DNA from: Cenococcum geophilum 1.58
Lineage: Eukaryota; Ascomycota; Dothideomycetes; Gloniales; Gloniaceae
DNA: 64,000 nucleotides
Reading direction: 5' to 3'
Assembly: GCA_001692895.1 (NCBI GenBank)
Contig: KV748240.1
Coordinates: 689,239-753,238 of the forward strand
In this document: one piece after another, positions 1 to 64,000 of the stretch
How positions within the stretch are numbered: the stretch's first letter is position 1
Layout of the letters: each line of letters starts with the position of its first letter
The notes under the pieces: model-generated
The model's input: only the letters and a program-made list of their open reading frames with translations
Databases searched by the model: none
Told to the model about the DNA's origin: nothing
Translations under genes and position numbers: made by a program

Positions 1-3000
1 ATGGTTACTTAAATAGGTTCTGTTTTAAGATTAATAATGCCTCCTCTATAGGCTATTGGATCTCCTAAGATTGTTACTAATAGGTACGGCCTTTCTTTCT
101 ACCTATATAGTATTCCTATTCTTTTAACTATTACTAAAGAGATATAGTTTCTTATTACTCCACTATCTATTAGCGCTTTAAACTTCTAATCTTATTACTT
201 AATCCTTAAATTTAGGTGTTGTCCTTAAATTCCTTTAAGGGTTTAAGGCTCTACTACTAGCTCTCTCTAGTTCTATAGGCCTCTACTTTTTTTTAACTAT
301 TAGCTTAATCCTAGCTCTTCCTTTAGCTAAGATTTGGTTTGTTTCTTTTCTCCTATATACTATAAATATATATTCTCTAGGTATTCCCACCACTATTATC
401 TATCTAGGCATTTTTCTATAAGGAATCTCCCTAGTTAAAGTACTAAATCCTCTAATTCTAGTTCCTCTATTAGATGCTATCCGTATATATACTTAACATT
501 TCTATATTTACGCTCGTCTAGCGCCTAATACGTTCTCATAGGGTATTTCTTATTTTTGGCCTTTAGTGCCTTATATATATCGTACTAGTCGTCTATATAT
601 ATAATTTATGCTAATATATAGTGCGCTAGGTGATTTGGGTTAACTCTTGGCTTATCCCCATCCTTAAGTTTAAACCTCTATCTAGGTAATCTAAACGTTG
701 GTTTCTTATTTGTAGATACTAAAATTTATCTCTTACTTCTCTAGTCCTCTAATCCTTCTTTTAGATTTTTTAACATTATAATTAATGCCCCTTTAATATA
801 ACTTATGCGTTTTTTTAGTAATTTATTAGTCTTAAATGACTTGCTCGTCCATCTATATATAGAAATCTTCTTAGTTATTATTATACCGCTATTTATACTA
901 CTTTTAGTATAGCTGCGTAAGCGTATACGGCTTGTCTATAAGGAAGTATCTTATTATTACTACATCGTGATAGCCTTTTATATGCCTTTCTTCGAATCTA
1001 GTAGGGATCCCTAAATCCTCATTTTATTCTAGTTTATTAAGCCATTTTACTCTAGGCGTGCCTGTTCTAGGCCTATTTATAATTTTTTATATAGGTCTCT
1101 TACCTCTAGTTCCGCTAAACTCCTAGTAACCTTTCTGCTCTTATTATAGCTTAACTCTATCTTTAAGTTTTGTTTAGTCTTCTCCTAGTTTATGCCTAGC
1201 GTTTAGGCTATTAAATTCTCTAAGTTCCTTAGTTCTTATATTAACTTTTTATCCCATTAACTAAACATCTTATTTATCCTTTATTGGAGTGATAATTCGT
1301 TCTCTATATATATATATAAGAAACTTTCGTCCTATACTTATTTATATGTCTTTAAACTAAGCTGCTACTTTTAACCATCGGTTATTATCTGTTGTTAGTT
1401 CTTAAGCTATTCTTATTTTATCTTAAAAATCTTGGTTGTCTCTTATCTCGTTATAAGAATCTTAAGCCTATAGCTTTTTACCTTTATTAAGTAGCATAGT
1501 AGCTATTACGAATACTTATCTACTAAGTTTGTTCTAAAATATTCCACTTCTTCCGTTTTATAAAGCGATAGACATTATATCTAATGGAGTATTAATCCCT
1601 ATTACTAATTTAGTTTCTATATCTAACTTAACCTCTACCTTATTTATTACGTCCTTAAGGTCTATATACTCCTAGTAAGCCGCCTTTATTACCTTACTAT
1701 CGCTACTAATAGTCCGATCATCTTAATCCTTAGATTCTACCGCGTAGAATTAGTATGTAAGAATCTTTTCCGCTAACTGCTAGTTATATATACCGTCCTT
1801 ATTCTTATCTAATTTAAAGAGTTAGTCCGCTTCCTTATCCAATTCTCTTATACCTTAGAGTTCTCTTAACTTAGGCTCTTGTGGCTAATAGCTTATACTA
1901 TACTTAGTATCTTTATAAATTTAGTATACGTTATTATAGAAATATGTAAAACTGTTAATTAAATATTTCTTAGTTCCTCGTAGTACGTTATTGTCCCTCT
2001 ATATATATACGTCTTCTACTAGTCTCATTCCCTTTACCATATAGTAATTTTAACCATCTTTATAGTTTTTAGCAAAATAACCTTATTTTCCGCAATTTAT
2101 ATAAGCTCCTTTTTTATACCACTTTTCTTACTATAGAGTCCGCCTAAACGTCTTCTGCTGCTAAAATCCTTAGTTTAACCTCTACTTTTTAGACCTTTAA
2201 TTACCTAATCCTTGTCCTCTAGGTTTTTATAGTTTCTTCTATATTTTATAGGTTTCTTTAGTACCGCTTAGGTCTATTAGTTCTACGCTATACTATATCT
2301 TTTAGTTTAGCTTTAGTTATTACGTACTTTACGCCTTATATAACTATAGAACTCTATCTTACCCTTTCTTAGCTAGTTCCCTTTAGTAGATCCTATTATT
2401 AATTTTAACTACTTAATTAATTAGCTCTTTAAGGGTGTCTACATCTTCTATTAGGATAATTAAATCCTAAACTTTTACCTTAAGTCCCTGTTTATACTAT
2501 GCTATAAGCGCCCTATTATTTTACTTAACCTATATTGCTAGCGTCTAGAACTATATTATATACTTAATTGCTAAGGTCCTTTATATAAGGTTTTAAAATC
2601 TTTTCTCTACTATAGTTGTTACCTTTAGATCTTTAAATATCTATATAAGTCTTTCCGCGAATTTATCCTAGCTTATAAATATAAATCGTACTTTTTAATT
2701 AGTAGTCGTAATACTATTAGCTTATATCTTTATAAGGTAAAATTTAAACTATTTAAGCGCCCTTTTTAATAAGAATAGTCCTATATACACTACCTAATCT
2801 ACGGGTATTACTAGCCTTACTCCTTCTTATATAACCTTAAATCGCATTTATATAAGGAACCCTTTAAGTCTTAACTTCTCCCCTAAGAATCTCTTAATCG
2901 ATAGTAACTTAACCTTTACTACGCCTATCCCATTAATCCTATTTTTAAATAGTCCCGTATTCTCTATTAGCCGGTTAACTATCTCCTATAATTACCCTAC

Positions 3001-3142
3001 TATTATGGGTTACTATAAGTCAGTGTCTGCTATACTAGTATCGTTACTTAACCTTAAAGTAGTTGCTGCCGTTAATGGCATAGTGGCTGCTTTTAGTGGT
3101 ATATTATTTAACCTTTTTTTACTGTAACTATAGTAATAATTG
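1..3142 (-). mobile_element. Decayed Gypsy (chromovirus-family) internal region, copy A
   Basis: AT-rich DNA with stops in every frame. Read on the minus strand it matches, segment by segment, the internal region of the complete Gypsy element at 16302-24251. The gag zinc-knuckle area (about 2060-2200 here) corresponds to 17700-17830 there, and the left window edge corresponds to the protease/early pol area near 19990. It lies directly downstream (minus sense) of the LTR at 3143-3539, so this is the 5' half of an element whose remainder lies left of the window. The differences from the other copy are mostly C/T and G/A transitions, as expected from RIP. No protein can be made from it. Confidence 0.85.
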
Positions 3143-3539
3143 TGTTATAAAGCCTTATAGGGATACTATAGTGGACTTGTAATTAGGCCGGGTATATAGG
3201 TAGAGAGAATTAATTAATAACGTAATAATAACTAGTAGAGTAGTTGCCTAATATATTAACTCCAATTATATTCTAAGAATTACTATAAAGAAGAGAACTA
3301 TCTAGAGTAAAGACTGGGGTCCTTTAAATACACATCCTTTCTCCTAAGAAATATACTAAGTACGCTAATACGTTAGTACGTCAGTACGTCTTACGTTCCT
3401 ACGTTCTAAACTAATAATATATTATATTATATAACTCGGCTACCCCTCGTCCTATAGCTTAATCGGTTCTATTGCCTTAACTAACCCGTTTATATCTCCT
3501 TTAAGTAGTGCTACTACTGCTAATATAAGGTCCGTAACA
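3143..3539 (-). repeat. LTR A of the decayed Gypsy family
   Basis: The boundaries are TGTTATAA at the left and TCCGTAACA at the right. The minus strand of about 3200-3340 matches the R/U5 part of the LTRs of the 16302-24251 element (the block running from TTAAGGACCC to GTTAACTT). The U3 part is divergent and carries degenerate ACGTTAGT-type repeats near 3358-3410. It acts as the 5' LTR of copy A. Confidence 0.75.
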
Positions 3540-4631
3540 CTAGTAACTTTAATTATCTTTATAGTCTTTAGTAAAATAACCTTACTTTCTATAATTTATA
3601 TAAGCTTCTTCTTTATACCACTTTTCTTATTATAAAGTCCTTTTAAATATCTTCTATTGCTAAGATCCCTAGTTTAACTTTTACTCCTTAGGCCTTTAAT
3701 TACTTAATCTTTACCTTTTAGGTTTCCATAGCTGTTTCTATCTCTTATATTCTTTAGTACTGCTTAAGTCTATTAGCTCTACGCTCTACTATAGTTTTTA
3801 TTTCTATTAATACATCTTTTACGCCTTATATAACTATAGAACTCTATCTTACCCTTTTTTAGCTTGTTCCCTTTAGTAGATCCTATTATTTATCTTAATT
3901 ACTTAATTAATCAATTCTTATATAGTTTTTGCATCTTCTATAAGAATAATTATATTTTAGACTTTTACCTTAAGTCCTTGCTTATATTATACTATAAGTG
4001 CTCTATTATTTTACTTAACCTATATCGCTAGCGTCTAAAACTATATTGTATATTTAATTACTAAAGATCTCTATATTAGGTTTTAGAGTTTTCTCTTTAC
4101 TATAATTGTTACCTCTAGATCCCTAAATATTTGTATTAATTATTCTATAAATCTCGCCTAACTTAAGAATATAAATTATACTTTCTAGTTAGTAGTAGCT
4201 ATACCGTTTAGCTGTATTTTAGTAAGGTAGGGCTTAAACTATTCTAATACTCTTCCCGTAAGGAATAGTTCTATATACGCCACCTAGTCCGTAGGTATTA
4301 TTAATTTTACCCCTTTCTATATAACCTTAAAGCGCATTTATATAAGGAATCCCTTAAGTCTTAATCTTTCTCCTATAAACCGTTTAATAGAGGGTAACTT
4401 AACCTTTACTGCTCTAATTCTATTAAGCCTATCTTTAAGTATCTTATTATTATCTATTAATTAATTAACTACTTCCTGTAATTAACCCTTCGTTATTAGT
4501 TATAAATTAGTTTCCGCCATACTAGTATCTTTACTTATCCCTAAGGTAGTTACTACCGTAAACGGCGTTATAATAGGTGCTTTTAGTAGTATATTAGTTA
4601 ACTTCTTTTACTATAACCTTAGTAGTAAATA
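3540..4631 (-). mobile_element. Decayed Gypsy gag fragment, copy B
   Basis: This is a second minus-strand copy of the gag and zinc-knuckle segment, matching about 2030-3142 of copy A and 16726-17830 of the complete element. It stops abruptly at LTR A just past the zinc-knuckle region, which suggests that copy A inserted into copy B. It is full of stops and has RIP-type transitions. Confidence 0.75.
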
Positions 4632-5066
4632 TATAACAATACCTTATAGTAGGTACTACGGTAGGTGCGCTAATAGGCTAGGTATATAGGTATAGAATAG
4701 TTAATAACGTAATAACTGGGAGAGTAGGTACTTAATAGATTAACTCTAATTATATTCTAAGATTTATTACAAAAAAGAGAGCTATCTAGGTAGGGACTGT
4801 AGTCCTTTAAATATATAATCTAACTCCTATAAAATATACTAAGTGCGTTAGTACGTTAGTACGTTAGTACGTTAGTACGTTAGTACATTCTACGTTTCTA
4901 CGTTCTTACGTTCTTACGTTTTGGACTAATAACGTAATACGTTATATAACTCGGCTACCCCTTATCCTATAGCTTGATCGGTTCTATCGCCTTAAGCGCT
5001 ATCTTAACTAACCTATTTATATCTCTTCTTAGTAGTTCTACTACTACTACTATAAGGTCCGTAATA
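4632..5066 (-). repeat. LTR B of the decayed Gypsy family, with internal 8-bp tandem repeats
   Basis: It is homologous to LTR A over most of its length, including the block ATATAACTCGGCTACCCC near its right part and the end GGTCCGTAATA. Around 4843-4920 it contains a run of ACGTTAGT units grading into ACGTTCTT units, an internal minisatellite of the presumed U3. It is the 5' LTR of copy B. Confidence 0.7.
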
Positions 5067-6250
5067 CCTAACTAATATATCTTTATATCTTTAGGTCTAC
5101 CTTATATACTATACTTCCTAAATATATTAGAAGATCTAGGGGTGAAGTAGTAGGAGTATCTAGTAATTTATTAGCGTACCGCCTATAGCTAAGCGGGGGT
5201 ATTTAGTCTCTAAGGGGCTAAAAGGGGGCATATCCTTTAGTGTCCTCCTATTAGATCTTATATACTATTTAGAACTACTAAAGGACTTCTAGCCTATAAG
5301 CTATTTTAATACTACTTAGAGGCCCCTACTTGTAGAGAGTATAAGTAATATTATTTATACCTATACTAGTAAATAGCTAGTCCCTTACTAAGCAGTAGCT
5401 ATAGAAAAGTAGTATATAGTATATTAACTAAATAGGCTATCTATAAATATATTAAGGTATAGTATTTAAAATATAAATACTTACTAGCTATATATTTAGG
5501 CTTAGGACCTCCATTTATAGTAGAAAGGCAGCTATAGATTTTACCTTTATTAGTCCTTTATATAGGGGGAGTATTAGTATTAACTATAGGGTATTCTATA
5601 TAGCTATATCTTATATTTTTACTGCCTCCTTTTATTGTTGCTTTTATTTAAGGTTTACCTATTCTATAATAAGTATAATAGATCTCTATTTATACTAGTA
5701 ACCTCCTATCCTTTATTACTATTATAGTACTCTACTAGTACAACTTTAGGTTACCGCTTAGTAAGCCAGTAATTCTTATATTTTATCTTCTCTCTCTATT
5801 ACTTATAGGTAGAGGGCTTCCTAGCTAGTATACTTAGGTATATTGCCCCTTTAAGAGGCCTTTGCTCCTTATATATATCTTATTCCTTATATACATTTTA
5901 ATATTTAATATATATTTCCTTCTATTAAGTGGCCTTATACTATACCTATTCTCTATATAGTAGTTATATTAATATATAAGTCTCGTAGTAAAACTACTAT
6001 TTTACATTCTAGTATAGCGTGTAGTATTCTCCTATAGGCCCCTATAGTTCTATATAGGTATTAGTTTTATAACTTAGCTAGTAGCGCTAGGGAGCTTTTT
6101 ACTAATACCTTACTACTTAATCCTAGGCCCTAGATTTAGGAGCCGTATAGTATTATTAGCCTTACTATAAATAAATAAATAAATATTTATATAATTTCCT
6201 ATATAATTATTTCTATAAACTCTATAATTAATTACTAGTATAAAATATAT
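5067..6250. other. AT-rich, stop-filled DNA with no recognisable gene
   Basis: The composition is the same as in the flanking RIP-affected retroelements, but I found no LTR, reverse transcriptase motif or open frame. It is probably a further decayed transposon or RIP-affected spacer. Confidence 0.5.
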
Positions 6251-6270
6251 ATCTATATGCCTATATGTTT

Positions 6271-6690
6271 ATATAAAGCTCTATATAAAGTTCTACACAA
6301 GGCTCTGTATAAAGCTCTATATAAGGCTCTACTTAAAGCTCTGCACGAAGCTCTACACGAAGCTCTACATAAAGCTCTGCACGAAGCTCTGCACAAAGCT
6401 CTGCACGAGGCTCTGCACAAAGCTCTGCACGAAGCTTTACACGAAGCTCTACACGAAGCTCTACACGAAGCTCTACACGAAGCTCTACACGAAGCTCTAC
6501 ACGAAGCCTCTACACGAAGCTCTACACGAAGCTCTACACGAAGCTCTACACGAAGCTCTACACGAAGCTCTACACGAAGCTCTACACGAAGCTCTACACG
6601 AAGCTCTACACGAAGCTCTACACGAAGCTCTACACGAAGCTCTGCACAAGGCTCTGCATAAGGCTCTACCAAAGCTCTACGTAAAGCTTA
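6271..6690. repeat. 12-bp minisatellite, about 35 units (consensus ACACGAAGCTCT)
   Basis: This is a head-to-tail array of 12-bp units. Central units (about 6430-6640) are nearly identical (ACACGAAGCTCT). Units at the left edge are AT-shifted (ATATAAAGCTCT and similar), and the last few on the right are shifted too. One unit near 6505 carries an extra C (13 bp), which changes the frame. Because 12 is a multiple of 3 and no unit contains a stop, both strands give long repetitive open frames (EALH-type and VELR/SCRA-type). These are by-products of the repeat, not genes. Confidence 0.95.
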
Positions 6691-7575
6691 CCCCCTTCTG
6701 TAAGGCAAATCTTATACCTACTAGTAGTCCTTAAGTATTATTTAAAGCTGGCTTATCAGTTTAGGTACTCTAGCTGCGGTAAAAAAGGGCGGCGGTAGTC
6801 ATGGGAGAGTGCGGCTGCTACGACTTAGGGGCGTCGGGCGCGATAACGAGACAATAAATTGGAATCGGGCAAATCGGGCAACGTAGTCTTCTTCGCCAGG
6901 TTTGATTTGGTAATTCTAGCTATCAGGAATAGCTTAGGGAGCTATAGAAGTTAAGATAATTTGGCTTAAAGTAGGTGTATATAGGCCCAAATACCCCGCG
7001 CGGGACTAACAAAAATCCGAACCGTGTAGACCTTCTAACGAAAGTCTTGCCAAAAGCGGCTAGCGGCTTGGCAAGGTAAGCCTTGGCAAGAAGGTCTGGG
7101 AACGAGACAAAGTCATCGAAAGCTTAAGTAATCGCGGCAGCAAGAATCAGAGTGTCATGACATGTATTTTATATCCGCTGAATAGCTTATTTCGAGTTTT
7201 CAGGTATATACTTGTCCCTATAACACTAGCTGCACAAGCAGAGTGCTCATTCAAGACCGGAGTCGCTTTTGTAGATTTCTTGTAGTTTAAACATACATCT
7301 CGTTCATCCTTTCAAATCTTACAACCCCACAAAAATTTCCCCGAAGTGCGATTCCAATATTCCAAACGCCAATCATGCAAATGCATCCACCTTCTGGCAA
7401 TGACAATATACGAAATAGTGAAGCAATATACAAGGTGATTTCAAATCCACATAATTATTGTGACATCGGGACCGGTGTCAAGTGTCCATCTTTATCATAC
7501 CGCGCTTCTAAAATACGAATTAGCCCACATTACCCATGAATCGAGTCATCCGACCCGGTAGAGTAGACCCCGGGG
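6691..7575. other. Intergenic stretch; transition from AT-rich block to gene island
   Basis: Base composition turns normal near 6780. No open frame or RNA gene was recognised. It holds a small nested inverted repeat at 7029-7096, listed separately, and the 3' flank of COX11. Confidence 0.6.
7029..7096. repeat. Small nested inverted repeat (possible foldback element)
   Basis: The outer arms are GACCTTCT (7029-7036) and AGAAGGTC (7089-7096). The inner arms are CTTGCCAA (7046-7053) and TTGGCAAG (7068-7075). The structure could be a hairpin, a miniature element remnant or a terminator-like fold. No target-site duplication was established. Confidence 0.4.
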
Positions 7576-8453
7576 CTAAAACCACTTACTAAAAAAAGTA
7601 TAATTTAACGTAATAGTCTCAATCCCCTTCATGTTCACATCATTCACAAAATCCGGATCGATATAGAAAAAGACAGGCATATCAACCGTCTCGTGCGCAT
7701 TCAGCCGCTGTTCCTCGAAGCAGAAGCACTGAATCTTGCTGAAATACGGCGCCACCTGCCCCGGCGTCACGCTGTACGTCGCGACTCCAATTATGTCCTC
7801 GTCCGACGTGTTCGTCGCGCGGTAGAAGGCCAGCGCCGTTTCGCCTGGCAGCACCCGCACTTCGCGCTGCTGCGGCACGAATTTCCATGGTAGCACGTCC
7901 GACACGTAGCCGCTGAAGGTTATACGGAGGCGGGGAGAGGAGGTGACGGGCGTAAGGCGGGTGGAGGGGTCGGCGTCTGCGGAACCGTGGCTGGGGGATT
8001 TGATGGGCTGCCCGCCCCAACCTGTTGTCTGACAGATCTGTGGGAGTGCTGCTGGTTAGAGAAGTCAGGAGTCGGGAAGGGCGAGGGAGGGTACCATTTT
8101 GTACATAGGCACGGAGCCGTAGGAGAGGGCGACAGTGCCGAGGATTGCGCTGAAGACATAGTACCTGCTGTGGCATTAGAGTCGAAGGCCGTAAAGTGGG
8201 GTCAAGGAAGGCGGGGAAAGGATCTTTACATAGTCGTTCTATTCTTTTCTTTGAATGGCTCGCGCAATCGCTCCATTGTGGGCGCGGCACTCTGCCGTGG
8301 TTCGGAAGTGGTGTTGAGACTCCTGCGGGCCGGACGAAGGATACCTCGGCGGGAGGATGCTTGGGTTGCGCGAGCACAGGAATTGCATATCCACGGCTCT
8401 AAAGCACGGAACCTGTGCCTTAGGGAGCGAATAAGTAGCGTGGATAGACTCAT
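7576..8453 (-). CDS. COX11: COX11: cytochrome c oxidase copper-insertion protein
   Basis: Cox11/CtaG delivers copper to the CuB site of cytochrome oxidase subunit 1. It is anchored in the mitochondrial inner membrane with its copper domain in the intermembrane space. Three exons fit: 8453-8230, 8164-8095 and 8037-7576, with introns of 65 and 57 bp, giving 251 aa. The N-terminus (residues 1-60) is rich in Arg/Ser and acid-poor, as in a mitochondrial targeting peptide. Residues about 76-96 form the single membrane span (YYVFSAILGTVALSYGSVPM). The copper motif CFCFEEQ is at about 202-208, followed by the family signature VDMPVFFYIDPDF. The ATG at 8453 is the first Met giving a targeting peptide in frame with exon 2. 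It is divergent from the HIT zinc-finger gene, with 232 bp between the starts. The family assignment is secure; the exact intron ends are inferred. Confidence 0.95.
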
Positions 8454-8685
8454 AATTGTTGCTGTGTGCAGAGCCCTTCGATGACACTGGCTTCCGGTGG
8501 TGAGATATTCGCCGCGGAAGATCTATTTCATCGGGAAATTTTGATAGAGCTCGGACTTTCTCAAGCTTTCTTACTCGAGAAACTACATCTACCAATATCT
8601 GATCTGCTAAAACAAATTTTCCAATTGAGTCCCGATCACATTTTGAGAATAACGTCTCCAGCTCCAATCAAATATTTCCACCAAA
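8454..8685. promoter_or_regulatory. Shared bidirectional promoter region, COX11 / HIT zinc finger
   Basis: 232 bp separate the two divergent start codons, so both promoters must lie here or overlap the 5' ends. No specific factor site was identified. Confidence 0.5.
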
Positions 8686-9350
8686 ATGAGCGCTCTCTGC
8701 GGCGTCTGCGAGCAACGACCTCCGAAATACAAGTGTCCCACCTGCCAACTCCCATAGTACGCCCCGGTCCCCCTCCCTCCACTCTCACCAGCTCCAAAAC
8801 ACTAACATACCATCGCAGCTGTTCAATCACCTGCTTCAAATCCCACAAATCCTCCCACGACACCTCTACCGCCCCGCCTCCCACCGCCCCCTCAACACCG
8901 CACCCCACCATCACCGCACCTGACCCTCCCCCCCAGCCCTCCCGCCCCCAACCCCAAGACTTCTCCGCCCTCCTCGCCCACCCCGCCATCCAAGCCCTGC
9001 TAGCCCAGCACCCGACCCTCCGCGACGACCTGCGCAGAATCTACGCCGCAACCCTGGCGCCCGACCCCAGCGAAACCCAGCATTCAAGCAATTACCGCGG
9101 CCGGCGAGGCCGCGGGCCGCGGGGCGGAGGGAGGGGCAGAGGCGGGGGCGGTGGGGCGCGGGAACCGCCGGAGTGGACGCCGGAGAAGGGCGAGCGGGAC
9201 GCGCTGTGGATGCTGCGGAGAGCGCGGGAGGGGAGGTGGAACGGTGATGCGGAGGGCGTGAGGGAGTTTGTAAGGATTGTGGGGGAGGTCTGTGGGGGAG
9301 GGCGGAGCGGGAGGGCGGAGCGGGAGGGAGGGGAGGGACAGGTGGGGTGA
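8686..9350 (+). CDS. HIT-type zinc-finger protein (ZNHIT3/Hit1-like)
   Basis: Two exons, 8686-8756 and 8819-9350, are joined over a 62-bp intron (GT..CAG) and give 200 aa. The join restores a complete HIT zinc finger in residues 5-37: C5-x2-C8, C17-x2-C20, C25-x3-C29, then H33 and H37. It includes the family hallmark K-Y-K-C-P-x-C and P-Y-C-S. The middle is Pro/Ala-rich, then a Gly/Arg-rich (RGG-like) stretch at about 125-150, and a C-terminal helix with Trp. HIT fingers occur in box C/D snoRNP assembly factors and chromatin-remodelling subunits; the small size fits Hit1/ZNHIT3, which acts with Rsa1/NUFIP. The longer open frame beginning at 8466 reads through the intron and is not the likely product. 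The subfamily is inferred. Confidence 0.85.
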
Positions 9351-9986
9351 AGAAGGTAACCGCCTGGTGATTTTACGGAGGGGAGGAAGCTGGGGGGAAG
9401 AGGGTATTCGAGCCGCTTACGCTGTCCTCTATGGCGTGGCGCAGTGATTTGTGTAGTGGAGGCTTTGGTTGATGAAGTCGTGGCGAAAGCGTTGCGGTGA
9501 GGAAAACGACATCGGGTTCTGGATGTTGTCGAAGTTGGGTGCATATGTATCTGTCTGCCCGTTATATTCAGGCTAAGCAGAGCGGCTTCCTAGAGATGCT
9601 GAAGTCCTCTCTGGGGCTGTGAATAATTATTGCTGTAACTATATAAGCGTTACGAAGGGGGAGCATTGGAACTTGAGCTCAGAGATCAACCCCATTAAGC
9701 GTCAGGACGTTGAAGACGAGTTTAAGGGTAGATCTTACAACTCAAGTAGAACTATACAAGTACAGGGCAGAAGCAACGAGCGGGGGATCTTCAAATTAGG
9801 ACGACAAAGTACAGGATTGCTGGGCCGTAAAGAGCCACCCCAGTATGGACCCAAGAATATCTCGATGCATACGACCCTCTCTCAAAATCAAAAATCAAAC
9901 TTTCGGGTAATCATATTCTATGTATGATATCGCATCTGATCAAAACGAACATGAAATTACCTAAAAGGTCATACCGTGTGCTAACC
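9351..9986. other. Intergenic, no supported gene
   Basis: The only open frame (9619-9927 +, 102 aa) has no recognisable domain, no coding-like composition and no splice partner. I see nothing else here. Confidence 0.5.
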
Positions 9987-11142
9987 TCATTTCCTTGCTT
10001 GCTCAGCTATATGCTTGAGATGGTGATCTCCATATCCGATTGGTAACGAGTCCATAATTTTCCCTGTTGCCTTATGCATGTCGATCTCAGCATTGCATTT
10101 GTAATGGTTTTGCTTCATGGTGAGATAACCACCTCGCGTTCCGTTCACACTCATCCATGTGAATTTGATATTACTGGAGAGAGTATCGACACTGGTGCGT
10201 AGAGTCGATGGTTTAGGACGCGTAGCCCCTAGCCCACAACGGTGCAATCCCTTGTGGATCAAGCCGATGAGAAGCGTAGTACACCTGACAGCTTCTTCAT
10301 GTGGAAACTTCACACTTGGAAAAAGACTACTTTGCTCAGTATCAAATAATGAACACATATTGCGGCTCAAAGCACATTCAAGAATTCCAAAAGGTATATC
10401 TATAAGTTTTGAAAGAGCCTCAGTCCGGGCACGTAGCACGCAGTCTAAAATTTTGCTGGTTAGCCGAGGTCAACCTGTATCTTAAAATATACACTGGAGT
10501 TAAAGAAGGCTTCGGTATGTGTATATGTGATATTTAGGACTCTAAGTTTTACGCCTTTTCGGGGAACTTACCGATGATGTCTGGGGGTAAACATCCATTC
10601 ACAGCCTTACCAATGAACATGCAACGTCCCTTATCATCTATGGTCACCTTTCGTACCAACTCTTGGACGCCGGACGTAAAGGCGTCTTTATAGCCAAACG
10701 TCCATGCTATAAAAATCCATTCCTCTTCTCCAGGGCTAACTTTCATTTCAGGGCCGGTCCACTCCGATAGGAACGGCCTCACGATGCTGACTGTGTCGTA
10801 CTTGTCGCATATTACTGCCACGCTGACGAGTTCTTTGAAACTTAATTTATCCGGTACTTCCTTGAATCGAAGATGGGCAATACGAAGTACAATCAAGAGC
10901 GCTGCGGGATCGTCATCTGGAAAGGAAACCTCCTTCGCAGTACTTTCCAGGAAGTGACCGGAGGGGTTGAACATGGATTTCCAGACCGGGCTGGCCAAGC
11001 GCAACACGCTAGAAGAGACCTTGACTCGCTGTACACTACCCACACTGCCCGTACTGCCGGTTTCATCATCCCCCTCCTCATCTTCTGTGCCCACTACAAG
11101 TGTGAGATCGCTGAAATCATCCAGTACAACTATTTCTAACAT
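9987..11142 (-). CDS. BTB/POZ domain protein (fungal type)
   Basis: Two exons, 11142-10572 and 10444-9987, give about 342 aa. The intron (127 bp) runs from GTAAGT to TTTTAG and removes an in-frame stop at the end of exon 1. Residues about 8-110 resemble the BTB fold: an initial F-S-D-L-T-L-V-V-G strand, then V-S-S-S-V-L-R-L-A-S-P-V-W-K-S-M-F, the usual site for loss of resting structure and dimer contact. The rest has the helical layout of the many fungal BTB proteins (ending with a segment of conserved Cys/His of unknown role). Such proteins can be substrate adaptors for Cullin-3 ubiquitin ligases, but most fungal members are uncharacterised. No signal peptide or membrane span. An alternative is that exon 2 belongs to a separate short gene, but its frame continues cleanly. 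Confidence 0.75.
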
Positions 11143-11711
11143 CCCGATTACCGTCGAGCAGTTACACGGGAGTATAAGCGGAATCCGAGCACAGTAATAC
11201 CCGTCAAGCTAATCCGTATTCACGATTGAGCTTTCTGATAGTTATTAGCGACGTGGAGATTTTGATATTGCTTTAAGCGTAGATTCTTCTCTTAGATTGC
11301 TGAAATCCTAGGTCAATCCCGCATTTTTGAATCAAAAAAATATCACTTCCATTAAAACCGTGAAGAGAGTATCGAGCAAAGAAAGTGGTGAAAGCTGGGT
11401 GTCAAAGATGTGAGAGGAAGTAAACTGTGAGTTGCGGGAAGAGAAGGAGGGGTGGTCGTCTTAATGGAATTCATAAACTCAGCAATAGTCGCTTGGTACC
11501 TTGTTGGTTGCTGGCGACGAATTTGAAGCCCGTTTTGGTCCTCAAATGTACTTTCTTGCTACCTTTGAGGATGGATGGAGGTTTAGTGTTCGCTCAGCCG
11601 CGAACTCAGGAAACTAGCTGAAACGCCAAGACCTAGCTGTGCCGCAGTGGGATTTTGCTGCCGCTATCGCCTAAGCCACAAGCTTGATGTGCTGAGATCT
11701 GACGAATGGAC
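11143..11711. other. Intergenic, 5' flank of the BTB gene; no gene seen
   Basis: Short frames only (for example 11427-11621 +, 64 aa), with no domain. It ends at the TIR element that begins at 11714. Confidence 0.5.
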
Positions 11712-11713
11712 TA

Positions 11714-12051
11714 CAGTAAAATCTCTTTAGTACGATACCGTTTGTTCGGCCGAGCGTATCGTAATACCAATGGTATTGTTATATCAAGAGTTATGTGTTA
11801 AGTGAGTAAGTAGGAAAAAAGGAACTTAATACCTAAAAAGGCTTAGAATGTCTACCTCGCGGGTTAAATAGGGCCCTCTCCCATACAAATTCTCTACTGG
11901 TTATACCGATATTGGTAGTAGGTGCTTAACGATATTGCCAAAAGCCAGATTATCGTAATATTACACCAAAAAAAGGCTTGATTAAGGGGTGTAGATCATA
12001 ATGTAGAGGTTATCGTTATATACCCCATATCGTATTAAGGAGATTTTACTG
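11714..12051. mobile_element. MITE-like DNA element with about 25-bp TIRs and TA target duplication
   Basis: The left end is CAGTAAAATCTCTTTAGTAC and the right end, reverse-complemented, is CAGTAAAATCTCCTTAATAC. Both are directly flanked by TA (11712-11713 and 12052-12053). The element is 338 bp and encodes no protein. TA duplication plus a CAGT-type end fits a non-autonomous Tc1/mariner-superfamily element. Mismatches between the TIRs are transitions, so the ends have aged or been affected by RIP. Confidence 0.8.
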
Positions 12052-12053
12052 TA

Positions 12054-12393
12054 TCTCTCCGTCGGAGTCAATACCGTTTCCCGCGACCGGAGTCTTGGCA
12101 CAGGGAACTTTACCCAAATGAGTGATGATTGGCAGGGGTTAAGGAGATTGGCGCATGGGCTATGCTGATAAGTGCACGAAAGTGAAGTATGTTATACAAT
12201 AGCTGTACTGTCGTAAGTCTATTTTATGCCAGTTCGGTTTCCACGAAGGTTTGCTGATCAACGTATCAAAGGATGTTGCACAAACTATTACAGACAAGGC
12301 CCGAAATCACGATTAGAAGCCCCAGAGAGATTGCAGATCTCAACTTCGCATCAAGAGCAACTTCCTTAAGCGGGACCTACATTAGCAATTACT
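12054..12393. other. Short intergenic region, 3' flank of the membrane-protein gene
   Basis: No gene, RNA or repeat recognised. It contains the presumed 3' UTR of the minus-strand gene ending at 12394. Confidence 0.5.
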
Positions 12394-14852
12394 TCAATCA
12401 ACCTTCTTCTTCTTTGGACCAACTCCCCTCAATCCAGCATATGTCCTCCCTCTCACAATCCGACTCGTCTGTGCCTCGGTGCCAAACGCACAGTGCGCGG
12501 GCCGCTCTCCCAACTGCGCCACATCACGGTAGAGACTATTATCAGCATCGACGTCATCCAGAACCCCAAAGCGGAACTTTGTCCGCATCAGCTCTGTCGG
12601 GAATGGGTCGCTGCCCAAACAAGCTCCTACACTGAGCCGATCAAGTGCTGGATTTCGCGTCGTCACAAGAATGCGGGAAAAGCTAGTCCCAGAGACAACC
12701 CCGTTCTCAAGCATGGCGGCGAAGCCTATGCCAACGAAGATCAATGTGGCTAGGATCACAATGGCGTACCCGAGCCACAGAGCGCGGGCGTGGTACTGAA
12801 AGAGGTTGACCTGGCGAGACTTCATGCAGGGCACGCTGGTGTTGATGCCGATGACGAGGTGTGTGTCGGAGAGGAGAGTGAATAAGAGATCTTCATAGAG
12901 AGACTGTAGTTGGTCTTGCAGGTTGGGGATAGGCCAGTATATCCGCTGGTCCACTAACCGCGTCTCTGAGACATCGGAGCGGGTCAAGGGCCAGCTTTGC
13001 TCGAGTTCGATGGTACCGCGTAGCCAGGCGCGGAAGAGATGGCCCAGAGCGTGGTATGCGGCGGTAAGTTTATAATGCGGTACATCCCCCGTTGGGAAAA
13101 TATAATTCGAAGCCGGTTCAATTTTGGATGGGTCAAGAGTGTCGTTAGGGAATTGAGCCAGAGTGGTGTCGATGATAGGATTGAGAAAGGTGCGGTTCGT
13201 CACCGTAGTTGACTGACGGCCCTCGCTATAATTGAACTGTACAGAATACTGAGTTTCGTAATGATCGCAGGTGAAGATTTTCGGCGTTTTGATGGTCTTC
13301 CAACGGCTAGCAAATGGTGAATCTGAAGGAAGAGGCTGGCTAGAGTCAACAGTATACCCTATCCACAGCTTCGGCTCAGTCTTGAAAGCCCCAAGGTCTT
13401 CCGGCCATGGCGGTCTCTCAATAGGCTGGCCTCTGCTATCTAGAGGAAGTTGCGGGTTAGCATAGTCACCATTATCGACCACAGCTTGGTAAATATTAAT
13501 CCCAGCAGGAACCAAGGAGGATGTATTAAACGGTGCCCCGATTAATTGCAGTACAGAATCGTTTGCTCCTACACCGCTCGCGATCTCCGAACACTGATAT
13601 CCTGGGCCAGTAAAGGATATGGAATAACTGCAGTTCCAGCCAGCACCACATGCTGAAGTTGCAGCATCATCTCGTTCGACGGGCTTATTGGAGTACACAC
13701 TCATAACGGAGAGGCGAAGAGCATTCTTTGATGGCCGGTCCCAATAATCAAACCAACCTGGGGTAGTCGCGTTTACATCAGTAGTGTTGTAGTAGGAGAG
13801 AGATATTCCATAGAAACCGGATATGTTCTTCGGATGCCTGAAGTCGTTATACGATTCCTCTGTGAAATTTAAATTCGCAGCCATGCAAGACGTGGAATTA
13901 GTGAGCACTGCAATAGTGGTGGTAAGCGAGGCCGGAGACAAAACCGCGGCGATTGGTATGAGCCTTAAGAAGCGGTAAGCTATTTGTTGAAATAATCTCA
14001 CATGTTCTAATGCTATGGCGAGCCAAAACAAGATATGTAAAAGAGAATCATAAAGGAATGCAGGTCGTACCATGTAGCAACAGCCATTAAAGTCGACAGT
14101 TTTGAATTTTTTATCATTTCCCACGTGTGAAACCTGGTGGGGTCTTCCGTGACAGCGAATAGTGCGTCAATGGCACTTAGGGTCATAGCCTTTCGCCGGA
14201 GAGTGTACCAGATCCGCTGCCGATATCCGACAACTACGCTTCCAACGAGGGTCATCTTGGTGAAGAATGCGAGCGCTGTACCGTATCGAATTTTTTGGAG
14301 CTGATCATTAGCTTCTTTGCCGTCGAGCGATGTATAGAAAAGATGATGTGATACTGCACCGAGAACTCCAAGAATTAACAACGCAACCATGCTGGTGGGT
14401 GTCCACCAATGAATGCGCCACTGTGCAGTTTCTCCAGCTCGCCGCTCTATCAGATATTGAAGGTCCGGATCAGAAACCGTCCGGCTAGGCATCATCTCAA
14501 GAGTTGACAAACTGGGCGCCTTGGAAGAGAAGGAATTGATTGATTTTCTTTGAGGGATTGTGTAAGGGTCCCATTGGGGGACCTGTGAGTATTTCCTTGA
14601 CTGTACGCTGGCTCTTCGGCCATCAGGCGAGCTAGGCGAAAAGGTAGGATTGGATTGCGGAGAAGAGATTCCCAACCCATTATCCCGCCCGCCACGCTGC
14701 TTTGAGAAAATTACATGAGCGGGGCCTCCCTCAAACGGCCGAAAATCATAAGGTGAAATGGTTGATTGATATCCATCATACTGCTGAGGCCCGCTTCGTG
14801 GTGAAACAAGCGACAGCGGTGACTGGTTTGCCATAGGTTGGATGGTGTACAA
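12394..14852 (-). CDS. Large fungal multi-pass membrane protein of unknown function
   Basis: Two exons, 14852-14071 and 13963-12394, give about 783 aa over a 107-bp intron (GTACGA..TTAAG). The join rebuilds a continuous hydrophobic segment ending W-L-I-P-I-A-A-V-L-S-P. Residues 1-140 are Ser/Pro-rich, disordered and cytosolic. Membrane spans appear at about 150-172 (S-M-V-A-L-L-I-L-G-V-L), about 190-210 (A-L-A-F-F-T-K), about 258-280, and near the C-terminus (L-G-Y-A-I-V-I-L-A-T-L-I-F-V-G-I-G-F). The long segment between spans 3 and 4 has many N-x-S/T sites and paired Cys, so it is probably extracellular or lumenal. This layout matches a common fungal family often labelled by mistake as formylmethionine deformylase-like; no enzymatic motif is visible. 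The tail is basic (G-P-K-K-K-K-V-D). Start at 14852; a second Met six codons later is possible. Confidence 0.8.
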
Positions 14853-15929
14853 TCTCAGTTTCCAATGGAGTAAGCTAGCCTTGTGCGAGGCTCAAAGCGA
14901 TCGCAGATACTTTCATAACACGATGCAGTGCAGCTTATTGTCCGTAAAAACCAAATGAAGTAGTCAGATTGATGGAGGGTAGTTCGAAGCAATAATTGAG
15001 AGATAACCATAAAAGGGGAAGGTCAAGAAACGAAAGAGTGAAAGTAACATCACATTTTGGCTATATGAAAAGTATATAAATGCGCCACTATACCTCCGTT
15101 TCTGTCAAAGGCCACAACGGCAGAGAGCCTCCTGTTACAACTGGTCCAGACTCGTTGAACAAACATTGCGGGTATCAGCTGAGACCAGCCACTCATGCTA
15201 TCGACCTTCTCGCTCGTCTGCAACGCCTAGGACTAGGCTTAACGTAGCCACAAACACGCCACTTTTTCGAACCTGCGAAGGCACCTTTGTGAAACCACTT
15301 AAAGTGACGGAGATGTACAGCATCTCTTCAACTCCGGTGGTTAGCGCAGCCACTCCCGCACGGCCTTCTTGTAGGGGAAATTTTGGTATTTTTGCTGTTT
15401 AGGGGAAAGTTGACAAAACACGCTAACCACGGGATGCGCCAGGATGCTGTATGTTGCGAATGAGATGGTGGTGTTGATGTAGGGGAAAGCCATTACATCG
15501 CTAGTTCTTCAAGCGGTGGTTCCTTCAAAACGTTACAACGGTAGATATGTAGGGCATATTACCCCTCGCGCGCCTATATAAAGTTCGAACCATCTTACGA
15601 AGATTTTGCTTAAAACGGCTTAGTGCGCGGCAAACTCCGGGCAAGATGGTGGTACTGAAATAATACTAGACATTTACCATCTAAGCTTATGTAATCTGCA
15701 CGTGATGCAATAAGCACGTGATGATAACATCTGAGAACGAGGTAAAAACTCTCCGCTAAAACTCGAACTTCACACGCTACAACTCCATCGCATCAGTCAT
15801 TCAAACGCCTTCTTATCCACGTCGAAAACGCGCCATCAAACAGCTATTGCCATAGGCCATAAATGTAATTCTCTAGGACTTTGGAGGATCAAACCTCCAC
15901 TTCTTAGGTCTGATGCTAATTGATGTAAC
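14853..15929. other. Intergenic region left of the nested retrotransposon block
   Basis: It contains the promoter side of the membrane-protein gene and no supported gene; the open frame at 15166-15402 has no recognisable content. Two copies of CACGTGATG lie at about 15699-15721. Before the Copia insertion this region was continuous with the 5' flank of the F-box gene at 36226. Confidence 0.5.
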
Positions 15930-16110
15930 TGTTGGAATATGAGGTCATGGGGCTAAAACTCTGTGTATTGCTTATTTTCTATATAGGTGGTTGAAGAGAT
16001 TTCAAGGAACTTCGACCGCCGGTCGAAGTTGTCTGATTGGTCAGATTCCTGCCAAGAGATTTTTCCATAAGTCTCATTACGTGATATCGTTGCGGGCTTG
16101 TTTTCCAACA
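15930..16110 (-). repeat. Copia LTR, left copy (element 3' LTR)
   Basis: 181 bp, TGTTGGAATATG to TTTTCCAACA, preceded by TSD GTAAC at 15925-15929. It differs from the right copy by about five transitions and no indels. Confidence 0.95.
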
Positions 16111-16125
16111 CCCTCCCTTAAGCTC
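16111..16125 (-). other. Copia polypurine tract
   Basis: The plus strand reads CCCTCCCTTAAGCTC, so the minus strand is a purine run (GAGCTTAAGGGAGGG) ending exactly at the LTR, as expected of the plus-strand priming site. Confidence 0.75.
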
Positions 16126-16301
16126 AGTCAATGATATCGCTATATATACTGTATATAGGGGTATAGGGTTGCTTAATAAGGGTTACTAATGCTCTTTTAA
16201 GGTAGAATAAGTGTCTAATAAGGAGTTACGCCCTCCCTAACGTCTAGAGATAGCGCCTGCTCCGTGAAACGTCTCTTGAAATTTTTGGCAGCACCTCCCT
16301 A

Positions 16302-16725
16302 TGTTACGGACGCTTTAAGTACAATGTTACGACTACTTGGAGAGGAGTCGGAAGAAGCTAGTTGGTTAATACAAGCACGGTCCAGGATGGAACCCGTAGA
16401 ACCATGTGACGAGGAATAGTAAGCAGAGTCACGTGATGTGATCTGTATAATCTGTATAATCTATAAGATCTGTCACAAAGCAAACAGAGTAGACAGAGCA
16501 GACAGAGCAACAACTTTCTTAGGAGTACGGTTGTGTATTTAAGGACCCTTAGTCCCTACCTAGATAGTTTCTTTCTTATAGTAATTCTTAAAATATAATT
16601 AGAGTTAATCTATTAGGTAACTACTCCACTAGTTATTATTACGTTGTTAACTTTATACTTGCATTTCCTATATACCTAGCCTATTAATAAACCTATTATA
16701 GTTCTTGCTATAAGGTTCCATTATA
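16302..16725 (+). repeat. Gypsy chromovirus 5' LTR
   Basis: 424 bp starting TGTTACGGA and ending GGTTCCATTATA. It is the same length as the 3' copy and contains short ATCTGTATA repeats near 16440-16465. Confidence 0.95.
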
Positions 16726-19700
16726 TAATTACTACTTAGTTACGGTATTAATATAAGAAGTTAAATAATATGCCACTAAAAGCAGCCACTATAACGCTAT
16801 TAACGGCAGCAACTACTTTAAGGATAGGAGGTAACACTAGTATAGCGGATACTAACTTATAGTAACCTATAACGGTTAGATAGCTATAGGAAATAGTTAA
16901 CTAGCTAATAGCTAATAATATAGTATTAGAAGAAAGACTTAATGGGATAGGAGTAGTAAAGATTAAGCTACTATTAATTAAGAGATTTATAGGAGAGAGG
17001 TTAAAGCTTAAAGGATTTCTTATATAGATGTATTTTAAGGTCTTATAGGAGGGAGTAAAGTTACCTATATTTATAGATTAGATAGCCTATACAGGACTAT
17101 TCTTATTAGGAAAAGCACTTAAGTGGTTTAAACTTTACCTTACGGAGATATAGGTAAACGGAATAACAACTACTAACTAAGACGTGTAATTTATATTCTT
17201 AAGTTAGGAAGGATTTATAGAATAACTAATATAGATATTTAGAGACCCGGAAGAAACAACTATAATAAAAAGAAAACTCTAGAACCTTATGTAATAAACT
17301 TTAGTAATTAAGTATATAATATAGTTTTAGATACTAGTAATATAAGTAGAGTAGAATAATAGGGCGCTTATGGTATAGTATAAATAAAGACTTAAGGCTA
17401 AAGTCTAGGATGTAATTATCCTAATAGAAGATATGGATACCCTAAGGGAACTAATAGATTAGGTAATTAAGATTAATAATCGGATCTACTAAAGGGAACA
17501 GGCTAAGAGAGGCTAGGATAGAGTTTTATAGTTATATAAGGCGTAGAGTATGCAATAACAAAAGCTAAATTAGAAACTATAGTATGGCGTAAAGCTAATA
17601 AACCTAAGTAGTACTAAAGAAGCCTATAAGAGATAGAGTAAACTATAGAAACCTAGAGGATAAGGATTAAGTAATTAAAGGTCTAAGGAGTAGAGGCTGA
17701 ATTAGGGATCTTAATAGTAGAAGATATTTAGGCGGACTCTATAATAAGAGAAATAGTTTAAAAAAGGAGCTTATATAAATTGCGGAAAATAGGGTTATTA
17801 CATTAAAGACTATAAAAGTGGGCAGAGTTACTATATAGTAAAAGGTATAAGACTAGTAGATAATATATATATATAAAGGGACGATAATATACTGCGAGGA
17901 ATAAAAGAGTATTTAATTAGAAGTTTTGCGTTTTGTTATAATAACGTATGCTAAATTTATAAGGACGCTAAGTATAGCGTAAGCTATTAGCTATAAGAGC
18001 TAGCACCTATAGGATATAAAGGAACCAACGAACTAGTTTATAGATTAGATATTAAGGATAATAAATTCAACCTAGGCGAAATATTTTATAATAATAAGGT
18101 AATAAGGGCCGCTTACTAGGAGTAAGTAAACCTTAGAAATATTATACTAGAGGTAGAGGATAATTCTATTATAGAATAAGGAACATTAGTAGGGATTAAA
18201 ACCCTACTAGATATAATGTTTATCGCTTTATAAGACGCAAGAGAAGTAAGATAGTAAACTATTTTAGCACTTAATAAAGGTAAAAGGCCAAAGGCTTAAG
18301 ATTTTTAAGATAAGATAAGAGACGACTAAGATTCTTAAGACGAGATAAGGTAAGCTTAAGAATCTATAATAGACAGAAACCGATAGAGCAGAGCAGCGGC
18401 TTAGTTTAAAGATATACAAATAAGCTCGGGATAAGAATTCCTAATGGTATAAGATTCTTAAGATAAGATAAGTAAGATTTAGGACTCTTAAGACGAGATA
18501 AGAACACTAGTTAAGCCTAGTTAAACTAAGGTAGGGGCTAAGCTTAGGTTAGAAGCAAGCTCGGGATTAAAGAACCTAAGGGGTTAAGAATTTGGGGTAT
18601 AAATTAGGACACCCATAAATAAGAGGCTAGGAGCTTCTTTATAGATTAGAGAATCTACGGCATAAATAGTAATTAAACTAGGAGACGAATATATAAACCT
18701 AGAGGAATTATTAGTTAAATAAAGTGTTCGGACTAAAGATTAAAAAACTAATATTAGGACTAAGAAGTAAGATAACTTTAAGGATTAGAGCGTAAGGCGC
18801 AAACCAAAAGAAACTATAGAAGAATTTAAATAAAGAATTATTGTATAGTAAGAATAGAAACTAGATAAAAGATCTAGTATATTAGGACGTATAAAGGATA
18901 GAGTACTAGTATAAAGAATTACTAATAGGCTAAGAGTAGGCATACTAAGAGCTAAGTGGCTTACTAAACTGGAATAAAAAAAGGATCTAGGGATTCCTAC
19001 TAGGTTTAAGGAACGACATACTAAAGGCTGTCACAACGTAGTAATAAAGAGATATTTCCTTACGGATAGACCATATATACTCTAGCAGCTGTACTAAAAG
19101 TGGTATAGGCAACGACGTAATAATAAGTAGGAAGATTTCTATATATAGTTAGATGAAAAAGTTATTTAGGACTACTTAATTATAGAGAAGGCCATAACAC
19201 ATATTAAAGGAGCCTTAATTATAACGTTAAAGGATCTAAAGAAACATTTAAAGGACTAAAGAAGCAAGAGGCGCATCTTAGTACCTGCGAATAAAGTTAT
19301 AACATTTAGATTAGCACAATAAAGGTTTAAACTTAAGGGTAAAGACGAGCTAAGAGTTAACCTAAAGCACCTAGCATACTATACAATATTATAGATTGCG
19401 TGCGTAGACGATATATATAAAATGTATAAGAATCTAAAAAAAAAAGAATTGGAAATACCCTATAAGGATATACTAGATAATAGACGAGTAATAGTATAGG
19501 AATGCTAAATATATATATAGATGGCATCCAATAGAAATCTAAGAGGAAGGAAGTTTAGTACTTTAACTAGGAAGATTCCTTATAGAAGAATACTTAGACG
19601 GATAATAGTAGTGGGAATGCCTAAAGAATATATATCTATAGTATATTAAAGATAAAAAGCAAACTAGGTATTAGCTAAAAAATGAGCTAAGTGTACTAGG

Positions 19701-22700
19701 ATTAAGTAGCTAATAGTTAGGAAAAGTAGAGGCCTATAGAACTAGAGGGAGCTAGTAGTAGAGCCTTAGACCCTTAAAGGAATTTAAAGACAATACCTAA
19801 ATTTACAGATTAATTGGCAAGATCAGCAGTTTAAAGCGCTAATAGATAGTAGAGCAACGCAAAACTATATCTTACTAGCAGTAGTTAAAAGAATAGGGCT
19901 ACCTTATAGATAAAAGAAGCAATCTTACCTATTAGTTACAATTTTAGGAGATCTAATAACCTATAGAGGAGGGATTATTAATCTTAAAACAGGACCTATT
20001 TAGATAACTATTAAAGGAAGACAAATCAAGATATCTTTTAATATCCTACCATTAGGACGGGATAAGGCAGTATTAGGCATGCCTTAGTTATAGGAATATA
20101 ACCTAAGAATCGATTAGATTACAGGTTAGGTTAATATTAAAGATACTTAATACCGTAAGATATAATAATAAGCCAAGTTAGTATAGTACTAAGTAGGAGC
20201 AACCTATAAAGAAATAGAAAAAGGACTAAGCTATATACTAAAGAGATACTATAAGTATAGTAAGAAACTATGGTTACTAAAAAGTAAAAAGCTATTAGAA
20301 TATATAGTATGGGACTATAAAATAGAGTTAAAACTAGGAATAAGTTTAAAGTTCTTTCTAATCTATAAGCTTACTAAAGAAGAGGGTAGAGCGTTAAAAG
20401 AGTTTATCTAGGAAGATCTATAAAAGGGATATATTAGACTATCGCAGTTATTAGCGGGTTATTTAGTACTATTTATACTAAAGAAGAATAGTAAACTAAG
20501 GCTGTGTATTAACTATAGATAGTTAAACAGCATTATTAGGAAGGATAGGTATCCTTTACCCTTAATTAGTAAAATCTAAGATAGAATAGGTAATGCGCAA
20601 ATCTTTATAAAGATAGATCTAAGATAGGCGTACCATTAGATTAGGATTAAGGAAGGCAACAAATAGAAGGCAGCCTTTAAGTTAAAGGAAGGACTATATA
20701 AACTATTAGTTATATAATTTAGGCTTATAAACGCACTAGTAACGTTCTAGAAGCGTATTAATAATATATTAGAAGAACACTTAAATGAATTTATTATGGC
20801 ATATCTTAATAATATTATTATCTACTTAATAACTAAGAAAGAATACGGGGAATACGTTAAATAGGTCCTAAAGAGACTATAAAAAGAATAGATACTAGTA
20901 GCAATTAAGAAATGCGAGTTCTTTACTAGGAAGACCAATTTTGTTGGATTTATTATTAAACTAGGCCAACTTAGTATAGATCTAAAAAAGATTAAGGCTA
21001 TAGTGAATTAGTAGGAACTAGAGAACGTTATATAGTTAAGATCATTTCTAGGGTTTTGTAATTACTATAGAAGGTTTATAGCGCAGTAGTTAAAGAATAT
21101 TAAGCTATTTATATAATTAATAAAGAAAGAAGAACTATAGGTATAGGGGGAAGAGTAAAGGGAACTCTTTAAGAAAGTTAAAGAGTTGTTTACCTAGGAG
21201 CCAGTTCTTAAGATCTATTAACTAGGACTAGAAACGGTTGTAGAAATAGATATATTAGACTATATACTAGGGGCGTACTTTATATAAAGGTATTAAGATA
21301 GATGGCACTTAGTAGTATACTATAGTCGGAAGATAACACCACTAGAGTTAAACTATAACATCTATAATAAAGAGTTATTAGGTATAGTTATAGTATTAAA
21401 GGAATAGAGAGCATTCTTATAAGGTATAGAGAAACTATTTGTAGTTAAAACGGATTATAAGAACCTAATAGGATTTCTAATAATGAAGGAACTTAACTAA
21501 AGATAGGTTAGATGGGTAAAGATGCTTGCGGAATACTATTTTAAGATTTAGTATACTAAAGGTACAGATAATACGCGGGTAGATGCTCTAAGCCGTAAAG
21601 CTAAACTATAAAATAAGGAAAAGCTATTAGGGGCTTTATTGCAAAAAGATATAAACGGATTAATTAGGTATAATCATCTAAAAATTATAGTAACTTAAGA
21701 AGACGATAAACTAGAGAAAGTCTATAAGATACTAGAAAGCTTTTAGGCATAAAGAATTCTAGAAGTATAGCTAGAAGATCTATAGACGGATATATATAAA
21801 AATTAAGAAGTAAAGTATATCCTAAAAAGCATAGCAAAGTAATTTGTAGAGGACTTCTATAAGGGACTAACCTAAGGATATAATAGAGCTACGGGCTTAG
21901 TATCGAGACTTTAGGAGGAGTATATTATTAATAGAATTTAGAGAATAGCTAGAAGGGTTATAAAGGAATATCTAGATTGCTAAAGGAATAAACTAATAAG
22001 GTATAAGCTATATAGAGGGCTATAACCTATTAAAATACTAGAGAGACTATAGGAGGTTATATTATAGGACTTTATTATTAAGTTGCTAAAATTAAAAGAC
22101 CCTATTACCGGATAAGATTATAACGTAATCTTAATAATAGTAGATAAGCTTATAAAGTGGGGATACTTTATAGCATATATAGAAGAAATCTTAGCAGAAG
22201 ATATTGCTAGAATTTATGTTAAAGAAGTGTTTATAAGATATAGAGTACTAAGTAAAATTATATTAGATAGAGATCTAAGATTTATAGCAGTATTCTAGGA
22301 AGTGTTCTTAGCGGAGTAAGAAGTTTAAGTAGTAACTTCTACCGTATATTATCTATAGACAGACGGTTAAATAGAAAGGTTAAATTAAACGCTAGAACAG
22401 TACCTAAGACATTATATTAATTATGCATAAAACAATTAGGTATCGCTATTACCAGTTATATAATTTGCATATAATGCAACACCTTAAGAAGGAATAGGCA
22501 TATTACTATTTAAGGCAAATTATAGATACGAGCTAAGAATATCGTTGTTACTACGGCAAGCGAAGAAAACGAGTAGTACAGCTAAAGAGAGAATGAAGAT
22601 ATTAATAAATCTTTATATAGACCTTATGGAATCAATAAAGAAAGTATAAGAGAGAATAAAAAAGTACTATAATGCTAAGAGATCTAAGGGACTAGATCTT

Positions 22701-23827
22701 AAGGAGGGAGATAAAGTATAGCTACTATATAAAAATTTTAAGAGTTAACGACTAAGTAAGAAATTGGACTATGTTAGACTAGGACCTTTTAAAATTATAT
22801 AGAGGATTTCACTAGTTATATTTAAGTTAAACCTACTAGCTAAAATAAAGATCTACCCTATATAGTATATTGTAATGCTAAAGCTAGTATATGGGAATAT
22901 TAAGCCACCGGTCTATAAAGCAGACATATATAGAGGATAAGAAGAAGATAAATAGCAAGTATTAAAGATCGTTAATTATAAGAACATTAACAACGAGATA
23001 TAGTATAAGGTTAAGTAAATAGGCTACACTAAGACTACCTAGGAGCTACTAGAGAATTTAAAGAACGCTATAGGAAAGGTACAGGAGTATCGGAAGAGAT
23101 TAGGTTAGGTAGTATTAATAAAAAAGAATTGCTAAAGAATAAGTTACCTAAGGGGGACCTAAGAAGAGTAGTTGCCGAACTACTTGGACCTATTTCCTTC
23201 TCTGTTAGAAAAAAATCCGTTCTTTTATTACCTAGTTCCTATAGACCTTATTCTATAAGTTTCTACTCCTTAAAGCGAACCTTCTTATAAACGCGTTAAA
23301 GATGCTAAACTTTTATAAAGGTAGACTGCTAAGCCTTAAGGGCATAAGTAGATTCTTTAGATTGATGATGGGCTTCCACTAGCGCTGCGGCAAGATTACC
23401 CTTAAGTTTTTCTACCTTAGATTAAACATAAGACCCTAAAATAAATTAATTAGGAAACTAGACGACTATTAAGAGTAATAGGTCGCGTATATTTAATATT
23501 AGAGATAGAGCGAACGTTACAGGATGACCGAATATTTACTTTAGTGTACTCTAAATAAGAGGAAGGTTACTAGGACGAAGGACTCGCCAATATAATATAA
23601 ACTAGCCCCTCTTTCACATAACGAGAATATGGAGATGGTATTATCTTATTAAGAGATAATATTATAGCAATGGTATAAGACTGACGGACTATAGAGGAAG
23701 AAGAAGGTGCTTTAGGTATTATAAGTAATAATATTAACCAAATTAATTAGACGGATATTATACCTTTAGTAAACGACCTAGAAATACTAGGTATCTTTAA
23801 GAACAAAGATAGAGAGGAGGGAGATAG

Positions 23828-24251
23828 TATTACGGACGCTTTAAGTATAATATTACAACTACTTAGAGAGGAGTTAGAAGAAGCTAGTTGGTTAATATAA
23901 GTACGGTCTAGGATGGAACCCGTAGAACTATATAATGAGGAATAGTAAGTAGAGTCACGTGATGTAATCTGTATAATCTGTATAATTTATAAGATCTATT
24001 ATAGAGTAAATAGAGCAGACAGAGTAGATAGAGCAATAACTTTCTTAGGAGTACGGTTGTGTATTTAAGGACCCTTAGTCCCTACCTAGATAGTTCCTTC
24101 CTCGTAGTAATTCTCAGAATATAATTGGAGTTAATCTATTGGGCAACCACTCCACCAGTTGTTATTACGTTGTTAACTTTATACTTGCATTTCCTACACA
24201 CCTAGCCTATTAACGAACCCATCGTAGTTCTTGCTATAAGGTTCCGTTATA
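23828..24251 (+). repeat. Gypsy chromovirus 3' LTR
   Basis: 424 bp starting TATTACGGA (TG changed to TA) and ending GGTTCCGTTATA, followed by TSD CCCTA. Its first half is more AT-shifted than the 5' copy, while its last 150 bp is less so. Confidence 0.95.
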
Positions 24252-26405
24252 CCCTATAGGTATTCTACATTGCCCATAGAGCTCTAGAGGCCCTATGGCC
24301 TTACCCTATATCTCTCCTAAAGTATATCTATCCTTCCTACCGGTATAAGCCCTCCCTAATGTCGTGGCCGTTAGATTTGGGTGGTAGGATTGAGTGGTAG
24401 GTTAGTAGGTTAAGGTTGAGTGGTAAGTTGGTAGGTTAAGGTTAAGTTCTGTCGCTGGTTTTAAGGCCTTAAGGCGTCGTTTAGCGCACTTTCCGAGGAT
24501 CTACCGATTGTGTACTGATTTCCTGTTAAGGCTTAGTATAGTTAATTGAGTTTCTGCACTATCCAAAGGTGTTTAAGGAAGGCGTAGAACTAAGGACCCG
24601 CGAGAGGCTTAGTAAGGCCGTCGGCCGCTATATTAATTGAGGCAACGTATATAAGGTTAATCCTATTACTGTTTATCTCATCTCTCACGTAGTGAAACTA
24701 GATGTCGATATGCTTCGTTTAATTATACTAAACTAGATTTTCGGCCAACGCTTTTGCAGCTTAGTTATTGGTTTTAATTAAGATCCTAGCGAACTGTTCG
24801 CTCTGGTTTAGTACACCTAGTTTAGTAAGTAAAAGTTAAAGCTACATAGCCTCTTTTACTATAGCCGTTAGAGCTATATACTCTGATTAACATGTTAATA
24901 GTAAAACGGTAGCTTGTAGCTTTAATTTTCATAAAATTAGTCCTCCGTTTAATATAAATACAAAGCCCAATATAGAGCGTCTTGTAGTTTTGTCTCGTCC
25001 CTAGTCGGCGTTACTAAAGCTAATTAGTGTAAGGTCTAGGTTCTTATTGCCTCCATAGGTAATTTGTAAGCTTTGCAGTATATAGGAATTAAACGAGCGA
25101 CTTAATTGTAAATCTATGGAAATCAAGTGGTATAAATACATAAAAGTAGACCCCTGAACTCCGGAGCCTATAACTTATATCAAACGTATCCGAGACATAC
25201 GAGGGTAGTGCTGACGTAGGTAAAATAGGGTAATATGCAAGGTCCGGTAGTCGGTTACATAATTCCTCTATTAAGCAAGCCGGCTAGGTATTAAAGGATA
25301 AGTCTTATAGCCGTTATATAAGTAGAGGTAGGATTATAGGCGAAACGGCTCACCATTAATACCGCAAAGGCGATATCTGGCCTTATTTCTATTATAGGAA
25401 ATATAACTAAACCGACTATGCTCTGGTATCTTCTAACGTCGTCCTCGCTAGTAGTTTCTTAATTAGCTACGAGCTTAATTAAGTGCTTTATGGGTACTGG
25501 TAAGGTGTTAGCTTTTCGCAATCCAAAACGTTTAAGAGCTTTAATAAGGTAGGCTCGCTATAAGGGTGTAATCTTCTTCTTCGTTTAATCTCTCGTGACT
25601 ATTATACCTAAGTAAAAGCTTATTAGCCCAAGATCTATCATTTAGAAGGCTACTTTAAGCTCTACTTTCGCCTAATTAACTGCCGCTATATCCTTATAGA
25701 TAATCTTAGTATCGTTAACGTAGGCAGAAATAATTAAACCTTTTTATCCTTTACCAGTGGCGAATATACTATAATCCGCGTGTAGATAGTAAAGTCTAAG
25801 TTTTTCTAGTAGAAACTTTAAGAGCGTCTTATACTAGATTTAAGGTAACTGCTTTAGTCCGTAGAGGGCCTTCTTAAGGCAGCAGACTTTACTAGCTTCT
25901 TTATAGCCTTTTAGCATAATAATATAGAGTTCTTAATTAATTGGTCCATAGAGAAAGGCGGTTTTAATATCTATCTGTTTAATTTTAAGGTTATAGTAGG
26001 CAGCAATCGCGAATAGAGCTCTAAAGGCTATAGGTTTTACTACCGCAGTAAAGGTCTAATCGTAGTTGATACTATACTGCTATAGATATCCCTTAACGAC
26101 CTATCTAGCTTTATAGCGTAGGACCTTGCCATTCTTTCCCCTTTTAACTTTAAACACCTATTTACCAGCAAGAGGCTTATAAGGAGGCTTAAGGGAGGTA
26201 AGGTCGACAAGTTTCTACATCTAGTTCTCAATTAAAGACCCTACCTCCTCTATTATTACTTTTATCCATTCTTTACTGTTTAGGCCGTTAATTGCTCAGT
26301 TATACGTATAAGGCTTATCTTTGTTAATTAAGGTAGTAGATATATACGTTTCGAGATCAGGTAAGCTAGTATATTAAATATAGCCGGCTAGTAGAGCTAT
26401 AGGAT

Positions 26406-26595
26406 TGTCACGGGACGGGGCAGTGGCTATAAGACGTATGTATTTGAGGAGTCTACAAGACGTTGCGCGATCGATCGTAAGGGTCGAGGGCGTAAGGAGG
26501 TGATATACCTACGCGTAGCTGACATAAGCTGTACGCGAGGTGTACGCGAGAGCACGGGGCTCTCCTATGGAGGCCTGCGGTAGGGTTCCGTGACA
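26406..26595 (-). repeat. LTR of the second Gypsy element, left copy
   Basis: 190 bp, nearly identical to 32556-32747, the right copy having a 2-bp insertion near its end. Terminal inverted TGTCACGG/CCGTGACA is perfect. Confidence 0.95.
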
Positions 26596-29500
26596 CTACC
26601 CCCCCTCCTATAGAGGCGGAGCTCCGGCGACGCTGTGGTTACTATATATATATAAAAGAAACACTTAGGGTATAGAAAAGAAGAAAGGGGGGTATCGCTA
26701 AAGGCTTAAAACAACGTCATATAATAAGGCTTGGCATTTAAGAATCCAACTAATTAGATAACTTTAACCACTGGTTAAAGTTCCTAGATATCTTAACAAT
26801 ATTCCGGTTATATAATCGCACTTTACCGTAATTTAACGGCAATTTAACGGCAATTTGCCCCTATATGGCAATATATAACGGTTTAACTCTATAAGGGCTC
26901 CTATAGAGGATTAGGTATAAAATCTCTGCTTAGGCCTAGTTTCTATAGGTTTACGTAGTAAAAGTCGCTAATTAGATCCTTTGCATTTTTAAAGTCTTCC
27001 TATAGTTGCCATTCTAGCTAATCTATATCGAATCCTATATATATAGCTCTATAGTAAAGCCGTCGTCCTCTGCCTTTACTAAAGTATTTAGAGTTAATAA
27101 TTCGTTTAATAGTCCACTCCTTATAGTTCTTGTCTTCGTTCTCGTCTCGGATTAGTACTAGTAGGGGTTTAGGCTATATCTGCCCCGGTAAGGGGTTAGG
27201 CTAGTAAAGGTATAGTAGCTATAGGTAAAATATAGGCCATATCCCATAGGTAGCTAGGGTAGGTAAGAGCTCTAGCTCATATACGGCTCCCCTATTAATG
27301 ACTTATTTAATTAGGTAGGGGCCGAGGTTCTTATAATTAAGTGACTTTATAGGCCTCTGTGTAGAGATATTGCGTATATCTAGCTATACCTAGTCGCTAA
27401 CACGTATCTCCGGTAGTGGCGTTTTATAATAGTCGGCGAAGTAGGCCTACTTTGCTTAAGCCTAGGCCATTTCTCCCTTATAGTAGTTGAGTAGATTTTT
27501 TATACGGTCTGTATACTGGTTAGTAAGTAGTATCTTAAGGCATTTTCTATATGGCAGTTTCTTATTAATAGGTTCTAGTAGTTCTATGCCAGATTGGGGG
27601 TAATATCCCTTATTTACAAAGAACGGGGTAAGTCCTATAGTAGTTAAGACATAGTTATTTGCTGCGAATTTACCTAGTAGGAGGTAATCTACCTAGTTAT
27701 CTTAATTATAGGCGACTACCTATTATAGGTACGCTTTTATGCTAGTATTAGCGTTTTCTAGTTACCTAGTAGTTTTATAGTAAAAGGATATAGATATCTT
27801 AACGGAGATGCCAAGGCGTTAGTAGATTTGTCTCTATATATTAGAGCTAAACTGTATACCTTAGTCGGACGTAATCAAGTTAGGTAACCTATATAATTGG
27901 TAGATTTCGTAAAGGAAGGCGTTAGTAACGTCGCTAACGGCTACGCCTTCGGTTAGGACGTAGTGGCGCTTTTTTATAAGTCAGTATATTATTATAAGGA
28001 TGTTCTTATAGGTACGGCTATGTCGCTTATAGGGTGGTAGGTTAATAATGAAATCTATGGCGATATCTACCTATCGTTATATAGGTACTGGTAGAGGGTA
28101 TAGTAGTCCTTAATACTTTGTATTAAAGGCCTTAGCGCGCTTATAACTATAGTAGGCGCCTATAAAGCGTTTAACTAAGTCTATTATTTTAGGCTAGAAG
28201 TAGTATCGGCTAAGAAGCTTATAGGTTCCTTCTCTACCTAAATAGCTGCTTAATTAGAGGTCGTGGGCCATTTAGATTAGTTGCTGTTATAGATTTTCTA
28301 AGTTGGGGATAAATAGACGGCCTCTATAATAGAGCCTATTCTCTTTTACTTCTAAGGCTGCTATATTAATCTAGCCTAAGCTTTAGAGTTTAGTTAGCAG
28401 TATATAGGCGCTAGCGGTCTTTGCGGTAATAAGTTAATACAATAATAGGTTAACAGAGGTATTATATACCGTAGTAATAAGCTTATTAATTTTGGGAGGT
28501 GATTCTAGTTCTATAGTGTGAAGTTAAGGTATAGTTAGCTCTATTATAGGTAGCATACCTAGGGCCAAATTCCATGCTTTTAGGATCGTCTGTTATTAGA
28601 ACTAGTTATAGGGGTTATCTTTAGACTAAGGAAGGTCTTATAAGCGGCGTATTAGGCTATTAGGCTTAGTACCTTATACTCCTAGCCTGTATATAATTTT
28701 AAAGTTAAAACTAGAGAGGAACTTGTTCTAGTATACTTGGCATTAGTTTAGCTGTTTTATAGTTATAAAGTACTTAAGGTTACAATAATCCGTAAGGACT
28801 TTAGTTGGTTAGTTAGGTTCTACTAAGGAGAGTTCCGGTTAGAATTCCTTAAACGCTTATATAATCGCGAGAAGTTCCTTATTATAGATCTTATAGTTAT
28901 ATTTTTATAGTATAAGCTTAGACAAATAGAATGCGACTAGGTAGAGGAGACTGTTATTACCTATCTAGGAAAGGACGCCTGCGTTAACGTGGTCTAAGGA
29001 GTTAGTCTTAAGATAGAGTTATTATCCTAGTATAAAGTAAGCTAGGATGGGTGCTTTAGTAAAAGTATCTTTAAGGTCTTAGAACGCCTTCTTATATTTA
29101 GGCGTCTAGATAAAACATAAATATATTTTTCTTCCTTTTACGGAAAGGCCCTTTATTTATATTATTGCTATAAGTAGTGCTATAATACTTAAGAAGTTGT
29201 ATATAAATTTTTAATAGAAGTTAGCGAAACTAAGGAAAGCTTATATATCTTTAATGCAGTTAGGGGTTTACTATTTGGTAATTATATATACCTTCTTAGG
29301 GTCTATACAGACACCCTTAATAGTAATAATTAGTTTAAGGTATTTTACTTCTATAACTAAGAATTTACACTTTTTTAAATTAATATAAAGTTTTGCGTCC
29401 CTAAGGCGCTATAGGACCTTTTAAACGTGCTTAGTATGCTTAAAAGGGTTATCGCTATAAATAAGTATATCGTCTAGGTACGTAGAGCAGAAGTTATTAA

Positions 29501-32500
29501 AGTAGTTCTATAAGGCGTTATTAATATAGCTTTAAAAGCTGCTTGGGCCGTTATATACGCTAAAGGGTATAATAGTATATTTAAATTGGCTAAAGCGCAA
29601 TGCGAATGCGGTTTTCCATTTGTTACCTTCTTATATTTAAAGGTAGTTAAAGGCGGTAATAATATTAAGCTTAGTATAGATTTTGGCTTAGCTAAGCTAC
29701 TTAAGAGTCTTATATATAAGCGGTATAGGGTATTAGTTCTTAATTGTAATAGCGTTAAGTCCTTTATAGTTAATATAGAATTAAATACCTCCTCCTAGCT
29801 TCTTAGTAAGGAGGATAGGGGCGGCTATTAGGAACATACTGGGGTAAATAAACCCTTTGTTAAGGTGTTTGTTAATATACTTTTTAATAACTAGAAGTTC
29901 GTCTTTTAATATTAAGTAGGGTCTCTTATAGGGTAGCGTTTTTCCTTATTTAATATTAATAGTATAGTTATTAGGTTAATATAGGGGGAGTGTATTTGCG
30001 CTCTTTTATAAGTATATATTAATAAAGTTATAGTACCTCTTAGGGAGGAGCTTGCGGAGTTCCTTATTAGTAAGTCCTTTTTTAAGCTTTATAAACTTCT
30101 TAAAGTCTAAAGGTAAAAGTCCGTAGAGTTCTATAGGGGCATTGTTTTTTAAAAGGTTAACTATATCTATCCTATTACTATAGAGGACGTAGTCCTATTT
30201 TTTATTAAGCTTATATAGTTATAATTAGGAGGCTACGGTAATAGTTTAGCCTTTTTTACGTGTTATATAGTAGAAGGCCGCGGCACTTATATAGTAGTAG
30301 TTAGTTATAGGTAGGGTAATAAGGGGTTTCTTAGGTTAGTATCTTGGGGAGTAGATAAAGGCGGCTAGGCTATATCCTAGGTAGGTCTCTCTATAGTATT
30401 TAGAGTTAAAGGTTATTTCTCTCTTTTTCCAGTTAATGGCAGGGTTGTGTTATTTAAGCTAGTTTATTCTAAGGATAATAAGGTAATTAGTAAGTAGTGT
30501 AATATAGGCCTAGAGTTTTTCCTAGTGCCTATTTATATCTAGGTGGAGTTATGCTATATAGGTAATCTTCTATGCGGTATAACTACTGTTAGCAAGTTAT
30601 AGGGCGCGGGCTTTAGTAAGGGGTAAGGTAGGTAGGTTATAAATATACACAAATTAGGTATCTATAAATTTATTAGTAGCTCCGCAATTAATTATAGAAC
30701 GGCTTTTATATTGTTTTTTAGCAGTAGTTCCTATTATAGGTAAAACTATCTATTTCCGTCTATTTATCTTTACTAAGTTATCTATTAAGTAGGCTAATAT
30801 ATAGATCCCCTTATTATTAGGGCGTCCTAACCTACGACTTAGGGCTAGGACTTAGCGTTTTCCATTTCCGTATCCGACTCTACCGCTATTACTATGTCTT
30901 TGTCTTATATAGTAGTGGCATATAGTAATATATTTGGTGTTTAAGGTACTAGGTTAAGTATTAAGCGGCGGCTACTAAACCTAGCTATTAGGCAGTTTAG
31001 GCTATAGCTATAATAGCCTTCTTAACGACATCTATAACAACACTTTAGCTTTTAAAGTAGCTTATGTTCTTTATTTAGTAGCTTCTACGGAAAGGTTAGT
31101 ATAGAAAGGTCGATATTAGGACTAGTAGTGTTACTTAGGGTAGTAGGCGTTAGTAGTTTAGTAGGTCCGGAGGGCTTCTATAGGGAGGTCTTTATACGGG
31201 GGTTTATAGTAGCAATCTAATTTAGTTATCATTTAATCTTCTGTATAGCTGCTACTATATTATAAACATTATTATAGTTATAGCTGGCGGCTGCGTGACT
31301 AAGGTAATAAGTGACTTTTTTAAGGAGATCTTCTTAGTCTTTAGTATTGTCTTAGGTAAGGGCTCTAGTATATTCCTGGAATTTAATATAGAACTTATTA
31401 AATAATTTAGTAGGGCTTATCTTTAAGGCGTGTAGTTTAGCTCGGTTAGTAGCTAGTAGGTTGTAGTTACGGTATATTAGGTTAAGATTATTAAGGACTT
31501 CTTAGTGGGACTACCACTTTTAGGGGCTATTAGTCTCCTATTAGGCGAAGAGTCTGTTAAATAGTATACCCTTTATTCGCCTAATAATGTAGCCAATCTT
31601 AGTATCTTCTATAGAAAAAAGGCAGGCGCTCTAAGTTAGTTTCTTACGGATTTACATCTTTTAGTAGCTGTATTCTTTGCGGTTTCCCTAGAAAACTAGG
31701 GGATTAGGGTAACGTGTATTAGACCCTATAGTAGCAGCTTAGGTTTAGTTATTATAGCTTTTATTATTGCTTTAGTAGGGGTTTCTATTAGGTAAAGCTG
31801 CTCAGCGCTAACCCTCTATTAAGTATTAAGTAGGTGAAGTTGCCGGGGGCGTAGAGACTTAAGTGGCGTTATATATAGTAGAGAGGTGTCTAGTGTTATT
31901 ATAAATGTGCTCATTAAGCTAAGATTATAGGTATTTAATTATGCCTTCTTTTTTAGTAACTATAGCAATAAGTATAATCTTAGCCTTCTTTAACTGTTAG
32001 ACGTCGCGTTTAGATATATAGAGGTTATCTTTAGTTTCTTAACGCGTGTTGTTGGCGAGCGCTTCGCGAGCTTGTAGGTCTTGAATAATATCGCGATCTT
32101 AGGTAGTACGCATCTCGGCTTATATAAGCTTTAGGTAGTAGTTCTATAGAAGGCGGTAGTATTTATTAGGTTCTTATGCTACCATTTTTATAAACGTCTT
32201 AGCGTCTCGTATTTCGATTTTAATAGGTAGTAGCCCTTCCGCTTGCTTATCCGTAGTTATATAGTTAATAAAAAATAAGATATTATTAGTGTCTATCTTC
32301 TTAGGGGTTAAGGCTAGGGCTAATAAATTGAATTCTCCTAGGATTGATTGGCGTTATAGGTTAAGTATAGGTATTGGATTGTTCTTTAAGTTTAATATAG
32401 TGGCTAGTAAGGAATATTGTCTTACTATTATAGGTTCCTTAGAAGTATAAAGTAAGGTAACTTATAGGCACACTGCTTTTAGCAGCGCCTATAGTATTAT

Positions 32501-32555
32501 AGAGACATAGAATTAGTCGTAGGCTGGGTATTAGTGGTAAAAAGGCGCAACGTAA

Positions 32556-32747
32556 TGTCATGGGATGGGGCAGTGGCTATAAGACGTATGTATTCGAGGA
32601 GTCTACAAGACGTTGCGCGATCGATCGTAAGGGTTAAGGGCGTAAGGAGGTGATATACCTACGCGTAGCTGACATAAGCTGTACGCGAGGTATACGCGAG
32701 AGCACGGGGCTCTCCTATGGAGGCCCCTGCGGTGGGGTTCCGTGACA
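32556..32747 (-). repeat. LTR of the second Gypsy element, right copy
   Basis: 192 bp with transitions (TGTCATGGGATG) against the left copy. It is followed by TSD AGGAT. On the minus strand the sequence just inside it (TTACGTTGCGCC) is the candidate primer-binding site. Confidence 0.95.
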
Positions 32748-35700
32748 AGGATTAACCGCGTCGCAATCGTTTAAGTAAGGGTTTTAAGGTGTAGATTATA
32801 GAGGAAAGGTAGATAGAAGGGCTATTAGTTCGTCACCTGTTTCGTCATCCCAGTTGCTTAATAGCTTATTAATATTATTAGCCTATTGGTTAAGGCTTTA
32901 GTCTATACCTATAAGGCTTATAAGGAAGGTAGTAGGGTCGCTTAGTAGGTTAATTCTTAACGTCTAGCGGCCTAATCGAGTAGTGGTCGTAGTGAGGTTT
33001 TTAGGTAGAGACTTAAACCTATAGGGTAAGCCGTTACGACCTCCGTCGCGACCTTCCTTCCGATTAATTCTTCGTTGCCTTTTTCTTAATAGAGGCTTCG
33101 GCTGAGGAGTAGTAGTGTCTTCCCTTCCTTGCTTATTAGACGAGTCGACGGATTCTTCTATAAATATAGTAGTAGTCTTTAAACTAATATTACCTTTGTA
33201 GATTTTAATATCTTTAAGCCGCTTAATCTTCTGTTTATCTGGTAGCTAAACGCGATAAATTGTCTTGCCGTTATAGCTAATTAGAATACCCTTTTTTGCT
33301 TATAAAGCGAATATGGCTGATTTTACGCGATCTTCTTTAGCTATAAGGGAGTAGACAGTAGATCCTAGAGCCCTTAGGTAGTATACTAAGGGAGGTTTAC
33401 CCTTAAGCTTTTCGTAAGGTAATATGCCATTAAGAGCTCTTATAGGGCGTCTGTTTTTAATGTATATAGCTATAAGGAGTACGTCAGGCCATAAAAAGTC
33501 TGGTATATTGCCGGCGAGGATTATTAAGCGAGTAATCTTAGTAGAGGTTTGCTGCGAGCACTCTGCTACTCCGTTTTCTTCCTAAGCGTATAAGGTGGCA
33601 GGTTCAAATTTTATACCTAGATTGTCTATTTAGGTAGTTGCTTTCTTACTACGGAGCTCTACTCCGTAGTTAGTACGAATTTTAGTAATTTTAAGGTCGA
33701 ATTTGGTATAGATCTAATTATAATACCTCTGTAGAGTACCGAACCACTTATTCTTTATACAGACGGTATAAACTATAGTAAACCTTATATAGTTATCGGT
33801 AAAAGATACGTAGTATCTTTCGCCTTTAAAGCCAATAGGGGTAATAGGTCCTACTAGATCCGTATAGATAAATTAAAATAGTTATATAGCTTATTCCTAA
33901 GGCGTTCTATTATACCTCTTTCTGGCTTTAGATTAAGCGTAGGGCTTATAGTATTTATTACTAACGTTATTAAACTTAATACCAAGTTTACTTAGGTGGC
34001 GTTTAAGGTTACTATAGTTAAGATGGCTAAATCGGTAATGCCAAATAGGTAGACTTTTGTCGTTTTTAATCGTCTGGAGGATTAATTTTAATAAGTAGTT
34101 GTGCTGCCAAATCAGGTAGAGCTGTTAAACTTTAGGTGCGTATCCTATTACCTTATTATTATATTTAAGTTTATAAGTCTTATTATTAAAGAAGACGCCT
34201 ATTTCCTTAAGTCGGCTTCTAGATAGTAGGTTTACTAGTAAATATAGCACGTAAAGAACATTGTGTAGAGTAAGTGTACTTCCGTAACTTTTATTAGGTA
34301 GTACGGTTTATATAGAGATAGATCCTTTGCCTACTAATTAAGCTCTATAGGGACCAACTGTATCTAATAAGGTGTCGTTATTAACGTAGTTAAAGAGAAG
34401 TTTACGATTCTTATAGCAGTGGACGGTAGCGGCGGTATTGTAGATAAAGTCGTACCTGCTTAGTTAGGCTTGTACTACTACTACTATAAGCCCGCGTTAT
34501 AGATTTACTTTATTTTTAACTTAATTAGAATATTTATTAAGTTAAATAGGTGGCCTAGTCCTCTGCTTCTTCCTTACACAGATTCTATTACCAATTCTCT
34601 ATAGTGCGTTTTTTAGGTTTCTCTCCTAGCAGTCTTCTTTAGAATGCGTAGTTCTGTTATATTTTACGTAGTTAGGGTACTTACACGTTCCTACTGGTGC
34701 AATCTTTCTCTTTATAGACGTTCCGTTATTTAAACGTGCTACTAGTATAGTAGAAGCTTCTTAATTAAGCTCACTATTAAAGACAATAAGTTCCTTACCT
34801 AAGGCTTATAGGTTAGTATTTTTCTACGTTTAATTTATTTATTAAGTTGTTTTAAACTAAGTATAATTAGTAGAGCTAACTCTATATAGAAGGGCCGCTT
34901 AGGTAAGGATCTCGTAGTTAATAGGTTGGTCTATTTTAATAAGGCGATTAAGGTTTAATATAATATAGGAGACAAACTCCTCTATGTTCTTAAAATCTTA
35001 AACGCGTTTAGTAAAGAAGGTGGCCATAATATTAGTAACAGCTGCTGGATTAAAGTCCTTAAAGCGTTCTTTTAGGGCCTTCTATTTCTTAAGCGCCTAT
35101 CTAGTGTTTAATATAAACGGCTTATAGATATCGCTAACGTTCTAGTTAATAAAGCCGGCTACGTAGGCTAGCTGTTCCTTATGTTTCTCCCGTTCTTTTA
35201 CTAAGTTAGCTAGCTTAATTTTTAGCTGTTTAATAGTAAAGCCTAAGTCCACCTATTTCTCTTTAATTGACTTAATTGTAGGAAGGGGCCGTGGTGGGTC
35301 GTTAAGAACCCACTTAATGTTTTTAGATTAAAGGTGGTTTTATATATTAATACTAAATATTAGCCAGTCTTCCCGTCTAACGAGCTTTCGGATAGAGGCT
35401 TAGGTGGTACGTTCGTCGCTTATATTAGCAAGGCTTATAGGTAGTTTATAATAGGCAGTCTGTAGGCCTTATTAAGATAACGTTGTTAGATTTATTTCCT
35501 TTATAAGGAGTTTTTATATAGTATAGGTTTTAACTTAATATGTTCCTTAGCTAGTGTAGGCAGTTCTAATAAGCTTCTTCTAATCCGCTACTGATACGGT
35601 TATTATAAAGCTTTATTCTCAAAACTCTATTATTCTGTTTATTAACAATAGTAAGGTTGTCTACTAAATAAGAGGTCCTCCTAAGTCTCTAGTGCCGCTA

Positions 35701-35912
35701 TTCAATCACGGACTGTGCTAGGCTTGTCCTTGGTAGGATCCTCTTATTACATTTAGCGTAAAGTCCGTCGTTGGCAGCTACGTAGCCGCTCGTTGTAGGT
35801 TTTTGGCGTTGTAAGTTGGTTGAACGTTTAACCACTTTTTAACGCCCGTGTGGTAATATTGCGATAGCAATTATCGTTAATAATAAAGTAATTAGATTTA
35901 GCTTATTAGGTG

Positions 35913-35931
35913 CGAACCCGGGCTTATAACC
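35913..35931 (-). other. Copia primer-binding site
   Basis: Directly inside the right LTR the minus strand reads GGTTATAAGCCCGGGTTCG. This is what the complement of a tRNA 3' end looks like (acceptor stem, then T-stem and the T-loop TTCG), so it is a convincing tRNA-primed start site. Confidence 0.7.
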
Positions 35932-36112
35932 TGTTAGAATATAAGGTCATGGGGCTAAAACTCTGTGTATTGCTTATTTTCTATATAGGTGGTTGAAGAG
36001 ATTTTAAGGAACTTCGACCGCCGGTCGAAGTTGTCTGATTGGTCAGATTCCTGCCAAGAGATTTTTCCACAAGTCTCATCACGTGATATCGTTGCGGGCT
36101 TGTTTTCCAACA
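35932..36112 (-). repeat. Copia LTR, right copy (element 5' LTR)
   Basis: 181 bp, TGTTAGAATATA to TTTTCCAACA, followed by TSD GTAAC at 36113-36117. It ends 113 bp before the F-box start codon. Confidence 0.95.
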
Positions 36113-36225
36113 GTAACGTTTGTATTCATTAGACTCGTTTTTAATCTGAAGGCGATCCCATAGCCCCTCGACCGCATCATATCAGCGTTTAGGGAAGCAC
36201 CCAGCTAATCTTATCATAAAAGACT

Positions 36226-37461
36226 ATGGCTTCGCTGTCAGACTTACCAGACGATATTGTCTATGAGATCGTGAGCCATATACGAGAGAGAAAAATGCTC
36301 CGTGAAATCTCTTTACTCTCAAGAAAATTCAAAATTCCATCTTCGGTGTTCTTGTACCGCCGGGTCTACGGCGGGCCTCATACCCTTTATCATTTCGAAC
36401 GGACTATTTCCGAACGGCCAGAACTTGCAAAGTACGTTAAGCAGGTATGCTTGAGGTTTGAGCCAGCTGTGGTTTGGTCTTGCCATGGCAATCCAGAAAA
36501 TTCTGTCCGGTCCGATTTGAGCTCAGTCAAACAAACTACTAAACGTCTGGGCTTTCACGACGAGTACGCCATGGTTAACAACCTACTTCCCCTACTAACT
36601 TGCCTGGAAGAACTCCGACTGGTCATGAAGTCAAGACCTAAGTTCGTCTTCCTTGCTACAGGGGATAGGGCCAGGGAGCCGGACGCCGTTATTGACAATG
36701 GCCACCTTAGTACACTAAAAAAACTGCGGAAGTTTAATATAAAGGTCCGCGGCACTCGGAACGGACCATACCGTATGGATCTGCTACCCTTGCTGCAGCT
36801 GCCGTCGTTACAAAAGTTTTTCGCAACGAGAATACGTATTTCGGATAGTTTTGAACTTCCAACCACCTCCAAAATAACATCACTGTATCTAGTTGGTAGT
36901 GTTCTAGAATCCTGCAACCAAAAAATGTTCCGTTGTTGCAGAACACTGGAGAGCTTCATCTATAGACCTCGACATCGCAGCGATTCTGAACTAGAGGCTA
37001 AACTGGGTGCTAAACCGCGGGAGATCGTAGAAGCCCTAGACCCTGTCTCGTCTACGCTGAAGCGCCTCTGTCTGAATTACTGGAATGGACCCCGGTACGA
37101 TCTTGACTTCTGGAGAAATGGATATGACGCCGATCACCTGACTGGCCCCTTGCATAAATTTAAGAACCTCACTACACTTGAAGTCGACTCCACAACACTC
37201 TTAGGGGCGTTTGGCTCTGAAAACGTGCCCAGCCTGACTGCGCTGCTGCCGAAGGAAATTACTTCGCTTCAAATCAATTGTTGGGGTTTCCATGACCAAC
37301 AGCAGCTCATTGGTCTATCTAAAGAATGTACGAGCGGATTCGGAGAGTTGAGAGAAATCTACATTTTTGGGATATCCCACATCATCGCCCTCACGTACCT
37401 GAGAAGCAAATTTCCGAGAGACGTTAAATTTGACCTCAGTCACTGCGAAGCCGTATACTAA
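36226..37461 (+). CDS. F-box protein with leucine-rich C-terminal part
   Basis: A single uninterrupted exon of 411 aa. An F-box lies at the very N-terminus (residues 3-40: L-S-D-L-P-D-D-I-V-Y-E-I-V-S-H-I, then L-R-E-I-S-L-L-S-R-K-F and a hydrophobic L-Y-R-R-V end). F-boxes bind Skp1 in SCF ubiquitin ligases. The rest is Leu-rich with irregular repeats (L-P-L-L-T-C-L-E-E-L-R-L, L-S-T-L-K-K-L-R-K-F, L-P-S-L-Q-K-F), consistent with LRR-like substrate recognition. No membrane span or signal peptide. The start is the first ATG after the Copia LTR, so its native upstream region is cut to about 110 bp by the insertion. The substrate is unknown. Confidence 0.88.
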   Translation: MASLSDLPDDIVYEIVSHIRERKMLREISLLSRKFKIPSSVFLYRRVYGGPHTLYHFERTISERPELAKYVKQVCLRFEPAVVWSCHGNPENSVRSDLSSVKQTTKRLGFHDEYAMVNNLLPLLTCLEELRLVMKSRPKFVFLATGDRAREPDAVIDNGHLSTLKKLRKFNIKVRGTRNGPYRMDLLPLLQLPSLQKFFATRIRISDSFELPTTSKITSLYLVGSVLESCNQKMFRCCRTLESFIYRPRHRSDSELEAKLGAKPREIVEALDPVSSTLKRLCLNYWNGPRYDLDFWRNGYDADHLTGPLHKFKNLTTLEVDSTTLLGAFGSENVPSLTALLPKEITSLQINCWGFHDQQQLIGLSKECTSGFGELREIYIFGISHIIALTYLRSKFPRDVKFDLSHCEAVY

Positions 37462-38394
37462 GTAATTTGCCCAAAATTCATACGAAGAGGGCATTGACTT
37501 AGGGCCAGTGCAGCTGTTCAACGTAAACAGTGATCCAGACAGACCCGGATATCACTGTACTCCCGTTGGTACGCACTGAGCACGGCTGACCCTATTCAAG
37601 GTCAGGCTAACCTCCCTTAGATAGACTAGCCACGAAATCCACCGACGCCAACCTTGTTCCCTCCTCAAGCGCGGGCCTCCGCCTATGAGTAACTCCTCCC
37701 ATTCCCGGGGATCAATGTACCGTCATGATGGAATGCTCCTTCGTATAATGTTCGTTTGTTTCGGTGGTGGATCGCCTTTTAAATTACTTCGGAATGCAAA
37801 TCTTGACGAAGGGATGACAGCTGGCCTCGAGCGGGTAAATACTGTGAAACCGCGGGCTCCAGGTAATACATCTCACCATGATAGTGGGCTTGTTGTTGTT
37901 GGATGGTAGGGCAGAGGCGCCTCTACATTACTTGTCACGTAGGCACACTCTTCACGGAATCTTGCGAAGCGCTGGACGCTATGCAGCAAGTCATGTCCAC
38001 GTATTGTACTTGGGCGTGTATAAAGCCTCGTTCGTTGATAAGCTCTCACGATACCCCATGGCGCTAAACAACGGTGCGATGGAATAGGATCGCCTTCAGT
38101 TTGAGTTATAAGATGTGAAGACTCGCTCTTCTGAAATGGCAGTTGAAGTTTACCTTAGTAAGCTAGTTACCTCAGCAAGCTTAGACGTGATTCCGTTGGT
38201 GCGGATTTTGAATCGGTCTACAAGCTAACCAACTACATTTATAGTATTCTACTAGAATTATATCTAAAGCACTTTTATAAGATTTATTAAGTATATTAAT
38301 AAAATTTATATTATAATTTTATTAAATATAATTTAATATATCACAATCCTATATAAATTTATAATAGCTACCTTAAAGAACCTATTATAGTATA
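37462..38394. other. Intergenic region after the F-box gene; AT-rich from about 38220
   Basis: Only short frames without domains (74 and 69 aa at 37685-38087). Composition falls sharply to AT-rich near 38220, marking the border of the next RIP-affected block. Confidence 0.5.
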
Positions 38395-38399
38395 TAATA

Positions 38400-41300
38400 T
38401 CTATAGTGGACTATATATATCGCGCAATCGCTTAGTACCGAATAAAAAAGGAGCTCTTGCTGCACCCGGCCCAAAAAGACCAAAACCAACCAAAAGAACC
38501 CTGAAAAACACCCAGAGAATCCCCCTGAGATGCATGCATCGCAGGGGAGGCACACGTTAAACGACGGTGGCTCGCACTCGCGCGCGACCGCTAGAACTAC
38601 GCCTAGCAATAGCCCTCCATAACAAAGACGGGCGAATACCACACCACAAAGCGGAAATACCTCTATTAAGAAGGCATCTAATAAAATATAAAGCCTATTA
38701 GACGCGTCTAGTATCTAAAATTATAGGGAAGTAACTGTTAGCTATAATAAACTAATATAGCTAGTAGAATAGCTTTGCTAGTTTAGTAAACCTTAGGCGC
38801 CCCTCTAGTAAACCCTTAATTAAATCCTTTAACGGCTAAGTAAAATTAAAAATAAGTATAACCCCCCCTTACCGGCGAACCGTATTTAGGCTACTATAGC
38901 TACGCTTTTATAGTATAGGGAACCTACCCCCCTTAAGTTAATAACCGGGTATATAATTATAATATAACTAAATATAGAATAAGTAGAGGGGCTTAGGGGA
39001 TAATTAGAAATAGAAGTCCTTATAGAGATATATAAAGAGGTTTATAACGCTATTATAGTCCGACACCTTAAGAGCGGAGATATTAGAGTTACCTTAAAGG
39101 ACTAATAGGTAAAGGAATAAGCTATAAGGGTAGGGAATAGGCTAGAAGAATGTATTAGCATAAAAGTACTCTATAAGGATTACCTAGTTAAAGTCCTAGT
39201 GGTTCTTATAAGCCTTAGGGTAAAAAAGGAACGCTAGGTAGATAATACAGCAATTATATAGGAGATAGTAAGATAAACGGAACGCCTTATACTAAGACTT
39301 AAAATTACCTAAATCTAATAGCTTTAATAGGAAAATATAAACTAAGTATATAATAAGAATAATAAGAGAATATAAGGGTCGCTAGAGACTTACTAGGGAG
39401 ACGCCAAATAAACGCATAGCTCCCTTATTATTAGTATATATACACTAGGAATGCAAAAACTCCTTATCTAAAAAGGAATAATTATAAATAGCCTTATATA
39501 TAATATAAGGCTCTATAACTACAGACTACGCCTAGAATAATGCTATTACTATATATAATAGGGACACACCTAATCTATATGCGCAGCATAGGTATACTGC
39601 GGCCATTATATAGGCCCCTATAATATAAGATATTACTTAAATTAAGACTAAATAAAATGCGTAAACTACTACTAAAGCACATATAAGGCGTAGGAGAGAG
39701 AAAACTGCATTAAATATAGGAGATAAAAGGCAAGGGCTTAACAGCTATGGGAATAACTACACGCTAGGTTATATAAATAGAAATAATAGGCAATAAGCTA
39801 GGGGGACGTAGGCGCCTTTCTAGCGTTTCCTACCTTTAATACTAGAGGGCTAGGCCAGCCATCCTAAGCCTTAATGGGCTAGAAGTAACGCTATATAATA
39901 TTACTAGACTAATTAGGGATATAAGGGTTATAGGGGATATAAGGGAGAGAACGCCCCGTAGAAAGACCCCTATAGACAGCAACAGTAGGCTTAAAACTAG
40001 GATAATTAAGAATTAAACTTAATACGGCAAATATAATATTCGCAGCCAACCTATAAAGGGTATATAGCCAACTAGTAAGAATAGGGGAAGAACCGGTAAT
40101 AATAATAGATTTAGATATAGAAGCGCTAATAGGAACACAAGATATAGAAATAGAAAGCTCTATATAAAATAAGTAGTAACTAGGGTATAGATATAAGAGA
40201 TAGAAGCTCTAAATATCCTAGAGAAAGTAAAAATAGAAAAAGCGAGGAATAAAAAAGAGTTAAAGGACCCTCGCTGGGGGTCCGCTACCTATCCATTATA
40301 TAGTATAACTACGGTAATACAAACCACCGCCTCGTAAGGCCCCTACTAGATAGTCTAGACCTAGAGAAATACTATATTCTTACTATATAAGAACCGTATT
40401 ATAATACCTTTATATAATTAATATACTACCCCTAAGGATTCCAGCTCCTATATAAACCAAAAGCAGCTATATGCGTATACTTTATAATTAGTAAGGCTAT
40501 TAGCCTATCCTTATAGTTATAGTAGGCAGTTAACCTAGATATTATAGTTATAACAATCCAAACATATAGGGGACTGGTATAAATTATTAATGTATATAAC
40601 CCTAGGGTTAAAGGGGTCCTATAAATAGAGAATATTATATTAGTAATAAGCTTACTAGAAACTAAAGGTATAGAGTTTATCCTACTAGGAGATATAAACC
40701 TCTACTACCCGTAGTAGGGGGGTATCTATATTACTGTAGATTAATAGTTAGAGTGCCTACTAAGAGCTATAAATATCTGGGGCCTTAAGCTAGCCACCCC
40801 CCTAGAAGTAATTATATAGTAATAAGGCACTACTAGAAGCATAATTAACCTCATATTTATAGACAAAGGCCTATACCAGAGACTTAAAAGGTGCAACCCT
40901 AAAAAAGAATAGGCACTTACTTTAGACTATATCCCTATCTAGATATAGCTAGACCTAAATATTAAAGCGTAACTAAATAGAAAAAGATACACAATAAGAA
41001 AGCTTAAGATAGATAGTTTCCTTAATATAGTTAAATAATAACTCTAAAACCTAGAAGAAATCCACCCAATACTAAATAAGTGAGGCTTATTGGCCACCCC
41101 TAAGGAAATTAACTAAAGACTAAAAAGGATCTAGGTAGTAATTAAAAATAGGCTAGAAGAGTACTGCCCGATCTTAAAACCGGGCCCCTATATACAATAT
41201 ATATAGTTTATATAATACATAGTTCTAGTTACCAGCTAATAATAAGCAAGAAGGAAATATATAAGTAGCTATAACCCTAAAGATAAGAGATAATACAAAG

Positions 41301-43990
41301 ATATAAGAAACCAGCTAAAGAATACCCTAAAAAAAGAAGTAAGGAATAACTAGAGACGGTTTATAAATAAGTATACTTCTAACCCAAGCCTCCCCTATAA
41401 TAAGGGCCTTTAGGCTATAGCAAAATAGGTAAAGAAAAAGGTAGGGCGCCTAGTAGAAGACCTATACCTACTACCCCTATAAAGAGTAGGAGAATTATAG
41501 GCTATAAATAATAATAATAAAAAGGCAAAGATCCTTATAAAAAGGTTCTTCCCCTAACTAGCTTTAGCAGACCTTAGTAATATTACAGGCAAAACACTAG
41601 TAACTCGCCTATAGGTTAACAGCAATATAACAATAAAGAAAATGGCTAGAACTATTAGCCGCCTTTTAAATAATATAGCACTAGGACTAAATAGGATTCT
41701 AAATAAGGCCCTAAAAACCTATAGGCTACTTATAGTACCTTAGCTTATAAATATAGCTAGAGCATACTTTACTATAGGCTACTACCCACAACTCGGAAGA
41801 TCTATAACAACGGTTATCCTATAAAAAGAAGGTAAAGCAGATTACTTAATCCTAGGAAGCTACCGCCCTATTGCCTTAGAAAACACCCTTAGTAAGATCT
41901 TAGAAAGGGTAATAGTAAAACACATAGCAGATATAGTAAAGGAACACGCTCTACTACTATAAAGCTAAATAGGGGCAAGAAAGAACCGCTTAATACTATC
42001 AGCACTTATGCTACTTGCTACCACCATTAAATCTATATAGGCGATATAAAAGGACTTTATAGTATTAATGCTTAGCCTAGATATTAGTAGTGCCTACAAC
42101 AATATACCCCATAAGCGTCTCCTGCATATCCTTAGGGTAAAGGGCTTCTTAGAATAGATTATATAATTTATCTAAGGGTTTATAGGCTAGAAAGAAACAT
42201 TACTAGTCTTTAGCGGATACTAGAGCCCCCCTATTATAGTTATAACAGAAATACTATAAGGATTACCCCTCTCGCCTATACTCTTCCTTTTCTTTATAAG
42301 TAACCTACTTAACTCTTTTAAAAAAGGGGCAACCTAGGGGATAGGCTTTATTAACGACATAAACCTAATTATATATAGGCTAATAGCTATAGAGAATTAC
42401 AGAACACTAGAGAAAGCTTATAATACTTATATAAAATAGGCAAAACGTTATAGAGTCCAATTCTTACTAGAGAAATACTAGCTAATCTATTTTATAAGAA
42501 AACGCAACTAATCTACAGATCTCTAGTATATAATTCGCATCTAAGGCTTTAGGGGTTAACCAGTTTAGGGCCTAAGGGTATTAGGAGTATAGGTAAATAG
42601 TAAGCTCTAGTAAAGCGTATATACGGCGCAAGCAGCCTATAAAGGCCAAGTATAGTTTATTGCTTTATCTAGGATTATTAACTCTATATAGGGTCTATAC
42701 TTTTAGAGGTCACGCCTACTATATATAGCAGTCGTCTAGCCAACTATAATATATAAATCTAGTATTTGGGCCATTAGAGAAACTAAAAAGGGCCCCCCTA
42801 AATTACTTCTTAAACCACTTTAAAAGGTCCAGACAGCCTACCTCTAGAGTATTATAGGCGGGTATAAGCAAACGGCTATAGTACTGCTTAAGAAGGAATC
42901 TAATATTCCCCCCCTATAGTTATATATTAAAGCCGCTNNAATATAAAGNACGNAAAATAAANNNAACTCTAATNTTATAAANTANATTAANANACGCCTA
43001 AGTAAACTATAGAGGGACCCTAGGGTGCCCTATAGGAGAATAAACCAATAACCCCAAAGTAGGGAAGAGATATTAGAGAAATAGGTAAAGAAAGTAGAAG
43101 AAAAATAGTGCCACTTTAGGGCCTAGGCCTATATAGAGGAGGAAGGGAGACGCGTAAGAGGTTAGTAAAGATAACAGTAAGATAGAGAAAGGAGCTAAAG
43201 TAAAACACGTAAGAATGCTAGGAAACTATCTACCATAATACAATACTAGTTGGACTAACGCTGGAGAGGCAAATAGAAGTTAAAGGTATAGAGGCTAACT
43301 TAGGTAAGATAAACCTAAGCTATAGCATAGTTAATGCTATAGGGGGTAAATACCTAAGGGCTCTAAGAAGGCCTAATAAAGGCAGAAAATATAATAGTAA
43401 TATTTTTAAGAATAGGAATAATAGGACTAAAAGATTGGCTTTACTAGGTAGGTGTCCTAGTAGGTAGCCTAAGATATAAATGTGGCTAGCTAAGACAAAC
43501 ACTAAAACACGTAATACTACTATGCCCCCTACGCACTAATTGAGAAATAATACTCTTAGCAGCTAGCATAGAGAACTATAATACACTGCTCTTAATATAA
43601 AAAGGCCTTAAGGCGGTTACCTAGTGGCTTATTAGTTAAAATATGCTAAATTAGTTCCGGGTTATAAGGGAAATGGTAATAGAAGGTAAGGGGGCGAGCA
43701 GTAGGTGCCCCCTAGTAACTCTACAGTAGTAGAGTAATAGTTTATAATACTAGCGCGTCCGTAAGCTTGTTACGGCAGCAGTAGTTCCTAAAAAGGTTAA
43801 ACAGTAAGGTAGTAGAGCACTATAGGCGACTTATAGGCGCTAAGTAGGCAAGTCCTAAAAGGCAGGGAGATGGATTACAGGGTTTTCTTATTTTTCTTAA
43901 ATAGAGTTTTCTCCCTATATATAAATAAGGAGTAGTCCGCGTGGGCCTAATAGGGATCCAAATCGGACGTTAAGTAATGAATTATTATTA
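38400..43990 (+). mobile_element. Decayed non-LTR retrotransposon (LINE, Tad1-like), plus strand
   Basis: The plus-strand remnants follow LINE order. Cys/His-rich gag-like knuckles lie at about 39530-39620. The endonuclease has I-I-N-V-Y-N-P near 40585-40605 and G-D-I-N-L-Y-Y-P-x-x-G-G at about 40687-40725. The reverse transcriptase has F-I-N-D-I-N-L-I-I-Y (FxDD mutated) at about 42345-42375, with Y-N-N-I-P-H-K-R-L-L near 42095-42125. No LTRs border it. The order ORF1 knuckles, endonuclease, RT matches the fungal Tad1 clade. Both outer borders are approximate. The frames are broken by many TAG/TAA codons. Confidence 0.85.
42938..42993. other. Cluster of ambiguous bases (N)
   Basis: Scattered N positions interrupt the LINE sequence, so the assembly is uncertain exactly here, probably from mixed repeat copies. 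Confidence 0.95.
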
Positions 43991-44516
43991 TATAATATCT
44001 ATAATAACTTTATTATATTAAAATCTACTAAGTTAAAAAGAGGAAGTTAAACAAGGTACTAAAATAGGCGGAGCTATATTAGGTATTAAAGAATTAAGTA
44101 TAGATAATTAGTTAGAATAATCACTTTATATATTTTATTAATGTTATTATATCTATTAATTTATAAAATCTTTTAGTATATTTATCTACTTTGTAAGTCT
44201 TAGTGCCCTTTCGACCGCTATATTATATATAACTTAAATGATTTACATTCTGAACCCAGCCAAAGGACATGATATTCTTAATTCCTCGAATCGGTTCCCA
44301 AGCAATTTCACTGCCCTAACAGTCTAGTATCATAAGTTACCCATCCATTCCATACACGCCATAACAATGCCCGTCCCCACCCATTTTCAAAGCCATGCAA
44401 ATCATTCTAAACCTCGTAATTTCCACGACTCATCTCAAGCTCGAACCTAATACACCGGACTCTTCCATTCGATCTTTTTTCCGTCCTATCATCCGCACAG
44501 TATTTGCAAGCCGTGC
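43991..44516. other. Border from AT-rich block to gene island
   Basis: AT-rich to about 44220, then normal composition. It holds the 3' flank of the minus-strand FG-repeat gene. No gene seen. Confidence 0.5.
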
Positions 44517-47500
44517 TTATTTCCCTTTCATCTCTTCCTGCTCCTTTCTTTTAGTCTCCATCTCCTCTTTGACTTCCTCCAGCCATCCACTCTCCTCTTC
44601 CCGAACCACTTCCTCCCCCTCCTTCTCCTCCTCCTCCTCCTCCTCCTTCTCTTCATCCTTATCCCGCTCCCCAGCACCCACCTGCCCGGTCCACTTCCTC
44701 GTCAACTCAACAACCTCGTCCCGCCTCCACGTGCTTGGATTACCGAATCTAAACCCCGGACCCGCCGCCTTGCTCGACGCTGCCGGAGCGGGGCCCGCTA
44801 TGCCGTTATCTCTCTTCGTGGAGCTGAAGGCAGGCGATGCTGACTGCTGCTGCTGCTGCTGCGGCTGTGGTTTGGCGGTGTCGATGGAGAGAGAGCTGGG
44901 GAGTGCGGCGAAAGGGGAGGGGGCCAGCTGGGTCTGCGTTTGTGACTGGGTTTGCTGGTGCTGCGGGAAGTTTGAGGAGAGCGAGGGGGCGGGCTGTGTT
45001 TGGGGTTGCTGGGGTTGCCCGAAGACGGATGTGGAGGTGTTTGTTTGGTTTGGTGTTTGCCCGAATAGGGATGAAGTTTGTGTCCGGTTTGCTAGTTGAC
45101 TGAACAGGGGAAATGTGGATTGGGGCTGGCTGGCTGGTGTTGCGAATAGTGATGGGCTTTGTGTCTGGCTCGTCACATTGGGAAAGAGTGAGGGGGTTGG
45201 TTGTGTTTGGCTTGTGGTTTGCCCGAATAGGGATGATGAATTTTGTGTTTGAGTTGCTGGTTGCCCGAAGAGAGAAGATGAAGGCTGTGGCTGAGTGGTT
45301 GCTGGTGCGAACAGTGACGAACGCTGTGTCTGGCTCTCAGGGTTGGAGAAAAGTGATGTGGATGGCTGAGCCTGACTTTGCGCTTTGCTCCAGAAACTCG
45401 AGAATGGGGATGTGGGGGTTTGTGTCTGAGCTCCTAGGTCGGAGAATAGGGAATGTGGGGCCCTGGCCTGGGTCTGTTCCTGCTGGCCTACAGGTGTCGA
45501 GAACGGTGATAGAGTAGGTTGGGTCTGCGATTGAGAAGAGCTTCCGAAGCTGGAGAATAGGGACGGTCTTTGTGTTGCGGTTGGGTCTGCCGAGCCGAAA
45601 GGCGAAGGCTGAGGCGCTGTCTGGCTCTGTGTAAAGCCAGAGAAGAGAGATGACTGAGGTTCATTCTGTGACTGTTGAAATCCTCCGAAAAGCCCACCTC
45701 CTGTCTGATTTCCGTTGGTGTTGGTGTTGGCGTTGAAGCTGTTTGTGATGGAGGTGCCAAATGGCCTAGTTCCTGTTGTTCCAGGGCCAAACCCAGCTTG
45801 TACTGTATTGCCAAATCCAGTTTGTGTTGTAGTGCCGAATCCGGTCTGGGTTGTAGAAGTGGTGGTGTTGAACAGATTGGTTGGCTGCATTGGCGGTTGA
45901 GAACCGCCGAAAAGTCCACCGGTTGTTCCAGAGCTAGGACCTCCAAATCCTGTGTGCCCTCCAGTGTTCGTAGTGCCAAATAAGCTAGTAGTTTGGGGCT
46001 GTGAAGTACCAAAGAGTCCTCCACCTGACGTCCCAAAAAGAGGTCGGCTTTGGCCGAATAATCCTGTCGTCTGTGTCGGAGGCTGCGGATTGCCGAAGAG
46101 CCCCCCCGTCGACCTAGTTCCGAATAATCCGCCATTCCTCTGTTTTTCGCCGTTGGGTGTTTCAAATAGGTGGCTTGTTTGGGTTGGTGGTAGAGGGTTG
46201 CCAAACAGGCCTGGTGTAGTTGCGGCAAATGGGTTCCTAAACCCGAAAGAGCCCTTCTTCGGATCCGTGGGAGGATATACTATCTTGACGATGAATATGA
46301 GAGACGCGATATCGAACGATCCGAATTTAGTCGGCATGGTGACTTTGTGAGACTTTCCAACTGAGAGGAGGATGCCACGTGGTTTGGTATAGTCCGCTAT
46401 AGATCTCCATTCCTCAGGGGTCAGAGTGCTTATGGTATCTACCACCGAATATTCTGGACCAAGTTTATTCAGTTGTGCTTGAATTTGGGCTTGAGAAAGG
46501 GGAAGTCGTTCCACTTTGGACGACCATTCGATGGCATTGAATGCATTCTCCACGTGCGGGCTGAGTATGCATGCTTCCAGCTTCTCGGCCTCAAAATCCT
46601 CAACTTTGTCTGAAGGGTTGAACGACGCCGCGACCGGTGTTTGTTCACCAGACTTTGAGGCGGACTCTGATGTATTCGGTTCTGTGATTGGTATTGCTTC
46701 AGTTGAGGGTGCTCCTGTTGCTTCAACTTGTGCCGAATTTTCATTTAGAGCTATCGTAGGGGTGCTGTCTCGAGTACTGTTGGGCGTGTTGAAAGCAGCG
46801 TCAGAATGGGAGAGCACTTCAAATTCCGAATGCGTTTCGGCAGAGTCCTCGCGTTCGATGCTATATGCGGGTTAGATATGTCTCAGTGTCGTAGATCAAT
46901 AGCGCACTCACATTTGTCTTTTGTCTGTGTCTTCGTCGGAAGCTTTCTCCACGGGTTTCTCCTCGGATTTCTCCTTGGATTTCTCCTCGGTGGTTTCGCG
47001 GACTGGGCTAGGGTGGGGCCTTTTGTCATTTGTGAAGATGGATTGGATTTGACGTTCCTGCACCGTGTTCTCTCCAACGAAGGTAGGTGGCCAGCAACCG
47101 AACATGGCCGTGTTGGGGTATTTCCCTTGGAGGCTATCAAAGTTAGGTAAAACCCTCGCAGTATTTTTTAGAAAAAAAAACTGCACCTACTTTAAGTTAT
47201 AACGATCAAATTCAGACTCTTCAAAGCTTTTCTTCAATTCGAGATATGGTTCGGCTGGATCAAGTTGAACGAAGGGTCTCTTGTCTGGGAAAGGGTAATC
47301 TGGTTCGCCATATCTTCCTCGGAAGCCGCATGGATGCTGGAGTTCTTTGATCGACCTGATCATCGGTTGATCGAAAAGGGGTTTGGGAGCTGTGTAGAGA
47401 GGCCGCTGGGGCTGGTAGACATGCGCTCCAAAAGGATTTTGAAGAATGTCTCTAGTGGAGGGTTCCTTTTTCTGAAGGAGATTCCTCGTAGCAAAGACAA

Positions 47501-48128
47501 GTCGCTGGAGTTCATTGGTCTCAGGTGGGGATCTATCCCTAAAATATCTTGTTAGCCGCCTAGACAACAGTCCTTCGGAATGAAAGACTTACCCAAAAGA
47601 TATCCTCTGGATTTGTTCCGATTTCCCAACGCTAACGAGGAGAGCGAGTTGCTGAAGATAGGAGTCTAGCTGCGGGAGAGGGTTCACAAGCCGCCACTCT
47701 GAGTCAACCTTTTCAGCAGGCAAAGGTCCCATCAAGTCGGGGCTAATGTGTTGGTCGGAGTTCCGTAAGATGGTCTCCAAGTTTTTGAGGATGGGGTAGG
47801 AAGAGCGGACACAGCTCATCGCATCTTGCACGCCATTGGAATTGAAAAGAGGCAGTATTGGATCCTTGAAACGAGAGCCTACCTCCATTAATTCTTTTAG
47901 AATTTGGGAGACACCAATAATTTGGAACAAGTGTGTAACAGCCAACTTGGCAGTCAGGGTATCCTGAGGCGCCAGTGCATGGTTGACGGTCATCAAACCG
48001 AAAGCAACCCGCTGTCCACGAGCTATGAATTCGGAGATTTCTTTCACAGACTCTTGGAGCAGGGCTGGACACACGAGTGCCTCACTATTCTGAGCCATGG
48101 CCATGCTACGATGTAACTCCTTTCCCAA
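44517..48128 (-). CDS. FG/GLFG-repeat protein with a helical N-terminal domain (possible nucleoporin-like protein)
   Basis: Four exons (48128-47593, 47538-47191, 47133-46912 and 46860-44517) with introns of 54, 57 and 51 bp give about 1149 aa in one frame. Exons 2 and 3 join at a CTAAC branch site (47144 area). Residues 1-180 are helical and not recognised. Residues about 300-380 are charged (K/E/T). From about 560 a long stretch is made of G-L-F-G, S-L-F-G, S-L-F-S and P-x-L-F units spaced by Q/T/S/P, followed by a poly-Q run and an acidic poly-E segment (about 1105-1125). FG units of this type are those that bind transport receptors in nuclear pores. The N-terminus matches no nucleoporin I know, so the name is tentative. 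Start: ATG 48128, or the Met pair eight codons on. Confidence 0.75.
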
Positions 48129-49274
48129 TGACTACTTTGAGACAAAATTCGCTCTAGAAGCGACGGGTAGTGGAGAGAAGCAGCTTGAATGAGATGCTAA
48201 CTCTGAGATGTGACTTTCAAGAAAGTAAATATATATTGGGATCTGCGGCTTCGGTGTGCGATGAGCAAAGACAAATAGATAAGAACTTATCGCCTGGGAG
48301 CCCAAAATGGCTGGTCAGACACGGTGGCTAAGTAAGATACACTAGGCTTGAAGGAAGCGGAAAAGGATGCTAATAATCGAGAGCGGACATGGTATAGAGA
48401 GAGGGAGAGAGTCAAAAGAGGATGGAGACTTGTACAGTATTCCTTCGCAGCACGTCTTTATGGTTTTCAGGCCGAAGGCAGCACAAGGCAGCTGCAAGGC
48501 AACCGCGGGGAGCTTGAGTTTCAGTCATCGTGGGTGCCTGGCGGGGACACCAAGTCGCGTGACACCAAGTCACATGACGAGACTTTCACAAGCCCGCCCT
48601 TGATACAGAGGCTGGGTGCCTTGCAGGTTCAAATTACAGGACGGGCTTCGGGGGTTTTTTGGCAGGTTGCGGGAAGTTTGAGGGAAGCTTGAGGGAAATC
48701 GGAGGCTCTTGGCCAAACACCCTAACAGGTATCTTGGCCTCAGGCCTTGGGGGTCCCTCAGTCACACAGGAATCCGTCGCGTACCCGCTTCGCTGATCGG
48801 TGAGCAGAGAATTTTACCTGTGGGACGACGCGACCAGCGACCAGCGAGCGGAGAGGCTGGGCAAAAAGAGATCCAAGGGACTCAGCCCAAGAACCAAGAC
48901 ACGCACCACAACGAGTCCTCCGTCCAGTGTATCAGCTAGCCATGGCAATAGTGCACTGCTGCCCTTGGCACACCTCATGAAGACTCACCAAGGCAGATGA
49001 GAAAAAAACACGCATAGATTTCATTTTAGGCGTTGCACCTGGGCATTGCCTCGTGACAAGAGCGACAGGAGTGACAAGGCCACCGTGATTGTCGCGGGTG
49101 CTCGTCGCGGCGCTCGCTGGTGGTGCTGTGCCTCACCAGCAAACATCTTGTCGCGGCTCGTCGTTGCACCCTCCCAAGTGGCCAAGTTGCGAATCTGCGA
49201 GCCCGTCGCACGCGCTCTTCTCTCAGTCGGATCACAGGAAAGATGCCGCGTATTCCGTCTTGTCTACTTCAGCA
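48129..49274. other. Intergenic region without supported gene
   Basis: Several overlapping short frames (60-115 aa) on both strands, none with a domain or a splice partner. Normal to slightly GC-rich composition. Confidence 0.5.
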
Positions 49275-49427
49275 TCAGCCTTGTTGTAAAATGAAGATCC
49301 GACAAGTTATGCCGCGGCCGCATGCGTTCATTGGCCGGTATGACATGCCAAGGTGCTCAGCGTACTTGGCGGGATAGAGAACGGGCAAAGACGCCAACGC
49401 CAAGAGAGACCCCAAGAGGAATTTCAT
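49275..49427 (-). CDS. Candidate small secreted peptide (50 aa)
   Basis: An open frame from an internal ATG at 49427 encodes a textbook signal peptide (M-K-F-L-L-G-S-L-L-A-L-A-S-L-P-V, residues 1-16) followed by a short tail with two Cys (N-A-C-G-R-G-I-T-C-R). The stop is at 49275-49277. It could be a real small secreted protein, the first exon of a longer spliced gene, or chance. No flanking gene supports it, and the region is covered by frames on both strands. Confidence 0.25.
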   Translation of the reverse strand: MKFLLGSLLALASLPVLYPAKYAEHLGMSYRPMNACGRGITCRIFILQQG

Positions 49428-49569
49428 GATCATGTAGGTGGTAACCTCTTGTCCTTGCCTCTCTCGAGGGGAAGGGCCCATCTATATCATGATCCTTTCC
49501 TCTCGTGTCCCTACATTCTCACCTGCTACATCGCCTGCCCATGGTCGTCGATAGATAGCTCTACCCGCC

Positions 49570-50517
49570 ATGCCTGTCGAACCCCAACTTCCGCTGACGG
49601 CCTCCTCACCTGGCATGTGCTACCCCGAACATCATCTCCAGACCCCGAATTCCATCGAGAATCCCTCCAGCCAGATCCTCTCCGAGAAGCCTCCATCCGA
49701 GCAGCATACCTCCCAGCGAGCCACCAGCTCAATCCTGACACGCGACTCGGTGATATCGCGCCCTTTCTCTCCAAAACTGTCTTCTCCGCCAAGCCCGAGC
49801 TCAATTGCTTCTTCCGCTGTCAAACACAATGGCAGGGCCTCAGATATGGAATTGGGAGTGGGACCCGCACCCGTGAAAGTGTCCTATCCTCCACGAGCAC
49901 AATTAGACCCGGAGAAGCAAATCTATCCACACACCCCGATATCCCCAGCTCACGCCTCGATAACGGACCAGGATGTCATAGCCACCCTATACGATCAAAG
50001 GGAGGTACACGACTCTCTACCACACATGCCGAACAAGACGGCCCTGAAGATACTCGTATAGTTCTCCCCTCACATCTGAACAAACTGAAACTTACCTCAT
50101 CTCCAGTTCTACCTCTCCGGCCCCTGTGTCCTCCTCTCCCTCCTCATCACCCTCTGGACGCTACTATCCCTCGCCCTCGTGATGTTCCTCCAGCCCCTCC
50201 GCCTCTGCAGCAAACGGCCGCCCTTCCGCGACCAGCTAGTCTCCTTCCTCGCGCCATCTCTCAGCCTGCAGCTCCACTTCATCCACTCCTCGCACCCGCC
50301 GGCAATTTACAGCGCGCCGCTGCTCCTCCTCATCCACATCCTCTCGCCCATCGCCGCCATAGGCGTGGCCGTGGCGTCGTGGACCGCCGGCTGCTTCTGG
50401 TTCTTCTCCGCCATCCTCGGCGATCCTGCCGGCCAGGACGGGCACAACGACGGCCGCGCCACCGTGCTCGGCGTGCGGAACTGGTGGGAACGATGGCTGT
50501 CGCGGGCGTTGCGGTGA
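49570..50517 (+). CDS. Small fungal membrane protein, unknown function
   Basis: Two exons, 49570-50055 and 50107-50517, give 298 aa across a 51-bp intron (GTATAG..CCAG). Residues 1-150 are Pro/Ser-rich and disordered. The exon junction leads straight into a hydrophobic span (F-Y-L-S-G-P-C-V-L-L-S-L-L-I-T-L-W, about 163-185). Two more spans follow (about 200-220; A-P-L-L-L-L-I-H-I-L-S-P-I-A-A, about 235-265, ending in an aromatic W-F-F). The tail is N-W-W-E-R-W-L-S-R-A. No catalytic motif. It is probably an integral membrane protein with a cytosolic N-terminus. The alternative 414-aa frame across this region reads through the intron in a different frame and has no domain. Confidence 0.7.
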
Positions 50518-51459
50518 TTCTATCCCTCCGCTCCCCTCCCGTCTCCCGGCTTTGGATTCGTATGGGGGTTTCGGGCTCGTGCGAACACGATTCATGATGT
50601 ACTTAGCTTTTTTTTTTTTTTTTTTTAAATATTTGTTTCAGCGGCATAAGGCCTGGTGTTTTTGGTGGGCGGAAAATGGCGGGGTGGCTCTTTAGGTTTC
50701 GGCGTTTTGGTGGGACTGGTGGGCTCAGGGTGCGTAGGCAGTGTGCGTAGGGTTTACGGGTATGAGGACTACAATGTCCTAACATATGGTATACTATTCT
50801 CATGCACTTTTGCGCTCGCTGTGAGTGGTTGGTGCAGTATCGTTCTCTCAGCCGAAGCGTCTGTATGTGCGGTAGAAGAGGATCTCGCGTGCTTGCTGGC
50901 TACGATTTGATTGGGTTTAGCGTGGCATAGCTGGGTGTGAGCAAGACGTTCGGTTTCGTTTATGTCGCGGCTAATCGAGGCTAGCTATGACGGAAATTTT
51001 ATGAACACGGCATATTTAAGAGTATCATCTGCCCCTGTGAACTTATACTAGTAGAGCGAGTCTGCATACACCTTTTGAGCGCATTCATTTGTGCTGATAT
51101 TTCGGCTGACTCAAATCCTTGCTCGATGGAGTCAGAAGCCAAGCTGATATCTCTTCTCTATCTCCGAGAATTTCAAGATTTGGATTTTCAAGACTATTTC
51201 TTCCTAGAGTATATTTGTCCGGGTCTCTAAGCCTCTTTCCATCTAGGGCCTCCAAGCTATGAGTGCCACCAGCAGTAATAGTAACTTTTCAGCTCCCATG
51301 AGCAGGCCCACCCGTATAAACATCTCCATCCCACACTATCTATCCACCATCCACCACTACTCCATTAACCCCTAAGATTCACCGTTCCAGCCGAAACCTC
51401 AAACCCGCACCTAATTCCCGCTCCCCACTCCCATACACCTCGCAACCCAACTTTTCCCT
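50518..51459. other. Intergenic region with a 19-base T run
   Basis: A run of 19 T lies at 50608-50626 just after the membrane-protein gene. The remainder contains no supported gene. Confidence 0.55.
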
Positions 51460-52793
51460 CTACGGCTTCCAAACCGCCTCGCAAATCTTAAACAGCCCAT
51501 GCGGAATCGCATGCGTATCCACATACTCAAACCGCTCATCCGCCGCCCGAAACAGCGCCCGCATCTCCGCCTCCGTATGCTCCTTCGCATTGAGCAAAAT
51601 GTGCATAATCAAATCCAACGCCCTAATCTCGCGCTCCTCCACCAGCGGCACAGTCCCCTGCTCCGGAATCAGCCTATCGCAAACCAGGACCCTCGCCCCG
51701 GGCTTCAGCGCGGGAATCAGCGCGCGCAGAATGCGCACCGCATACCGATCCGACCAGTTATGGATGACGTTCGCGAAGAAGTACGCCTCGGCGCCGTGGA
51801 CCGGCTGCGGCGTGAAGAAGTCGTGCGTCACGAAGCGCACGCGGCCGCGCAGCGCCGCGGGGAGCGCCGCGATGCCGTCGTCGGACGCGTGCGGCAGGTC
51901 CTGCACGACGAAGCTGAGCCCCGCGTGCTCGGCCGCGAGCCAGACGCTGATGTGGCCGTTGCCGCCGCCGACGTCGACGACGGTGCTGCCAGGTGCGAGG
52001 GCCGCCCACGGGTACGCCTTCGCGATCAGCGCGATGGAGCGCGCCCCCGCGCGCGTGATGTTGGTCATGGCGCCGGCGAACTGCCGCAGCCGATCCGGGT
52101 GCTGCTGCAGGTGCAGGTACATGGGCTTGTCAGTGTTGTGGGCGAGGCTGTAAGGCGCGTGGAAGGGCTCCGGGGACCCGGGCCACTTTTCGAGCGCTTC
52201 GTTAACTTTTAGCGTTGCGGGCTTGTGCTCCATGCTGACGGCGCCGATGAAGTCGAAGGCGCTGGTGTCGGCGACGAGAAGGCGTGAGTCGGCGGTGTGG
52301 GCGATGTAGCCGGGGGTTGGCTCGTAGAACATGTGGAAGGTTATTGCCATGCGGAGTAGGCTGGTTAGGCGGTCTATGTCGATTTGGCATTGGTCGGCGA
52401 GGTCGGCGTAGGAGATGCTGCTGTTGAGCGGGACGCGGTGCGGGATGCGGAAGTGGTGAATGGCGTAGAGGGCGACTTCGTCGAGGTACTGGGAAGGGGG
52501 GATATCAGTGTTGGCTTGGAGGTGAGAGTTTTTTGGGTTGTAGAGGGACAAACCTGGTAGGATGCTATCCTCATGACTCTGCCATATGGACCGTCTGAGC
52601 CTCGTACAAGCGCGGTGAACATTTCGCTTGTGTCGATGAGGGATAGTCGTGTCTTCTCATACTCGATTGGTAGGTTGGCTAGGGTATCTTCTTGGAAGGT
52701 CGGAGGTGCTGGAATGACCTTCTCAAGCTCACGAGCTTGTTCGACGAGCTTTTCTGCGAGCTCGACCAGTGTCGGAGTCTTTTGAGTTGCCAT
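51460..52793 (-). CDS. S-adenosylmethionine-dependent O-methyltransferase (plant/fungal COMT type)
   Basis: Two exons, 52793-52554 and 52488-51460, give 422 aa over a 65-bp intron (GTTTGT..CCCAG). The join gives a continuous dimerisation-type helix (I-A-S-Y-Q-Y-L-D-E-V-A-L-Y-A-I). Glycine-rich SAM motif V-D-V-G-G-G-N-G-H is at 251-259. F-F-A-N-V-I-H-N-W-S-D at 317-327 carries the expected catalytic His323, with D-R at 351-352 and E365-E366 downstream. Length and layout match fungal O-methyltransferases that methylate phenolic or polyketide hydroxyls. No polyketide synthase, NRPS or other cluster gene lies within this window, so a pathway cannot be named. Very high GC in third positions. It is cytosolic, with no signal peptide. 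Confidence 0.9.
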
Positions 52794-53680
52794 ATTGGAA
52801 GTGTTGTTGGAGCTCCTTTTGGATGTTGAAGTGGTGTCGAAAGCTTCTCAAAGGTTAAGTGAGGAGACTGGTTCGAAGGTGTGAGGTACCTTAGAATTAA
52901 GGCAGGAGCGTTCCAAAGCACAAGAGAGGACGAAGCGGAAATATTTAAGATGAGGGCCAAGGTAAAGAAAGAGGGGATACATGGGTAAGATGAACGGAGG
53001 CCGTTGGCGTGAGCGCCTCAGCGAACTATCACCGTACCTGTCCTGATGAGGTAGCTAATGCATGAAAACCCCGATAATTATGCTCGGCAGTAGCCTCTCA
53101 AATGCCGGAAAGTCCAGATGAGGCTTAAAAGCTGGAGAGTTTGACCGGTGTACAGCCAACCAGTTGACTACGATACTAGAATCAATTAGTCACAGCTCGT
53201 GATCAATGTGCCAACGACATCCCAACAGTAGTCTAAAGGGCGTGGATATCATTTCTATGCCTGAAAGAGAAGATTTCGCCAGTCAATAGAATTAGATTCT
53301 TGTGATATAGAAGAAAATGAGGTGCTCCAAGCAGTACACACTCTAGAGTCAGCCCCTGCAGACAGCATACAGGACCCAAAAGTTCTGGCAATCATCCCCA
53401 ACTCGCTCGGAATGGGAACAAGGGTTTTCATGTGGGGATCTGTAGAAGCACGATAGCATGAGTCGAGTACTTGGTCGTGATTGGAGTCTTCAACCATCAA
53501 GGGTTGACGTTTTGATCAACCCCACCATGCCCCGCCCTGACCCCTGTCAAACGTTCTGCGTTCCTCAGTCGTCTCATTGAGTACCAACACAGCTTCCACA
53601 TAGCTTCCGCACAGCCCTCACAGCCCTCACAGCTCTCACAGCTCTCACATACATTTTCACATCTCGCACCTCTCTTCGCC
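52794..53680. other. Intergenic region between two divergent genes (O-methyltransferase and UreG)
   Basis: 887 bp between start codons. The last 75 bp contain four 10-bp units CACAGCCCTC/CACAGCTCTC (about 53606-53647) just upstream of the UreG start, probably in its 5' UTR. No gene seen. Confidence 0.55.
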
Positions 53681-54734
53681 ATGGCATCGCACACCCACTC
53701 CCACGACGGCGGCCCTTCCCACTCTCACGATGGCGCAGCAGCGGACCACGGCCACACGCACGAGATCCTCGACGGGCCGGGCTCATTCCTCGGGCGCGAG
53801 ATGCCCATAATCGAGGGCCGGGACTGGGACGAGCGGGCATTCACCATCGGAATCGGTGGGTAGGTCCCCTCGCCCCCTCCCACCTAACCATCCCACTCTT
53901 CCTCCCACCCTCCTCCACCAAGCAGACCACCCACAGAGCTCTCAGACATGGGCGCTAACACAACAGGACCGCCGCAGCCCCGTCGGCTCCGGCAAAACCG
54001 CCCTGATGCTAGCCCTCTGCCTCGCGCTGCGCACGCGCTTCTCCATCGCCTGCGTCACCAACGACATCTTCACGCGCGAGGACAGCGACTTCCTGATCCG
54101 CAACTCCGCGCTGCCAGCGCCCCGCATCCGCGCCATCGAGACCGGCGGCTGCCCGCACGCCGCCGTGCGCGAGGACATCTCGACGAATCTGGCCGCGCTC
54201 GAGGACCTGCACCGCGCCTTCGATGCCGACCTGCTGCTCATCGAGAGCGGGGGTGACAATCTGGCGGCGAATTATAGCAGGGAGTTGGCGGATTTTATCG
54301 TCTATGTCATTGATGTTAGTGGTGGGGATAAGATTCCGAGGAAGGGCGGGCCTGGGATCACGCAGAGTGATTTGCTGGTGGTTAATAAGACGGATTTGGC
54401 GGAGGCGGTTGGGGCGGATCTAGGGGTCATGGAAAGGGACGCTAGGAAGATGAGGTGAGTTGTCTTGTTTTTGCTCGGGCGGTTAGACTTTCGCGGATTT
54501 GGGAGTGGTTTTGGCCTTGGGATGTTGCGGTTCAGGGGTGCTGGAGGGCTTCAGGAACTTCTTGTGATGAGATTGATGCTAATGGTGTGCAGGGAGGGCG
54601 GGCCGACCATCTTTGCGCAGGTAAAGCACGGGAAGAATGTCGAGCATATCGTGAACCTAATACTGAGCGCGTGGAAAGGGAGTGGAGCGACGCAAGCGAC
54701 GAAAAAGGAATATCAGCCCGTGGTGGCGGAGTGA
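53681..54734 (+). CDS. ureG: Urease accessory protein UreG (GTPase for nickel insertion)
   Basis: UreG is a SIMIBI-class GTPase that, with UreD/UreF, drives Ni2+ delivery to apo-urease in the cytosol. Three exons, 53681-53859, 53978-54454 and 54593-54734, give 265 aa, with introns of 118 and 138 bp. The first intron splits the P-loop, and splicing restores G-P-V-G-S-G-K-T at 60-67. The N-terminus is His-rich (H-T-H-S-H-D and H-S-H-D and H-G-H-T-H, residues 4-27), the expected nickel-storage tail. Further motifs are [33 protein letters not shown] and the guanine-specificity N-K-T-D-L. C-terminus G-P-T-I-F-A-Q-V-K matches the family. No other urease gene lies in the window. Confidence 0.97.
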
Positions 54735-55090
54735 ACATTATCATCTTCAAAGACCATTTCGCGTGTAAATTGTACCAAGAACTTTGAGGGATTGCAGAAT
54801 GCATGAGAGCCACATTTGTATTGCTACACCTAGTTCTGGTCCTAAACGCCAGTGTATCTCCAAAGCTGGGCGGTTGCCCCAGGGTAGCAATCCGCCAGAA
54901 GCCATGTCAATATATATACAAGAAGAAGACACGCTTCAGTACAATACCCAAATGCAGTCGTAAAGTCGTTTCATGGCTTCGTTATAGCAAGAAAGCCAAA
55001 ACTTCACTGTCGTGTACGGAGTCCTCGGAGGACCTCTACGCTGATATCGTTTCATGATTGATACGAAAAATTACAAACAGGCTGATGCAG
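54735..55090. other. Convergent 3' flanks of ureG and the coiled-coil gene
   Basis: 356 bp with no gene recognised. Both neighbouring genes end toward it. Confidence 0.55.
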
Positions 55091-56488
55091 CTAGTCTTCA
55101 TCATCATCTTGAAACAGGTCATAGTAATCGATAATCCCAACAGCGCTAGCTAGGACATTCCAGAAATTTGATTTGTCTGAGGGTTTCTGGACGTCTTCGT
55201 CTGGCATAGTGGAGTTTGCTGTATTTATATCTGAAGCTGTGAAAGAAGCCTCGCCTCCTTCCACTTCTCTAGGTCCATCGCGGGAGTAGGGTCGGGAGGA
55301 TGGCCGGGAGAGACGTTCCAGGACAGGAGCAGGGATGCTCAAATGCCCGTGAGGGGGCATTGGTGGACGAGCGTTTCCGTTTTCGATCTGCTGCGGCAAT
55401 ATCCGCAGTTCCTCCGGAAGAGTCTTGCGAAATTCCTCTGGGGGCCTCTCTTTTTTATGCATTTCCATACGCTCAGTGAAGCGCTTCTCGACATCTCGCC
55501 AGTCGAGCTCCAGGCGCTCAATGGCATTCACGAAAGAGAAATCGGGGTCTTGGTCCTCGCGAGGTATGGCGTAGGCTTCGATAGCTTGAAGTTGGATCTT
55601 GAGGAAGAGGAGCTCTGAGTAGTCGAGGTGGAGATCCAAGATTAGCTTGTCATTGGCGTTGCGTAGCGCGATATTTTCATCGTCTGCAACATCAAGTTTT
55701 TCGAGCATTAGGAAATTGAGATACTACAAAAGACATTAGCTGATTAGTTCTAGTGGGTGAGGATCGGGATAACGTACCTTGATCTCCTCAAATCGTAATC
55801 GCAGCTCCATGATAGCTGCATTAATCCGAATAATGACGTCCTCCGAGGTTGTAGGAGGCTTCATGCCGGATTCTTTGAGCAGTGTTGAGATGGCATTATT
55901 CTCTCCCTTGTAGGAGGCGACGATTGCAGAAGCTTGGTCGTTCTCCCCAGCTTCAATTTCGCCAAGTCCGGTTTCTTCTTCCCAAGGGACCCCATGCTCT
56001 CTATCCTGCTCAAGGCCTTCTGTAACAGAATCAACCCGTTCGTTTCTCTCTCCGCTGCTGAGCGATGCTCTCCTGAGGATCTCCACAACATCATCTGGAA
56101 GTCCCAAGCCTCCTCCCCCATGTATTAGCTGTGAGCTCTCAACTTCATCATCGCCATCCATGAACAGTCCCGAGTCCTCTAGCTCCGGCGGCTGACGAGT
56201 CTGGCTTTCTGGAGCAGCAAATACCTCCTCAACTCCGTCTAGACGCTCGTTTATCCACCTGAACTTCTGGGCGCTTGGATCTTTCCTCAATATCTGTTGG
56301 CCGATAGCAGCAAGGCGGGTCAGCAATGCCTTCTGAGCTGGCGAAGGTGAAGGGTCGGGCGAGAGAGAAGTATCGGTATAGTAGTCCGAAAAGGGTGAAT
56401 CAAAGAGTATGCGACGTGGTGAGAGGGACCGGAGAGGTGGAGTCTCCGGGTCCTTCACCTTCATCGAGGGTACAGTATCCGCATCCAT
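55091..56488 (-). CDS. Uncharacterised coiled-coil protein with acidic C-terminus
   Basis: Two exons, 56488-55778 and 55723-55091, give 447 aa over a 54-bp intron (GTACGT..TTGTAG). The junction gives a continuous helix (R-F-E-E-I-K-Y-L-N-F-L-M-L-E-K-L). Residues 1-60 are Ser/Pro/Asp-rich; about 60-110 is helical with W-I-N-E-R-L; about 225-340 is a heptad-like coiled coil of Leu/Glu/Arg. The C-terminus reads D-Y-Y-D-L-F-Q-D-D-D-E-D. No enzymatic motif, membrane span or signal peptide. I do not recognise the family; structural or kinetochore/spindle-type coiled-coil roles are only guesses. I chose the Met at 56488 (M-D-A-D-T) rather than the upstream one at 56635, because the upstream 49 residues look like untranslated DNA. 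Confidence 0.7.
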
Positions 56489-56891
56489 TATCGCAAGCTT
56501 GTAGTGAGAAGAGGAGAGATGATGTGGAAAGTAAGTGGCAGCGACAGTTGTGCGCGCATCTTTTGAGAGGAGAAAAGGCAGGGCGGAGACGAATGTCGTC
56601 GTGGTACTGTGTTGTTGGAGGGTGGCGTTGTTCAACTGTTCATTGGGCGGTCAAGGCAGCTGTTGTGCCGCGCAAAGGAGGCCGGTGACTGACGCCCCTA
56701 GCGGGTTTTCGAAGTTCGAACTGCCCCGCGATGCCGGAGAGACCCTAGCCGATGCGCCGAAAGGATATAATTATTGAAAGCTGTGAAGAGAAATACTATA
56801 CGAGTGGTGACTGCTGCTGTCTTGTTCTCTACACAATAAATCTACAGAAGTTCTCTCCAAACTTTGTATTAGCCAATTGGACACGCCCACG
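56489..56891. promoter_or_regulatory. Bidirectional promoter region, coiled-coil gene / TRP2
   Basis: 403 bp separate the two divergent start codons. No specific regulatory site was identified (no clear TGACTC general-control element seen). Confidence 0.45.
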
Positions 56892-58804
56892 ATGGTGTCG
56901 CAAGTGAGCACTGATCTCGTTTCAACCCATACAAAACAGCTTCAAACACTGACCGCATGACCTAGCTAGGCGTACAGCCGTCACTTGACACCGTGCAAGA
57001 AGTCCTTGCGACCGCTATCAAGTCACCAAACCCTCCAAACCTCGTTCCTATCTTCTCCTCGATATCTGCAGAGTTCTTGACGCCTTCGTCTATCTACCTT
57101 AAAGTATCCGCCAAGTCAGTGGGTCATTCGGACTAGACAAGAAGAATTGATGTTGAAGGGTATATAGTTCAAAGTCAAGGCTTTCATTCTTATTCGAGAG
57201 TGCAGCAACTACAGAGACCATAGGAAGATATAGTTTTGTCGGTACAGGTTCGTCGGCCGGAAATACTTGTGGTTGAACTGATAGTAACGCTTCCATCCAG
57301 ACCCGCGTAAAGTTCTCAAGACAGGACCTGGCCATGGCGAAGAGACAGATCCCCTGCCGATATTGGAGAAGGAGCTTGCGAAGAGCAGAGTCGCAATAAT
57401 CTCATCTATCCAACTTCCGCCGCTGACTGGAGGGGCCATTGGATATGTTGGTTATGACTGCGTGAAGTACTTCGAGCCAAAGACTAAGCGAGACGATATG
57501 AAGGATGTTCTCAAAGTTCCTGAGAGCTTCTTTATGCTTTTCGATACTATGATCGCTTTCGACCACTTCTTCCAGGTTGTCAAGGTCATCACATACTTGA
57601 GGGTACCGGAGAACTTGGAAGACTTGGGCAAGGCATATGAGGAAGCGAAAGTAGATCTTCAGAGGATGGTAAACATTCTGAAGAGTAAAGACATTCCCAT
57701 GCCTGAGCAGGGACCCATCCAGTTGAACCAGGAATATACATCGAATATTGGTCAATCCGGGTATGAAGGTCACGTCAGGCGACTTAAGGAACATATCACG
57801 AAAGGCGACGTGATTCAAACTGTTCCTTCGCAACGATTTTCTAGGCCAACGTCATTGCACCCATTTAACATCTACCGTCATTTACGAAATGTCAACCCGT
57901 CGCCATATTTGTTTTTCCTGGACTGCGTGGACTTCCAAATTGTGGGAGCGAGCCCGGAGTTATTAGTAAAAGAGGAAATGGGTCGGATAATTACACACCC
58001 AATAGCGGGGACGGTGAAGAGGGGTAAGACTCTCCGAGAGGACGAGGCTCTAGCGGACGAACTACGAAACTCGATCAAGGACAGAGCAGAGCATGTAAGT
58101 TCAAATTAAGCATTTTGCAGGTGCAGCTTACAGTAGTATCAAAGGTTATGCTGGTTGATCTGGCAAGAAATGACGTAAACCGGGTTTGTGATCCTTTGTC
58201 GACACGCGTTGATCGATTGATGGTGGTGCAGAAGGTAAGACATTTGCATCACCAACCCCATTATGCTCGAGACAGCTAGCTAACATCCGCGTTGTTTTCG
58301 CACGTGCAACACTTGGTCTCAGAGGTCTCAGGTGTTCTGCGACCAGGCAAGTCCCGATTCGACGCCTTTAGGTCCATTTTTCCCGCAGGGACCGTAAGCG
58401 GGGCGCCGAAAGTACGAGCGATGGAGCTTATTGCCGAATTGGAGCGCGAAAAGAGAGGTGTTTATGCAGGTGCGGTGGGTTACTTCGGATACGGCAGTGT
58501 TGAAGGGGAAAAGGAAGTAGAGGGCGCTATGGACGTGAGTGGATCGCTCGGTGCCCCGGTAATTGGCCGCTAACGAAAGACTTTTCTAGACGTGCATTGC
58601 ACTGAGAACGATGTTGGTCAAAGATGGGGTCGCGTATCTCCAAGCGGGGGGGGGCATCGTGTTTGATTCGGATCCGTACGATGAGTGGATGGAGACGATA
58701 AACAAGCTAGGTGGGTATTTTTCATTTCCCACGTTTCCGGCCGATTGTTTGCAGGCGGGCAAAGTGCTGAAGAGAAGCTCCAGGCGCAAATATGCAGTGC
58801 ATAA
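56892..58804 (+). CDS. TRP2: Anthranilate synthase component I (TrpE/Trp2)
   Basis: It converts chorismate to anthranilate, the first step of tryptophan synthesis, using ammonia or glutamine from component II. Eight exons fit one frame: 56892-56903, 56966-57114, 57168-57247, 57301-58094, 58145-58234, about 58280-58534, 58590-58710 and 58755-58804, for about 511-516 aa. The first exon is only M-V-S-Q. N-terminal domain: S-F-L-F-E-S-A and [10 protein letters not shown]. Chorismate-binding domain: [65 protein letters not shown] and [11 protein letters not shown]. All key chorismate-site residues appear present. Two points are odd: the fifth intron lacks an AG at the position conserved in the family (see finding), and the last exon is short and poorly conserved. 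Confidence 0.93.
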
Positions 58805-59816
58805 CGTCGGCAGAGCAGAAACACTTTGTTGACGGTGAGGGCGATGAGGCTGCCAAGCACACCAACGGAGCGATCGCCGGCAGTCCATTGGACGCTGCCC
58901 AGCGGGAAAGTGGTGAGAGCAATAATGCACCACCAAAGCCGCAAATCTCAACCGCTGCCGGGTAGCTCATGCGCCACAAGATCGTCCACGTCGACAAGGC
59001 GTCGACTAGAAATTGGGGTCGGCGGAGGCGCTTTAGAAAATTCACGATAGTTTTGGCCTCATTTCCTTTCAGCTTCCGAGCACTCAAGCGCAGGCACTAG
59101 AAAGGGAGTTAATTTCTGAGGGGTTGTGTGGCGAGACTCGTGGAAGAGGTTGCACAGCTGTGGCAGTGGAGATTCGTATGTAATTAAGTGGCTGGGGCCT
59201 TAGAGGGGCGCGAAAAGCGACGGTGTGCACGATTGCGCGCTGACAGCTCATTTTGGCCCAGGCTGCATAGTGACTTTCGGGAGGGGCCATGGCCTCTGTC
59301 CAGATCCCGGCGGGGCCTTCGGTTTCTTGTGCCACAATCACATTGGTCACTCTGGCCGCAGGACCAATTGGCGGCCGCGGGAGCTGCAGGGAGTGCCTGA
59401 TGTGCCTTGGCTCTTTGCGTTTTTCGGGCCAAGCGCAGTTGCTGTTTGGTGCATTTTGAATGGTCCATGCTGGTATCTGGTGTGTTTGGTGGAGACTAGT
59501 GGCGATCTTGCACCGAGCTCTGACGACGACGATGCAGTAGTAGTGAGAGAGCTTGCTGCTTGCTGCTTGCTCTGCTTGCCTGGCCTCGAGAAAACTTGGC
59601 AGCGGCCGCCATCATTCACCTCGCAACCAAGCTATCGAATTTGCTCGACCCGATTTAAATTGCTTCCTGCTCCCTTCTCCTGCACCTCGCTCAAAATAAC
59701 ATCACCTTCAGCATCACATCCAGCTTGCTTATTTTGCTTGCCTACCTATTGCAATTGCATCCTACTCTTCTTCTATACTTCAGCCTCAGCACCATCAACC
59801 ACCTCACAATCTCAAA
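58805..59816. other. Intergenic region, 5' flank of the CFEM gene
   Basis: 1 kb, GC-rich to pyrimidine-rich. Open frames on both strands lack domains. The last 200 bp is CT-rich, typical of a fungal promoter and 5' UTR of a well-expressed gene. Confidence 0.5.
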
Positions 59817-60738
59817 ATGAAGACTTCAATTGCTCTCCTCGCTGTCGGTGCGAGCTTCGCCTTTGCCCAGAGCATCAGTGACCTGCCTCCATGCGGAGTA
59901 AGTTTACACTCGCTTTTATACGCCCTCTTTGCATAACTTTAAGCTCGATTAATTCCTATCTTTATCTCCAATTGCTTGTCACCACACGCAACCCCAAGCT
60001 AACAGCTATCTCCTACAGCAAACATGCATAAACAGCATGCAGCAAATCGCTATTTCTGAGTTCGGCTGCGCTGCAGGTGATGTCAAATGTTATTGCACAG
60101 ATTCGAATTTCGGTTATGGCATTCGTGACTGCTCAAACGAGTCATGCTCTTCCTCTGACGCCGCCAAAACCATCTCTTTCGGCGCGGACTATTGCGCAGG
60201 TTAGTGAATTGCTCCACTTCCATGAGTGCTCTCGCGCGTCGCCAGCCACTTACTAAAATGTCTTACAGCTGCTCTCGCTTCTGCTTCTGCCTCTGGCTCC
60301 GGCTCTGCCTCGAGTGTCCTGTCCTCCGCCTTGGCTACGGCTACGGCCACGGATACCGGTGCTTCAGCCAGCGGTGCCTCAGCTACTGGTAGCGGTGCTC
60401 AAAGCACTGCCATCACTATTCCTCTCGTTGCAACTGTCTCTGCTAACGGCACCACCTACGCCACCATTACCGGCTTCTCAACTGTGTATAGCTCACTCTC
60501 TGGCGCTGTCACCTCCGCTGCTTCATCTGCCGCATCAAGTATCAGCTCTGCTGAAGCTTCCGCTAGCTCTGTCACTGCCAGTCTTGCCAGCTCTGCCGCA
60601 TCCGTCGCCAGCTCGGCTGAATCTGCCGCTAGCGCCGCCACCGCTTCTGGCTCTGCTACTGCGACCGGTGGTGCTGCCATGATGACCGCCGCTCCCATCC
60701 TTGGTGCTGTTGGCATGGCTGCTCTTCTCTTGATCTAA
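59817..60738 (+). CDS. CFEM-domain, GPI-anchored secreted protein
   Basis: Three exons, 59817-59897, 60019-60199 and 60269-60738, give 243 aa, with introns of 121 and 69 bp. Signal peptide at residues 1-17 (M-K-T-S-I-A-L-L-A-V-G-A-S-F-A-F-A). The CFEM domain at 20-90 has all eight Cys (26, 30, 44, 51, 53, 65, 70 and 86) and the Asp just before the C-x-C (D48), where CFEM haem ligands sit. A long Ser/Ala/Thr-rich stalk (about 90-220), likely O-glycosylated, precedes a hydrophobic tail (P-I-L-G-A-V-G-M-A-A-L-L-L-I) typical of a GPI signal. CFEM proteins are fungal cell-wall or membrane proteins; some capture haem iron, others act in host interaction. Which role applies here is not determined. 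Confidence 0.95.
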
Positions 60739-61737
60739 ACCATATCTCCTCTCTTAATGGAAAAATCTCGAGTGGTTGAAGATAATGGACGACAGATATG
60801 GAGTGGGAGATTACTTTTGACTACGGTTGGTTTGAGGTGCATTGGTGCATTTGCATATGGTTAATAACCTGGTACATGACTTTTCTTCTTCCCCGCCTTT
60901 CCCCTAATACATATCATGGCATGGCGATACGAATCTTTATGCCCTCGACTGTACTTTAATGGCACGCGCGCTAGGCGCTTTTGATACCCTCTCTGCGGAT
61001 CGTCTGGATGAGATGAGATGAGTAATAGATCAATCGTGTAGTGGTAGATGAAATAAAAAGTAATACTAATATCCGCTTCCTGCATCTCTTGTGATGTCGC
61101 TTGATCTGGTACATTCTTTAGGAAGCTTCGTAAAGGTGTTTGAACGAGTTATCCATTAGGTAGTATCCCGAAAGTGGGTGGCGTTTTCACGGCGTTCACG
61201 GTGATTGCAGTAAATCTATCGAATTGCTGATCTGCAACCTGTGAATGCTTCCATCTTCGCAATGACCGACTTGGGCCTATCAAAAACCTGCGTTCTGTGA
61301 TAATGAACCAGATCACCCGTCACGCTCGCTTCGCGCCTGCCAGTTTCGGAGCTTCTGTTCTGTTGTCTCGCGAGAGATTCTTCTTCTGATCTTTCCCGGA
61401 TTGAAAATCCTGGCATTCAAAATTTTAATCCTTTTGTAGCTTTTTCTAGGCACCTTGGCATATTCGTGGTTTCAAATAGCGCCAGTTAGGCTAGAGTTGG
61501 ACACAGGTTTCGTGAAGGAGGTGAATCGCCATTCGGGATCTTTTCGCCTCTACCCAATTTCGAGCTTCTATTATGCTGTTACAGTTGATTGCAAAGCTGG
61601 CTACCCTCGAGCACACGCTCAAATTGCTTCGCCTCCTTGAGCAAGGATGCCTTGCACCCATCCTACTAAATCCGGCCAAGCGTTAAACTGCAGCGCCATT
61701 ATCCAAACCACCTGCGTTACACCTAACGTAGGCGATA
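60739..61737. other. Intergenic region between CFEM gene and foldback element
   Basis: No gene recognised; frames of 60-75 aa on both strands have no domain. Confidence 0.5.
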
Positions 61738-61839
61738 GGGTTATGACGGTCGGCATAGTTATGACGGTTCCTAACAAATTTCGTCTGTGCGCAGTTTTGA
61801 TGTTCAAAACCGTCATCACTATGCCGACCGTCATAACCC
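61738..61839. mobile_element. Foldback/MITE-like perfect-arm inverted repeat
   Basis: Two 32-bp arms (61738-61769 and 61808-61839) are near-perfect reverse complements, beginning GGGTTATGACGGTCGGC, separated by a 38-bp loop. There is one mismatch in the arms. The total of 102 bp lies about 140 bp beyond the stop of the HeLo gene. It could be a very short MITE or a structured transcription-end element. The arms contain an internal repeat (GTTATGACGGT twice). Confidence 0.65.
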
Positions 61840-61981
61840 CGGCTCGCATTTACCTGACGGATAACGCAGCCTTTTCCTTTTCTTTTCGCAGAGCATTATC
61901 AGCCGTACAAGCGACGTGGATAATCGCGTAATACCTACCTCATTCAATGCGACAATCCCAAAAGTAGGCAAATACAAACCC

Positions 61982-62857
61982 TCAGTCAAAAAAAAAACCC
62001 CTGCCTCCATAACTATCCCCAACATGAACCTTGGACTGTCCGATTGCCTCCAAGTCTCCAATCTTGTTCATCGTGGTTCCATCCCTTGTACCGCTTGGCA
62101 CGGCCTGGGAAACATATTCATTCCCAACCTTCACCTTTGCCGATTCAGACAATTTCGCCTTCCCTATGCTATTGCCGCTTCCAAGTCGTTCAAGCTTCCC
62201 TACCGCTGCCGCTCTAAGAAGCTCATCTGTCTTAAGAGAAGCCTCTAACAACATCCGCAAGCTTGTTTCGTCTTGAACCTCACCAACCTCATCTTCAACG
62301 AGGCGCTTGTATGTTTCTTGCACCGGGAAGATCTTCTCCAACCCATCAAGAAGCTCCTGAATGTCGTCAATTAATCGTGAAAAGTATTTTTGTTTATATA
62401 GTGCCCAGGATATCTTTTTAGAAAGACCGGTGCTCTTCTGGCGCTTTCGCGTCAAGGCCTGGATTGTAGTGCGGAGGGCCATTATGCCTTGGTTTGTGTT
62501 CGTCCTTGGATCGAACACGGCCAAATCTTCTTCCCTGGCCCCCGATTTAAAATCGTATGACTGCGTATGTGCATCGCGGAAAAGCTTCAAGAGCTGCTCA
62601 AGGGTACGCTTCGCGGTGCGAGCCTCATCGGTGCTGGGATCGATGACGGCGAAGTCAGGGTTGTGGTCAATGTCCACGGCTGGTCCCCAACGTGAGAGCC
62701 GCAGTCGAGCAATGTCTAGTCGGATTTGGCATGTTTGGTAGTCGGTTCCGAAGTTTCGCCCAAGCTGAATGTACTCGAAACAGTCGACAGCATTGTTGAA
62801 GAGGCTAGCAACGCTCAAAGCGCCGGCAACGACGCCGAACGCTTCGGCCATAGTCAA
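61982..62857 (-). CDS. HET-S-like HeLo-domain protein with C-terminal amyloid motif repeats
   Basis: A single exon of 291 aa, close to the size of Podospora HET-s/HET-S. Residues 1-220 form a HeLo domain: N-terminal hydrophobic helix F-G-V-V-A-G-A-L-S-V-A-S-L-F-N-N, then V-D-C-F-E-Y-I-Q-L-G-R-N-F-G, D-Y-Q-T-C-Q-I-R-L-D-I-A, L-S-R-W-G, and the helical A-S-L segment E-V-Q-D-E-T-S-L-R-M-L-L. HeLo proteins permeabilise the cell membrane when activated, causing regulated cell death and heterokaryon incompatibility. Residues about 228-250 and 264-286 are two amyloid-type repeats sharing S-x-K-V-x-V-G-[ND]-x-Y, ending Y-G-G-R-G-F-F-F. It is divergent from a NACHT NLR bearing the same motif, 333 bp away, which strongly suggests a functional pair. 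The Met at residue 3 aligns with the family start and may be the true one. Confidence 0.93.
   Translation of the reverse strand: MTMAEAFGVVAGALSVASLFNNAVDCFEYIQLGRNFGTDYQTCQIRLDIARLRLSRWGPAVDIDHNPDFAVIDPSTDEARTAKRTLEQLLKLFRDAHTQSYDFKSGAREEDLAVFDPRTNTNQGIMALRTTIQALTRKRQKSTGLSKKISWALYKQKYFSRLIDDIQELLDGLEKIFPVQETYKRLVEDEVGEVQDETSLRMLLEASLKTDELLRAAAVGKLERLGSGNSIGKAKLSESAKVKVGNEYVSQAVPSGTRDGTTMNKIGDLEAIGQSKVHVGDSYGGRGFFFD
61985..62068 (-). other. Amyloid motif repeat R2 and C-terminal tail of HeLo protein
   Basis: Residues 264-291, with core Q-S-K-V-H-V-G-D-S-Y-G-G followed by R-G-F-F-F-D. The V-H-V-G-D is identical to the motif at the NLR N-terminus. An aromatic C-terminal tail after the Gly pair is the arrangement known from HET-s. 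Confidence 0.85.
62108..62176 (-). other. Amyloid motif repeat R1 of HeLo protein
   Basis: Residues 228-250, core S-A-K-V-K-V-G-N-E-Y. The spacing to R2 (the conserved Gly at 245 and at 280) is 35 residues. In the known amyloid fold such paired repeats stack as two rungs. Confidence 0.8.
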
Positions 62858-63190
62858 GAAGCTTGAAGAAGGGAGAGCGAGCGACAGCTCTGCACTTTTT
62901 AACGCTGATCAGATGGCCGTTAATACAGTACTCTGCGAAGGGGGAGAGAAAGCTTAAAAGGCATGATGCTACCTATGGCGTGCCACGTTTGGCGAGGTGC
63001 CAATGATTCCATGCCTGCAGCTCGTCGCCGCGCTAAACTCCAGCTGGACTTCTCCTTCAGCTATGGACCCCAACACCGTTATGCAGTGGGACGGCCTCGC
63101 TTGACCACAGTAAAGAAATCATCCACGGTCTGTCTGTGATGCATTATTGACTTCAAAAGGAGCAATTTTCGCAAGCGAAACACACTAAGG
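62858..63190. promoter_or_regulatory. Shared bidirectional promoter of the HeLo gene and NLR gene
   Basis: 333 bp between divergent start codons, normal composition, no RIP-type decay. Co-regulation of the two genes from this region is an inference. Confidence 0.6.
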
Positions 63191-64000
63191 ATGGTAAGCT
63201 CTGTTGAAACATTAAGAGCCGAAGGCCACTCGACAGTCCACGTCGGAGACAACGTTTACACGTCAAACGATCAGTGTTTAGCCGACCTGCGCTCAACCGA
63301 TCCCAGCGACGATAAGACGCGTATCGAACGAACTAAGGGTGGCCTCCTGAAAGACGCATACCGGTGGATCCTCAATCACGCGGACTTTCAGCGATGGCGC
63401 AACGACAAAGAGAGCCGGCTGCTCTGGATCAGAGGCGATCCGGGCAAAGGGAAGACAATGCTGTTGATCGGTATCATTGAGGAATTAGAGCAGCAATACA
63501 AGCAGCCCCGGGACGCTTGCCTTCTGTCGTATTTTTTCTGCCAAGGAACCGACTCTCGGCTCAACAAAGCAACAGCTGTCCTGAGAGGCTTGATCTACCT
63601 CCTGCTTACCCAGGAAGCATCGTTGATGTCGTATATACGAAAAAAATACGAGCGTGCGGGTAAGCAGCTCTTTGAGGACGTCAACGCATTCGACGCGTTA
63701 AGTAAAATCTTTACAAATATGTTGCAGGACCCAACCCTAAAGGGGGCATATCTGATTGTCGACGCGCTCGACGAGTGCGAGACGGGCCTGCCTCAGCTCT
63801 TGGGACTAATCGCACAAAGTGCGTCAACATCTCCTCACGTCAAATGGATTGTCTCGAGCCGCAACGAAGCCCATATCGAAGCGCGGTTGAGCCTTAACGG
63901 TGCACAAATGATGCTTAGCCTTGAACTTAACGCAGAGCATGTTTCACGTGCTGTCGAGATGTTTGTCGATTTCAAGGTGTCCCAACTTGCATCAATCAAG
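63191..64000 (+). CDS. NACHT-type NLR with N-terminal amyloid motif (NWD2-like), 3' truncated by the window
   Basis: An open frame of 270 codons runs from ATG 63191 to the window end with no stop, so only the N-terminal part is seen. Residues 3-23 carry the motif V-E-T-L-R-A-E-G-H-S-T-V-H-V-G-D-N-V-Y, matching the HeLo protein repeats. Then comes the fungal NACHT leader (K-G-G-L-L-K-D-A-Y-R-W-I-L, 49-61), Walker A G-D-P-G-K-G-K-T (82-89), C-x-L-L-S-Y-F-F-C (110-117), Walker B Y-L-I-V-D-A-L-D-E-C (187-196) and W-I-V-S-S-R-N-E (sensor). NLRs of this form bind a trigger through C-terminal repeats (WD40, TPR or ankyrin) that would lie beyond 64000. Role (inference): receptor that templates the HeLo partner through the shared motif. 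Confidence 0.93.
   Translation, partial: MVSSVETLRAEGHSTVHVGDNVYTSNDQCLADLRSTDPSDDKTRIERTKGGLLKDAYRWILNHADFQRWRNDKESRLLWIRGDPGKGKTMLLIGIIEELEQQYKQPRDACLLSYFFCQGTDSRLNKATAVLRGLIYLLLTQEASLMSYIRKKYERAGKQLFEDVNAFDALSKIFTNMLQDPTLKGAYLIVDALDECETGLPQLLGLIAQSASTSPHVKWIVSSRNEAHIEARLSLNGAQMMLSLELNAEHVSRAVEMFVDFKVSQLASIK
63197..63259 (+). other. N-terminal amyloid motif (R0) of the NLR
   Basis: Residues 3-23. H-S-T-V-H-V-G-D aligns with Q-S-K-V-H-V-G-D of HeLo repeat R2. It has no other known domain and precedes NACHT directly, as in amyloid-signalling NLRs. Confidence 0.85.

Follow-up and report, generated by a model that had tools for sequence, protein, structure and literature searches.

A divergent HET-S/NWD2-type gene pair in Cenococcum geophilum 1.58, a probable amyloid-signaling cell-death switch

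Introduction

Does the right-hand edge of the window analyzed here, a stretch of 64,000 nucleotides from Cenococcum geophilum 1.58 (C65:689239-753238; the genome comprises 177.19 Mb across 162 contigs), carry a complete cell-death switch of the HET-S/NWD2 kind? Published surveys provide the frame for this question. According to these, het-S homologs adjoin NLR genes with one N-terminal motif copy in all species analyzed (PMC3321046), and there are five motif classes, with an adjacent NLR for 98 of 155 HeLo-type proteins (PMC4518210). Ligand-dependent prion induction has been reported for a chimeric NWD2 (PMC4344463).

Among the Dothideomycetes, C. geophilum has been described as the sole mycorrhizal species (PMC5023957, PMC11799279). 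Published passages report an expansion of its HET-, NACHT-, and WD40-domain gene families and name no signaling route. In the main text of a review of the motif classes (PMC9815663), Cenococcum goes unmentioned. Among the papers listed, none seemed from its title and word counts to deal with the Cenococcum pair, although one (PMC12673336) contains the terms and supplementary tables could list the pair.

Two genes back to back

On the minus strand, an open frame (61982-62908) with an ATG at 62851 yields a HET-S-like gene (61982..62851) that encodes 289 amino acids plus a stop, with a HeLo domain and two HET-s repeats. On the plus strand, a frame from 63140 to 64000 with an ATG at 63191 begins an NWD2-like NLR gene, of which 63191..64000 lies in the window. 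The original prediction had placed a HeLo gene divergent from a NACHT NLR lacking a stop codon in the window, and the two frames, their orientation, and the NLR frame open to 64000 are as it described. The genes adjoin, with start codons 339 bp apart (gap at 62852..63190). Of the shared promoter that was also proposed, what stands is this common gap and nothing beyond it, so the promoter is a candidate.

Other features lie nearby. Just 3' of the HeLo gene, at 61735-61842, is a near-palindromic MITE-like element of ~105 bp that matches its own reverse strand at 77%; 40 of 86 candidate genome places were scored for it, and copies besides the element itself are 79 to 97% identical. At about 59840-60738, a gene encodes a CFEM-domain protein (PF05730, E = 9.2e-13, on 59953-60201) with a Ser/Ala-rich C-terminal part, by its looks likely cell-wall or GPI-anchored. 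Outside the window, ~11 kb beyond its edge, a minus-strand frame (L006:6191-9101) combines a CHAT domain (PF12770, E = 3.7e-35) with tetratricopeptide repeats that are nearly identical to one another; it is possibly another receptor or protease-type defense gene.

A HeLo protein with two C-terminal repeats

The minus-strand product matches the HeLo family PF14479 (E = 2.4e-52) and the prion-domain family HET-s_218-289, PF11558 (E = 2.5e-12; 47 bits, cut-off 32.2), each over its curated cut-off, which bears out the claim of a HeLo protein with two C-terminal repeats. As in the HET-S class, the HeLo domain, predicted to be a membrane-acting cell-death domain, is N-terminal (residues 6-201; 62249..62836, minus). 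It is followed by two 21-amino-acid HET-s repeats, both aligned with those of 48 homologs: R1 (residues 225-245; 62117..62179, minus) and, 14 residues past it, R2 (residues 260-280; 62012..62074, minus). The C-terminal tail (residues 281-289; 61985..62011, minus) contains a di-glycine and aromatic residues, and a tail of this type past the second repeat has been described (PMC4518210).

By sequence, the protein matches the HeLo chain 2wvn (4.3e-56) and the prion-domain chain 2kj3 (3.1e-5), and a HeLo fold is predicted. AF2 places strands at residues 227-229, 231-234, and 239-246 of R1 and at 262-264, 266-269, and 274-281 of R2, in matching order and spacing, although pLDDT in the tail is only 58-73 in the strand-holding blocks and 48 in the loop block. 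A two-rung tail is thus predicted from the AF2 strands together with the 2kj3 match. Structure comparison by VIA-align did not recover the solenoid; its rows covered mainly residues 11-210, with the tail outside. The most hydrophobic 19-mers of the protein sit at its N-terminus, which is only suggestive of membrane toxicity.

The protein has D23, N33, and Q86. Judged against chains 2wvn and 2wvo, the combination D23/N33 is neither that of HET-s (D23/P33) nor that of HET-S (A23/H33), so the allele type is not readable from these positions.

The protein is contained at 100% identity in database protein P0001 from the same strain, a model with 31 extra residues before HeLo (window 62852-62908 and upstream) that is probably a gene-model error. 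We prefer the MAE start because P0002-P0008 start there and because HeLo has been described as coming first in domain order, with exceptions that are possibly annotation artifacts (PMC3531502). Among the 120 homologs listed, 80 start with MAE or MSE at residue 1.

An NLR receptor that continues beyond the window

The receptor opens with a single motif, R0 (residues 1-21; 63191..63253, plus), followed by a short linker, an NPHP3_N/NACHT region (57-256), and 16 WD40 stretches. The NACHT domain proper (residues 76-256; 63416..63958, plus) matches PF05729 at 7.8e-14 and NPHP3_N PF24883 at 7.1e-36, and a P-loop, GDPGKGKT, can be read at 63434-63457 (plus). Extension of the contig past 64000, earlier set as a test, revealed C-terminal repeats and not an early end. 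The frame reaches a stop, reopens 30 bases on, and ends at L005:8605 (window 67366). With the rest of the NLR located there, the pair is complete as predicted, and the receptor has the NACHT and C-terminal repeat domains of NWD2.

Joined across a putative 57-nt intron (64793-64849, plus; L005:6032-6088), the NLR comprises 1372 residues. Many frame-keeping GT/GC..AG pairs are listed as alternatives; the one with GTCAGT..TAG borders was chosen because of its length, its branch-site-like GCTAAT, and the same break in the C56 and C49 paralogs, which favors an intron over damage. We take GCTAAT to fit the fungal branch-site consensus. Among relatives, P0242 continues a few residues beyond the intron place and then ends, and P0241 (568 amino acids, 16 members) stops near it.

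Fifteen aligned 42-residue WD repeats share a mean identity of 84% (minimum 74%, X omitted) and vary chiefly at positions 6, 7, 9, 25, and 34. Podospora nwd2 is likewise reported to have 42-residue repeats, near-identical save for four positions under diversifying selection (PMC4344463). No full-length copy of the window NLR was present among the best 120 of 4696 matches, and a search of solved-structure sequences with the first NLR frame gave no match at E<=1.

The R0 motif and its relation to the repeats

Does the NLR truly open with its partner's motif? We addressed this with a profile of 93 R1/R2 segments from 47 homologs (the window protein and its 94% relative were omitted). It scores R2, R1, and R0 at 41.2, 36.2, and 22.7 bits, respectively. 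Elsewhere in the NLR the highest score is -3.3 bits, and across all six frames of the window every other 21-mer stays at or below 5 bits. Not one of 20,000 shuffles of the first 60 NLR residues reached the R0 score (maximum, 12.6 bits), and so a single HET-s-type motif at the NLR N-terminus, as in NWD2, is upheld by the profile. PF17108 aligns to NLR residues 3-21 with E = 0.0076 but 16.6 bits, below its curated cut-off of 24.3. The scan of both proteins with amyloid-motif HMMs, which the original prediction had suggested, was therefore positive over cut-off for PF11558 in the HeLo protein and below it for PF17108 in R0. Its literal pattern, S-x-K-V-x-V-G-[ND]-x-Y, failed as a description of all three segments: it matches R1 only, and R2 and R0 deviate.

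R0 keeps the hydrophobic core positions and both glycines, but three of its conserved polar positions differ from the consensus: it has S3 in place of the ladder asparagine, T15 in place of a positively charged residue (K/R), and D20 in place of N. D at position 20 also occurs in R2. Relatives have K15 (P0241), N3 and R15 (P0242), or N3, K15, and N20 (P0243); P0241, which is 94% identical over the NACHT part, is perhaps an allele. Judging from these residues, R0 of strain 1.58 may be somewhat weaker. R0 is much nearer R2 than R1 (44 versus 12), as published for the motif class (PMC4518210). Its charged residues number 4 of 21, against 6 and 5 in the repeats, and the published drop in R0 is only slight here.

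Partner-specific co-variation between R0 and R2 was looked for and not found. The window R0 ranks its own partner's R2 15th of 49, and in three other presumed pairs the own R2 ranks 12, 22, and 45 of 49. Linkage among relatives is read from database listings, by contigs of equal length or by successive tags; in these listings P0011 and P0248 of Clonostachys are on different contigs. The argument from motif match thus holds at the level of class homology and is weaker than first put, given the three polar deviations and the rank of the partner's R2. We base the pairing on the neighboring position of the genes, on homology at the class level, and on its being the only such pair found in the genome, and not on fine co-variation.

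One pair in the genome

PF11558 has one match in the genome, the HET-S-like gene of the window. PF17108 has eight weak matches at E<=10, none over cut-off; the two best are R2 and then R0 of the window pair, 1.1 kb apart. HeLo yields 19 match rows at E<=0.01, with 18 outside the window pair, two of which are perhaps one gene. A second HET-S/NWD2-type pair was not found in the genome. These counts are of best candidates, exon by exon, and hence are lower bounds.

Two HeLo proteins of similar length (C41 and C39; L019 and L021) end in Ses_B PF17046, not HET-s repeats, and from this domain content there seems to be a separate second HeLo signaling channel. The genome also holds three NLR paralogs of the same NACHT type (L007, L008, and L009, on C8, C56, and C49). 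Next to the C8 paralog, whose WD array looks broken in frame, is a frame that by eye resembles a nucleoside phosphorylase; the C56 and C49 paralogs have WD repeats after the same break position as the window NLR. For NACHT_sigma (PF17106), a single match was found in the genome, at L038. It ends a frame that also looks nucleoside phosphorylase-like by eye, and the frame after this one has an NLR-like P-loop.

Receptor exchange behind a conserved motif

In a tree of 106 HET-S homologs, the Cenococcum protein falls in a 22-row group (SH-aLRT 100), and a separate 76-row group (SH-aLRT 98) includes Podospora appendiculata. Both groups contain proteins from Fusarium oxysporum and from Phialocephala. 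By what we take to be their classification, the fungi of the 22-row group are a mixture of Dothideomycetes, Sordariomycetes, and Leotiomycetes. Not counting P0001, 119 homologs were listed, and 14 of these had been left out as partial, extended, or odd. All relatives compared are database proteins.

The NACHT tree took 77 regions from 175 usable sequences and left out paralog C8; N-terminal labels were set by motif score, and by eye for P0169, P0219, and P0251. The R0 label needs nine changes on this tree, five of them forced by supported branches, against a shuffled mean of 18.7, a count that is approximate since metagenome proteins (P0249 and P0254) may have wrong starts. The first neighbors of the Cenococcum receptor are the R0 rows P0241, P0242, and P0245, together with two rows in which R0 was not seen, and this group next joins HET-domain NLRs (e.g., P0121). 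Five Fusarium/Ilyonectria R0 receptors group with the non-R0 Cenococcum paralogs C56 and C49. P0243 is in another NACHT group; the HET-S protein presumed to be its partner, P0004, shares 85% identity with that of Cenococcum. A Clonostachys R0 receptor ends in ankyrin repeats, and ankyrin-ended receptors have been noted for some species (PMC4344463).

These placements suggest that receptors were exchanged repeatedly behind R0, though some of the starts may be mispredicted. Tentatively, and on the doubtful side of even, we propose that R0 is a portable plug, such that executioners of one HET-S lineage could have been rewired to unrelated NACHT/repeat receptors by swapping everything downstream of R0.

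The proposed switch and its alternatives

We propose that the pair is very probably a two-gene amyloid-signaling cell-death switch of the HET-S/NWD2 kind. Its WD40 repeats would sense a ligand, upon which the NLR would oligomerize via NACHT and bring several R0 motifs together. R0 would then fold into a beta-solenoid rung and template the unfolded R1-R2 tail of the neighboring HeLo protein; the folded tail would disrupt the HeLo domain and free a hydrophobic N-terminal segment, and the HeLo protein would go on to damage the membrane of its own cell. Exposure of an N-terminal membrane segment of HeLo has been described (PMC3531502). This proposal draws directly on the genes, domains, motifs, and linkage, on the search that found no second pair in the genome, and on the predicted HeLo fold and two-rung tail, while oligomerization of the NLR, templating of the tail, toxicity, and the recognition of non-self or parasites as a role would carry over by analogy from Podospora. 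We count against it the S3, T15, and D20 residues of R0, the PF17108 score below cut-off, the rank of R2, and the putative nature of the intron.

The same R0 residues lend something to a different account, in which the two genes do descend from a genuine pair but have become partly decoupled in 1.58, with a drifted R0 that signals weakly or a HeLo protein that is mainly autonomous (e.g., a fusion-incompatibility factor). The consensus residues that P0241, P0242, and P0243 keep at these places favor it too. Nevertheless, strain 1.58 retains the hydrophobic core and both glycines of R0, as well as the P-loop and the reading frames, and R2 matches the R0 change with its own D at position 20; we regard decoupling as improbable. 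It is far less probable still that the genes are chance neighbors and that the NLR signals via another partner. The 18 other HeLo match rows mean that other executioners may exist, but the window is the only PF11558 place in the genome, the C41 and C39 HeLo proteins end in Ses_B instead, and adjacency is the published rule, with 46 adjacent pairs counted in 55 genomes (PMC4344463). Equally remote is the idea that R0 is a chance resemblance in an NLR that simply has no effector domain. The PF17108 score could be read that way, but the profile score and the shuffles led us to set it aside, and the motif also occurs near the N-terminus in 18 of 179 fetched NLR relatives, a figure that is not a prevalence, as part were fetched by an R0-aimed search.

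Comparison with known systems

Taken as a HET-S/NWD2-type switch, the pair is a further instance of a system already described in many fungi and, as a system, is not new. It documents an intact amyloid-signaling immune pair in C. geophilum. Hundreds of resequenced isolates of this species have been reported, and with them the locus could show co-variation of R0, R1-R2, and the WD repeats within one species, as well as how receptors swap behind a fixed executioner.

That this is the same system as HET-S/NWD2 is supported by the agreement of domain order, motif homology, divergent adjacency, and WD40 tail with publications. Shared with Podospora anserina, as far as described (PMC3321046, PMC4344463), are a HeLo protein with two 21-amino-acid repeats and an adjacent, divergent NLR with NACHT and 42-amino-acid WD repeats. 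The NLR motif spans residues 3-23 in P. anserina NWD2 and 1-21 in Cenococcum, and the gap is 0.6 kb in Podospora (PMC4344463) compared with 339 bp here. Cenococcum HET-S belongs to another clade than Podospora, for which P. appendiculata stands in, and its R0 deviates at three conserved positions, unlike the P. anserina pair.

HRAM1-class pairs of other fungi, as characterized in PMC4518210, have the same N at position 3 of R1 and R2 and the same hydrophobic pattern at positions 5, 8, 10, 16, and 18, plus G19; the 14-residue loop, by our own boundaries, is within the published 6 to 18. Unlike those pairs, this one resides in an ectomycorrhizal Dothideomycete, and its NACHT domain is nearer to those of HET-domain NLRs than to those of most other R0 receptors. 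HET-E and HET-D of Podospora, in turn, have a NACHT domain and WD-repeat array closely related to those of NWD2 (PMC4344463), and Cenococcum carries R0 where they carry an N-terminal HET domain.
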